From the NCBI GenBank assembly GCA_022564935.1, contig JADFKM010000008.1:1-45526 (forward strand): a stretch of DNA of 45,526 bases, given 5' to 3'. The stretch comes from Candidatus Dadabacteria bacterium. Its GTDB lineage: Bacteria > Desulfobacterota_D > UBA1144 > Nemesobacterales > JADFKM01. The notes below the pieces were generated by a model. The model had not been told where the DNA came from. It made no database searches and worked only from the letters and a program-made list of their open reading frames with translations. Of this stretch, positions 1 to 45,526 are shown piece after piece. How positions within the stretch are numbered: the stretch's first letter is position 1; each line of letters starts with the position of its first letter. The translations under genes and the position numbers were made by a program.

Positions 1-690
1 GAACAGCTTCTTTATTCTCTCGGTATTCATCTTCGAAATTACTAAAACCCGCTCAGAAACTCAAATACGGTTTGTCTATATATTAGCTCGAACGCAGTGA
101 GTTTGCTACAGGTTTACCCTCTACGGTCGTCCGGTTCGCCGTTATCACTGTTGTTTATTCTCTGTCACTTTGAACGTGTGAAAAGGCTGGCCACGAAGTA
201 CTCAAAACTTCAACAACATCCCTTATCCTCTAGCCGGTCGGAGCTTCAGCCGAATCCAAAGCACTAAACTCCGCTCTTCCCAGCACCCTCTACCCACATC
301 ACTCAACTCAATCGCTCCTCCAGACGAACTCCCCCGCTTTGTCTATGTATCCCCATATTCCGGCTCTGACGATAAACTTGATCTTTCCAATGTCTTTCGA
401 TGCGCTCTCGGAATGTGCGACTCCCGATTGGAGGTATATCAATATCAATCCCACAACAAATATCTGAACTCTCATACTACATCCTCCGATGGTGAATTCC
501 TTATGTATGCCTGAGTGCGATATGTTTGCGGCTTTAGAAAAAACACATTGACATTACACACCCTAAGACTGCCCTGTACGGTATCCGGAGAAGCAGGGTA
601 AGCAGCGTTGGGTGCCGTTCACGCTCCCTTGTTCAGTAAGCCGAGCACGTAATCCATTTTCTCCTCCGCGTGCTGCGAGCCGGGGTCAAG
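1..690. other. No recognisable gene
   Basis: I see no convincing coding region, tRNA or rRNA here on either strand. The stretch is mixed in composition with many short stops. The last 80 bases next to the thioesterase gene read open in one minus-strand frame, with a coding-like peptide of about 25 residues ending in LLNKGA, but there is no good start or ribosome binding site, so I do not call it a gene. Confidence 0.5.
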
Positions 691-691
691 C

Positions 692-1135
692 TCATGGGAG
701 TTTGCTCTCCTCTTCCTCCACAATCTGCCTGAACTTCTCCGGCGCAGGAGCGACCTTGTGTGTGCCGTAGTCGAAAAACACTACGCCAGTTTTGGCGCGC
801 GCGACCTCCTTACCCGACGCCTTGCTCGTGAGTAAGTAGAAGATGTCGCAGCCGTACTTGTTCCACTCCCCCACTGCTACGTCTATGGTAAGGGTGTCGC
901 CGTAGAATGCCTCCGACTTGTAGACCAGGACGGCGTCTGAGATGATTAGTCCCGGCCCGTCGATATCGGCCTCTATGAAACCGTAGCCCGCAAGCATCGA
1001 GGCGCGGGCTTCCTGCGTGAGCGAGAGGATGGAGTCGTGCCCTAGGTGGCCTCCGTAGTTAATGTCGCCCGTGCGAAGCGGTATGTCGATAGAGAATACG
1101 AACTTCTCAGGCAAATCAAGCTGGACTCTGCCCAT
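692..1135 (-). CDS. Hotdog-fold acyl-CoA thioesterase (4HBT/YbgC-like)
   Basis: 147 residues, the normal length of a single hotdog domain. It should hydrolyse the thioester of an acyl-CoA or a similar conjugate in the cytoplasm; the acyl substrate cannot be told. The N-terminal stretch RTGDINYGGHLGHDS (residues about 21-35) matches the active-site region of the 4HBT group, in which an Asp is followed by a GH pair at the start of the central helix. The C-terminal half keeps the alternating strand pattern of the fold (AFYGDTLTIDVAV, ARAKTGVVFFDY). It starts at an ATG, lies alone, and faces the plus-strand EamA gene divergently over 170 bases. The class is fairly certain; the specific function is not. 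Confidence 0.8.
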   Translation of the reverse strand: MGRVQLDLPEKFVFSIDIPLRTGDINYGGHLGHDSILSLTQEARASMLAGYGFIEADIDGPGLIISDAVLVYKSEAFYGDTLTIDVAVGEWNKYGCDIFYLLTSKASGKEVARAKTGVVFFDYGTHKVAPAPEKFRQIVEEEESKLP

Positions 1136-1305
1136 TAACGCAACCCCGGAACGAAGAACTCAATAAATCGGCCAAATTATAGCCGATACTCTCGGATTCT
1201 CAATCGCCGCTCACATCGTCCCCCCCAGCACAACCGGTCATTCTTCCCACGCTTATTACAACCCCTCGACTGTGATATAATCATGCAAAAACGTCAGGTA
1301 TTGCT

Positions 1306-1719
1306 ATGCTGGAGAGATGGGTGACCCTCACATTAATTGTAATGCTGTTTTTCGCCGCAGGCAGCTTCTTCGGCAAAGTCGCCCTGCTGCGGGACACTAG
1401 CCCCAGGGTGTATTTCTTTGAAGCCATCGGCACCCTGACCGTGTTCACGACGTTCGTGCTCTTCAACCGGGAGAAGATATTCCCCAACTTCTCGGTCAAC
1501 TACTTCGGGCTTCTCATGGGGCTTACGTGGGGCATCGGAACTATCCTTTTCATCTACGTCCTGAAGATCGGAAAGCTATCAGTCATACTCCCCCTCACGG
1601 CTCTTTACCCTGGAATCACGGTGCTCCTTGCGGTCGTGTTCCTCAAAGAGACGCTCGGCCCCAGGGAAATCGCGGGCATCGTGCTGGCACTCATATCGGG
1701 GATGCTGCTTGCGAGGTGA
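1306..1719 (+). CDS. Half-size EamA/DMT-family membrane protein
   Basis: 137 residues with four to five hydrophobic segments (about 7-25, 34-52, 64-85, 91-112 and 118-136). This is one EamA repeat, half of the usual ten-helix drug/metabolite transporter, so it would have to dimerise to work, as known short DMT members do. The motifs LPLTALYPGITVLLAVVFLKE and GIVLALISGMLL are typical of the repeat's end. It probably exports or imports a small metabolite across the inner membrane; the substrate is unknown. It starts at ATG 1306 with a weak upstream AGG. It is complete, stands alone, and is followed by the AT-rich HNH gene on the other strand. Confidence 0.8.
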   Translation: MLERWVTLTLIVMLFFAAGSFFGKVALLRDTSPRVYFFEAIGTLTVFTTFVLFNREKIFPNFSVNYFGLLMGLTWGIGTILFIYVLKIGKLSVILPLTALYPGITVLLAVVFLKETLGPREIAGIVLALISGMLLAR

Positions 1720-1784
1720 GGTAAGGGGGGAATTTTAATACGCTTGCAACGCACCTTAAAAACAAATTACCAAAATTTATAAAA

Positions 1785-2552
1785 TCATTCGTCAGACATA
1801 GAAGGTAGAATTTTATCGAGTTCTTCCTTCGTCCTATAATCCCCAGGCAAATAACTATAGATAGGTAAAATTGGCAAGTTTAAAGACAAATTTTTCCAAT
1901 CATTGAATCCATAGTCAGCAAAACAAGAGATATCGCACATTCTTTCATCAGGGGGAGTTGAATCAAACGTCATTACATACCCAAAAGGAAGGAACGCTAT
2001 TTCACTAAAATGATGTTGGCCTCGGCTACTAAAAATTCCAGCAATACCAGATTGTCTACTTCGTGGTGAAGTATTGTAAAAAGCACAAATTTGAATGTCT
2101 TGTGCTAAATGCCTTGCTTTTCTATCTAAAACAAATTTTACCAAATCAGGATGATTTTTCTGAAACTCGCTACCATTAGTACTGAAAAACATACAAATAA
2201 TTTGTTTGATTACTCTAAGAGGGAAAATATAAAATGGGTAATATATGCTAGGTTTTCCCCTTGTATATTTAAGGACATTCATTGCTTTATATGTCCAATC
2301 AACATATGCAGTCCCATACCAGCTGCCGGTGGTCGTATTACAACGCTCACAAAGGGTATAACCGCCTACCCCTTTTTGATTAGGTTTCCCCTGAGATGAA
2401 TCAAGAAAATTTTGATCTTCTAACAAGTCTTGGAGATCTTGGTAAAATACGGGTTTGCTATTAAATGCTTTCCTTGGAGGGACGTGTTCATAGGTTAACT
2501 CAATATTTATACCACAAATATGACAAATTCCTTTTACCTTTCTAGAAGCCAT
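1785..2552 (-). CDS. HNH-like zinc-finger protein, AT-rich, probably acquired
   Basis: 255 residues. The N-terminus has the layout of an HNH/treble-clef nuclease: C10-x2-C13, then E22-H23-VPPR, then C68-x2-C71-N72. The two Cys pairs would bind structural zinc, while His23 and Asn72 are candidate catalytic residues. After about residue 85 there is a domain of some 170 residues that I do not recognise, with no membrane segment. Base composition is clearly richer in A+T than the genes on both sides, and the gene stands alone, which suggests recent transfer. HNH proteins of this kind act in restriction, phage defence or mobile elements; which applies here is open. Start is ATG 2552; no strong ribosome binding site is visible. 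Confidence 0.65.
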   Translation of the reverse strand: MASRKVKGICHICGINIELTYEHVPPRKAFNSKPVFYQDLQDLLEDQNFLDSSQGKPNQKGVGGYTLCERCNTTTGSWYGTAYVDWTYKAMNVLKYTRGKPSIYYPFYIFPLRVIKQIICMFFSTNGSEFQKNHPDLVKFVLDRKARHLAQDIQICAFYNTSPRSRQSGIAGIFSSRGQHHFSEIAFLPFGYVMTFDSTPPDERMCDISCFADYGFNDWKNLSLNLPILPIYSYLPGDYRTKEELDKILPSMSDE

Positions 2553-2610
2553 TTACTAGGTATTATTTTAGCACATCTAGTCACTTTTTCGTATCAAGCC
2601 CCATATACCC

Positions 2611-3489
2611 TCACACCTCCACCCTAATATCCCTCGCAAAAACCCCCATCGTTTCCAGAACGCCATCAAGGGTTCCTGAGAGGGGCTGGAAGATCACGTG
2701 TGTGACCCCGGCTTCGGCATATAGTGCGATGCCGGAAGTGATTTTCTCGACGGAGCCGCGAAGGGGCTCGTCCTCCCCCTTGTCCTCGTCTGTAATCTCC
2801 AGGTTCTTGCGCAGGTACACTCCGAACCCCTCTAAGCCGCGACCCTCCTTCTCCAACCGGTCAATGAGATAAGCGACGCCATCTCTTACCTGCGCGGGGC
2901 TAAGACCCACCGGATGCCATCCATCCCCGGCCCTTGCGGCGCGCTCGATTGCGCGGCCTCCGCCGCCACCGACTAGGATTGGCGGACGGGGCTTTTGCTC
3001 CGGCAGGGGCTCAAACACTATGCCGTCGAAGTTTGCATGCCTGCCCTGAAAACTGGGCTCGGGGTTTGTGAAAAGCGTTTTCAACACCTCAATGTACTCG
3101 TCAGTAACAGCGCCGCGCTTCTCGAAAGGTACACCGAGAGCATGGAACTCCCCCTCCAGATGACCCACACCGACACCCACTATGAGACGCCCTGAGGAGA
3201 GCACATCGATCGTGGCGAGCATCTTGCCGAGCACTAGGGGGTTTCTGTAAGGCAATACTAAAACGCTCGTGCCGAGCGCAACACGCGAGGTAAGGGCTGC
3301 CACATATGAAAGGGTTACCAGAGGCTCGTAAAACACCCGGCCGAAACCCTGGTGCCCCTTGGGAAGAACGATGTGGTCGCTCACCCAGACGGAGTCAAAA
3401 CCAAGGCTTTCGGCGCCAACGGATATCTTACGAATCGACTCCGTGCCGGCGAACTTGCCGAAGTTTGGAAGCGCAACGCCGAATTTCAT
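2611..3489 (-). CDS. LLM-class F420-dependent oxidoreductase (TIGR03619-like)
   Basis: 292 residues from the ATG that begins MKFGVALPNFGKFAG. An upstream TTG would add 14 residues (FDSFCNLCC...) that look unlike the family, so the ATG is preferred. It is a luciferase-like TIM barrel: the first strand is KFGVALPNFG, then SVWVSDHIVLP, the central GVGVGHLEGEFHALG, and RPPILVGGGGGRAIERAARAGDGW, which binds the deazaflavin/flavin phosphate. Members use F420 or FMN to reduce or oxidise small organic substrates; the substrate is unknown. It follows the PD-(D/E)XK gene closely on the same strand. A second, distinct LLM protein lies 6 kb away, which fits a host that makes F420, but no F420-synthesis gene is present here. 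Confidence 0.85.
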   Translation of the reverse strand: MKFGVALPNFGKFAGTESIRKISVGAESLGFDSVWVSDHIVLPKGHQGFGRVFYEPLVTLSYVAALTSRVALGTSVLVLPYRNPLVLGKMLATIDVLSSGRLIVGVGVGHLEGEFHALGVPFEKRGAVTDEYIEVLKTLFTNPEPSFQGRHANFDGIVFEPLPEQKPRPPILVGGGGGRAIERAARAGDGWHPVGLSPAQVRDGVAYLIDRLEKEGRGLEGFGVYLRKNLEITDEDKGEDEPLRGSVEKITSGIALYAEAGVTHVIFQPLSGTLDGVLETMGVFARDIRVEV

Positions 3490-3536
3490 AGGATTTTCGG
3501 GACAGCAGAGATTACAGAAACTATCGAACAACCTCG

Positions 3537-4370
3537 CTATACCAGGTACATTTTGGGACCGACAAATACCTCGACCTCAAATTTTCCGTCGGAGTGAGAG
3601 AGGTCGTCTTCCAGTTTCACCGGTCTCTGTATAAATCCGTCAGGGTCATACACAAAGCAGAATAACGTCTTGAAACCCCTGCGGCGTCTGTACCTTTCGA
3701 TGTCAACCAACAGCTGGTTCCTAAGCTCCTTCTCGCCCACACCAACCCCTGTTTTCTTAGCCTCAATAATGAGGCCCTGCTCCTTCAATAGGAATACCCT
3801 CGAAGGCTTTTTGGCATATTTTGGCTGCCACTCCTCTATTTTTATATCCTTAAAATCCATTTTTAAAAGTGCATGCAGCAAGTCAACGACGTCATTCTCA
3901 TCATTGATGTCCAGGGTCTCCCGGTTGTCATAGCGATTAGCCAGCTGCTTTGCCACAAGATTGAAGCGGGAGCACCAGTTTCTTATAACATCCAGAGTGT
4001 CGGTGGAAGCGTCTAAGTTTTTGGATTTCCCTGTACCGCCAACTACTGTAGACCAGTAATCAGGGTCGTTTTTGATATCGTCCCTGAGGGATTTAATAAA
4101 TGCGATTTTTACTCGCAAATGGGCGTTGTACATAAAACTCGAGTCATCCAGGTTCGCCGTTGCGTTTATCTCACGAAATCTTACAGCCTCAGTCTTTGAA
4201 AAATTGTTTTCGAAAATCTTTATAACCCTCTGCTCCCACCTTTTTACTCTCTCCCAGCAATAATCATGCTTTTCCTTTGAGTAAGGGTTAACCGATTGGA
4301 AAGAGACAATCTCATCGATGAGGAGGTTTAATGTGCTGATTATTTCCTTTAATTTGTCCTCACCCTTCAT
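3537..4370 (-). CDS. DpnII/MboI-like PD-(D/E)XK nuclease-domain protein lacking the catalytic Asp
   Basis: 277 residues. The C-terminal half (about 155-270) matches a widespread restriction-nuclease-like domain. Its entry DVVDLLHALLKMDFKDI is followed by EEWQPKYAKKPSRVFLLK, IIEAKKTG, ELRNQLLVDIERY and KTLFCFVYDPDG. The Glu and Lys of the E-x-K half are present in EAKK. In family members I remember the preceding strand reads SRVDFLLK or SRMDFLLK; here it reads SRVFLLK, so the acidic residue is absent, as if one codon were deleted between 3794 and 3795. The N-terminal 150 residues are helical and unassigned. The protein may be nuclease-dead, a binding protein or decaying. It sits next to the HNH-like gene with one LLM gene between, but there is no methylase or other restriction partner. 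Confidence 0.7.
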   Translation of the reverse strand: MKGEDKLKEIISTLNLLIDEIVSFQSVNPYSKEKHDYCWERVKRWEQRVIKIFENNFSKTEAVRFREINATANLDDSSFMYNAHLRVKIAFIKSLRDDIKNDPDYWSTVVGGTGKSKNLDASTDTLDVIRNWCSRFNLVAKQLANRYDNRETLDINDENDVVDLLHALLKMDFKDIKIEEWQPKYAKKPSRVFLLKEQGLIIEAKKTGVGVGEKELRNQLLVDIERYRRRRGFKTLFCFVYDPDGFIQRPVKLEDDLSHSDGKFEVEVFVGPKMYLV

Positions 4371-4448
4371 ATGTAAATCTTACTCTTCAAAATACGTTAG
4401 AGTTTAGGGAATCGCTATAACCCGACCAAGTCTGAAATAAGCGACAAC

Positions 4449-5052
4449 TTACTTTACAGGCTCCCAAACAAATTTGCCAGTCCTATTCGCATATCCCCAC
4501 CTGTGCTCAGAATCCTGAACAAACCGAGACCATCGAAAAAAGGCATTGCAAGCTCATAGCTCGTTTCAACCACAACATTCCCCACCGAATCAATGCAGCC
4601 CCAAAGCCCACTGTCCATGCTACCCTTCATCACCGGCGCAACGCCGCCTCTGAACCCAAGCGCCCTGTTCCATGTCGGCCTTATTACCCAGTCGCCCAAT
4701 TTATCTATGAACCCCCACCTCCCATTTTCCCATGTCCCCACCCGACCGGGGCGAGACCCTCGCTGAACTCCCCCACGCCCTCAAACCGGGGCTTTATAAC
4801 CACCATTCCAGATACATCTATAAAACCCCACTTATCACCTTCCCTAACCCCCTCCAGCCCTTCCGAGTAACGACCCACATAATCCCATTCAGGCCGTATA
4901 ACCACCCTGCCTTTTTTGTTCATATACCCCCATTTCCCATCCTTTAGCACAGGGTAAAGCTCCACAGTCTTACTGTCGGTAAAGATATTTTTATTACACC
5001 CAAGACTAAGACAAATGAGCAGTAGTGCAGCTATTGAAGCAATTTTTCTCAT
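4449..5052 (-). pseudogene. WG-repeat lipoprotein, broken by two frameshifts
   Basis: The N-terminus is a lipoprotein signal (MRKIASIAALLLICLSLGC) followed by WG repeats such as DGKWGYMNKKGRVVIRPEWD and DKWGFIDVSGMVVIKPRF. Reading stays in the first frame to about 4745, then must shift by one base for the next repeats (WENGRWGFIDKLGDWVIRP, LWGCIDSVGNVVV). Near 4500-4515 a second one-base shift restores a clean ending, QDSEHRWGYANRTGKFVWEPVK, with a stop at 4449. Repaired, it would be a five-repeat outer-membrane or periplasmic lipoprotein of about 200 residues. WG repeats are beta-rich binding modules of unclear function. Two separate indels with good coding on each side suggest recent decay or assembly error. 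Confidence 0.8.
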
Positions 5053-5422
5053 CTATGTCACTATCCACACCTATTTAAATCCATAATTCCAGCGGACTCT
5101 TACTCCGACAATTTACAAATTACCACCTTTAATTTGCTTGTCACATAAATCAAGGGGGGCTTCAACCCAACGGCTTCATTTCGTTTAAAGCTCAGTGCAC
5201 ATAGGAAAAATACAGTCCGAACCTTTTAACCCTCAAGGAATCAAACTCACTCTTTCACGGATGAGCGGCGCTAGCCGCCGTAAATTGAGTCCCATTGCAC
5301 GGCTCTGGTGCTAAAACTCCTTAGAACCATCCCAGCCGAGCGGTTTAGCTGAACCAGAGTAATTAAGGGAACTCAAGTTTCTTAATTCTCAACCTTATCA
5401 CACGCCATCTCCATGCCAAATG
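5053..5422. other. Intergenic, no gene seen
   Basis: 370 bases between the WG-repeat pseudogene and the TonB-like gene. I find no open frame of note, no tRNA and no clear terminator. A short perfect hairpin GCGGC-GCTA-GCCGC lies near 5265-5278 but has no T tract beside it. Confidence 0.5.
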
Positions 5423-6286
5423 CTATCTCCATTCAAGGCGGACATCGTTCACAACGCCGTGCACCTCAAGCCTGCCGAGTATTTCACTGCGTATATCCTC
5501 AAATGTGGGCTCTCTCTTCCTGAGCGATACCCGTGTCGAGTCTGTCTTCTGCCACCAATAATCCAGCAGATAAGCAAATTCCAGCCTTATCTGAAGTCCC
5601 CTTTCCCTCCATTCCGGGGGAAATCTGTGGAAGGGGCCCGCCTCCCGGACGGAGCGAACGACCTCCCTGTTGAGCCTTTCGTATGGAGTGGACTTAACAA
5701 CGACAACATCGAGAACCTTTCCTTTAGCCGTTAAAATAAGCACTAACTCCAGGGTTCCTTGTTCCCTGGCAAGGCGCGATTCCATGGGGTACTGCCAGAC
5801 GTCTTCAATCTTGCGTTTAAGCCTTACGAAGTAGGGAAAGTACCTGAACTCCCGGGTGTTAAGTGATACGGTCTTATATATCTTGGGCACAGAAACGCCG
5901 GGTCTGTTAGAAGCGAGGTAATCACCGTCCTTTGGCGCCCCATCGTAAGTAGAGGCGTTATGAGCACGTGGCGGAGTTGTATCGAGCAGTGAGCGCTTTT
6001 TGGGTATATTGGGTACGATGTATTGATACATAGGGTTGTTGTAGCTTTTTTCTCCCTCCGACTCTGATGAATTCCGGTGGCGCGGCACGGCTGCGGCACC
6101 TGTATCCACAGACGATTCATCGGTTTCCACTTCCTCAGCCACGGCCCTATACCGCTGGGGAATCTTATGCAAGCTGGTGGTATAGTGAGAATTCCCATCT
6201 ACGTCTTCCCATCTGTAAAGTTGAATCGAAAATGAGGTATAAGGGAGGAAAAAAAGCGCGGCAACAACGGCTAAAATATATCTCAT
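5423..6286 (-). CDS. DUF4124 plus TonB C-terminal domain protein
   Basis: 287 residues. Residues 1-20 form a hydrophobic anchor or signal peptide. Residues about 22-40 (IQLYRWEDVDGNSHYTTSL) match DUF4124, an envelope module common in proteobacteria. A low-complexity charged linker follows to about 130. Residues about 165-255 are a TonB C-terminal domain, with KRKIEDVWQYP, TLELVLILTAKGKVLDVVVVKS and LNREVVRSVREAGPF. Such domains contact outer-membrane receptors or other periplasmic partners. It lacks the proline-rich spacer of classical TonB, and there is no exbB/exbD or receptor nearby. It may therefore be a structural envelope protein rather than an energy transducer. It is a single gene, complete, with an ATG start. 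Confidence 0.8.
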   Translation of the reverse strand: MRYILAVVAALFFLPYTSFSIQLYRWEDVDGNSHYTTSLHKIPQRYRAVAEEVETDESSVDTGAAAVPRHRNSSESEGEKSYNNPMYQYIVPNIPKKRSLLDTTPPRAHNASTYDGAPKDGDYLASNRPGVSVPKIYKTVSLNTREFRYFPYFVRLKRKIEDVWQYPMESRLAREQGTLELVLILTAKGKVLDVVVVKSTPYERLNREVVRSVREAGPFHRFPPEWRERGLQIRLEFAYLLDYWWQKTDSTRVSLRKREPTFEDIRSEILGRLEVHGVVNDVRLEWR

Positions 6287-6376
6287 CCGGTAGTTTTTCC
6301 GGTCAATTCTTGATCACAAACCTGTGGTTATTATACATATATTCGTTCCTTTATGTCTAGGGTGTAATTAAATATG

Positions 6377-6391
6377 GGTCATGACTAGAAC
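6377..6391 (+). repeat. Left terminal inverted repeat core of the IS1595-type element
   Basis: GGTCATGACTAGAAC matches the inverse of 7098-7112 at 13 of 15 positions. It overlaps the stop codon of the transposase frame, as in compact insertion sequences. Confidence 0.65.
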
Positions 6392-7067
6392 GGGGGTTTA
6401 TTTCTGAAGAATTTGAGCAGAATTTTATAAATATTCTTACCCCTGTAATTGTATCTAAACTCACATTCTTTCACGTGCAAGTAGAAAGTGGATTTACTCA
6501 TTCCCCTAAACCCGGCAAGTCTCATTTTAGCATAACCCCGGAACCCTTCACTCCCGTTAATGTGTGAAGAACCTGAGGTGAATTCATCGCTGCCATGATC
6601 GACCCTTAGGTGCTTTCTATATCCAAGGTCAACGAGTCCGTTATAACCACGCCAATTCTCAGAATGAATTACCGAATCCAGGGATACTTTTCCTCTAATC
6701 ACCCCCTGTAGCGTGGCTTTTGAGCAATCTGGAACTATTTCTGTGTACACCGAACCGTTCCTTTTGAATATTCCAAACACGATGGTTTTACCATATGAAC
6801 CCCTGCCTCTTTTTTCCCTTTTACTCTCCTTGCTCCGAAGTATGATTCATCCACTTCCACCTCTCCCCTAAAAGGAGATTCCGATTCTCATATCTTGGCA
6901 ATTGTTTGTTTTATTGATCTCAAATATCCGTTGACTGTATTTCGGTGTAAAACGGCTATTTCCGATATCTGAACCGCATCTAAATCTGCACAAAAAAGCC
7001 TTAGTATTTCTCTAAATTTTGGCTCTGAAATTTTTGCGAACTTTGCATACTTGTTTTTTCTCGTCAT
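6385..7067 (-). pseudogene. IS1595-family transposase, inactivated
   Basis: The full transposase can be traced on the minus strand. It starts at ATG 7067 with MTRKNKYAKFAKISEP, followed by a helix-turn-helix-like segment (DAVQISEIAVLHRNTVNGYL). After IAKI an in-frame TGA stands where relatives usually have a Cys codon. The frame then continues through ESPFRGEVEVDESYFGARR, and a one-base change in the A run of KGKKRGRG shifts the frame. The rest is one open 131-codon frame to TAG 6385. The DDE-type ISXO2 domain shows DESYFG and NGSEGF, while the middle motif reads HSENWRGYNG where HSDGW is usual, so the second catalytic Asp is Glu. It cannot make a normal transposase. Confidence 0.85.
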
Positions 7068-7097
7068 TACTAGTACTTAACACATTATTTCTGTGTT

Positions 7098-7112
7098 ATT
7101 CTATTCATGACC
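7098..7112 (-). repeat. Right terminal inverted repeat core of the IS1595-type element
   Basis: On the minus strand this reads GGTCATGAATAGAAT, pairing with 6377-6391. It lies about 30 bases upstream of the transposase start, a normal position for this family. Confidence 0.65.
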
Positions 7113-7237
7113 TTTTAATTTTTGTTGCTGCCGTTCCCCTACCGCCGGAAGAAATTTTTCCTCCATTTTTGTGTCTGATGTAAAAATAAGTACATTATGC
7201 TGCTTTCAATAAACATAATAATAAACGGAGGCTGCAA

Positions 7238-8248
7238 ATGACCGAAGACCCAACCCCCGATAAGGTCTTGCAACTGGGACTGAGCTTTTGGGGCTCCAAA
7301 ACACTCCTGAGCGCAGTAGAGCTAGGCGTGTTCACAGAGCTTTCCGGAGGCCCCCTAGACCGAGATGAGCTTTCGGCGCGGCTTAAACTGCACCAACGCG
7401 GCGCTCGTGATTTCTTCGACGCCCTGGTATCGCTGGGAATGCTGGAAAGAAACGGCTCTTCGTATTCAAACACACCGGATACAGCACGCTTTCTGGATAA
7501 GAACAAGCCTTCTTACATTGGCGGCTGGCTAGAGATGTCAAATGCGCGGCTGTACAAATTCTGGGGCAATCTGACCGAAGCGCTTCGCACCGGAAAGCCC
7601 CAAAACGAGATTAAAGAAGGCCAAGACCTGTTCGGGGAGCTTTACAGCGACCCCGACCGCCTGCGCTCTTTTCTCCACGCCATGACGGGCCTCGGCATGG
7701 CCACCAACATAGCGATCGCAAACAAATTCCCCTGGGGCGATTACGAAACCTACATCGACATAGGTGGGGCTCAGGGAGGGCTTGCGGTACAGGTAGCCCT
7801 GGCAAATGAGCACATCACGGGCGGGGGACTCGACCTCCCCGTCGTTGCCCCGATTTTCGAGGACTACGTGAGCGAGTCTGGTCTGGAGGGACGTCTCAAG
7901 TTCTATGAGGGTAACTTCTTCGAAGACCCGCTCCCGAAAGCGGACGTGCTCTCGATGGGACACATACTGCACGACTGGAACATGGAGGAAAAAATGATGC
8001 TCATATCCAAGGCCTACGACGCGCTGCCCGAAGGCGGAGCCCTTATCGTCTACGAAGCGCTAATAGACGACGACAGGTCTCAGAACACATTCGGTCTGCT
8101 CATGAGCCTGAATATGATCATCGAGACTCAGGGGGGGTTCGACTACACCGGAGCCGATTGCAGCGGGTGGCTGAAAGAGGCCGGGTTCCGGGAGACCAGA
8201 GTAGAGCACCTGCACGGGCCCGACTCTATGGTCGTGGGGATTAAGTAG
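7238..8248 (+). CDS. SAM-dependent O-methyltransferase of the small-molecule (COMT-like) class
   Basis: 336 residues. Residues about 10-85 form the winged-helix dimerisation domain ([21 protein letters not shown] ... [18 protein letters not shown]). The Rossmann-type methyltransferase domain follows, with the SAM-binding glycine loop [16 protein letters not shown] and the acidic end of the next strand in GGGLDLPVV. The segment [10 protein letters not shown] carries the HDW signature, whose His is the catalytic base in plant and bacterial O-methyltransferases. It would methylate a hydroxyl on a phenolic, polyketide or carotenoid-like compound; the substrate is unknown. The ribosome binding site is strong (CGGAGG, seven bases from the ATG). 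It is a single gene beside an insertion sequence. Confidence 0.85.
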
Positions 8249-8375
8249 GGGCGAAAGGTAACGATCAATAATCGCGGTGACGTCAGTTATTCCAACGGAT
8301 AAAGAGGCCCCGGCCCTCAAGGCATGAACCATCCAAACGCTTCCGGCAGTAAGGGACTAGACCAAATGTCGCGGT

Positions 8376-9347
8376 TTACAGCAGATTAAATATCCTGCCG
8401 ATGAAGAAGCAGTAAATTAATAAAAACAGCCCCCCTTCCCATTTCGTTATCTTTTTGTCCTGGGCTATAAAGACGTAAAGAACGGTGACCATAAGCATGA
8501 GCTGGAGCGAAAACCCAAGGATAGATGGGGGTACGACGACTGCGCCGAAAAGAGCCGGGATTCCCATTACGGCGAAGGAGTTAAATATGTTCGAGCCCAG
8601 CACGTTACCGATGGCGAGCTCCGACTTCCCTTTCCGGGCGGCCGTAACGCTCACTGAGAGCTCGGGAAGCGATGTGCCTAACGCCACAGCGCTGACGGCT
8701 ATTATCTCTTTGCCCACGTTTAAAATTTCTGAAATCCTCACCACCGACTCTACGGTATATTTGGCGCTTAAATAGATAAACCCCGCACTTAATGTCAGAA
8801 CTACTGGAATAGTCCACCCAAGCGCTCTCCTCTCGCCGCCCGCTCCGGCGCCTGTAACCGCTCTTTTTCCCTGCTCCCTCCCCACACTCACGGCGTAGAA
8901 CATGTAAAGAACGATCCCAACAATGCATAGGAGCGCCTCGCCAAACGAGAACCTGCCGTCCCAGATCATTAAGGCAAAGAGAAAAGAAGAGCCGGCGAAC
9001 AGGGGCAGATCGACGCTTATAAGGTCGTACTTCGTAGTAAGCTCCTTTCCTACCACGGCAGCAACGCCGATTATAAGGCATATGTTGGCAATGTTGGAGC
9101 CCACCACATTGCCGATCACGATCTCCGAGGAATCCTCAAGAACGGCTATTATGGATGAGACCAGCTCGGGAAGGGAGGTTCCGATCGCAATTATCGTCAC
9201 ACCCACGATAAACTGAGGAATGCCGAAGTAAACTCCAATACGCTCGGCAGACTCCGTAAAGTACTGGGAGGACTTGAGAAGGACAATGAGGCTGAAAATG
9301 AATACGGCTGTCCAGAACGGGGCGTTTGAAAAAAGGGAATCGGGCAT
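8376..9347 (-). CDS. Na+/Ca2+ exchanger family membrane protein (YrbG-like)
   Basis: 323 residues with about ten membrane helices. The two inverted alpha repeats of the CaCA superfamily are plain: GTSLPELVSSIIA with GNVVGSNIANICLI in the first half, and GTSLPELSVSVTAA with GNVLGSNIFNSFAV in the second. The acidic residues in the two GTSLPEL helices bind the cation. It should exchange Ca2+ (possibly other cations) for Na+ or K+ across the inner membrane. Length and both repeats are complete. It is not in an operon: the methyltransferase gene converges on it from the left. Confidence 0.9.
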   Translation of the reverse strand: MPDSLFSNAPFWTAVFIFSLIVLLKSSQYFTESAERIGVYFGIPQFIVGVTIIAIGTSLPELVSSIIAVLEDSSEIVIGNVVGSNIANICLIIGVAAVVGKELTTKYDLISVDLPLFAGSSFLFALMIWDGRFSFGEALLCIVGIVLYMFYAVSVGREQGKRAVTGAGAGGERRALGWTIPVVLTLSAGFIYLSAKYTVESVVRISEILNVGKEIIAVSAVALGTSLPELSVSVTAARKGKSELAIGNVLGSNIFNSFAVMGIPALFGAVVVPPSILGFSLQLMLMVTVLYVFIAQDKKITKWEGGLFLLIYCFFIGRIFNLL

Positions 9348-9581
9348 TATTTTAAGGGAGCGTCAACTCAGAAAACAGGGGCGTTTCCCCACACTCTTAA
9401 CCACCCAACTCATAATAACCCCTGGGCCGTATGTTGTAAAGATAACGAGGGGGGAGCCCGCTGCGGACAATCACAGCCTGAGTGCATACTACGTCGATTA
9501 GGCAGCACAGCCGATTACGCATAGGCTTTAAACCAATGCACTCATTTCACAGCGTGCCCTCAACCCCTCCCGGGCTCAACC

Positions 9582-10634
9582 TCACCCCCTGAAGTACGGG
9601 ATTATCTCCTTGGTCAGCACACGGTAGGTCTTTGCCCTGTCGGGGCTGAAATCCCTCAGTATAAAGTGATCCACACCCGCCTTAATGTACTGCTCGATCC
9701 TCTTTATCACCTGTGCCTTGGACCCCGCGATCACGAAGTCGAGAACAAGCTCCCTGCTGTAGTACTTCTGTCCCATCTCCCTAAACTTCTGAAGCATTCC
9801 GGCGTCGTTAGGCATGATCTTGGTGTACTTGAGTTCCTTGTACTTCTTTGCAATCTTTATGTCGTATCCTGCGTCCTCGAGGAGCTCGGGCCATATAAGG
9901 GCGTGTTTAACGGGCTCAAGCGTAGAGTAAGCCTCATCCTCATCCCTTCCCATAGAGAGGAATATGTATATCGTCCTCTCCAGTTTCCTTAAGCCCTTGG
10001 ACCTTTTTCCCATCCCCTCTCGTACCGCCTTGCTCTTCAGTTTAAACACCTCGGCGGGCATGGCGTTGGTAACCCATCCGTCACCGAGTTCTCCGGCCAG
10101 CCTCAGCGCCTTAGGGCCGGTGGCAGCTATGTATATGGGGATCCCGCTTTTTGTGAGCGGCGTTATGCGCAGCTCGGCCCGGGACATCTTAAAAATCTCC
10201 CCATCGAAGTCCACCGGCTCTCCGCTCCACAGCAGGCGCATAATCTTGACTGCTTCCTCTACGCGCTTTAGCGGCCTGTCCCACGCAATGCCGTAGGGGT
10301 CTAAGTTCATCTTCTCCCCATACCCGACGCACACAAATATCCTCCCGCCCCCGGAGATGTGATCGACGGTCGCAAGCCTGTGTGCGAAGATAGCAGGATG
10401 GTACCTGTGGGCGTCCCCTATTGTGCCAAGCCCTATGGAGCCGGTCTTAACTGAGGCCGCAGTGATTACGCTCCATACCTCGGGGGTAACTTTTTTGGCC
10501 ATAAAAATGACATGGTCCGGGAACCAAACCGTATCGAACCCCCCCCCTTCATACTTGCGGGTGTGGTCGATAAGGCTCCCGGTAGATTCTCCCGGTACCG
10601 GTCCTGCCATCCCAAACTTTATGGTCTTTGCCAT
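9582..10634 (-). CDS. LLM-class F420-dependent oxidoreductase (Mer/FGD-like)
   Basis: 350 residues. It is a luciferase-like TIM barrel closer to F420-dependent glucose-6-phosphate dehydrogenase and methylene-H4MPT reductase than to the shorter protein at 2611. Visible marks are IKFGMAGPVPGE at the start, DTVWFPDHVIFM, GLGTIGDAHRYHPA, VCVGYGEKMNLDPYG, PIYIAATGPKALRLAGELGDGW and the C-terminal GSKAQVIKRIEQYIKAGVDHFILRD. The cofactor is inferred to be F420 and the substrate is unknown. Upstream AGGGAGGAGTG before the ATG gives a good ribosome binding site. It is divergent from the DoxX gene. Confidence 0.85.
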   Translation of the reverse strand: MAKTIKFGMAGPVPGESTGSLIDHTRKYEGGGFDTVWFPDHVIFMAKKVTPEVWSVITAASVKTGSIGLGTIGDAHRYHPAIFAHRLATVDHISGGGRIFVCVGYGEKMNLDPYGIAWDRPLKRVEEAVKIMRLLWSGEPVDFDGEIFKMSRAELRITPLTKSGIPIYIAATGPKALRLAGELGDGWVTNAMPAEVFKLKSKAVREGMGKRSKGLRKLERTIYIFLSMGRDEDEAYSTLEPVKHALIWPELLEDAGYDIKIAKKYKELKYTKIMPNDAGMLQKFREMGQKYYSRELVLDFVIAGSKAQVIKRIEQYIKAGVDHFILRDFSPDRAKTYRVLTKEIIPYFRG

Positions 10635-10918
10635 TTCCCAACACTCCTCCCTAAGCTTAATTCCATTATATCATCAATAGGGGGTGAATGTGAAGACCAA
10701 AAAACGGATTCGGATATTTGAATCAAAAATATTGAACCGTGGATGTGGGTGGAAAAATTAATCCCTACCCCCGGTTACTAAATCACTGTTGCGCTGAAAC
10801 CAAATTTATTATAAAATTCTACTTTTGGGGTGGAGTGCTTAATTGCCTTCCTCGGGATATTCGAACGAGTTTACTTTTTCTTCAGTGGGTTAATTGCCAT
10901 ACTTACAAGGCCGGAGAG

Positions 10919-11347
10919 ATGGGTAAGTTTTTCGAAAACTTTGGAATGTTTTTCATCAGGGTCACTGCCTGTATAACCCTAATCACACTACACGGATGGG
11001 GAAAGCTGAAAAACCCCACCGGGTTCTCGGAAATCCTCAAATCTAAGGGCATAATATTCCCCGAACTGCTCAGCTATTTGTCTCTATCGGCCGAGACGGT
11101 TTTCCCGCTCTTAATAATATTCGGTTTCCTTACCAGGTTTTCAGCATTCATCACCTCACTCAACATGTTTGTAGCCACTTTCATCTTCCACATCATGATT
11201 AATTCGGACCCTGTAAAAGTGTGGGAAAAACCCTTTTTATACATGGTCGTATTTATGTTCATCACCATAACGGGTGGCGGAGATTTCACTCTCGACCATT
11301 TTCTCTCGGGGAAGAAAAAAAGATCGAGGTGGCGCTCTAAATTTTAA
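10919..11347 (+). CDS. DoxX-family membrane protein
   Basis: 142 residues from the ATG at 10919, which has GGAG six bases upstream. The longer frame from 10739 adds 60 residues (Cys-rich, no similarity, no ribosome binding site) and is rejected. Four helices are visible (about 5-25, 44-66, 73-95, 103-120). The motifs FFIRVTACITLITLHGWGKL and ETVFPLLIIFGFLTRFSAF match DoxX, a small quinone-related membrane family whose members act as thiosulfate oxidase subunits or in redox stress; here the role is unknown. A basic tail KKKRSRWRSKF follows. Confidence 0.8.
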   Translation: MGKFFENFGMFFIRVTACITLITLHGWGKLKNPTGFSEILKSKGIIFPELLSYLSLSAETVFPLLIIFGFLTRFSAFITSLNMFVATFIFHIMINSDPVKVWEKPFLYMVVFMFITITGGGDFTLDHFLSGKKKRSRWRSKF

Positions 11348-11590
11348 CCCTCCTCCCCTACTTCGCTCGAAAATTAGGGTTCCGCTTAAAGCCGGTCGTC
11401 GTTCATTACAGAGCCCTTCCGTGTAACGGACGTGGACGAGGTTTCAGCTCGTTGGCAAATAAGCAGCCCTCACCGTTAGTTAATATTTCAGTGGGAATCA
11501 TTACGCCCTGATGGGTGGGGGCGGAAGCAAACCGTAAGTAAAGCTTGAAGCGCAATCAGCGTTATTTCCGCGTTCGACAAAAACCCCGCT

Positions 11591-12280
11591 CTAGCTCCCT
11601 CGAACCTCGTTCTCAAACCTGCTCTTTAATCCCATTATCCGTCGTACATAAAGCGGTGGAGAAGACTCAATACCAGCACGTTTAACAATGGCTCTGTTGG
11701 GCCCGAAATTGTAGGCAACAAGGGCTCGTTCAACGCTGTTATACCTGCCCTGCAGCATCGCGAGGTAGCGGATTCCGACTCTGACATTTACATGCGGGTC
11801 ATAGAGCGACTTCGCTCCTCCAAAAGAAAAACCCATTTTGCCGGCCACATAATTACCCGTAGAGGGCAAAACCTGCATCAGGCCTATCGCGCCCCTTTTT
11901 GAGACAACGCCGGGTCGGAATGAGCTCTCAACTTTTATTACAGCGAGGACAAGCAGGGGATCCAGACCATGCTCCCGGCACTCACCAACAATTATCTTAG
12001 CGAGCCTCAGCGCCTGCTCCCCGGTTAATTTCCTGGAGTTTTTTAATATTAGGCTCGAGATTTCCTTCTCAGTATTTTCACGCTCTTTAGGAGTGACGCT
12101 CTTTTTAAAACTCAAGAACAAAGAGTTCATTAAACCTTTTTTTGCGCCGGGGGAGATTTCAAAATAAATCATAGTAGAGCAAATGAGCAAAACAACCAAC
12201 GCGCTAAAAATCACACAAAGCCTGGAAAAGGCAATTGCCCCGTTTAATTGATCTCGCATCCATGCATACATGCTTAACAT
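11591..12280 (-). CDS. Membrane-anchored lytic transglycosylase (SLT domain)
   Basis: 229 residues. Residues about 19-41 form one membrane helix, so the enzyme faces the periplasm. The SLT domain runs from about 88 to 225. The catalytic Glu is E118 in VIKVESSFRP, followed by SKRGAIGLMQVLPSTG and later ALVAYNFGPNRA, the usual motif set for cleaving peptidoglycan between MurNAc and GlcNAc. It probably acts in wall remodelling or in making room for envelope complexes. No operon partner is visible. The start is uncertain: ATGs lie at residues 1, 4 and 8, with only a weak AGGAT upstream. Confidence 0.85.
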   Translation of the reverse strand: MLSMYAWMRDQLNGAIAFSRLCVIFSALVVLLICSTMIYFEISPGAKKGLMNSLFLSFKKSVTPKERENTEKEISSLILKNSRKLTGEQALRLAKIIVGECREHGLDPLLVLAVIKVESSFRPGVVSKRGAIGLMQVLPSTGNYVAGKMGFSFGGAKSLYDPHVNVRVGIRYLAMLQGRYNSVERALVAYNFGPNRAIVKRAGIESSPPLYVRRIMGLKSRFENEVRGS

Positions 12281-12396
12281 ATCCTAGATAACAATGCCCC
12301 TGAGAATGATTACAGCAACGGCCGGTGACCCGCAATGCAAACATCGTCAAGTCAAGTTTTATGTATCTTGGTAATCAACCCCGGAACCGCCTCGAA

Positions 12397-12654
12397 TTAA
12401 ATGCCCTCGGTGGCCGCCTTCAAGTATGAAACATTATCCATCCATTCCTTATCGACGTCAGGGGGCTCCGCAGGGGATCTCATAGTTCCTTCCGGTACCT
12501 CCGAACTCAACAGAACATTACTGTTCCGCATCCAACCGTCTATAAAATCCAAATAGGTATCAAACACCCTGTAATTCACACTAATAATATCATCAATACA
12601 CCTGACCTGCTCACTATAAATTTTGCTTAAAAACTTTGCATCAAATACGGTCAT
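12397..12654 (-). CDS. Small protein of unknown function
   Basis: 85 residues, not recognised. It is acidic and probably helical in the first half (FDAKFLSKIYSEQVRCIDDI, RVFDTYLDFIDGWM), with a Pro/Glu-rich middle and no membrane segment. The first half is loosely like phasin or coiled-coil proteins, but too weakly to name. GGAG lies 11 bases before the ATG. It follows the 82-residue gene by 61 bases on the same strand, so the two may share the promoter at 13002-13030. Confidence 0.5.
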   Translation of the reverse strand: MTVFDAKFLSKIYSEQVRCIDDIISVNYRVFDTYLDFIDGWMRNSNVLLSSEVPEGTMRSPAEPPDVDKEWMDNVSYLKAATEGI

Positions 12655-12715
12655 GTTCTTAATATCTCCATTGAAGTCTTGGATTTACTTCCTACCCCAA
12701 TAAACCAGCCACTCT

Positions 12716-12964
12716 TTACATCACATCACGCTGAGAGTTTATATATAAACACAGACACCGTACTTCCTCGCTATCATTTGGGCTATCATCCGGGCTATCA
12801 TCTGATTCTCCCTCGGATACCCCGTTTATGCCCATACCTACCACATTTACATGCTGAACCGAGACGTCAACACCATCGAGGCACCCATCTCTAACCTCGC
12901 CACCATGCGGGTTAACTCGATCAAACAACTCCTTGACTCTGTAATTGTCAACTGTCCTGTTCAT
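12716..12964 (-). CDS. Small acidic protein of unknown function behind a strong promoter
   Basis: 82 residues, not recognised. The N-terminal half (MNRTVDNYRVKELFDRVNPH) could form a helix, the middle is glycine/valine-rich, and residues about 52-67 are an acidic Ser/Asp/Pro tract (ESDDSPDDSPNDSEE) made by a 12-base tandem repeat. Two Cys near the end (CLC). No signal peptide or membrane helix. The support for its being real is its promoter: TTGACA-17-TATATT 40 bases upstream, plus GGAG before the ATG. A palindrome just upstream of the promoter suggests control by a DNA-binding protein. It is probably cotranscribed with the 85-residue gene. Confidence 0.55.
   Translation of the reverse strand: MNRTVDNYRVKELFDRVNPHGGEVRDGCLDGVDVSVQHVNVVGMGINGVSEGESDDSPDDSPNDSEEVRCLCLYINSQRDVM
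12770..12805. repeat. 12-base tandem repeat, three copies
   Basis: GCTATCATTTGG, GCTATCATCCGG and GCTATCATCTGA follow each other without gaps. Inside the 82-residue gene they encode the Ser-Asp-rich run on the minus strand, in frame, so copy-number changes would lengthen or shorten the tract without breaking the gene. Confidence 0.8.
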
Positions 12965-13001
12965 TGTTGGCTCTCACTCCGTTACTTCGGTCTACATAAA
13001 T

Positions 13002-13030
13002 AATATAAAGGCTTAAGAGACCCGTGTCAA
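13002..13030 (-). promoter_or_regulatory. Sigma70-type promoter for the two small genes
   Basis: On the minus strand the -35 is TTGACA (13025-13030, six of six), the spacer is 17 bases, and the -10 is TATATT (13002-13007, five of six). Expected transcription start is about 12995, giving a leader of some 30 bases with GGAG before ATG 12964. It is one of the two best promoters in the window. Confidence 0.75.
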
Positions 13031-13037
13031 GGAGTTT

Positions 13038-13053
13038 GTACGCATGTGCGTAC
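13038..13053. promoter_or_regulatory. Palindrome upstream of the promoter, candidate operator
   Basis: GTACGCA-TG-TGCGTAC is a perfect seven-base inverted repeat with a two-base centre. It ends seven bases above the -35, about -50 from the expected start. This is a usual place for an activator dimer, though a repressor could also bind. The regulator is not identifiable from this window. Confidence 0.55.
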
Positions 13054-13272
13054 GCCTATATTTTGCTCTAAGCACGTGTTTGTAGATGGAAAAACTTAAC
13101 CCTGTCAGTGTGATATATTGCATAAGCGCACAACATTTGAGCCCAGCAAGGATGAAAGATACTCCTTTCATGCCACATTCAATACCATCAAATTATCCCA
13201 TTAGAACGCAGGCAGAGGAGCCCAAAAGTTTTTTAGTGACTTACTCGCGACATAACACCCGCCCCCTCGGTA

Positions 13273-15507
13273 TCAGACTTTTTTTAGACCGACGAAGGTT
13301 TCCATTATAGTCTTTACTCCCATTCCAGGAAACATTATCACCACTTTTCTCCCGTCCCTGTCGCCTTCAACGTTCCGTACAATACCCTGTCCGAAGGCCT
13401 GATGCTCTACCCTTTCGCCAACTACGTAGAGGCCGCCTCCTCCGTTTAGCGAAACCCCTTTGGGGCTGTGTTTACCATTAGCTCCCCTCATGCCGACTCC
13501 GTTTCGGTTAACGGCAGGAAGTGTCCATTTCCGTTTTAAGCTCCCTTCCCGACCTCTACCCCCTTTGGAGCTTGAGCTCTCGGGGCTCGGTACATTGTAG
13601 CTCTCCCATACCAGCAGCTCTTTTGGTATCTCTGCTACAAACCTTGAGGGAGTAGACCTTTTTTCCTCACCGTAAAACCTTCTGCTCGACGTGCTAGTGA
13701 GAAAAATCTTCTCCTTGGCTCTTGTAAGACCAACATAGAAAAGCCGTCTCTCTTCTTCAAGCTGCTTCGGGTTTTCGCGGGATTTGATATGAGGAAACAG
13801 GTTCTCCTCCATACCCGCAATGAAGACCACCGGAAATTCGAGCCCCTTGGCACAGTGCATCGTCATCAGGGCAACGGTGCCTTTTTTTTCGTCCAGATTG
13901 TCCACATCACTGGTAAGGATTACGCTTTCAAGAAAGTCCTGTACTGAGCCTGAGCCGCGGTTATCTGAAAATTCAGCCGCCTCATTGAGCATTTCTCCCA
14001 CATTTCTTAATCTCTCCTCATCTCCCTTCAGCGTCTCCAGGTAACCCGTCTTCTCCAAGACTCTACGGAGGACATCACCGACCGAGTGGGCGCTAGAATA
14101 TTCAATAAACCCCTCGAGCAGAGCCTTGAAATTCTTCAATCCATTAACCGCTTTCTTCGACACTATGCCTTCATCTACCGCAATATCCATCGCCTTAAAC
14201 ACCGAGACAACTCTGCTGCGTGCAATATCTTCCAGGGACTGGACCGTAGCCTTTCCCAATCCCCGCGAGGGTACGTTTATGATGCGCTTCAGGCTAATAT
14301 CATCTAAGGGATTAGCGATCACTTTCAAATAGGCGAGCACATTTTTTATCTCCGCCCTCGAGTAGAACCCCACGGCGCCTACTATAGTATAAGGCACACC
14401 GCTGCGAAGAAGCTCTTCTTCAATCATGCGGGACTGGTTATTTGTCCTGTAAAACACGGCAAAATCCCCGTAGGACAGCCCCCCTTTGGAAATCTCACAG
14501 CGAATTTGTTCGCAAATATAATGGGCTTCATCCCTTTCGTCGCTCGCTTCATAATATTTAAGCTTCTGCCCTCCGGGGTTCTCGGTCCACAGCCTCTTCT
14601 CATGCTTGTGAGCGTTTTTGGATATAAGAGCGTTGGAGGCATCCAGGATGATCTTCGTAGACCTGTAGTTCTGCTCAAGTTTAACCACTCGTGCGTTTTC
14701 AAAATCCCTGGGGAAATTCAGAATGTTGGAAATGTCGGCTCCCCTCCAACCATAGATAGACTGATTGTCGTCCCCAACGGCAAATACATTCGCTCGCTCT
14801 CCGGTGAGCAATTTTATGAAATTGTATTGGAGTTTGTTTGTATCCTGGTACTCGTCTATCAAAATGAAGTGGAATTTATTCCGGTACACCTCCCGCACAT
14901 CTTCCCTGCCCTCAAACAGCCTCAGCACATATGCGATAAGGTCACCGAAGTCAAGGGCGTTCACCCTCCGCAGCTCAGACTGATAAAGATCAAAAACCCT
15001 GGCCACACGCCCCTGATATATGCTCGGAGCCTCATCCCCGGGGTGGATGGCCATGTTCTTCGCCCTGTCGATCTGTGAGCGCACAAACTTCGGCTCCATT
15101 ACCTTTTCGTTATAACCCAAACTCTTTATACACTCTTTTATCAACTTTATCTGGTCACCTTCGTCATAAATAACGAAATCCCTTCTGAAGCCCTCAAGTT
15201 TATCGATCTCCCGTTTTAATATTCTCAAGCAGATGGAATGAAATGTGCCTATCCAGAGCTTCCTCGATGTGCCCGGTACAAGCCCCTCCACTCTTTCTTT
15301 CATCTCTCCAGCCGCCTTGTTCGTAAAAGTAACGGCCAAAATATTGGAAGGACTCACATCCCGGTCGTTAACCAGGTGTGCTATTCTATTGGTTATGATC
15401 CGCGTCTTGCCGCTGCCCGCTCCGGCTAGAACAAGCACCGGCCCATCGAGATGCAAGACTGCTTGTTTTTGAGAGGGGTTCAGACCCTCCAAAACACTTT
15501 TCGTCAT
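13273..15507 (-). CDS. pcrA: ATP-dependent DNA helicase UvrD/PcrA
   Basis: 744 residues, close to the usual PcrA/UvrD length. It is a superfamily 1A 3'-5' helicase for nucleotide excision and mismatch repair and for clearing RecA or stalled forks. All motifs are present: Q motif LNPSQKQAV, Walker A GAGSGKT (29-35), LAVTFTNKAAGEMKER, the LIDEYQDTN box, GDDNQSIYGWRGAD, LEQNYRS, and VALMTMHCAKGLEFPVVFI followed by LFYVGLTRAKE. The C-terminus (GERVEHQAFGQGIVRNVEGD) is the Tudor-like domain typical of PcrA-type proteins that contacts RNA polymerase. It is a single gene with an ATG start. The choice between the names pcrA and uvrD is a matter of convention. Confidence 0.95.
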   Translation of the reverse strand: MTKSVLEGLNPSQKQAVLHLDGPVLVLAGAGSGKTRIITNRIAHLVNDRDVSPSNILAVTFTNKAAGEMKERVEGLVPGTSRKLWIGTFHSICLRILKREIDKLEGFRRDFVIYDEGDQIKLIKECIKSLGYNEKVMEPKFVRSQIDRAKNMAIHPGDEAPSIYQGRVARVFDLYQSELRRVNALDFGDLIAYVLRLFEGREDVREVYRNKFHFILIDEYQDTNKLQYNFIKLLTGERANVFAVGDDNQSIYGWRGADISNILNFPRDFENARVVKLEQNYRSTKIILDASNALISKNAHKHEKRLWTENPGGQKLKYYEASDERDEAHYICEQIRCEISKGGLSYGDFAVFYRTNNQSRMIEEELLRSGVPYTIVGAVGFYSRAEIKNVLAYLKVIANPLDDISLKRIINVPSRGLGKATVQSLEDIARSRVVSVFKAMDIAVDEGIVSKKAVNGLKNFKALLEGFIEYSSAHSVGDVLRRVLEKTGYLETLKGDEERLRNVGEMLNEAAEFSDNRGSGSVQDFLESVILTSDVDNLDEKKGTVALMTMHCAKGLEFPVVFIAGMEENLFPHIKSRENPKQLEEERRLFYVGLTRAKEKIFLTSTSSRRFYGEEKRSTPSRFVAEIPKELLVWESYNVPSPESSSSKGGRGREGSLKRKWTLPAVNRNGVGMRGANGKHSPKGVSLNGGGGLYVVGERVEHQAFGQGIVRNVEGDRDGRKVVIMFPGMGVKTIMETFVGLKKV

Positions 15508-15734
15508 TATTTATTATCCAGAAGCAAGTAATGAAATGATAGCATATATTGTACACAAATCCAACCCTACATACAATATAGAGTATAGATGCCCTAAATA
15601 TAACTAACCCGCACTTAGAGAATCAGCTTATTAGCCCTGATTCCCAGATATCGGAGTTAAGCTATACAGAGCCCTTACGGGAAAAAGATTAAATCACAAA
15701 GATGAGGCAATTTTAAACTAGGGCAAAAAGCGGT

Positions 15735-17318
15735 TTAATCGTTGACCAGCGGTCCTTTTTCAAAACCTATGACCTTTACCCTGTAGCGTAACCCGAGAAT
15801 TCTGCTCTCGGAGGGAAACACTGCAAAATAAGGTACGATTTCATCCGGTAAGATGCCGAAATTGAGCCCGGCAAGCTTCTCGGTATTTCTGAAATCTATG
15901 TCTCCGTTCTTCCTATTAAGCCTTTTATCAATTTCTTCTAGGGTGAAACTTTTTATCTCATCCGCGGTGAATGTGTTCCCCGCATAAGCCACTTGGGCAT
16001 ATAACATTTCTTCACCGCTCATGAACTCGCTCTCGATTTCCAGATAATTAATTATATAGTCGGATTTATTTGTTATATGTCCGCTAACAACGAAGATATA
16101 ACCGTTTCTAGTGCTCAGCCACTTACTCGATTCTTCGGTTACCAGCATGCTAAGCTTTTGATCATTGCCCTCCCCCGAGGGAAGAAACCCGCTGAGAATC
16201 CTAATGAGACCATCGGCCTTGCTCTTATCAATTATGCCCATGTTGGAGGCAATGATAACGCCCGCGCTTAAAGTGCCTCCTACAATCAATAAAGCAAAGA
16301 ATAAACCCACTATTGTTTTCAGCCCGCTGCTATCGGCCCGCTTCATGTGAAGCGTCGGGGGAATCCTTTTCTTTGGAAAATTAGAACGGCGCTCTACGTA
16401 GGTCTGCTCACTGTAACTCGAATCATATTGGACGGCAGGCGGCTGCCCTCTTCCTGTATTCCGAGAGTCCCGCTCGAAAACTTCATCACCGGAGCCCCGC
16501 TGCTGGGAAACACCCGTTTCAGGCACATCTAAAATAATAGGTTCTTCTTCATCATCGTCGTCGGAATAAACAGTCTCTTCCGGGGAAGCAGGGGTGTCGT
16601 CATCGCTCCGCGTTTCTGTGTGGCCGCGTTCGCCCTCTCCGGTAAATGCCGGGGACTCGTCTTGATCTTCATGCAGATACTGTCGTGCGGAGCCCGTATC
16701 TTCAACCTCGCTAATCTCACCATCCACATCCAAATTTTCCCAGTCAAACTCCCCGCCGCCCGACTCCTCCTTATCCCCTTCCGGTTTCTCGATCCTGGCA
16801 GGCAGTGTGGATCTCACTACGGGAGGTTTTGCCTGTCTAACTAGCTCTTTGTCGGTCACGCCTTCCCACTGGCCTTCGGACTGTTCCGCCAACGGTTCGG
16901 CGCCCTCCAAGCTTCTAAGGTCATCATCTATCGGTATTCCCTCGCTGGCCCTTATATCCTGGTCTCCGCCTATGCCCAAACCACTTTTTTCGACAACAGT
17001 TCTTTTTTCTCCCTCGGAATAAACTGCCGTAATCTCCTTTTGATCAGCTTGTGGGAAGGAGCTTTCGCCTGAGATAACCTCAACATTAGGATCCGGAACC
17101 GTTCGCCTTTTTTCTTCTGTGTGTTCCGGAGAGGATTTGCTTCGAGGTCTCTGCTCAGCGGCGGGACGCGGCGGGGGTTGGGACACAGAAGCGCCCTCGG
17201 GCTTAAATAGCTTAAATACGTGCCCACATTTAGAGCACCGTACTTTGCTGCCCTGAGGTTTTATTCTATCTTCGTTTAATCTGAATTCGGCGCTGCACTT
17301 ATTACATTTTACAATCAT
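15735..17318 (-). CDS. MJ0042 zinc-ribbon and DUF3426 membrane protein
   Basis: 527 residues. The N-terminus is an MJ0042-type zinc ribbon with C5-x2-C8 and C28-x2-C31 (IVKCNKCSAEFRL, VRCSKCGHVFKLF). About 290 residues of acidic, Pro/Ser-rich linker follow, then one membrane helix at about 337-360 (IVGLFFALLIVGGTLSAGVI). The rest, about 365-520, is a periplasmic DUF3426 domain with beta strands (YIFVVSGHITNKSDYIINYLEIES). This layout is common in delta- and betaproteobacteria; the function is not established. The ribbon should face the cytoplasm. It has no operon partner; the neighbours are pcrA and a DUF1566 lipoprotein. Confidence 0.85.
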   Translation of the reverse strand: MIVKCNKCSAEFRLNEDRIKPQGSKVRCSKCGHVFKLFKPEGASVSQPPPRPAAEQRPRSKSSPEHTEEKRRTVPDPNVEVISGESSFPQADQKEITAVYSEGEKRTVVEKSGLGIGGDQDIRASEGIPIDDDLRSLEGAEPLAEQSEGQWEGVTDKELVRQAKPPVVRSTLPARIEKPEGDKEESGGGEFDWENLDVDGEISEVEDTGSARQYLHEDQDESPAFTGEGERGHTETRSDDDTPASPEETVYSDDDDEEEPIILDVPETGVSQQRGSGDEVFERDSRNTGRGQPPAVQYDSSYSEQTYVERRSNFPKKRIPPTLHMKRADSSGLKTIVGLFFALLIVGGTLSAGVIIASNMGIIDKSKADGLIRILSGFLPSGEGNDQKLSMLVTEESSKWLSTRNGYIFVVSGHITNKSDYIINYLEIESEFMSGEEMLYAQVAYAGNTFTADEIKSFTLEEIDKRLNRKNGDIDFRNTEKLAGLNFGILPDEIVPYFAVFPSESRILGLRYRVKVIGFEKGPLVND

Positions 17319-17494
17319 TTCTAATTACTACCGTCCAAAAAATACACATCAAAATCTTTATAAAATAGACTATATATTTTTACCCCCAAACACCGCCCAT
17401 CCAACTAAATTATAGTATCAAATTTAGAATAATAGGTGATTATACGAAACAACCGTATCATAATATTATACCAAATAATTCTTATGAGCTTAAA

Positions 17495-18064
17495 TCACGT
17501 ATCCATCCTGGGTATGCCTCCACGCACACACCATATATGATGTTTGTCAGTCTTATTGCTGTCACCCACCTCACCCGTGTTGAATTCCACTGTCTTAGCA
17601 CGGCTTTTATCGCTAGGAAGGTTATCTGCGACCCAGTAAAAACCACTGACCACATTTTTAAAGGGGTGACCTGCTGGTAGTAACGGTCCACCGGATGTTG
17701 CGTTTCGGTCTATCAGGCTGAGCAATTGTTCAATCGTGGGCAAATGCCACCCCATGCGGCTGCCCACGGTTTTACTGATACACTGCTCGACTGCAGAATC
17801 CCAATCCAGTTTGGTATCACCGGGGGCCAGCTCCCATACTAGGCATGTCTCCCTGTCCAGGACGGCTTCTCCATCTGGATTTCCTTCTGTAGGCAAGACA
17901 AGTACAAATCGATCTTGGGCGAGTTGCTTACTCCACGCGTCGGGACAACTCGTTGATTCGCCTTTATTAACAACGCTAGGAGCGCAAGCACAGATAGCCA
18001 GAGCTAAGATCGGAACGACGCTCAATTGTTTCAATGTTTTCTTAGATATGCATTGAATGTTCAT
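17495..18064 (-). CDS. DUF1566-domain lipoprotein
   Basis: 189 residues. The signal peptide ends in a lipobox (LAICAC), so the mature protein would be lipid-anchored at the Cys. The body is a DUF1566/Lcl domain, a C-type-lectin-like fold: DRETCLVWELAP, WDSAVEQCISKTVG, WHLPTIEQLLSLID, SGFYWVADN and HHIWCVRGG are its usual landmarks. Such proteins sit on the cell surface and are thought to bind glycans or surfaces. AGGAGG lies six bases from the ATG, so translation should be efficient. A candidate promoter lies at 18149-18177. It stands alone. Confidence 0.85.
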   Translation of the reverse strand: MNIQCISKKTLKQLSVVPILALAICACAPSVVNKGESTSCPDAWSKQLAQDRFVLVLPTEGNPDGEAVLDRETCLVWELAPGDTKLDWDSAVEQCISKTVGSRMGWHLPTIEQLLSLIDRNATSGGPLLPAGHPFKNVVSGFYWVADNLPSDKSRAKTVEFNTGEVGDSNKTDKHHIWCVRGGIPRMDT

Positions 18065-18148
18065 TCTCTTCCTCCTGTGTTAGATGATAAGAATTTGCTT
18101 TCTTAAGCATAGATAAACCCATTTTATGCATTAACCTTTTCTTTCCAC

Positions 18149-18177
18149 ATTTTCCGATAATAATAAGCTCATGTCAA
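18149..18177 (-). promoter_or_regulatory. Candidate promoter of the DUF1566 lipoprotein gene
   Basis: TTGACA (18172-18177) is a perfect -35. With a 17-base spacer the -10 is GAAAAT (18149-18154), only four of six. The leader would be about 80 bases and ends in AGGAGG. Confidence 0.45.
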
Positions 18178-18620
18178 CAAACTTTCCTCTCTGACTACAT
18201 ATTTCTTCGCAAACAAACGTTTTTCCCTTCAAGCATATCATTAATTTTAACTCGTTCTCACTCCTCTCTTATTAATTAACAAAACTCGCCTTGTAAGTGC
18301 TTTTAACCTTTGTTTCTTTTGACTTCTCGTTCCATTTACTCTCTGCTATGTTACCCAAGCTAAACTCTCAAGCCTCCTCAGGTCCCTTGCCACAAGAATC
18401 ACAGCTGAATATCGACCTCGGTGTCATACGCCCGTGTTTAGGTAACAGGAATACCTACCGGTTTATCTTTATCATGTCTTTAAAAAAACTGGAGGGGTTA
18501 ATCGGCAAAACTAAAGCAAATCAAACGGATGAAATCGCAAGCCCAGTCTCTCCGGAAATGTGCCCACCTGTGTCACTACCCGAAATAACTGTCAAAAGGC
18601 TCAAAGAGATATCCCCACAC
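18178..18620. other. Intergenic, no gene seen
   Basis: About 440 bases between the lipoprotein promoter and the end of the TPR gene. The left half is AT-rich; the right half has an open plus-strand frame that runs into the TPR gene and is a shadow of it. No tRNA or clear terminator. Confidence 0.5.
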
Positions 18621-19916
18621 CTAAACCGCATCCTTGTAATTCCCAAGTTTTTTCATAGCGGCCTCCCGGCTCCGTATAGCGTCCATATCATCCTGATTGA
18701 CCTTAAGGGTTTCGTCGTAACACCTGACTTCTTCCTCAATCCTTCCAAGCTTCCCATACGCTATTCCCTTGTTAAACCACGCACCGGGATGCCAGGGGTT
18801 TATCTCAAGTGTCTTATCATAAGCCGCGACCGCCTCTTCATGGCGTCCTAGGGCATCGAGGGAAAAACCCTTTCCAAACCACGAAGCTTCGTTCTCGGGG
18901 CTTATGTCAATGGATATATCAAAAGCCTCGATAGCCTCGGGATGACGCCCTACAACGCTCAGCGTAGCTCCCTTATCGTTCCAGGCATCGGGATGTCGGG
19001 GCTTAATATCGAGCAGCCTATTATACACACCTATAGCTTCCTCGTACCTGCCGACACCTGCAAGTGCAACACCTTTGCCATACAGGGCTCCCGTGTGGTT
19101 CGGGTCAACATCAAGGGCCTTATCGAAAGCCTCGATAACTCTTTCGTAATCCCCCCTAGAGAACAGCTCAACTCCCAAATCATGCCACGCCGCCGCTACG
19201 GAGCCGTCGAGTTCTGCTGCCATTTCCTTAATCATGTCCCGCCCGGCACGCTCGGAGTCGTCCTGGCTTCTTTTGAGCTCAAAAAGCTCGGATTCGCTTA
19301 ACTGTTTGATTTCTTTTTCGATTTCCTCATAGCGTTCTTCCATCGAAGCTATCTTCCTTATGGTTTGAACGAGCTCGAGGCCTAACTTTTTATCTTGTCC
19401 TGTGCCCGCTCTGGAGCTTAACTCTATAAATACCGAGGCAAGCCCGATCTCATCGTTATCTTCATAGGCTTTATTGACATCGGCCATAGTCAGGTTTCTG
19501 AACTCAAGGTCTTTGTCATCGACGGCAAGGTCGGGATGAACCAGCTTGGCAATTTCCCTATGCAGCTTTTTAATCCTTTCCGAATGCTTCTTTGCCACAC
19601 CGTAAATGGCCCCTGAATACCGGACAGACTCACCGGCGGCTGCCCTTGCCTTTTCGGCCTTCTCCCTAGTAGCGCTGTCTTCGGGATTGCTATCGGCTAT
19701 AAGCTCGGCGATTATAGCTTTAACATCTTTATGGGTGGAGCTCTTCTCTCCGATCAGCCTGATATAACGGTCTTCAAACTCGATCAGTTCGGAACGGAAC
19801 TTTGTCAGCTGACGCTCTCGACCCGCAAGCCTTTCCTTAAGATGTTCTAGCTCGGTTAGCTTTTTGTTAAGTTCCTTCTCTTCCGGCGTGAGCCTATTAT
19901 CGTCCTCAGCAGGCAT
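18621..19916 (-). CDS. Coiled-coil, J-like segment and TPR repeat protein
   Basis: 431 residues. Residues 10-55 are a strongly charged coiled coil. A segment at about 115-160 resembles a degenerate DnaJ domain: KLHREIAKLVHPDLA with the HPD motif at 127-129, then MADVNKAYE. In DnaJ proteins HPD stimulates Hsp70 ATPase, so a DnaK link is possible. A second coiled coil follows (about 195-235). From about 240 to 425 there are at least five TPRs, e.g. AWHDLGVELFSRGDYERVIE, LYGKGVALAGVGRYEEAI and AWFNKGIAYGKLGRIEEEV. There is no signal peptide, so it is a cytoplasmic scaffold. A TATAAA sits ten bases before the ATG and no ribosome binding site is seen, so the transcript may be nearly leaderless. 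Confidence 0.8.
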   Translation of the reverse strand: MPAEDDNRLTPEEKELNKKLTELEHLKERLAGRERQLTKFRSELIEFEDRYIRLIGEKSSTHKDVKAIIAELIADSNPEDSATREKAEKARAAAGESVRYSGAIYGVAKKHSERIKKLHREIAKLVHPDLAVDDKDLEFRNLTMADVNKAYEDNDEIGLASVFIELSSRAGTGQDKKLGLELVQTIRKIASMEERYEEIEKEIKQLSESELFELKRSQDDSERAGRDMIKEMAAELDGSVAAAWHDLGVELFSRGDYERVIEAFDKALDVDPNHTGALYGKGVALAGVGRYEEAIGVYNRLLDIKPRHPDAWNDKGATLSVVGRHPEAIEAFDISIDISPENEASWFGKGFSLDALGRHEEAVAAYDKTLEINPWHPGAWFNKGIAYGKLGRIEEEVRCYDETLKVNQDDMDAIRSREAAMKKLGNYKDAV

Positions 19917-20333
19917 TGATTATAATTTTATACCAAACTAGCGCTAAATTGAAGTACCGCTAATCGTTCGAGCGTTTCACAACCCCGTCAGATTCAATGC
20001 CCGTTATCCTTAAGGACCGCGCGCATTTAAGAACACGGATCAAAAAAGAAAGAGACCGACATTGAGAAGTGCCGGGAGTATAAAGGGCTGCGAACTGGAG
20101 GGGCGAGAAGAGCACCCCCCCGCCGAGTGTTTAACTTTCCATCGATAGCCCTCACATCAAAAATCACTGAGCATATGTCTTGAGCTGCAATCCGCAGTAA
20201 ACCAAGCGCATGGGAAAAGGCTACCGTCAATAGGAATAAACGTTATAACTAAACCTATGCGGCTCTTAGGCGCGAAGCGCAACATGGTATTACAGTATCA
20301 ACATCTCGGGTGATGAAGCAGTCATACCCGCTC
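19917..20333. other. Intergenic, no supported gene
   Basis: A 67-codon minus-strand frame (20027-20230) exists but has no ribosome binding site, an unlikely composition (RRGGALLAPPVRSP) and no similarity that I know, so I leave it out. No RNA gene seen. Confidence 0.5.
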
Positions 20334-20558
20334 TCAGGCGCCGCGGCTATGACTCGAAGCGAAAATCTCTCCGACCCTGTTCAGATATTCCTGCGCTTTT
20401 TCCCGGTCGCCCCGCAGCGTGTAGAGGGCGCCGATGGCGTCCACCGCGGCGGCAGGCATTGAAACCAGCTCGAGGTACCGCTCTGGAGTCAACACCTCTC
20501 CGAACAGAGCCAACTGCTCCTGCTCCGTTATGTTATGGTCAAATACCGTCTCCATCAA
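20334..20558 (-). CDS. Small conserved-looking protein, unknown function
   Basis: 74 residues beginning MMETVFDHNITEQEQLALFG. The second half (VDAIGALYTLRGDREKAQEYLNRV) looks like a single TPR-type helix pair. I recall short proteins of about 70 residues with the same VFDHN(V/I)T opening and LRGD..KAEEYL ending, but I cannot name a family. Start is ATG 20558 or the next codon. It lies 176 bases downstream of the PqqD-like gene on the same strand, so the two could be linked. Confidence 0.55.
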   Translation of the reverse strand: MMETVFDHNITEQEQLALFGEVLTPERYLELVSMPAAAVDAIGALYTLRGDREKAQEYLNRVGEIFASSHSRGA

Positions 20559-20734
20559 TCAACTCCACTTAGGTTCCTCCACGTCTTGGGTCTAAGGAAT
20601 TAAGCCGCGCGGGCCGGAAGCTCCGCTTATTGGTACTCGCGAGGCTCTAAACTCGCTTGCGACCCACCCGAACCAAGCCTCATCGCTCAGGGCTTCACTA
20701 CATATTTCCATAGCCGGAGCAAACTGCATATCCA

Positions 20735-21043
20735 CTACACCTCCACTATCAACTCGGCCCCTATCAACTGATTAATAAACTCAAAACAGTCCCTTTCAGC
20801 CACTTCCCCATCTACCTCAAATTTGTTAAGTATCGCTTGAAGAACCGTTTCCATCTTACGCCGGCCGTTAATTTGGGCCCATATGTACGTCCCAAGGGGG
20901 CTCAGGGCAAAAAGCCTGTTCATGTGGGCGAGTTTTCCCTTTATCGGCACGAGGAATATCTCCCCGGCGACAATATTTTCGTTCTGTGAAAATACCTTAT
21001 CGAAAAACCCTTCGTCCAACCCATTTTCTGGAGCCACTTTCAC
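20735..21043 (-). CDS. PqqD-like RiPP recognition element protein
   Basis: 102 residues, a free-standing PqqD domain. Motifs are NENIVAGEIFLVPIKGKLAHMNRLFALSPLGTYIW, then KMETVLQAILNKFEV and DCFEFINQLIGAELI: three strands and a winged-helix core. Such proteins bind the leader peptide of a ribosomally made peptide and hand it to a radical SAM or other enzyme. No radical SAM enzyme, precursor peptide or transporter is visible within several kb, so it is an orphan here. The start is GTG 21043: an in-frame stop lies 3 bases upstream, and only a weak AGGT precedes it. Confidence 0.8.
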   Translation of the reverse strand: MKVAPENGLDEGFFDKVFSQNENIVAGEIFLVPIKGKLAHMNRLFALSPLGTYIWAQINGRRKMETVLQAILNKFEVDGEVAERDCFEFINQLIGAELIVEV

Positions 21044-21527
21044 ACCTATCTATATGAGAGATAAAATCTCGGTTGTAGTGTAAACCGGCGACTATCGAAT
21101 TATAACCCTACAATATCAGTTTATGAGAATCAAATTGAAATTTCATGCTTGATTGTCATAAATCAATCTCGAGCAGATGGAAGCAAAACGGCCGCTTCGC
21201 TCCTCTTTGACAAGCTTTGGACGAAATCTAAAAGCTCACGCCGTAACGGGAACTGATTTGAGTAACGGCCTAGGGTGAATTGAGCACAACCCTCAAAATA
21301 AACAATATTTAGCGTACCCATCCTTCGGTCACAACCAAAGTCGGAGGGGAACCAGGTATTACAAACGAGGAGGCTGGTATATCGGATTGCGTTATTGTAT
21401 TGCCCTGAAGGTAAAATAAAGCCGAAGTAATTTTAAGGGGAAATACCGCGAGGCTGGGTTATTGGTTTTGCCGTAACACACCACGTCCCACCCCCTCGCC
21501 ATCCCAAGAAATCCTAAGAAATCCAGC
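21044..21527. other. Intergenic, no gene seen
   Basis: About 480 bases. One 66-codon minus frame overlaps the PhzF gene in another phase and looks random. I looked for a short RiPP precursor for the PqqD-like protein and found no convincing candidate with a ribosome binding site. Confidence 0.5.
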
Positions 21528-22418
21528 TCAAACAAGCTCACCCTGAGCGACCATGAAAACGCTTCCGCCAACCCTGACTCCAATCTCCCCACCTCTGAAA
21601 TCGGCCTTAACGAGAAGTAGAGACGGCCTTCGCAACTCGTAGCCCTGCTCGACCCTGACGTCCACTACATCCCCTCCGAGACTGCGATGTTTTGATAGAT
21701 ATGCGCCGAGGCACCCGGCAGCGCTGCCCGTCGTCGCTGGGTCTTCCGGCACGCCGTAGTAATCCCCGAACACCCTCATGCTGAGATCGTTGTCGTTGGA
21801 GCGGGCGTCGGGACAAAATACAAGTATGGCCTTGGCGTTCGTGTTCTCAATATAGGCGTAATATCTAGGCAAATCTACCGAAACCCCCTCAAGCGCTTCG
21901 AGGGAGCACACCGGCACTATGACGTATGGGAATCCGGTCGAAACCTCCTCCACCGGATACCGCCCGTCTATTTCCTCCTGAGCAATGTTGAGAACGGGAG
22001 CTAATTTCCCGGCGTCGTGGGCGGGGCCGAAATCCGGCCGGGGCTGACTCATCCACAGTACCCCGGGACTTCCGCCTTCGTACTCGATATCGACGAGGAT
22101 CTTCCCGATCTTCAGATTTATCGCCAGCTCGCTGACCGGGCCGCCGAGTATTTCACGCTGTATGACGAAAGCTGTGCCGAGCGTGGGGTGGCCCGCGAAG
22201 GGAACCTCCCTCCTGGGGGTGAATATCCTCACGTCATAACCCCCGTCCCTCTCCTCGTCGGTGAGAATGAACGAAGTTTCGGAGAAGCCCATCTCGCGTG
22301 TTATCTCCTGCATCTGTTCGGTAGTGAGCGAGCCTGCGTTCCCTACCACCGCAAGCTGGTTGCCAGAGTATTTCCTCACGCCGAACACGTCCACTATGTA
22401 GAAAGGAAATTGGGTCAT
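21528..22418 (-). CDS. PhzF-family isomerase/epimerase
   Basis: 296 residues, the full length of the family. It has the two-fold diaminopimelate-epimerase-like barrel. Motifs are FYIVDVFGVRKYSGNQLAVV at the N-terminus, MGFSETSFIL (with the catalytic Glu of the PhzF type), VRIFTPRREVPFAGHPTLGTAFVI and, in the second half, GVPEDPATTGSAAGCLGAYL. PhzF itself isomerises trans-2,3-dihydro-3-hydroxyanthranilate in phenazine synthesis; most homologues have unknown substrates, and there are no other phz genes here. Start is ATG 22418. No operon partner is clear. Confidence 0.9.
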   Translation of the reverse strand: MTQFPFYIVDVFGVRKYSGNQLAVVGNAGSLTTEQMQEITREMGFSETSFILTDEERDGGYDVRIFTPRREVPFAGHPTLGTAFVIQREILGGPVSELAINLKIGKILVDIEYEGGSPGVLWMSQPRPDFGPAHDAGKLAPVLNIAQEEIDGRYPVEEVSTGFPYVIVPVCSLEALEGVSVDLPRYYAYIENTNAKAILVFCPDARSNDNDLSMRVFGDYYGVPEDPATTGSAAGCLGAYLSKHRSLGGDVVDVRVEQGYELRRPSLLLVKADFRGGEIGVRVGGSVFMVAQGELV

Positions 22419-22521
22419 TGTTCGTTTTACTTGTACCTCATTATTTCACCGCCGGCTTGGCTCCATTCTCTAAATGCACCGGCTTGTATTTGTTTTTCTC
22501 ATTTCCTAAACCACTCTCCTC

Positions 22522-23190
22522 CTAACAACTGCAAAGCCTCTCTTCCTTGAGCGCCTCGACTCCCTCTCTCACAAGGAAAACTACGATAAATAATGCTGCC
22601 GCGGGGTCTGCCCACCACAACCCGAACAGGTAGTTCAGCCCTAGCCCACAGAGCAGGGCAACCGAAAGCAGCACGCACGCAAAGGTTTGTTTGGAATCGG
22701 CCCTGAGGCTGGCGGAGCCTAAGGAAGCCGCCGTGCTTCGCTTCATGAAGAAAAGCACCGGCATTACCACGAGCGATACACAGGCTATCACAATCCCAAA
22801 AAGGGTCGGCTCCGCCGCCTCGCTTGAGAGCAGCTTATCAACCGACTCGAAGGTCAAATATGCGGCCAGGATGAACAGGCTCCATGCCACGAGCTTCAAA
22901 GCCCGCGCCTCAGTCCTCTCAAGCTGCTCGTGCGAGAGGCCGTCTCCGCTCTTGAACCTCCAGACCATCACGACTCCTGAGAGCGACTCGATGAAGCTAT
23001 CGACCCCGAATCCGAGCAGGGCTATGCTTCCGGCGCTCAAGGCAACAACCACAGATACCAGCCCCTCCACCACGTTGTATACGACGGTGAAAACCGAAAG
23101 CGCAAGTCCCCTTCGCTCCATATCGACTCTCAAGCGCTCGGAGCCGGACGAAATTTCGATCTCGGTCAGTTGTTTATCGTTCGAACACAT
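22522..23190 (-). CDS. CDF-superfamily cation transporter, TMEM163-like
   Basis: 222 residues from ATG 23190, which has GGAG six bases upstream; a longer frame from TTG 23250 lacks a ribosome binding site. Six membrane helices are visible. The first block (VYNVVEGLVSVVVALSAGSIALLGFGVDSFIE) carries the GFGxDSxIE signature of the TMEM163-like branch, in which D-x3-E replaces the usual metal site of cation diffusion facilitators. The fifth helix has LRADSKQTFACVLLS. There is no cytoplasmic C-terminal domain: the protein ends in a short tail ELERLCSC-type (KEERLCSC) with two Cys. It probably exports Zn2+ or another divalent cation. Confidence 0.75.
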   Translation of the reverse strand: MCSNDKQLTEIEISSGSERLRVDMERRGLALSVFTVVYNVVEGLVSVVVALSAGSIALLGFGVDSFIESLSGVVMVWRFKSGDGLSHEQLERTEARALKLVAWSLFILAAYLTFESVDKLLSSEAAEPTLFGIVIACVSLVVMPVLFFMKRSTAASLGSASLRADSKQTFACVLLSVALLCGLGLNYLFGLWWADPAAALFIVVFLVREGVEALKEERLCSC

Positions 23191-23395
23191 TTCCCTCTCC
23201 ACACACAAGCCACAAACGAGCGCTGTAAGGCTATCCATAACTCCCGGCAACCTTTACAGGTATTACAACCACCGACTTGCCACTCGTATCCTCGCCCTTT
23301 AATGATGAATGATGTTAGAGCCGAATACTTAGAAAATCCGCAAAACCGAATGGGGGCCGACCCGGGACTGAGGCTAAAAACTCCTCATTGTATCA

Positions 23396-24088
23396 TCAAA
23401 ACCTCTGGGGCAGCAGGTTATTGCCGACGAAGCTGAAATGCCCGTTTTTCCCCACTATTATGTGGTCGATGACCCTTATGTCGAGCACCCTTGTGGCCTC
23501 GACGACCGAGCGAGTGAGGGCAATGTCTTCTTCCGAGGGGCGAACAACTCCCGAAGGGTGGTTGTGAACCAGAATAACCCCCGAGGCGTGGTTTGAGAGA
23601 ACGGCCTCTACTATCTGCCTGGGAAACACGCTGACCCTACTCACGGTGCCGCTGCTCAGGGTGTCGTAGCTTATGACCCTGTTTTTGATATCCACATATA
23701 TAGCGAGAAAAGTCTCGTTATGGAGACCCGCCATTTTGGTTCTGGCAAACGTAATTACCGCATCCGGGGTGCTTAGGGCGTCCTTTTCGACCATCTCCTC
23801 CTCTGTGTATTGGACGAAGAGCTCCTTTATTAGAAGAATTAGCGAGGAGGAAACATCGCCCATGCCGGGGCATTTCTCAAGCTCAGACCGTGGAGCGTCC
23901 AACACGGCCCCAATACTCCCGAAGCGCTTTATCAGCCCCTTCGCAATGGGCTTTACGTCCCTCCGGGGTATGGCGTAGGTAAGGAGCAGCTCAAGCAGCT
24001 CGTAGTCACCCATGCCGGCGCCCTGAGTGCGCAGGAACTTCTCCCGGAGGCGCTTGCGGTGCTCGAAGAAATGAGGCTTATCTCCCAA
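23396..24088 (-). CDS. radC: RadC/YeeS-type JAMM protein
   Basis: 230 residues, full length. The first 85 residues hold a helix-hairpin-helix-like region (YELLELLLTYAIPRRDVKPIA, LEKCPGMGD). The JAMM metal site follows: Glu in the strand NETFLAIYVD, then VHNHPSGVVRPSEEDI with the two His and Asp, and VIDHIIVG. Despite the name the cellular role is unsettled; the family is widely kept near DNA-processing genes. Here it lies just left of a parS site and mnmE. It begins at an ATG and is complete. Confidence 0.92.
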   Translation of the reverse strand: MGDKPHFFEHRKRLREKFLRTQGAGMGDYELLELLLTYAIPRRDVKPIAKGLIKRFGSIGAVLDAPRSELEKCPGMGDVSSSLILLIKELFVQYTEEEMVEKDALSTPDAVITFARTKMAGLHNETFLAIYVDIKNRVISYDTLSSGTVSRVSVFPRQIVEAVLSNHASGVILVHNHPSGVVRPSEEDIALTRSVVEATRVLDIRVIDHIIVGKNGHFSFVGNNLLPQRF

Positions 24089-24134
24089 CCATTCACTCCA
24101 CGCCGGTGGTTTTTAGTGGTGAGAGACGGCTCGA

Positions 24135-24150
24135 TGTTTCACGTGAAACA
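24135..24150. promoter_or_regulatory. parS: parS centromere site
   Basis: TGTTTCACGTGAAACA is a perfect 16-base palindrome that equals the bacterial parS consensus bound by ParB. It lies in the radC-mnmE divergent spacer, about 19.5 kb from the dnaA-dnaN origin candidate, as expected for origin-proximal partition sites. parA and parB themselves are not in the window. Confidence 0.93.
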
Positions 24151-24391
24151 TTTACACGCATAAAATACCGGTAGATTCAGAGCATGCAGTCCATTTCCCA
24201 CATTAACAAATTATTTTACCACTCTATCAGGGACTGGTCACATAGTACGGAGGCATTGACACATATGCCAAGGGTTTTATTGCCCCTTTTCCTCTACCGC
24301 CGTAATCGTATTGATTATATGACCCCGGCTAGCCCGGCACAAAGCGCTATGGTAGCCTTTTTGCTGATAAATACGTCTTCGCAACACTGAA

Positions 24392-25795
24392 ATGACCGCA
24401 AAAGACTTTACTCACGATGACACCATCGCGGCAATCGCAACCCCGGCGGGCCAAGGAGGTATCGCCGTTATAAGAATAAGCGGCGGGGACTCTTTAGGGG
24501 TGCTGGGGCATATTTTCAAAACTTCGGCAGGCAAGAGCGCAGCCGACATGGACTCTCACAGGCTTTATCACGGCAGGGTCATTGACTACGCATCCGGCGG
24601 CACGCTGGACATGGCCCTAGCTGTTGTGATGAAGTCCCCCCGTTCATACACAGGGGAAGACACGGCTGAGATACATTCCCACGGCGGATACCTCCTCCCC
24701 GGAAAAATCCTTGAGCTATGCTTCAAAAATGGAGCTAGACCCGCACGGCCGGGAGAGTTCACCCTGAGGGCGTTCCTGAACGGGCGCATGGACCTGGCGC
24801 AGGCCGAAGCAGTGGCAGACCTGGTGAGCGCCGAAACGACCGAATGCCTCAGGGTGGCCGAGCAGCAGCTTGAAGGGGCCTTGAGCTCCATAATAAACGG
24901 GTTTCAAAACAGCGTTCTCGAAGCCCTGGCGGAGGTGGAGGCACGGGTTGATTTCCCCGAGGAGGACATCGACCCGCTCATCAAGGAGCGAATATTCGAA
25001 TCCGTAGCGGCATTGATCGAAGAGATATCGAAGCTCATCTCCACGTTCGATGAGGGTAGGGTTCTCAAGCACGGCGTCTACACCGCGATCATAGGGAAAC
25101 CGAACGTTGGGAAGTCGAGCATCTTGAACAGGCTCGTGATGAAAGACCGGGCGATCGTGAGTCCGCATCCGGGCACCACAAGGGACTTCATCGAGGAAGC
25201 AATATCGGTGGGCGGGATACCCATCAGGCTGATTGACACCGCCGGTCTCAGGTCCGCCAGGGACGAAGTGGAGCATGCGGGTGTTGAAATGACGCGTAAG
25301 AAAGCCCGGGAGGCGGAGCTTATCATTGCGGTTTTTGACGGAAGCTGCGAGCTCGACGAAGACGACAGCAAGGTCATGGGTGATATCGACAGGAGCAAGA
25401 CCGTAATCGTTATCAACAAATCAGACCTTGTGCAACGGCTCTCCAGTGAGGACTTGGCCTTTGTACGCGGCGTGAAGCAAGTCGTCAAAACCTCGGCAAA
25501 GACCGGGGCGGGAATAGAGGATTTAAAGATGGCGCTGCAGGAGACAGTGCTGGGGAGCGAAAGGTCTTCTGAGGGAGCCAAATTCGTTATTTCTGAGCTC
25601 AGGCATAAGCGTGCGTTAGAGAGGACTTCAGAGTCCCTGAAAGGATTCCTATCGGCACTCCAAGCAGAGCAGTCCCCGGAGTTCTTGGCCTTTGACCTGC
25701 GACATGCGCTTGATAGCCTTGGGGAGATAACCGGAGAGACGACAACGGAGGAAATACTCGGCAGGATATTCAGTAAATTTTGTGTTGGAAAATAA
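24392..25795 (+). CDS. mnmE: tRNA uridine-5-carboxymethylaminomethyl modification GTPase MnmE
   Basis: 467 residues, full length. The N-terminal domain (DTIAAIATPAGQGGIAVIRISG) binds the folate one-carbon donor, the helical domain spans about 120-215, and the inserted Ras-like G domain has GKPNVGKSS (G1), DTAGLR (G3) and NKSD (G4). The C-terminus is FSKFCVGK, the CxGK tail whose Cys is required for modification. With MnmG it modifies the wobble uridine of several tRNAs. It is the only gene of its strand between 11.4 and 29 kb. mnmE is often next to the origin together with rpmH-rnpA-yidC and mnmG-parAB. Here those partners are absent, but parS and DnaA boxes flank it. Confidence 0.97.
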   Translation: MTAKDFTHDDTIAAIATPAGQGGIAVIRISGGDSLGVLGHIFKTSAGKSAADMDSHRLYHGRVIDYASGGTLDMALAVVMKSPRSYTGEDTAEIHSHGGYLLPGKILELCFKNGARPARPGEFTLRAFLNGRMDLAQAEAVADLVSAETTECLRVAEQQLEGALSSIINGFQNSVLEALAEVEARVDFPEEDIDPLIKERIFESVAALIEEISKLISTFDEGRVLKHGVYTAIIGKPNVGKSSILNRLVMKDRAIVSPHPGTTRDFIEEAISVGGIPIRLIDTAGLRSARDEVEHAGVEMTRKKAREAELIIAVFDGSCELDEDDSKVMGDIDRSKTVIVINKSDLVQRLSSEDLAFVRGVKQVVKTSAKTGAGIEDLKMALQETVLGSERSSEGAKFVISELRHKRALERTSESLKGFLSALQAEQSPEFLAFDLRHALDSLGEITGETTTEEILGRIFSKFCVGK

Positions 25796-25822
25796 GGGGC
25801 TTATAACACACTCACGTATAAA

Positions 25823-25952
25823 TTCCACAACTGTGGATAAGTCGGTGCAATATAATTACTAATGGTTATCGATAGTTACGATGATTTAATCAGGATATAG
25901 GAAATTCTGTCCACAGTTTATCCACAGCCGTGATTTTTTTATAGTTTTTTCA
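25823..25952. promoter_or_regulatory. DnaA-box cluster with AT tract downstream of mnmE
   Basis: Two perfect DnaA boxes: TGTGGATAA (25832-25840, minus orientation) and TTATCCACA (25918-25926, plus). The first is one arm of TCCACA-AC-TGTGGA (25824-25837). A near-box CTGTCCACA stands at 25907-25915, and an AT tract TGATTTTTTTATAGTTTTTT (25931-25950) follows the right box. The 348-base mnmE-pabC spacer has no gene. It could be a relic or secondary origin, or a DnaA-titrating site. Confidence 0.65.
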
Positions 25953-26143
25953 GTATCTTACGGTTTTGAACCCCCGCAAGTCCGAAAGCACAGCAGTTTT
26001 TTATATGTCCCGGCAGTATTATCGAATCCTCTCCACATACCCTTTTAAAGGAATAACGTTGGTAAAAGCGGCCACCCTTCACCGCTTATATCGCGTCAAA
26101 GACAGGATGAGTTCATTTCAGCTTATTCCATCTCACCCTTTCT

Positions 26144-26956
26144 TTAAACCCATCCGAGCTTTTTCAAAACCGCATCCCTCAAGGCTGCAAATGCGCTGTG
26201 GTGAGCATCGAACTCCCATCCCTCAAACTCCCTTACCGACGCCATTGCTATCGAGGAGTTCGTAAGGAACACAGCTTCTGCCCTCAGCGCCTGCTCTACA
26301 CCGAACTCCCCTTCTCTTACTTCCATACCGATTTCCCGACCCACCTCCAGCACAACCGAGCGCATTACCCCCGGCAGAAGTCCGCACTCAACGGAAGGTG
26401 TTAACAGCTCATCCCCGCTGATCCAGAACACGTTGCTCGCCGTACCCTCCGCCACGAAGCCCTTCTCGTTCAAAAACACGGCCTCATCGCACCCGTCCGC
26501 ACGGGCCTCACGCCTCGCGATTATGCTGTCAAGATAGTTAAGAGATTTGATGCCGCACAGTGGGGAGGTAGAGTGGCGTCTTATTGCGCTCACTTTGACA
26601 CGATAACTATCTCCAGAGTCTGAATAAGGCCTCACAACGGCCGCGAGCGAACAGCCCTCAGGAAGCAATGAGAACGTCCCCCTTCCCCTCGACAGCAAGC
26701 ACAGCTTAAAATAAGCGTCCCTCAAGCCCGACTGTCCCAGGGCGTGGGTTATGTACTCCTCGACCACTCCATCTCCGGGATAGGGTATATGGAGTGCTTC
26801 CGCCCCGCGCTTCAGCCTGCTTATGTGCCTATCTATGAAAACCGGAAGCCCGCCACGGCAGCGGAAGGTCTCGAACACCCCTTCGCCGAAAAAAAGCGCC
26901 CTGAGCGGGAAACCTTCTTCAACGGGCTTCTTATCTATTAAAACAAGCTCTTCCAT
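26144..26956 (-). CDS. pabC: Aminodeoxychorismate lyase-like class IV aminotransferase
   Basis: 270 residues. Fold-type IV PLP enzyme: FGEGVFETFRCRGGLPVFIDRHISRL at the N-terminus, the PLP-lysine block GIKSLNYLDSIIARREA, then DEAVFLNEKGFVAEGTASNVF and the ending CGLLPGVMRSVVLE. It would split 4-amino-4-deoxychorismate into 4-aminobenzoate and pyruvate for folate synthesis. The neighbouring pabB on the same strand supports this over branched-chain or D-amino-acid aminotransferase, which share the fold. The gap to pabB is 250 bases, so they may or may not share a transcript. Start ATG 26956. Confidence 0.85.
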   Translation of the reverse strand: MEELVLIDKKPVEEGFPLRALFFGEGVFETFRCRGGLPVFIDRHISRLKRGAEALHIPYPGDGVVEEYITHALGQSGLRDAYFKLCLLSRGRGTFSLLPEGCSLAAVVRPYSDSGDSYRVKVSAIRRHSTSPLCGIKSLNYLDSIIARREARADGCDEAVFLNEKGFVAEGTASNVFWISGDELLTPSVECGLLPGVMRSVVLEVGREIGMEVREGEFGVEQALRAEAVFLTNSSIAMASVREFEGWEFDAHHSAFAALRDAVLKKLGWV

Positions 26957-27206
26957 AACGGCTCTTCCTGGTATGAGAATATTTAATCACTTCCTCCTCC
27001 ATATGCACGTTGCACCCAATAATAAGCGTAAATTACCATAATACCATCAACCAAACATCTCCCAACCTATGCCGTTAATACCTTGAACATTCTCCAACCC
27101 CCTGCTGAGCACCAACATGTTATAGTTTGCATCGATATATCGCATTGCCGTAAATATCGTTACATGCTCGGCATCTATAAACTTAACCTATTGCCGCCCC
27201 CATCGA

Positions 27207-28451
27207 TCACAACGCCCCAAGCGCTCTTCTCACGGCTTCGGCCTTTAGGAGGGTCTCCTCGTACTCGGCTGACGGCTCAGAGTCCCACACTATCCCTCCG
27301 CCTACCCAGAACGTCATTTCGCCCCGTGTGATGGCGGCAATCCTTATCGCTACGCTCAATGTGAAGTCGCCATTGGGATAGAAGAGCCCTATGGCGCCGC
27401 AGTAGGGCCCCCTTGTGTGAGGCTCGAGCTCATCTATTATCTCGAGCGCCCTCCTCTTCGGCGCCCCCGTCACCGAGCCGGGTGGAAAGGCGGCCCGGAT
27501 TATATCCACCGTTTTGACGCCCTCCCTTAACTCCCCCTCTACGGTGGAGGCCATCTGATGGAGAGTAGCGTATGACTCCACGTCAAAGAGCTTGGCGACC
27601 CTCACGGAGCCGGGGCGGGTCACCTTTGAAAGGTCGTTCCTCATCAGGTCGACGATCATCAGGTTCTCCGCGCGCTCCTTAGGGCTGCGCTTGAGCTCGG
27701 CTTTTTGGGCCTCGTCCGTCTCCGGTTCTACACTTCTGCTCCGTGTGCCCTTGATCGGTCTTGTCACTATTCTCCCTCCCGATTTCTTCAGGAAAAGCTC
27801 CATCGAGCCGCTGACGACGGCTAGCTCAGGGAACTGCAAGACGCAAGCAAACGGCACGGGCTGGGCGTAGTGCAGCGAGGAAAAAAACAACCGGGGGTCT
27901 CCGGAAAAGGGCAGTGTGAAGCGCTGGGACAGGTTGACCTGGTATATGTCGCCGCTTGCGATATATTCCCTGGCGCGCTCGACCATGCGAATGTACTGAT
28001 CCCTGGTGAGGTTCGACAAGGGCTGTGGCGGAGCTTCCCGCTGCCCCGGAGGCCGGGATGCGCGCGGTTCGATGAGACAGCGGTCTGTGCCGGTTTCGAC
28101 CTCCACCTCCGGGAAGAAAAGGAAGTACATCTCGGGGAAGTCCGTTTTGCCAGCCACTAGAGGCGTTGGGAGCCTTGTATCCGTGTAGCGTCCGAGCTCG
28201 TAGCCCAGGTAGCCGATCGCTATAAACCCTTCGCTCAGATGCGCCTGCAGAACGGTGAGCGGGTCGGCCTTGAGCGTTTCCGTGCGGTCTGGAAAGCGTA
28301 CGGTGACTTCGCTCACAGGATCGCTTGGTGTTGAAAAAAGATAATGAGATGGGTTGGTTAGGCTTATATATCCGCCGCTACCCGTGCACAGCCATCCCCC
28401 GCCGGAGTCGGTCAAAAGCGCGTAGGGCGATGTGGCGAATTCCTCATTCAC
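27207..28451 (-). CDS. pabB: Aminodeoxychorismate synthase component I
   Basis: 414 residues, a little shorter than E. coli PabB. The chorismate-binding domain is intact: YIRMVERAREYIASGDIYQVNLSQRF, FACVLQFPELAVVSGSMELFL, TRPIKGTRSRS (PIKGT marks the PabB type with its active-site Lys), NLMIVDLMRNDLSKV, FPPGSVTGAPKRRALEIIDEL and GPYCGAIGLFYPNGDFTLSVAIR. It converts chorismate and glutamine-derived ammonia to aminodeoxychorismate. The glutamine amidotransferase partner (PabA) is not in the window. The N-terminal 100 residues are divergent. It is followed by pabC. Confidence 0.9.
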   Translation of the reverse strand: MNEEFATSPYALLTDSGGGWLCTGSGGYISLTNPSHYLFSTPSDPVSEVTVRFPDRTETLKADPLTVLQAHLSEGFIAIGYLGYELGRYTDTRLPTPLVAGKTDFPEMYFLFFPEVEVETGTDRCLIEPRASRPPGQREAPPQPLSNLTRDQYIRMVERAREYIASGDIYQVNLSQRFTLPFSGDPRLFFSSLHYAQPVPFACVLQFPELAVVSGSMELFLKKSGGRIVTRPIKGTRSRSVEPETDEAQKAELKRSPKERAENLMIVDLMRNDLSKVTRPGSVRVAKLFDVESYATLHQMASTVEGELREGVKTVDIIRAAFPPGSVTGAPKRRALEIIDELEPHTRGPYCGAIGLFYPNGDFTLSVAIRIAAITRGEMTFWVGGGIVWDSEPSAEYEETLLKAEAVRRALGAL

Positions 28452-28607
28452 GTTGCCGATTATTGTACATTAATACCCGCGGGAAAGTGAGTAAATACCT
28501 CGCGCTCATACTTCTTCTATGACTACAGATTAACGCCCCCCCGTGTCCAATAGGCCTGTGCTTCCATCCTGAATATGCAGTCGGCGTCATACGTCCCCAA
28601 AAACGGC

Positions 28608-29137
28608 TCAGTCCTTCTTCCCTTCGACCGAATCCCTCAAAATCTCGGCCACGTCCCTGATGGCAATCTCTTCGACCTTGTCTCGGTACTTCACGGCGTC
28701 GTTGAACATGGTGGTGCAGAAGTAGCACGCCGTAGCCACAGTGTCAGGCTCCAGAGCCGCCGCCTCGTCGAACCTGTTCCAGTTCACCCCGGGCGCTTCT
28801 TCCTCCATCCATATCTTCCCCCCTCCCGCGCCGCAGCAAAAGCTCTTGGACTTCGAGCGCTCCATCTCCACCAGGTCGACTCCGGGAATTGAGCGGAGTA
28901 TATCCCTGGGGAATCGTAGATGTTGTTGTACCTGCCCAGATAACACGGGTCGTGGTAAGTGATCTTTTTATTCACTTCTCCCGTGGGCCGGAGCTTCCTT
29001 CCCCTCACGCACAAGCTCGGCGAGAAGGTCGGTGTGGTTCACCACGTCGTAGTTGCCGTCAAACTGGGAGTACTAGTTCTTAATGGTGTTGAAGCAGTGG
29101 GGGCAGTTCGTGACTATTCTCTTCGGATCATTCATTT
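28608..29137 (-). pseudogene. Fe-S oxidoreductase (CCG domain) remnant
   Basis: The C-terminal third of a heterodisulfide-reductase-like Fe-S oxidoreductase of the kind often next to ETF genes. Reading from about 29137: RIVTNCPHCFNTIKN, then an in-frame TAG (29073-29075) where Glu is expected, then NHTDLLAELVREG. After a one-base shift near 29010: RKLRPTGEVNKKITYHDPCYLGRYNNIYD. After a second shift near 28925: FPRDILRSIPGVDLVEMERS, FCCGAGGG and PDTVATACYFCTTMFNDAVK to stop 28608. The CCG cysteines are preserved, so decay is recent. The N-terminal two thirds (membrane and ferredoxin parts) are gone; the break lies about 100 bases from the ETF-QO start. Confidence 0.85.
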
Positions 29138-29240
29138 TTTACCTTTACTGCACTCTTTTTTTATGTATGATAATGTCCTTTAGATTTATAAAAAACCTGA
29201 TTTCAATTGTATTAATATTGTATAGTGGAGGAATAATATT

Positions 29241-30932
29241 ATGAATAAACCGGCAGATTTCAAACCCCCTATCGAACAAAACGAATTTATATCAGTAGTA
29301 ACCGATGATCTGGAGAATCGTGTTGAAGTCGGGGTTCTATTTGTGGGTGCTGGTCCAGCTAACCTTGCTGCAGCGATCAGGCTTGGTCAACTTATATCTA
29401 ATGAGCCCGAATTAATGGAATCATTGGGAGAGATCCCTATTGCTATCATTGAGAAGGGCAAGTATCCGGGTGCGCACTTAGTTTCGGGCGCAGTAGTTAA
29501 TCCTGTTTCTTTTAGAGCACTTTTTCCTGACATGCAAGACAGCGATTTTCCATTCTTTGGTCCTGTGAAAAAGGAGGCATTATATTACTTAACTAATAAA
29601 GGTTCTATACGCCTTCCAACACCTCCAACGATGTACAACAGTGGAAATTATGTAGCATCTATTAGCAAAATGGCACAGTGGCTCGGAGAAAAAGCAGAGG
29701 AGTTGGGGGTAATAATTTTTAACGAAATGGCGGGGATTAAGCTCTTGCTAGAAAATGGAGTGGTTAAAGGGGTTAGGACCGATGATAAAGGGCTTGACCG
29801 TGATAATAAACCGTTAGGAAACTTCCAACCTGGCAGTGATGTTCTTGCAAATGTTACAGTTCTTGGCGAGGGAACCACTGGGCACCTGTCCATGGCACTT
29901 ATTGAACATTTTAACCTGGATGGGGAAAACCCTCAGGTTTATGCACTGGGTGTTAAAGAGATCTGGGAAGTGGCAAAGCCTCTTGATAAGGTTATACATA
30001 CAATGGGATGGCCATTAAGGGGGTCAAAGAAATTTAACGAGTTTGGTGGTAGTTTCATCTACCCAATGGGTGAGGATAAGGTTTCTCTTGGTCTTGTAGT
30101 CGGTCTGGATTATGCAGATGCGACACTTTCGGTGCATGACCTACTTCAAGAATTCAAGTTTCATCCCATTGTAAAAAATATAGTTGAGGGTGGGAAACGC
30201 TTGGACAGTGGATGGGGTGCAAAGACAATCCCAGAGGGCGGATTTTATGCAATCCCCAATAAGTTGAGTGTTCCAGGGGCACTTTTGGTAGGTGATTCTG
30301 CGGGTTTTGTTAATGTTCCTGCCTTAAAGGGTATTCATTATGCCATGATGTCAGGAATTTTAGCTGCCGATACAATTTTTGCACAACTAAAGGATAAGAA
30401 GGATCCATCAGCTGAAGGTGCATTGGCAGGTTATGATGAAGCTGTTAAGAACAGTTTTATATGGAAGGACCTCTACAGGGTAAGAAATATGCGGCAGGCT
30501 TTTCAAAATGGATTTTTATCAGGTTTTATACTTGCAGGATTAATGACTGTGACGGGAGGATTGTTTCCGGGTTGGAGATTAAGATCACACAGAGATAGCG
30601 AAAAAGAAATGTTTATAGGAGATGATCGCAACTATCCAAAGCCGGATAATAAATTCACCTTTGATAAATTGAACAGTGTATTTGCAACTGGAAACAGGAG
30701 CCGTGAAAATCAACCGAATCACATTCGTATAAATAAAGATGTGCCGGATGTTATAGCGGAGGCATGGATCAATATGTGTCCCGCACAGGTATATGAGTGG
30801 AACGAAGATAGCGGCAGCAAGGAGCTTAGATTAGATCCGTCAAATTGCGTACAATGTGGTGCCATTACATCTAAAGGCGGTAGATTAACACCAACCGAAG
30901 GTGGTAGTGGTCCTGAATATGAACAGGCTTAA
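29241..30932 (+). CDS. Electron-transfer flavoprotein:ubiquinone oxidoreductase-like protein
   Basis: 563 residues, the family's usual length. The FAD-binding GAGPANLAAAIRL (about 37-49) opens a flavoprotein domain with IIEKGKYPGAHLVSGAVVNP, VLGEGTTGHLS, GGSFIYPMGEDKVSLGLVVGLDY and LLVGDSAGFVNVPALKGIHYAM, all ETF-QO landmarks. The C-terminus should hold a 4Fe-4S cluster on four Cys. Here I see CPAQVYEW and NCVQC but no fourth Cys: the stretch NCVHCKTCDIKDP of typical members is NCVQCGAITSKGG. The protein would pass electrons from ETF to quinone. GGAGG lies nine bases before the ATG. Codon use is much more A/T-rich than in the neighbours, and it stands alone on the plus strand, suggesting transfer. 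Confidence 0.85.
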   Translation: MNKPADFKPPIEQNEFISVVTDDLENRVEVGVLFVGAGPANLAAAIRLGQLISNEPELMESLGEIPIAIIEKGKYPGAHLVSGAVVNPVSFRALFPDMQDSDFPFFGPVKKEALYYLTNKGSIRLPTPPTMYNSGNYVASISKMAQWLGEKAEELGVIIFNEMAGIKLLLENGVVKGVRTDDKGLDRDNKPLGNFQPGSDVLANVTVLGEGTTGHLSMALIEHFNLDGENPQVYALGVKEIWEVAKPLDKVIHTMGWPLRGSKKFNEFGGSFIYPMGEDKVSLGLVVGLDYADATLSVHDLLQEFKFHPIVKNIVEGGKRLDSGWGAKTIPEGGFYAIPNKLSVPGALLVGDSAGFVNVPALKGIHYAMMSGILAADTIFAQLKDKKDPSAEGALAGYDEAVKNSFIWKDLYRVRNMRQAFQNGFLSGFILAGLMTVTGGLFPGWRLRSHRDSEKEMFIGDDRNYPKPDNKFTFDKLNSVFATGNRSRENQPNHIRINKDVPDVIAEAWINMCPAQVYEWNEDSGSKELRLDPSNCVQCGAITSKGGRLTPTEGGSGPEYEQA

Positions 30933-30977
30933 TTTATAGATAAATCAAATACGCCCTGGTAGAATCCGCAGACCCGC

Positions 30978-32009
30978 TCATTCGACAATGAAATCGGTGT
31001 GACACGCATCCGTCTCAAGACACTCGCCGCTTGCGAGGTCTTTTTCGGCCTCTGCCAAAACATGGTACGTACCCAGTCCGTTGCGGCCGGCGTTGACCCT
31101 GTAGCGAAAGCCCGCAATTCCCTCACTATTAGTGGTATTGTCACCCACAAGCGTGTTTCCTTTCGCGGTAACCAGCGTTACATGCACGGCGGCATCCTCA
31201 ACGGGGTCGCCATCCTGAAACACTGAAACGCTTATCAAAACGAACTCACGGTTGATGTAAGGATCCTGGTCCTGATCCGTCCATACAAGAACATCCAGTA
31301 TGCCTGAGTACGAAGGCGGCGCTGGGTCTTCCCCTACAACACCGCAGGAAACGCTATCCACAACGGGCGGATATGCAGAAGCCGGATCCGGTTCGGTAAC
31401 GGGCATTAGCAGCCAATCCATCACGGCTTCCCAGGCATCCAGGTCGCATTCGGATATGAGCGTATTAGGAGGGTTCCGAAGCGTACCGTACATAACATCG
31501 TCGGGGTTATCGGCGTGCAGCAAACCCAAGGAGTGCCCGAGCTCCTGAATGGCAATGCTCAGCACCGTGTCGTCGGGATTATCCGACCCGAAGGCCTTGC
31601 CCGAGACATTCACTTTACAATCTATGAAAAAGCCCCCATCGCTTTTGCAAAGGGCCTGTCCCTGAACCATTCCCCCGCCTTTTTTGACCTTGACCACTAC
31701 ATCGGCGTCGCCCACTACTTCGGTAAAAGCGAATCTGCCCGTCCGGGAGTCGATAGCATGCTGCCAATCGGCAATTGCCCTTCGCACCTGATGTACCGCA
31801 GCATCAGACACCCCTCTACCGGCATCCACGCTGACGGTCACCTCCGATTTTGCCCATGTTGGGCCCCACAGAGGAATAGTAACAGGCTCAACTACAGTTG
31901 TGCCGGAGTCCGTAAACTCGCCGTTATGGAGCGCCCTGACGAGGACGGTCGAAAAGAGTATCAGTAAAAAAGGCGCTACAAAGGGTAAAATAAGTCGGAA
32001 ACTTCTCAT
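30978..32009 (-). CDS. Matrixin-like (M10A) metalloprotease homologue with altered zinc motif
   Basis: 343 residues. Signal anchor at 1-25, so it is exported. The matrixin-like domain (about 55-195) has SIAIQELGHSLGLLHADNPDDVMYG: Glu156, His159, His165 and the Met-turn Met173 are present, but the first zinc ligand is Gln155 instead of His. Residues about 240-340 form an Ig-like (Big-type) domain (VSVFQDGDPVEDAAVHVTLV ... GIAGFRYRVNAG). In known matrixins the His is needed for zinc binding, so activity is doubtful unless Gln serves. The DNA codon is CAG, one base from CAC/CAT. It converges with the ETF-QO gene at its 3' end. Confidence 0.8.
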   Translation of the reverse strand: MRSFRLILPFVAPFLLILFSTVLVRALHNGEFTDSGTTVVEPVTIPLWGPTWAKSEVTVSVDAGRGVSDAAVHQVRRAIADWQHAIDSRTGRFAFTEVVGDADVVVKVKKGGGMVQGQALCKSDGGFFIDCKVNVSGKAFGSDNPDDTVLSIAIQELGHSLGLLHADNPDDVMYGTLRNPPNTLISECDLDAWEAVMDWLLMPVTEPDPASAYPPVVDSVSCGVVGEDPAPPSYSGILDVLVWTDQDQDPYINREFVLISVSVFQDGDPVEDAAVHVTLVTAKGNTLVGDNTTNSEGIAGFRYRVNAGRNGLGTYHVLAEAEKDLASGECLETDACHTDFIVE

Positions 32010-32250
32010 TCTCTCCCCCCCATTCCGTATTTCTTATCTTAATAATAGCTAAATCCCACGCCTATTTTGTATAGCATACACCCACTGCAAAGTCAACGAG
32101 TCTTTTCGGCGAACTTTCATCCTAGGAGGCGGTCTTTACGACTATCAGTGAGGGATAAAAAAAGAGCTTCATAGTACAATTCCCATCACCCATAAAAGGC
32201 GTACAGTTTTCCCAGTTTCCTATGCTGGGAGAGAATAATAATGAGTCCGC

Positions 32251-32928
32251 CTAAATCCCGTGCTTAGCGCTGCTTTTGAGGTGGTTGTAGTGTATAAGCA
32301 CCTTGTTGACGTAATCTCGGGTTTCGCTGTAGGGGGGAATTCTGTAGCCGTGACTTACCACCGCGTTCTCTCCGGCGTTGTACGCCGCCAGCACAAGCTC
32401 TAGGTCGCTGTCGAACATGTCCATCAGCTCGTCCAGATACTCCACGCCGCCCTTGATGTTCTGCGCCGGGTTGAACGGGTCGTTTACGCCGTGTCTGCGC
32501 GCCGTCTCGGGCATGAGCTGCATCACTCCTTTAGCCCCTTTTCTGGACACCGCGTACTTATTGAAATCCGATTCGACCTTTATGATCGCCTTAACGAGGT
32601 TGGGGTCGACTCCGTGCCCGCGGGCCGTTTTACGTATATGGCGGTCGTAGGTCTTTGAGTAGGTAAACTGAGTCCAGGAGCGACTTCGCGAAACTCCGTA
32701 TTTAATGATGCGCTTAAACCCCCGCTCGTTGGGAGTATCGGTGTAGAACGGAACCCCTTTCTTCTTTTTGTAATAGATGTCTGCCTGCGAGGGCTGTGTG
32801 AAAAAAGGCGCAATAAGCACAAGCACAAGCATAGCACACACCGGAAGGAGCGTTGAAGACAGCACACCTGATACCGTGTCCGTTTTCTGCGCTATAGTCT
32901 GTATGTGCGGGCCGCTTTTATTCTCCAT
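32251..32928 (-). CDS. Lytic transglycosylase, SLT domain
   Basis: 225 residues. Residues about 24-45 form a signal peptide or anchor, followed by a short DUF4124-like piece (IYYKKKKGVPFYTDTP). The SLT domain has catalytic E119 in AIIKVESDFNKYAVS, KGAKGVMQLMPETARRHGV, NIKGGVEYLDELMDMF and LVLAAYNAGENAV. It cleaves peptidoglycan glycan strands in the periplasm. It is the second SLT enzyme in the window and is clearly different from the one at 11591 (which lacks the DUF4124-like piece). Single gene, ATG start. Confidence 0.9.
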   Translation of the reverse strand: MENKSGPHIQTIAQKTDTVSGVLSSTLLPVCAMLVLVLIAPFFTQPSQADIYYKKKKGVPFYTDTPNERGFKRIIKYGVSRSRSWTQFTYSKTYDRHIRKTARGHGVDPNLVKAIIKVESDFNKYAVSRKGAKGVMQLMPETARRHGVNDPFNPAQNIKGGVEYLDELMDMFDSDLELVLAAYNAGENAVVSHGYRIPPYSETRDYVNKVLIHYNHLKSSAKHGI

Positions 32929-33230
32929 GTTCTCCTGATTACGCGTTCTCGAATGTCGAAGCTTGCCGCCGTCAAAACACTGTGGTTAACCGACCCCGGC
33001 TCACAGATACCCCTCTCCCGCAACCCTCCACCAAGCCGTAAGAGTCCTCAACAAATTAATGTCTTAATGCCCCCCACATAGAAATTTTAAACAATTTTAC
33101 AGGTACTTGTCAAGATGCAGCGCCATGAAAGCTGTAAGGAAAACAGAAGGATGGTACACAAACTACAAGTTAACCCTCAGGTTTGACACACCATTTTTTA
33201 TAAGCGTAAACTCACACCTTAAAGAGCCCG

Positions 33231-33998
33231 TTATTCGCTGAGGAGCTTATCGATGGTCGTTTTGTAGGCGGCGTAGGGTCTTGCGCCCCTCAGGTACAGA
33301 CCATCCATCATCTTGCCGCCGGTGGTCTTGCCGATGAAGAAGCTGGGGGTACCTCTGACCCCGTATGTCTCGGAATCCTGAAAATCGTTGCGCACTTCCT
33401 GCTCCTGCCTCTTATCCTTGCGGCACTCTTTGAACTTATCGTAATCGAGGCCCAGCTCCTTTACATAAACGAGCATGGCGGTTTCCTGGAGGTTTGCCGG
33501 GTTTTTGAACAGGAAGTCGTTCATCTCCCAGTACTTTCCCTGCTTGCCGGCGCAGTTTGCCACCACGGCGGCGGGCATTGCGAGGGGGTGGAAGCCAAGC
33601 GGCTTGTCCCTGAAAACGTACCTTACCTTTCCCGTATTTATGTAGTTTTTCTCAAGCAAGGGAAGCACATTGTTGTGGAACCTGCGGCAGTAGGGGCACT
33701 GGTAATCGCTGAACTCAATCATTGTCACCGGAGCGTTCGGGTCGCCCTTCATTGGGTCGTCGTCGATGCTCACCCTGACTATCTTCGGCTCCTCGGGCTG
33801 CTGCTGCCTGCGTGCGGGAGCCGCACCCGACTTCTTCAGGGCGGCGAGCTCGGTTTTAAGAGTGGTAATAAGCTCCTTACCCTCGCCCAGCGTCTTCTCG
33901 ATTGAGCTTACTTTGTAAAGGGAGAAGGCGTTTAAGGCCAAACTGACGAGTAATAAAACTACAATTACGACCGTTGCTATTAGTGTATTTGTATTCAT
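33231..33998 (-). CDS. Membrane-anchored DsbA-like thioredoxin-fold protein
   Basis: 255 residues from the ATG that begins MNTNTLIATVVIVVLL; a frame from 34025 adds nine residues, and neither start has a clear ribosome binding site. Residues about 7-27 form a membrane anchor, 33-60 a short coiled coil, and about 75-250 a DsbA-type domain. SDYQCPYCRRFHNN holds the CPYC active site, and VRGTPSFFIGK contains the cis-Pro loop. It should oxidise or isomerise disulfides in the periplasm, or bring in a substrate; a DsbB or VKOR partner is not in the window. Two further Cys (VANCAG, KECRKD) may pair. Single gene. Confidence 0.88.
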   Translation of the reverse strand: MNTNTLIATVVIVVLLLVSLALNAFSLYKVSSIEKTLGEGKELITTLKTELAALKKSGAAPARRQQQPEEPKIVRVSIDDDPMKGDPNAPVTMIEFSDYQCPYCRRFHNNVLPLLEKNYINTGKVRYVFRDKPLGFHPLAMPAAVVANCAGKQGKYWEMNDFLFKNPANLQETAMLVYVKELGLDYDKFKECRKDKRQEQEVRNDFQDSETYGVRGTPSFFIGKTTGGKMMDGLYLRGARPYAAYKTTIDKLLSE

Positions 33999-34145
33999 GG
34001 AAATAAAAGTTACACACATAGCCATGATTTTTCAAGTGGAAATTTATGTGATGATCATTAATTTAGCCGGCTTAATACACCTGCGGATAGGTTTATGCAG
34101 AGCATAGAGGCATACCGGTAAAATTTCATAGAGCAGTACCGCCCC

Positions 34146-35000
34146 TTATCCCCCCTCTCTCTTGGCCGATGCGGACTTCTGGAACTCCTCCTCAAGCCCC
34201 TGTGAGTCGCCGCTCTCTACCATCCGTTCAATCTTTTCCAACGCGGCTTTGAACTCCTTGATTGCCGATAGCACGTTGTCCCTGTTCATAAGCACGATGT
34301 CGCGCCACATCTCTGGGGAGCTTTCCGCTATGCGGGTGTAGTCTCTGAGCCCTCCTCCAGAGTAGCCCATCATCCCCGGCGGGTCGTCCTGAGCCGCAAC
34401 GGCGTTTATGAGGGCATAGGCCACTACGTGGGGCAAATGGCTCACGAAACCGAAAATCCTGTCATGCACCTGCGGCTCCATCGGCACGACCTCAGCGCCG
34501 GCCAGCCTCCACAGCCCGCTCACCTTCTCAACGGCGCCGGGGTCTGTGCTCGCCGTGGGTGTAACTATGAGCAGCTTGCCATTGAAGAGCTCTCCGTCAG
34601 AGTGCCTGACGCCGGAGCGCTCCGTCCCGGCTATGGGGTGCGCTCCCACGAAAGAAACGCCCTCCGGCAGAGACCGCTCCATCTCTACGACAATCCATCC
34701 CTTGACGCTCCCGACGTCGGTAATCACCGCGCCGTTTCCTACCGCCTCCGCCGCGGACTTGGCGACTTCTGTGATAATCCCCACATGGGTTGCAACAACG
34801 ACCACCTCCGCTCCCCGCACGGCCTCTTCTATCTCTGCCGAGGCCGTATGCACCACTCCCTCCGATACGGCGAATTTCAACGCGCTGCGGTCGGCGTCCA
34901 CACCGCACACCTCCTCCACGGAGCCGCTACCCTTGAGAGCGCGAGCGAGCGAGCCGCCTATCAAACCCAATCCAATGATTGTTACTTTATCGAATTTCAT
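34146..35000 (-). CDS. tyrA: Prephenate dehydrogenase
   Basis: 284 residues from ATG 35000 (MKFDKVTIIGLGLIGGSLARAL), three codons inside the longest frame, with AGGGA ten bases upstream. The N-terminal Rossmann fold has GLGLIGGS; the Asp in VCGVDADRS fits NAD rather than NADP. The catalytic region shows FVGAHPIAGTERSG, followed by FGFVSHLPHVVAYALINAV and GGGLRDYTRIAESSPEMWRDI. It oxidises prephenate to 4-hydroxyphenylpyruvate in tyrosine synthesis. It is the last gene of the pheA-hisC-tyrA set on this strand. There is no fused mutase or ACT domain. Confidence 0.93.
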   Translation of the reverse strand: MKFDKVTIIGLGLIGGSLARALKGSGSVEEVCGVDADRSALKFAVSEGVVHTASAEIEEAVRGAEVVVVATHVGIITEVAKSAAEAVGNGAVITDVGSVKGWIVVEMERSLPEGVSFVGAHPIAGTERSGVRHSDGELFNGKLLIVTPTASTDPGAVEKVSGLWRLAGAEVVPMEPQVHDRIFGFVSHLPHVVAYALINAVAAQDDPPGMMGYSGGGLRDYTRIAESSPEMWRDIVLMNRDNVLSAIKEFKAALEKIERMVESGDSQGLEEEFQKSASAKREGG

Positions 35001-35102
35001 AGCGAGCAATTCCCTAATTAAACCCCGATACCTAAAACGATAAGAAAGAATCTAACGGCAGTCCCCCGCATCCTCAACAGCCCCTGTCTTCTATAACCAG
35101 AA

Positions 35103-36191
35103 TTACTTCCCCATCACATTGCGCAGAGCCGCAACGAACCTCTCGTTCTCGGCCTGCGTGCCCACGGTGACGCGCAGGTGAGTTTTGAGTCCGTACTCGC
35201 CCACAGGCCTCACGATCACCCCTTCCCTGAGAAGGGCGTCGTAGATGGGCATGGGGTCGCGGCCGAATTCCACGAGCACGAAGTTCGTGCGGGAATCGGT
35301 GACGTTAAGCGTCAACGACTGCAGCTCGGCCGTGAGGTACTCAAGCCCAAGGGCATTTACGCGCCTTGACTTCTCCATGTGCTCGGTGTCCTCGAGGGCC
35401 GCAAGGGCGCCTGCCTGGGCGAGGGAGTTTATGTTGAACGGCTCCCTGACCCGGTTCATGTACGATATGACCTCGGCGTCGCCGATGCCGTAGCCGACCC
35501 GGAGGCCCGCGAGGCCGTGAATCTTCGAGAACGTCCTTGTGGTTATGAGCGAGCGCCTCCTGTCCAATTGCGAGGTCGTGTCCAGGTAGTCGGGGTCGTC
35601 CACATACTCGAAATACGCCTCGTCAACCACTATCATTATGTCGTCGCACACCTTTTCGAGGAACCACTCAAGCTCCTCCCTGCCCACCATCGTGGCAGTG
35701 GGGTTGTTCGGGTTAGCGATGAATATGACGCGTGTTCGCGGTGTGATCCGCGAGTACATGTCCTGCAGGTCGTGAGTAAGCCCCGGCATAGGCGAGGTCA
35801 CACGCCTTGCCCCCACGGCCTGGGTCACGATGGGGAAGACGATGAAGGCATACTCACCCATTATGGCCTCGTCGCCTTCGGTGAGGAAAGTCCTCGCCAC
35901 GAGCTCGAGCACTTCGTTCGAGCCGTTCCCGAATATGAGGTTTTCAGGTTTTACTCCCAGAGCCTCGGCCAGAGCGCGCTTTAGATAGAACGAGTCGCCC
36001 TCAGGGTAGCGGTTCAAGCCTGCGAGCTCCCTTTCCACCGCCTTCATAGCCAGGGGAGAGGGCCCGAGGGGGTTCTCGTTCGATGCTATTTTCACAGCCC
36101 CCTTTACACCAAGCTCCCTCTCCAGCTCCTCGACCGGCTTTCCGGGGACGTAGGGTATCAGGCCTTCGATGCAATTGTTGGGTTTAATCAA
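35103..36191 (-). CDS. hisC: Histidinol-phosphate/aromatic aminotransferase
   Basis: 362 residues, full length, with a TTG start preceded by GGAG. A fold-type I PLP enzyme: VKIASNENPLGPSPLA, LIFGNGSNEVLELVARTFL, FIANPNNPTATMVG, IVVDEAYFEYVDDPDYL and the PLP-lysine block TRTFSKIHGLAGLRVGYG. It lies between pheA and tyrA, 32 bases after pheA, so besides histidinol phosphate it probably transaminates phenylpyruvate and 4-hydroxyphenylpyruvate in the last step of Phe and Tyr synthesis. There are no other his genes in the window. Confidence 0.92.
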   Translation of the reverse strand: MIKPNNCIEGLIPYVPGKPVEELERELGVKGAVKIASNENPLGPSPLAMKAVERELAGLNRYPEGDSFYLKRALAEALGVKPENLIFGNGSNEVLELVARTFLTEGDEAIMGEYAFIVFPIVTQAVGARRVTSPMPGLTHDLQDMYSRITPRTRVIFIANPNNPTATMVGREELEWFLEKVCDDIMIVVDEAYFEYVDDPDYLDTTSQLDRRRSLITTRTFSKIHGLAGLRVGYGIGDAEVISYMNRVREPFNINSLAQAGALAALEDTEHMEKSRRVNALGLEYLTAELQSLTLNVTDSRTNFVLVEFGRDPMPIYDALLREGVIVRPVGEYGLKTHLRVTVGTQAENERFVAALRNVMGK

Positions 36192-36223
36192 TACTCCAGG
36201 ACTCCGCAGCGGCTCCGGGGGAC

Positions 36224-37306
36224 TCAGTCCATCCTGCCCATGGGGTATGAGCCGAGTATTTTGAGGAAAATGCAGCCCCCTCTCATCTCGGACAAGATCC
36301 CTTCGATCTCGGGGCTTGTGTGATGTCCGACGAAGTCAATGTAAAACACATACTCCCAGGGTCGCTTACGAGAAGGACGCGACTCTATTTTCGTCATATT
36401 AACCCCTGCCTTGGAGAAGGCGGTGAGTGTTTTGTTGAGCGCTCCCGGCTCATCACGCAGGGAGAACATGATCGAGGTCTTATCGCTTTCCGTCGGCTCA
36501 ACGGACGTCTTTCCTATGACCCAGAACCTCGTGGTGTTGGTCGAGCTGTCCTCTATGTGCTTCTCGATGATCTGCAAGTCGTAAATGGAAGCGGCAAGCT
36601 CCCCGGCGACAGCCGCCACCTCGCCCCCCTCCTTAGCCATAAGGGCGGCCTTTGTGGTGCTTGGGCTTTCGAGCAGCTCGCGGCCCGGCGCCCTTTCGGT
36701 AAGCCACATCCTGCACTGTGCGAGCGCCTGCTGGTGTGAGGCGATCGTGCGCACGTCATCCATATTCCCAGATTGGGACATGAGGCAGTGGTTAATCCTC
36801 AGATAGACCTCGGAGGACACGAGCAGCTCGGAGTCGAGGAACATATCCAGGACGACTCCAAGGGAGCCTTCGGCAGAGTTCTCCACCGGCACGATCCCGT
36901 ATACGGCCCTCGCTCTTTCAACCTCTCGAAACACATCATCTATCGTGCGCTCCGGGGTAAGCTCAGCCTGAGCGCCAAACTCCTTAAAGGCCGCCTGATG
37001 TGAATAGCTCCCCTCGGGGCCGAGGAACGCAACCCTCAGGGGGCTCTGAAGCGCCCGGCAAGAGGAGATTATCTCCCTGAACACCCCAAGCACGCTTTCG
37101 TCGGGGAGCGGGCCGGGGTTGGCGGAGGTGATTTTGTCCTCAATCTCCCGCTCCCTTCCAGGGTGGTATAAGTCAAACGAGTTCTGTTGCTTGAGCTTTG
37201 AGACCTCTATGGCCAGAGCGCCGCGGTCATTGAGAAGCTCAAGAATATTTCTGTCTATTGAGTCGATTTTCTCCCTCAGCTTAGACAGTTTGGTGCTCTC
37301 ACCCAT
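36224..37306 (-). CDS. pheA: Bifunctional chorismate mutase/prephenate dehydratase (P-protein)
   Basis: 360 residues from the ATG starting MGESTKLSKLREKIDSID; the longer frame to 37393 adds 29 residues outside the family. An AroQ-type mutase comes first (about 5-85: LREKIDSIDRNILELLNDRGALAIEVSKLK), then a prephenate dehydratase domain (about 88-265: VAFLGPEGSYSHQAAFKEFG, IVPVENSAEGSLGVVLDMF, SSTNTTRFWVIG) and a C-terminal ACT domain (MFSLRDEPGALNKTLTAFSK, ESRPSRKRPWEYVFYIDF) with the ESRP motif that binds Phe for feedback inhibition. It makes phenylpyruvate from chorismate via prephenate. It is first in the pheA-hisC-tyrA order. Confidence 0.95.
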   Translation of the reverse strand: MGESTKLSKLREKIDSIDRNILELLNDRGALAIEVSKLKQQNSFDLYHPGREREIEDKITSANPGPLPDESVLGVFREIISSCRALQSPLRVAFLGPEGSYSHQAAFKEFGAQAELTPERTIDDVFREVERARAVYGIVPVENSAEGSLGVVLDMFLDSELLVSSEVYLRINHCLMSQSGNMDDVRTIASHQQALAQCRMWLTERAPGRELLESPSTTKAALMAKEGGEVAAVAGELAASIYDLQIIEKHIEDSSTNTTRFWVIGKTSVEPTESDKTSIMFSLRDEPGALNKTLTAFSKAGVNMTKIESRPSRKRPWEYVFYIDFVGHHTSPEIEGILSEMRGGCIFLKILGSYPMGRMD

Positions 37307-37433
37307 ATCGAAACGAATGATAGCAACACAGGGTATCGTTGTCAATGAACCCCCTTGGTAAACACCGATTATGCATCGATTGGGAAAGCCCAACTAGGCG
37401 AGCGTAGCAGGAACGATGAGCGGATTTTCAACC

Positions 37434-37482
37434 GGGTACGGCGTTGGGTGAGGAGCCCGGTACTAAGACGGGCCGAGTACCC
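37434..37482. other. Candidate structured RNA/DNA hairpin upstream of pheA
   Basis: GGGTACGGC (37434-37442) can pair with GCC-GA-GTACCC (37472-37482), a nine-pair stem with a two-base bulge. A competing inner pairing is possible (GCCCG with CGGGC). It lies in the 221-base spacer between the nuclease-family gene and pheA, 128 bases above the pheA start. No T-tract follows on either side. It might be a leader structure for the pheA operon or just a DNA palindrome. Confidence 0.4.
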
Positions 37483-37527
37483 AGAGATGCAAGCCTGTGT
37501 CTTGAGACGAGCCTAAAGACCCCTGCG

Positions 37528-38052
37528 CTAAATTTCCCTCTCTTTCTCGGGGTCTTTGCGGAGAAGCGACTTTTTAATAACGGCTTTATTGACAAATACG
37601 GGGGCTCCCATCCTCAGGGCGAGCGCCAGGGCGTCGCTTGGGCGCGCGTCTATTGACTGCGTTTTTCCACCGACGGAAACTTCCACCTGGGCATAGAAAA
37701 CGTTGTCGCGAAGGTCAACTATCAAAACCCTCTTAACCTTAGCATTAAGGGTTCTCACTATCGCAGCCACAAGGTCGTAGGTCATCGGGCGGGGCGCTAC
37801 GCTGTCGGATATCCCAAGCTCGATTGCCCGGGCCTCGCAGAGCCCGATCCAGATCGGGAGCATATCGCCGCCCTGCTTCTTGTCTGTAAGCAGCACAACT
37901 GGGGTTCCAGTTATCTTGTCGAAGCCTACACCTTTGATAACCATCTCCTCGTATTCATACGACCCCTTTTCTTCTCCCCTCAAAACATCTGCCGAAACAA
38001 GCGCATGCACAAGAACAAACGCAGCGGCGACCAAAAGTAATCTGTGTATCAT
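37528..38052 (-). CDS. Bifunctional nuclease (DUF151) family protein with signal peptide
   Basis: 174 residues. Residues 1-22 are a signal peptide (LLLVAAAFVLVHALVSADVL). The rest is a BFN/DUF151 domain: MVIKGVGFDKITGTPVVLLTDKK, LPIWIGLCEARAIELGISD, RPMTYDLVAAIVRTLNAKVKRVLI and IDARPSDALALALRMGAPVFV. The family was named for plant proteins with DNase and RNase activity. In deltaproteobacteria exported forms are common and their role is unclear. The signal peptide places this one outside the cytoplasm, which does not fit a housekeeping nuclease role. Single gene. Confidence 0.85.
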   Translation of the reverse strand: MIHRLLLVAAAFVLVHALVSADVLRGEEKGSYEYEEMVIKGVGFDKITGTPVVLLTDKKQGGDMLPIWIGLCEARAIELGISDSVAPRPMTYDLVAAIVRTLNAKVKRVLIVDLRDNVFYAQVEVSVGGKTQSIDARPSDALALALRMGAPVFVNKAVIKKSLLRKDPEKEREI

Positions 38053-38311
38053 GGCTAAAACCTCCCTACAGATGAGAATATCACAAACCGTGAGCCTAGT
38101 TCAACGATTGTGAGCCGGCCGTCCTCCTGCAAAGGTTTTTACGTGGAAGAAAACCAGGGCTTTCCGCTTGTCTACCTTCTGGGGAAGCTTACACGGTGTT
38201 AAGACTCTACAGAACATCCGCTAAAGCTTTTCGTGCAGTAGAGCTTCTTGATGTTTTAAGACCCCGAGCAGCTGTTACAGCCCGCTATCTGCCGGCCGGA
38301 AACGAATCGGT

Positions 38312-39265
38312 TTACCTTCTTGTTCCTCTGCGCTTGGTGTCTCTCGTGCCTGTGCCAGGCACCATCCTGGGATTTCTCCACGTGCCCGTTATTCTGGCTG
38401 CAACCGAGCCGTCGGGCAGGGTCGATATGAAGCTCTTTATAGAAGACAGAGCCGGGTCGGTGGTCTTAAGCCGAAGGTTGAAATTCAGGCGGTCTGAGGA
38501 CCTTATCTTCCATGGGAGACTCATTCTCCCGGATATCCGCAAGTCGATGTCATCTCCCCATATCCTGAGCTCTTCGATATTGGTCGAGTTGCTCTCAAGA
38601 GTGCCCTTTAACACCAGTGTTTCTCCCGACAGCTCAGGCAGTTTGAAAAAACCTATCTTCAAATCCCTTATGCTCAGGTCACTTGAGCTTAGCGCGAACA
38701 TACCACTAACAGTGGGATTGAATTCCAGGTTTATGACTCCACTCAGGGTTCCTTCAACTGTAGGCAGGTCTCGCCCATCCGACACAAACTCCGACACGAG
38801 ACCGATGGTCTTAGCTATATCCAACCCGTACAACTCCAGGGCTGTTTTTTCAAACTGCTGCTTTTTAGTCTTCCGATTGCTCTTTAGGGAAGCAGACCCG
38901 CTGGCCCCGCCCCCGAGCATTTTCACCCTGAATGGAAACACGAGCCTCCCCCTGAGCAAATTAAAAACTCCCGGTGAGAGTGATAGCTCATCGATCATAA
39001 ACAACGGCCCATCGGCATCTGAGAACACGACACCCTTTATGTTCACTTTGAATATGGGTGAAATTTCTACACTTTGCATATCCACGCGCAGCGGCGTATT
39101 TACCTCTACCTCGTACTTTATCCGATCCTTTATGCTATCGTTGGGAAGGGTTGAATAAAGGAAAATAATGAAGGTGGTCAAAAAAAACAGCCCATAACCT
39201 ACGCGCATAGAATATTTTGAGGCAATATACTTGCTGCCGGTTATCTTCCCCAACATCCTCTTCAT
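38312..39265 (-). CDS. gspN: Type II secretion system protein GspN
   Basis: 317 residues. One N-terminal membrane helix (about 22-40: VGYGLFFLTTFIIFLYSTLP), then a periplasmic beta-rich domain like GspN/AsmA-type proteins: NTPLRVDMQSVEISPIFKV, VFSDADGPLFMIDELSLSPG, GTLSGVINLEFNPTVSGMF and LKGTLESNSTNIEELRI. The start ATG directly follows the gspM stop, so translation is coupled. It ends with a basic tail after ITGTWRNPRMVPGTG. GspN is an accessory inner-membrane part of the type II secretion machine. The order L-M-N supports the call more than the sequence does. Confidence 0.7.
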   Translation of the reverse strand: MKRMLGKITGSKYIASKYSMRVGYGLFFLTTFIIFLYSTLPNDSIKDRIKYEVEVNTPLRVDMQSVEISPIFKVNIKGVVFSDADGPLFMIDELSLSPGVFNLLRGRLVFPFRVKMLGGGASGSASLKSNRKTKKQQFEKTALELYGLDIAKTIGLVSEFVSDGRDLPTVEGTLSGVINLEFNPTVSGMFALSSSDLSIRDLKIGFFKLPELSGETLVLKGTLESNSTNIEELRIWGDDIDLRISGRMSLPWKIRSSDRLNFNLRLKTTDPALSSIKSFISTLPDGSVAARITGTWRNPRMVPGTGTRDTKRRGTRR

Positions 39266-39844
39266 CTAGATCACCTGATCGAATTTAAATGTGGAAACGC
39301 GAAACGATATGTTCATGAGGTTAGGCTTGTCAAAGCGTGTCTCTGCCTTGAAGTTTGAGATCTTTAAATAGGCGACGGTGTTCTGAACTCTGTACAGTAT
39401 GTCAATGATCCTTGGAAGAGGGATCTTCTCTATTTTCACTTCCACGCTGATCTCATCATAGAGATCCCATTTAGTAGGGCTTTTTGACTTGATTGAAAAG
39501 CTGGCCCTGTCGACTCTAGACTGTATCAAAATTTTTTCGACACTAGAGAGAAGGGACTTCGGAGACACGATCGAGTTTGCAATCCGCTCTACCCTATCTT
39601 TCGACTCGATGTATTCCTCGCTTAACGTTAGAATCGTTTGGAGCTGCGTTTTCGTAGCGTTGTACCTTTTTTCAAGCTTACGGGTGTGTGAGTAAAAAGC
39701 CTGTGAAATGAAAATGAGAAGAAATATAGTGGCGCCGACCCCCCCCCAAATGATAGCCTTCCTGTCCCTCTCGGACAGACCCAAGGAATCTATCTTCTCT
39801 TTTATAAGTATAACGACGGGCTCAAACGGGTTCTTAATTTCCAT
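39266..39844 (-). CDS. gspM: Type II secretion system protein GspM
   Basis: 192 residues. One membrane helix at about 31-50 (AIIWGGVGATIFLLIFISQAF), a coiled coil (HTRKLEKRYNATKTQLQTILTL) and a C-terminal ferredoxin-like domain (ISVEVKIEKIPLPRIIDILYRV). This is the GspM/PilO layout: GspM links GspL to the rest of the inner-membrane platform. It begins 14 bases after gspL ends and touches gspN. Sequence similarity is low, as usual for the family; the position between L and N decides the name. Confidence 0.68.
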   Translation of the reverse strand: MEIKNPFEPVVILIKEKIDSLGLSERDRKAIIWGGVGATIFLLIFISQAFYSHTRKLEKRYNATKTQLQTILTLSEEYIESKDRVERIANSIVSPKSLLSSVEKILIQSRVDRASFSIKSKSPTKWDLYDEISVEVKIEKIPLPRIIDILYRVQNTVAYLKISNFKAETRFDKPNLMNISFRVSTFKFDQVI

Positions 39845-39858
39845 GCCTGCCAGGGCCT

Positions 39859-41355
39859 TTAATTGAATACCACATCTATTTTAAAAGAGATCTTTTTCTT
39901 GATATGAGGCTCGGCGCTCACCAGTCTAACTTCTGTGAAAGCGCCGTAATCAACCAGGGATTTTTCTACTCTAGACACGTCGTCGTATGAGTCGCATTTT
40001 CCGGTTATTCTCGCCTTAGTGTCGTCTATAAACCTGATTTCGCCAACCTCAAGAGCTATATCCTTAGAAATGCCTGAAGATATAGCCCTAAGGGCATCAA
40101 GAGGAGTGGCTCCGACCTTAAGGTTCTCTAAAAATTCAATGTTCTTCTTAATCTTCGATACCTCGGCCTGAATAAACTCCTCTGGCTTAGGAATAACGGC
40201 TATGTCGGGGAAAGTTTTTTTAACGACCTGCGTTATCTCAACCTCCATTTGCTTAACTCCGCTCTTAAGCTCAAAGTACCTTTGACACGATGTGTATAGG
40301 AAAATAATCAATATTATCGCGAGCAGCACTGAAGGGGTGAGAAAAGCCCCCTTTATCTCCTCATGCCTCCCCCTGAACCGAAATTCATCTTTCCTCAGGT
40401 TAAGTGACCTGCCCGAGGACGAGCTTCCATACAATGACAGTGCGAAAGACTCTGAGAAAAGAGCGGCACTACTTCCCAAAGGCGGGATCAGGAGATCACT
40501 CACATCGATTTCTAACTCCCTGGCGATGAACTCGCCAAGGCCCGGCATGAGTGATGTACCCCCCGTGAGCACGAGCTCAACAACACCACTGTTGATTTCT
40601 GTATTAAAGAATCTTATAGTCTTCCTTATCTCGTCCATAAAGGGCTTCAAGGCCTGGACAACCGCCCCGGGATTCTCGCCGAGCAAGCCCCTATGTTTTA
40701 TTTCCTCAGCTTCGCTAAGGTCCAAATTTAAGTTCTCGGCCAAAGACCCGGTGATGTGCTCTCCACCAATTGGAGAAATCCTTACACGCCTCAAGCCGCT
40801 TGTGTCAAAAAGGGCAAAGCTGGTTTTCGTAGCCCCTAAATTTAGGAGAACCGCAGGCCTGTTCTCTCCAATGTATTCCTCCAGCATCGCGTAAGCCACA
40901 GGTGGGAATGTCAGCATTCTGGGGTTCAAACCCGCCTCCTCGGTTATAGAAAGAATTTCTTTAATGTCCTCGGAGTTGTACATGCACACTATCGCTTCGC
41001 CGCTATCCTCCGGTCCCTTTACGAGATTATAGCTGTGAACCTTTTCTTCGGGGTTGAATGAAGATACGTTCTCCAGCTCAAAACGGTAAACCATTTCTAT
41101 CTTTTTTGGATTCCAGAAAGGAAACTTAAGTGCCCTGATAGAGATAGGGTTTGCGAGCACACCGACGGCAAGCTCTGAGGTTGGGAGACCTAATCCCTTG
41201 AGATACTCATTCAAGACAGCAGGAACCGAGCCCCTATCCACAGGAGTATTAAAACTCCACGTACCAAGAAGAGTGATATCCCTGAATCCCCTCTTTATGA
41301 GGGTTATGTTGATCGTTTTGGCTCCTATATCGAGCCCGACATATTTACCGAACAT
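39859..41355 (-). CDS. gspL: GspL-type protein: PilM-like actin fold fused to a PilN-like domain
   Basis: 498 residues. Residues 1 to about 320 are an actin-like ATPase-fold domain of the PilM type: YVGLDIGAKTINITLIKRG at the N-terminus, PAVLLNLGATKTSFALFD as the second phosphate loop, and VVELVLTGGTSLMPGLGEFI as the adenosine motif. A membrane helix follows (LLAIILIIFLYTSCQRYF, about 342-362), then a coiled coil and a ferredoxin-like periplasmic domain of PilN type to the end. This fusion of PilM and PilN is what defines GspL, the link between the secretion ATPase GspE and the pseudopilus. It heads the gspL-gspM-gspN operon. Confidence 0.78.
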   Translation of the reverse strand: MFGKYVGLDIGAKTINITLIKRGFRDITLLGTWSFNTPVDRGSVPAVLNEYLKGLGLPTSELAVGVLANPISIRALKFPFWNPKKIEMVYRFELENVSSFNPEEKVHSYNLVKGPEDSGEAIVCMYNSEDIKEILSITEEAGLNPRMLTFPPVAYAMLEEYIGENRPAVLLNLGATKTSFALFDTSGLRRVRISPIGGEHITGSLAENLNLDLSEAEEIKHRGLLGENPGAVVQALKPFMDEIRKTIRFFNTEINSGVVELVLTGGTSLMPGLGEFIARELEIDVSDLLIPPLGSSAALFSESFALSLYGSSSSGRSLNLRKDEFRFRGRHEEIKGAFLTPSVLLAIILIIFLYTSCQRYFELKSGVKQMEVEITQVVKKTFPDIAVIPKPEEFIQAEVSKIKKNIEFLENLKVGATPLDALRAISSGISKDIALEVGEIRFIDDTKARITGKCDSYDDVSRVEKSLVDYGAFTEVRLVSAEPHIKKKISFKIDVVFN

Positions 41356-41537
41356 ATATTATGCAACAGCCTTACTTTGAGTTATAAAATTAAAGTATAG
41401 CGCTATCAAAGTCAATTTGAGTTTCCCTTGCCTGAATACGGCAATGAGCCCCCATTAGCTTACCCCATCAACAAACCCGCATTTAATAACCTACCCCGTT
41501 TGCCCGTTCCTGAAGCCAATTCCTCTGGTTCCCCGGC

Positions 41538-42272
41538 TCACTCGCCCAATGCCCTCATCAAGGTGAGGACTTCTACACTGCCAGCCCCTGCAGCCCTTAG
41601 CGCTTTTGCACACTCCGCGGCGGTAGAGCCGGTCGTAATTATATCGTCTACAAGAAGAACTGCCTTACCCTTGAAGGCGTTCGAATTCACCACACCGAAG
41701 GCTCCTTCAACGTTTTTGTATTTCTCTAGAGCAGAGGGGAGCTCGAACTGCGGCCTTGTGAACCTCAGTCTCTTAAGTGAAAACGGGTCCATCGGCGCTC
41801 TTAAACGACAGGCAACCGCCCCGGCAAGCACTACGGACTGGTTGAATTCCCTATCAAGCAATTTCTTCTTATGAAGAGGCACCGGAACGACCACATCGGG
41901 ACTGTGGCTCAAATCCTTGGACATGTTCTCAATCATCACATTGCAAAGCCCAGCCTGTAGGGTAAGATTGCCCGCAAATTTAAACTCTATAAGCATGTCT
42001 TTCAAAACCCCGTCATAAATCGCCACAGACCTCGCCTTCCTAAACCACCGGGGCTTGAAAAGCCCGCAAACTCTACACCTGTCCGGGGGATTGTAATACT
42101 CTCTCATGACAGCAGCGCCAAACGTCCCGCTGAAATCCATTGGAGCGCCGCAGCTCACACAAACTCTACCGCGTATAAAACTGACCCGTTCAATACAGCT
42201 CTCGCAGATCAAGAGCGGGCCGCAAGGAGCGCCGCACGAAAAGCAAGTATCCGGAAAGATTGCACCGATCAT
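41538..42272 (-). CDS. comF: ComF-family amidophosphoribosyltransferase-like protein
   Basis: 244 residues, full length. The N-terminal zinc finger has CFSCGAPCG, LICESCIERV, VCVSCGAPM and CRVCGLF. The phosphoribosyltransferase domain has LIEFKFAGN, VVVPVPLHKKKLLDREFNQS and the PRPP loop AVLLVDDIITTGSTAAE. ComF is needed for uptake of single-stranded DNA in naturally competent bacteria; homologues are also general and of unknown substrate. It lies 54 bases downstream of dnaN on the same strand, so probably cotranscribed with it. It is followed by the secretion operon after 182 bases. Confidence 0.92.
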   Translation of the reverse strand: MIGAIFPDTCFSCGAPCGPLLICESCIERVSFIRGRVCVSCGAPMDFSGTFGAAVMREYYNPPDRCRVCGLFKPRWFRKARSVAIYDGVLKDMLIEFKFAGNLTLQAGLCNVMIENMSKDLSHSPDVVVPVPLHKKKLLDREFNQSVVLAGAVACRLRAPMDPFSLKRLRFTRPQFELPSALEKYKNVEGAFGVVNSNAFKGKAVLLVDDIITTGSTAAECAKALRAAGAGSVEVLTLMRALGE

Positions 42273-42326
42273 AACAGACGGTAAATAGACCCGGGGGATT
42301 GTTAGGAAAATGTTATGGTAAGAGAA

Positions 42327-43427
42327 TCAAACCCTCATCGGCATGATCACTGAAAGGAAAATCCCATTACCCACGGGCTTTATCGTAACGGGACTCTGCT
42401 CATCAGTGATGCCTACTTCCACCTCCTCCCCATCAGTTGCCTCGAGCACATCCCGCAAGTAAACGGAGTTAAAACCAACCTCAATATCGTCCCCCTCGTA
42501 GTTGATCTCTAAGGTTTCCGTTGCCTCACCGATCTCGGGTGAAACGCAGCTTAATGTGAGCGCTCCAATTTGTAGCTTTAGCTTCACGCTTCGTGTTCTC
42601 TCAGATGACAGCAGCGACACCCTCTTAAGAGCTCCAAGAAGCTCAACCCTCCCCACGGTAAAGCTGAATTTGGTGCTTTCGGGAATTACCTGAGTGTAAT
42701 CCGGAAACTCGGTGTCGATAAGGCGCGTCACTATCAACACTCCGTCACCCTCAGAGGTGAACTCAGATTTGGAGCAGCCGAGTCTAACCGCCTCGGATGA
42801 CCTAAGCAGTCTTTTAAGCTCCGAAACTCCCTTTTTAGGCACGAGAAAGCTCCACTCAAACGAAATATCTCCTACATCGGCCCTCTCGACAAGGGACAGC
42901 CTATGCCCGTCGGTAGCCACAAGCCTCAATGTTTGGTCGTCCATCTTCTCAAAATAAATACCCGAGAGACTCCTTCTCAACTCATCAGAAGTAACGGCAT
43001 AAATAGTCTTATCGATCATATCCCCAAGAACTTTGCTATCTACAGAGAACATGTCTTCGAGATGGGTCTCTTTAATTTCCGGAAAATCTTCACCGGGAAG
43101 ACCCGCTATCTTAAACACAGCGTTTAGAGAGCTTATCTCCACCCAGTTGTTGTTTATCTCCGTAAAGCTGACATTGCCGGGAGGGAGCTCTTTCACGATC
43201 TCAAATATCTTTCTTGCAGGAAGGGCCATCGACCCGGCGCTTTCCACACTTCCCAGGCATGAGGTTTGTATTGTAGTCTCTAGATCAGTTGCGGTGATCT
43301 TAACGGACTGCTCTTCCGTTTCGATCAGCACGTGGGAGAGCACGGGCATCGTGACTCTCCTCTCAGATATGCCTTGTATTAGACCCAGTTTTTCGGTAAG
43401 AAGTGAAGCATCGATTGAGAATTTCAT
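42327..43427 (-). CDS. dnaN: DNA polymerase III beta subunit (sliding clamp)
   Basis: 366 residues, full length. Three clamp domains are recognisable: the N-terminus MKFSIDASLLTEKLGLIQG, the middle VATDGHRLSLVERA and the C-terminus DVLEATDGEEVEVGIT ending in FLSVIMPMRV, the typical PMR-type end of beta clamps. It encircles DNA and gives processivity to the replicase. It lies downstream of dnaA with the 236-base candidate origin between them, the arrangement of many bacteria. AGGA lies nine bases before the ATG. Confidence 0.97.
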   Translation of the reverse strand: MKFSIDASLLTEKLGLIQGISERRVTMPVLSHVLIETEEQSVKITATDLETTIQTSCLGSVESAGSMALPARKIFEIVKELPPGNVSFTEINNNWVEISSLNAVFKIAGLPGEDFPEIKETHLEDMFSVDSKVLGDMIDKTIYAVTSDELRRSLSGIYFEKMDDQTLRLVATDGHRLSLVERADVGDISFEWSFLVPKKGVSELKRLLRSSEAVRLGCSKSEFTSEGDGVLIVTRLIDTEFPDYTQVIPESTKFSFTVGRVELLGALKRVSLLSSERTRSVKLKLQIGALTLSCVSPEIGEATETLEINYEGDDIEVGFNSVYLRDVLEATDGEEVEVGITDEQSPVTIKPVGNGIFLSVIMPMRV

Positions 43428-43474
43428 CTATTGTTAATCCTACGGTTAATGTAATGACATTATTATTTTAATAT

Positions 43475-43492
43475 TAGTAGTAGTAGTAGTAG
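43475..43492 (+). repeat. DnaA-trio: six TAG triplets
   Basis: TAG repeats six times with no interruption, flanked by GGGGC on the right and an AT-rich tract on the left. Known trios have three or more 3'-(G/A)AT-5' units; six perfect ones in the right polarity and place are unlikely by chance. Confidence 0.78.
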
Positions 43493-43519
43493 GGGCTGTG
43501 AAATTGTGAAAAACAGCCC
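43493..43519. other. Hairpin in the origin spacer
   Basis: GGGCTGT (43493-43499) pairs perfectly with ACAGCCC (43513-43519) across a 13-base loop that contains both weak DnaA-box-like sites. It might also end dnaA transcription, but on the minus strand no T tract follows, so a terminator is unlikely. Confidence 0.55.
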
Positions 43520-43663
43520 AAACGCCTAAAATCATGAAAGAAATGCAGTTGATAATGTGTGTAAATCTCACCTGAGGTTATCAACAATTCCACAGCCTAC
43601 CCCTCAATTTGGTTGTATCCACAATTACACCCACACCTCTATAAACAACATTTCAACCGTTCG

Positions 43664-45061
43664 TCAACCTCTTCTTTCCTCTACTCTTAACGTTATTAGG
43701 TCTATGGTTTTCTTAATCATCGGATCCTTCTCGAGCAAAGATTCAATTTTCTTTACGGCGTGTATGATGGTCGAGTGATCCTTTCCGCCGAATTTATCTC
43801 CGATCTCAGGGAAAGAAGCTCCGGTCAGCTTTCTGGAGAGATACATGGCTAGGTGTCTCGGCAGGGCTATTTGTTTGGTTTTATTTACGGATTTTAAATC
43901 TTGGGGCTTTAGGCCGAAATACTGTGAAACTTCCCTTTGTATTGCGCTGATGTTTATAACATGAGCGGGAGCTTCCTTTACAATGTTTTTAAGCACTCCT
44001 TTAGCAAGGTCTAAGGTTATTTTCGTGTGGAGGAGTTTTGCATAAGCGCTTATGTTTGTGAGGGTTCCCTCAAGCTCGCGAATGTTTGAAGTGATGTTCT
44101 CGGCGATATATAGAGCTACTTCCTTCGGAAGGACTATGCCCTCTTGCTCAGCCTTGTTTTCGAGTATTGCCACCTTGGTTTCGGTCTCCGGGGTCTGAAT
44201 GTCGGTTATTACTCCCCACTCGAATCTGGAGCGGAGCCTTTCCTCGGTCTGAGGCAGGTCTTTAGGCGTTTTGTCGCTTGTCAGCACGATCTGCTTCTTT
44301 AGTTCGTAAAGGGAATTAAACGTGTGAAAGAACTCTTCCTGTGTGCTTTCTTTTCCTGCAATGAACTGTATGTCGTCTATCATCAGCACATCGCATCCAA
44401 ACCTGTACCTGTTCCTAAGCTCTTCCATTTTACCCTTTTTAATGCTGTTGATAACCTGGTTTGTGAAGTGCTCCGCCGAAATGCAGCAAATCCTCGCCAT
44501 TGACGAGGGCTGGTTTGCAATGACATAGTTTCCAATGGCGTTTAGCAGGTGAGTTTTTCCAAGACCCACTCCTCCGTAGATAAACAGAGGGTTGTAGGCT
44601 TGGCCGGGATTCCTTGCAACCGCAATAGAAGCTGCGTGTGCGAACTGGTTACTCGGCCCTACCACAAATCGCTCAAAATTATAGTTGGGATTTATGATGC
44701 CTGTAAAAAGGGTTTCTTTAATCCGTAGTTTGTTGATGTTACCGATTTGAGTGGGGGGAGGGGTTGGGGTGTCTCTCTCGGAATTTACAAACACGTCGTA
44801 CTTTCTTCCCTGTACGTCGCTCAGGGTTTCGCGGATCATATCTATGTAATTATTTTTTATCCAATCGCGGTCGAACGAGCTCTTTGCGAGGAGAGTTACG
44901 CTGCTGTCGGTTTGGGATTGGAGTGAGAGTTTGTCGAACCAGAACTGCACTTGAGGATTTGCCTTTTTTTTGATTTCTTCTAGTACATCCGTCCATATAA
45001 CACTACTATGTTTTTCTTCCCTTTCATTGTCCTCATCTGGCGTAGAAAAATGCTCAGCCAT
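43664..45061 (-). CDS. dnaA: Chromosomal replication initiator protein DnaA
   Basis: 465 residues, full length with all four domains. Domain I (about 22-90) has VQFWFDKLSLQSQ; a short linker follows. AAA+ domain III has NYNFERFVVGPSNQFAHAA, Walker A GGVGLGKT (163-170), Walker B VLMIDDIQFIAGKE and the arginine-finger region ERLRSRFEWG. Domain IV has the DNA-binding signature GDKFGGKDHSTIIHAVKKIE. It binds TTATCCACA boxes and opens the origin. GGAGGT lies five bases from the ATG. Its leader carries DnaA boxes, so it probably controls its own synthesis. Confidence 0.98.
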   Translation of the reverse strand: MAEHFSTPDEDNEREEKHSSVIWTDVLEEIKKKANPQVQFWFDKLSLQSQTDSSVTLLAKSSFDRDWIKNNYIDMIRETLSDVQGRKYDVFVNSERDTPTPPPTQIGNINKLRIKETLFTGIINPNYNFERFVVGPSNQFAHAASIAVARNPGQAYNPLFIYGGVGLGKTHLLNAIGNYVIANQPSSMARICCISAEHFTNQVINSIKKGKMEELRNRYRFGCDVLMIDDIQFIAGKESTQEEFFHTFNSLYELKKQIVLTSDKTPKDLPQTEERLRSRFEWGVITDIQTPETETKVAILENKAEQEGIVLPKEVALYIAENITSNIRELEGTLTNISAYAKLLHTKITLDLAKGVLKNIVKEAPAHVINISAIQREVSQYFGLKPQDLKSVNKTKQIALPRHLAMYLSRKLTGASFPEIGDKFGGKDHSTIIHAVKKIESLLEKDPMIKKTIDLITLRVEERRG

Positions 45062-45180
45062 TTTTAACCTCCGGGGTTATACGGAATCGGGTAAGAGTAT
45101 TCACTGCAATTATTTAGCCTTAATACTATGTAAGCAAATTGAGGTTTTAATGTCTCCATTACCACAAAAAAAATCCTTAG

Positions 45181-45212
45181 TTATCCACAATTTATCAACA
45201 AATTGTGGATAA
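45181..45212. promoter_or_regulatory. DnaA-box triplet in the dnaA leader
   Basis: TTATCCACA (45181-45189, perfect, plus), TTATCAACA (45192-45200, one mismatch, plus) and TGTGGATAA (45204-45212, perfect, minus) stand within 32 bases, about 120 bases above the dnaA start codon. This can serve autoregulation or the second half of a bipartite origin on both sides of dnaA. The rest of 45062-45526 is AT-rich without a gene; the promoter lies at 45306-45335. Confidence 0.85.
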
Positions 45213-45305
45213 CTAACCGGAAAAGCAATGAAATCTAATCGTAATTTTTACAGAGCCTATTTTCTACCCTTACATTTAAACCCCTTGGCCCTGAGTCACT
45301 TTCTA

Positions 45306-45335
45306 ATCGTAACAGAAATTAATTTCTTTTGTCAA
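45306..45335 (-). promoter_or_regulatory. Promoter of dnaA, with a palindrome in the spacer
   Basis: On the minus strand TTGACA (45330-45335, perfect -35), an 18-base spacer and TACGAT (45306-45311, four of six). The spacer contains the perfect 14-base palindrome AGAAATTAATTTCT (45315-45328), a place where a repressor would block polymerase. The transcript would have a leader of about 235 bases running through the DnaA boxes. Confidence 0.65.
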
Positions 45336-45526
45336 GCAATTTATATAAAACAAGCAATCACGGAATGTTACAACTTTTATTTAGAAATGACTTCATTGTT
45401 CGCCAGTCGCTCTCCACGCCTATAACGACTTTAAAAATGGTCTTTATTTCCTCTTAAATCCAGCCTTTTTTATCATTGTTGGAGCCTTTCTGATCGGTTG
45501 GTTCGTGCTAGTTGTTTTCAGGAAAA

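Follow-up and report, generated by a model that had tools for sequence, protein, structure and literature searches.

The window, i.e. the whole stretch of 45,526 nucleotides analysed here, contains neighbouring dnaA and dnaN genes and, in the spacer between them and in the leader upstream of dnaA, the following features:

42327..43427, minus strand: dnaN, 366 aa
43428..43663, minus strand: dnaA-dnaN spacer, 236 bp, the unwinding half of the inferred origin and equivalent of Bacillus subtilis incC
43443..43474, no strand: AT-rich tract, 81% AT
43475..43492, minus strand: six perfect DnaA-trios, 5'-CTA-3' x6 (TAG x6 on the plus strand)
43493..43496, minus strand: GC block GCCC, adjoining the trio
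43493..43519, minus strand: inverted repeat GGGCTGT/ACAGCCC around the tandem boxes (arms 43513-43519 and 43493-43499)
43496..43504, minus strand: second, weaker tandem DnaA-box position ATTTCACAG, by positional homology with relatives
43505..43513, minus strand: proximal DnaA box TTTTTCACA, 7/9 to TTATCCACA, 12 nt before the first trio
43556..43564, minus strand: distal DnaA-box-like site TTACACACA, one mismatch to TTATNCACA
43578..43586, plus strand: distal DnaA box TTATCAACA, 8/9
43615..43623, plus strand: distal DnaA box GTATCCACA, 8/9
43664..45061, minus strand: dnaA, 465 aa
45177..45216, no strand: upstream box cluster, a perfect inverted repeat with 17-bp arms in the dnaA leader
45181-45189, plus strand, and 45204-45212, minus strand: upstream convergent TTATCCACA boxes
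45192-45200, plus strand: upstream TTATCAACA box, between the two TTATCCACA boxes

On the minus strand, DnaA boxes are followed by a weak tandem pair, a GC spacer, (CTA)6 and the AT-rich tract, and the end of the dnaA-dnaN spacer reads GGGCTG-TTTTTCACA-ATTTCACAG-CCC-CTACTACTACTACTACTA-ATATTAAAATAATAATG from dnaA towards dnaN. The last three bases of the GC block (43493-43496) separate the second box from the trio. Positions 43475-43492 are 3'-GAT-5' x6 on the strand predicted to be captured, and ATA TTA directly after the six CTA trios brings the series to eight NTN triplets. The stronger boxes TTATCAACA and GTATCCACA lie farther from the trio than the 7/9 proximal box. The original prediction had proposed a complete DnaA-trio module with six perfect TAG triplets between dnaA and dnaN; the minus strand carries all its elements, and the predicted order and polarity of boxes, GC block, trio and AT tract are borne out when the spacer is read from dnaA to dnaN.

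The published search rule for the Bacterial Unwinding System (BUS) asks for a box with at most two mismatches, a spacer of 0-16 bp and at least three consecutive 3'-NAN-5' trios, with a preference for GAT. In the window, TTTTTCACA has two mismatches and stands 12 nt from the first trio, six GAT are followed by two further NAN, and the polarity is that of box, spacer, 3'-GAT-5' trios and AT-rich DNA, as in Bacillus-type loci. With the incC BUS of B. subtilis (PMC6669920; PMC8287927; PMC10721633), the locus shares the dnaA-dnaN location, tandem boxes of which the better one is 12 nt from the first trio, a GC spacer, 3'-GAT-5' trios, an adjoining AT-rich tract and DnaA base-capture residues. In contrast with incC, its proximal box is 7/9, an inverted repeat flanks the boxes and the Asn196 equivalent of its DnaA is Gly. 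A wider comparison covered 62 named loci in which dnaA and dnaN are neighbours, drawn from the 80 best DnaA relatives. The geometry of box, spacer and trio is frequent in Bacillus, Paenibacillus, Clostridium and others, as exemplified by TTATCCACAAATCCACAGGCC-CTATTACTA in L052, and dnaA-dnaN spacers of these three genera have the 12-13 nt distance from box to trio and near-identical sequence. The module was predicted to be that of the B. subtilis DnaA-trio, and order, polarity and geometry agree with it, as do the relatives and the Bacillus-type loci.

The trio array is a singular feature of this genome. (CTA)6 is single-copy in the 1.99 Mb draft, in which we found no other (CTA)6 with zero or one mismatch besides the overlapping register. 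The sole further match, with two mismatches, is on another contig (C59) in apparently protein-coding sequence and was taken as chance rather than as a second module. In the window, 0.03 occurrences of (CTA)5 with at most two mismatches are expected, and the only matches are those of the 43475-43492 run. The 50-bp segment of lowest stability in the window covers the trio and AT tract; the 30-bp and 50-bp profiles are both extreme there, and the 50 bp from 43441 fall at roughly the lowest 0.01% of duplex stability. Most origins have a mixed series of trios, unlike the six uninterrupted GAT trios found here. The longest perfect CTA run is 1-3 in 61 of the 62 distant loci and five in the remaining one. 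Within the class, the other origins usually have 3-5 CTA trios broken by TTA or CTG, six uninterrupted CTA recurring in G022 and five in G013. The window's array, which had been put forward as a clear natural case, is a clean example at the top of the range observed among the compared origins.

To which lineage the window belongs was settled through a relative of the same order, G041, which is identical over the 4 kb compared to JAPOSJ010000215.1, a contig of Candidatus Dadabacteria bacterium CAR2_bin_20. The window is therefore placed in Dadabacteria and not in the deltaproteobacterial-type lineage that had been guessed. Our class sample comprised 57 genomes, of which 48 dnaN-upstream regions were examined, the window's own included. 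The other class origins (G001-G056) have the same module, mostly with 12 nt from box to trio. The better box stands 12 nt before the first trio in families f1, f2, f4, f5 and several f8 genomes, and 9 nt before it in genus g14; a frequent form is TTATCCACA-AATTCACA-GGCC-CTACTACTATTACTACTA, with TTATCCACA in the place occupied by TTTTTCACA in the window. A BUS score gave p <= 0.01 against dinucleotide shuffles in 46/48 regions and exceeded all 1000 shuffles for the window's spacer; as the scoring scheme was composed after the sequences had been inspected, these values gauge strength and are not a blind test. Of the two regions that failed, one is cut by a contig end and the other is N-masked. 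Nearly every family of the class, and distant phyla too, show the same trio position, polarity and box distance. The comparison of relatives' dnaA-dnaN spacers, proposed at the outset as a check, shows that boxes, spacing and triplets are conserved.

The window's genome, in 104 contigs, is too fragmented for a direct GC-skew test, and its contig stops 465 bp upstream of dnaA. Skew was therefore sampled in two single-contig relatives, with 20 segments of 20 kb from each. In G034, it rises from -0.045 to +0.074 on crossing dnaN (1.108 Mb), with an interpolated cumulative minimum at 1.10 Mb; in G004, the minimum is at 0.18 Mb and dnaN at 0.199 Mb. Both interpolated minima fall within about 20 kb of dnaA-dnaN, so that the sign change that was to be looked for does occur at this locus in the relatives, consistent with a position of the spacer within the replication origin. 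The plus-strand skew of the window is mostly negative, consistent with replication leaving dnaA along the window.

As for the initiator itself, the window's DnaA aligns to the DnaA chain of PDB 8btg (E 3e-133) and has kept most AAA+ residues and most of those that bind trios in B. subtilis DnaA. In the latter, Asn187, Arg202, Glu228 and Glu183 are reported to capture trio bases, Ile190 and Ile193 to flank the third trio base and Asn196 to contact it (PMC10721633). Equivalents of Glu183, Asn187, Ile190, Ile193, Arg202 and Glu228 are retained, as is the arginine-finger motif RLRSRFEWG. The cognate DnaA thus has the residues of the initiator-specific motif, except that the Asn196 equivalent is Gly, which counts against assignment to the BUS. 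Gly at this position is also found in genus g6 of family f6, and most f2 and f4 relatives have Asn.

The proximal box, with only 7/9 matches to the consensus, is a second point against that assignment. Its weakness had been described as unusual; the box is indeed there at 43505-43513, but weak trio-proximal boxes are also present in f2 (g2, g16, g17), f3, f6 and f8, which makes it ordinary in the class. For B. subtilis, strand separation is reported to require just one member of the box pair, the upstream one (PMC8287927). We considered whether purer or more numerous trios make up for a weak box. The class shows no such relation (Spearman -0.04, p 0.81), and in the 62 diverse loci it is negative (-0.41 for CTA count); the idea was dropped. 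A shifted DnaA box specificity was rejected as well, as upstream of dnaA two perfect TTATCCACA boxes persist, and relatives with perfect proximal boxes have the same recognition motif, DHST.

We propose, with a probability of roughly 0.93, that the chromosome's oriC has its unwinding half in the dnaA-dnaN spacer, which works as a BUS in the uncultured dadabacterial host. DnaA would dock on the double-stranded boxes, both the distal ones and the proximal tandem pair, and the latter would guide it over the 3-nt GC spacer onto the strand 3'-GATGATGATGATGATGAT-5'. Successive ATP-DnaA subunits would each capture one trio, stretching the strand and opening the duplex. The opening would then extend into the AT-rich tract beside dnaN, where the helicase would be loaded.

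Other explanations for parts of the spacer deserve consideration. Slippage generates trinucleotide runs, and (TAG)6 could be a chance or neutral microsatellite in an intergenic spacer that is not an origin. The congeners G019 and G022 (L019, L021) differ by exactly two CTA units, with an unchanged box distance, which suggests that trios are gained or lost by slippage. Nevertheless, slippage may account for the copy number but not for the presence of the run, which is unique in the genome, and the recurrence of trio position, polarity and box distance across the class and beyond makes a neutral origin very improbable. In neither congener are box and trio separated by the 3-nt GC spacer. It is similarly hard to believe that the spacer elements serve to control dnaN or dnaA transcription, as a DnaA-box promoter or an RNA attenuator, with replication starting elsewhere. 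The palindromic DnaA boxes in the leader upstream of dnaA would fit such a role, but the skew switches at dnaA-dnaN in two relatives, the trio fits a single-stranded DNA motif that a promoter does not need, and no T-run is found behind the spacer hairpin.

That hairpin might itself be the essential element, acting as a structured single-strand or cruciform initiation site with a DnaA box in its loop, instead of a linear BUS. Its arms (43493-43499 and 43513-43519) form a perfect 7-bp stem with a 13-nt loop, folding as DNA at -6.3 kcal/mol (z -5.0), and stems of 6-7 bp with partly different letters surround the box pair in four f2 genomes (L003, L008, L011, L016). For the scan, the trio position was set by hand in L041 and L044, and L039 and L047 were left out. 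A stem of at least 6 bp was found in 0/62 distant loci, and none of 6-7 bp in f4, f5, most f2 genera (g2, g17, one of two g16 genomes) or Bacillus-type origins, which keep boxes and trios all the same. Furthermore, the register varies between genomes, and three g9 genomes have a stem mismatch. The hairpin is statistically real in the window and lineage-restricted, any function of it being putative; that it is essential seems highly unlikely to us. The prediction of a box in the loop holds in that the loop contains eight of the proximal box's nine bases, but the module also occurs without the hairpin. One might speculate, although we think it unlikely, that the lineage-specific inverted repeat of this lineage and some f2 members has a part in initiation, e.g. 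stabilising the strand once it is open or placing DnaA on weak boxes, and that the array of perfect trios serves initiation as well, with slippage tuning its copy number.

The origin may be bipartite. DnaA-box-like 9-mers number 63 in the window, where 29.5 are expected; they cluster in the spacer and immediately upstream of dnaA. The upstream cluster, with three boxes at 45181-45212 across dnaA from the trio, is probably the second half of the origin, a dnaA autoregulatory site or both. B. subtilis and Helicobacter pylori likewise have bipartite origins with boxes on both sides of dnaA and the unwinding half on one side (PMC6669920). Several f2 and f4 genomes have similar clusters about -130 to -160 from dnaA, with shorter inverted repeats.

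Of 2070 bacterial origins, 85% have been predicted to hold potential BUS sequences (PMC8287927), so that the window's origin is a good further case: a clean dadabacterial instance of a system already known, and not a new system. Our search of the literature found no paper on replication origins of Dadabacteria; the present data extend the BUS to them with strong conservation evidence. The natural variants, i.e. six perfect trios, sisters two trios apart, and weak versus strong proximal boxes, are suited to in vitro tests of how unwinding depends on trio number and box strength. A different layout exists in the class as well. In genus g6 of family f6 (L027-L038), tandem TTTCAC repeats replace the consensus box pair and end 4 nt short of the trio, and about 150-200 bp separate the module from dnaN, which it precedes.
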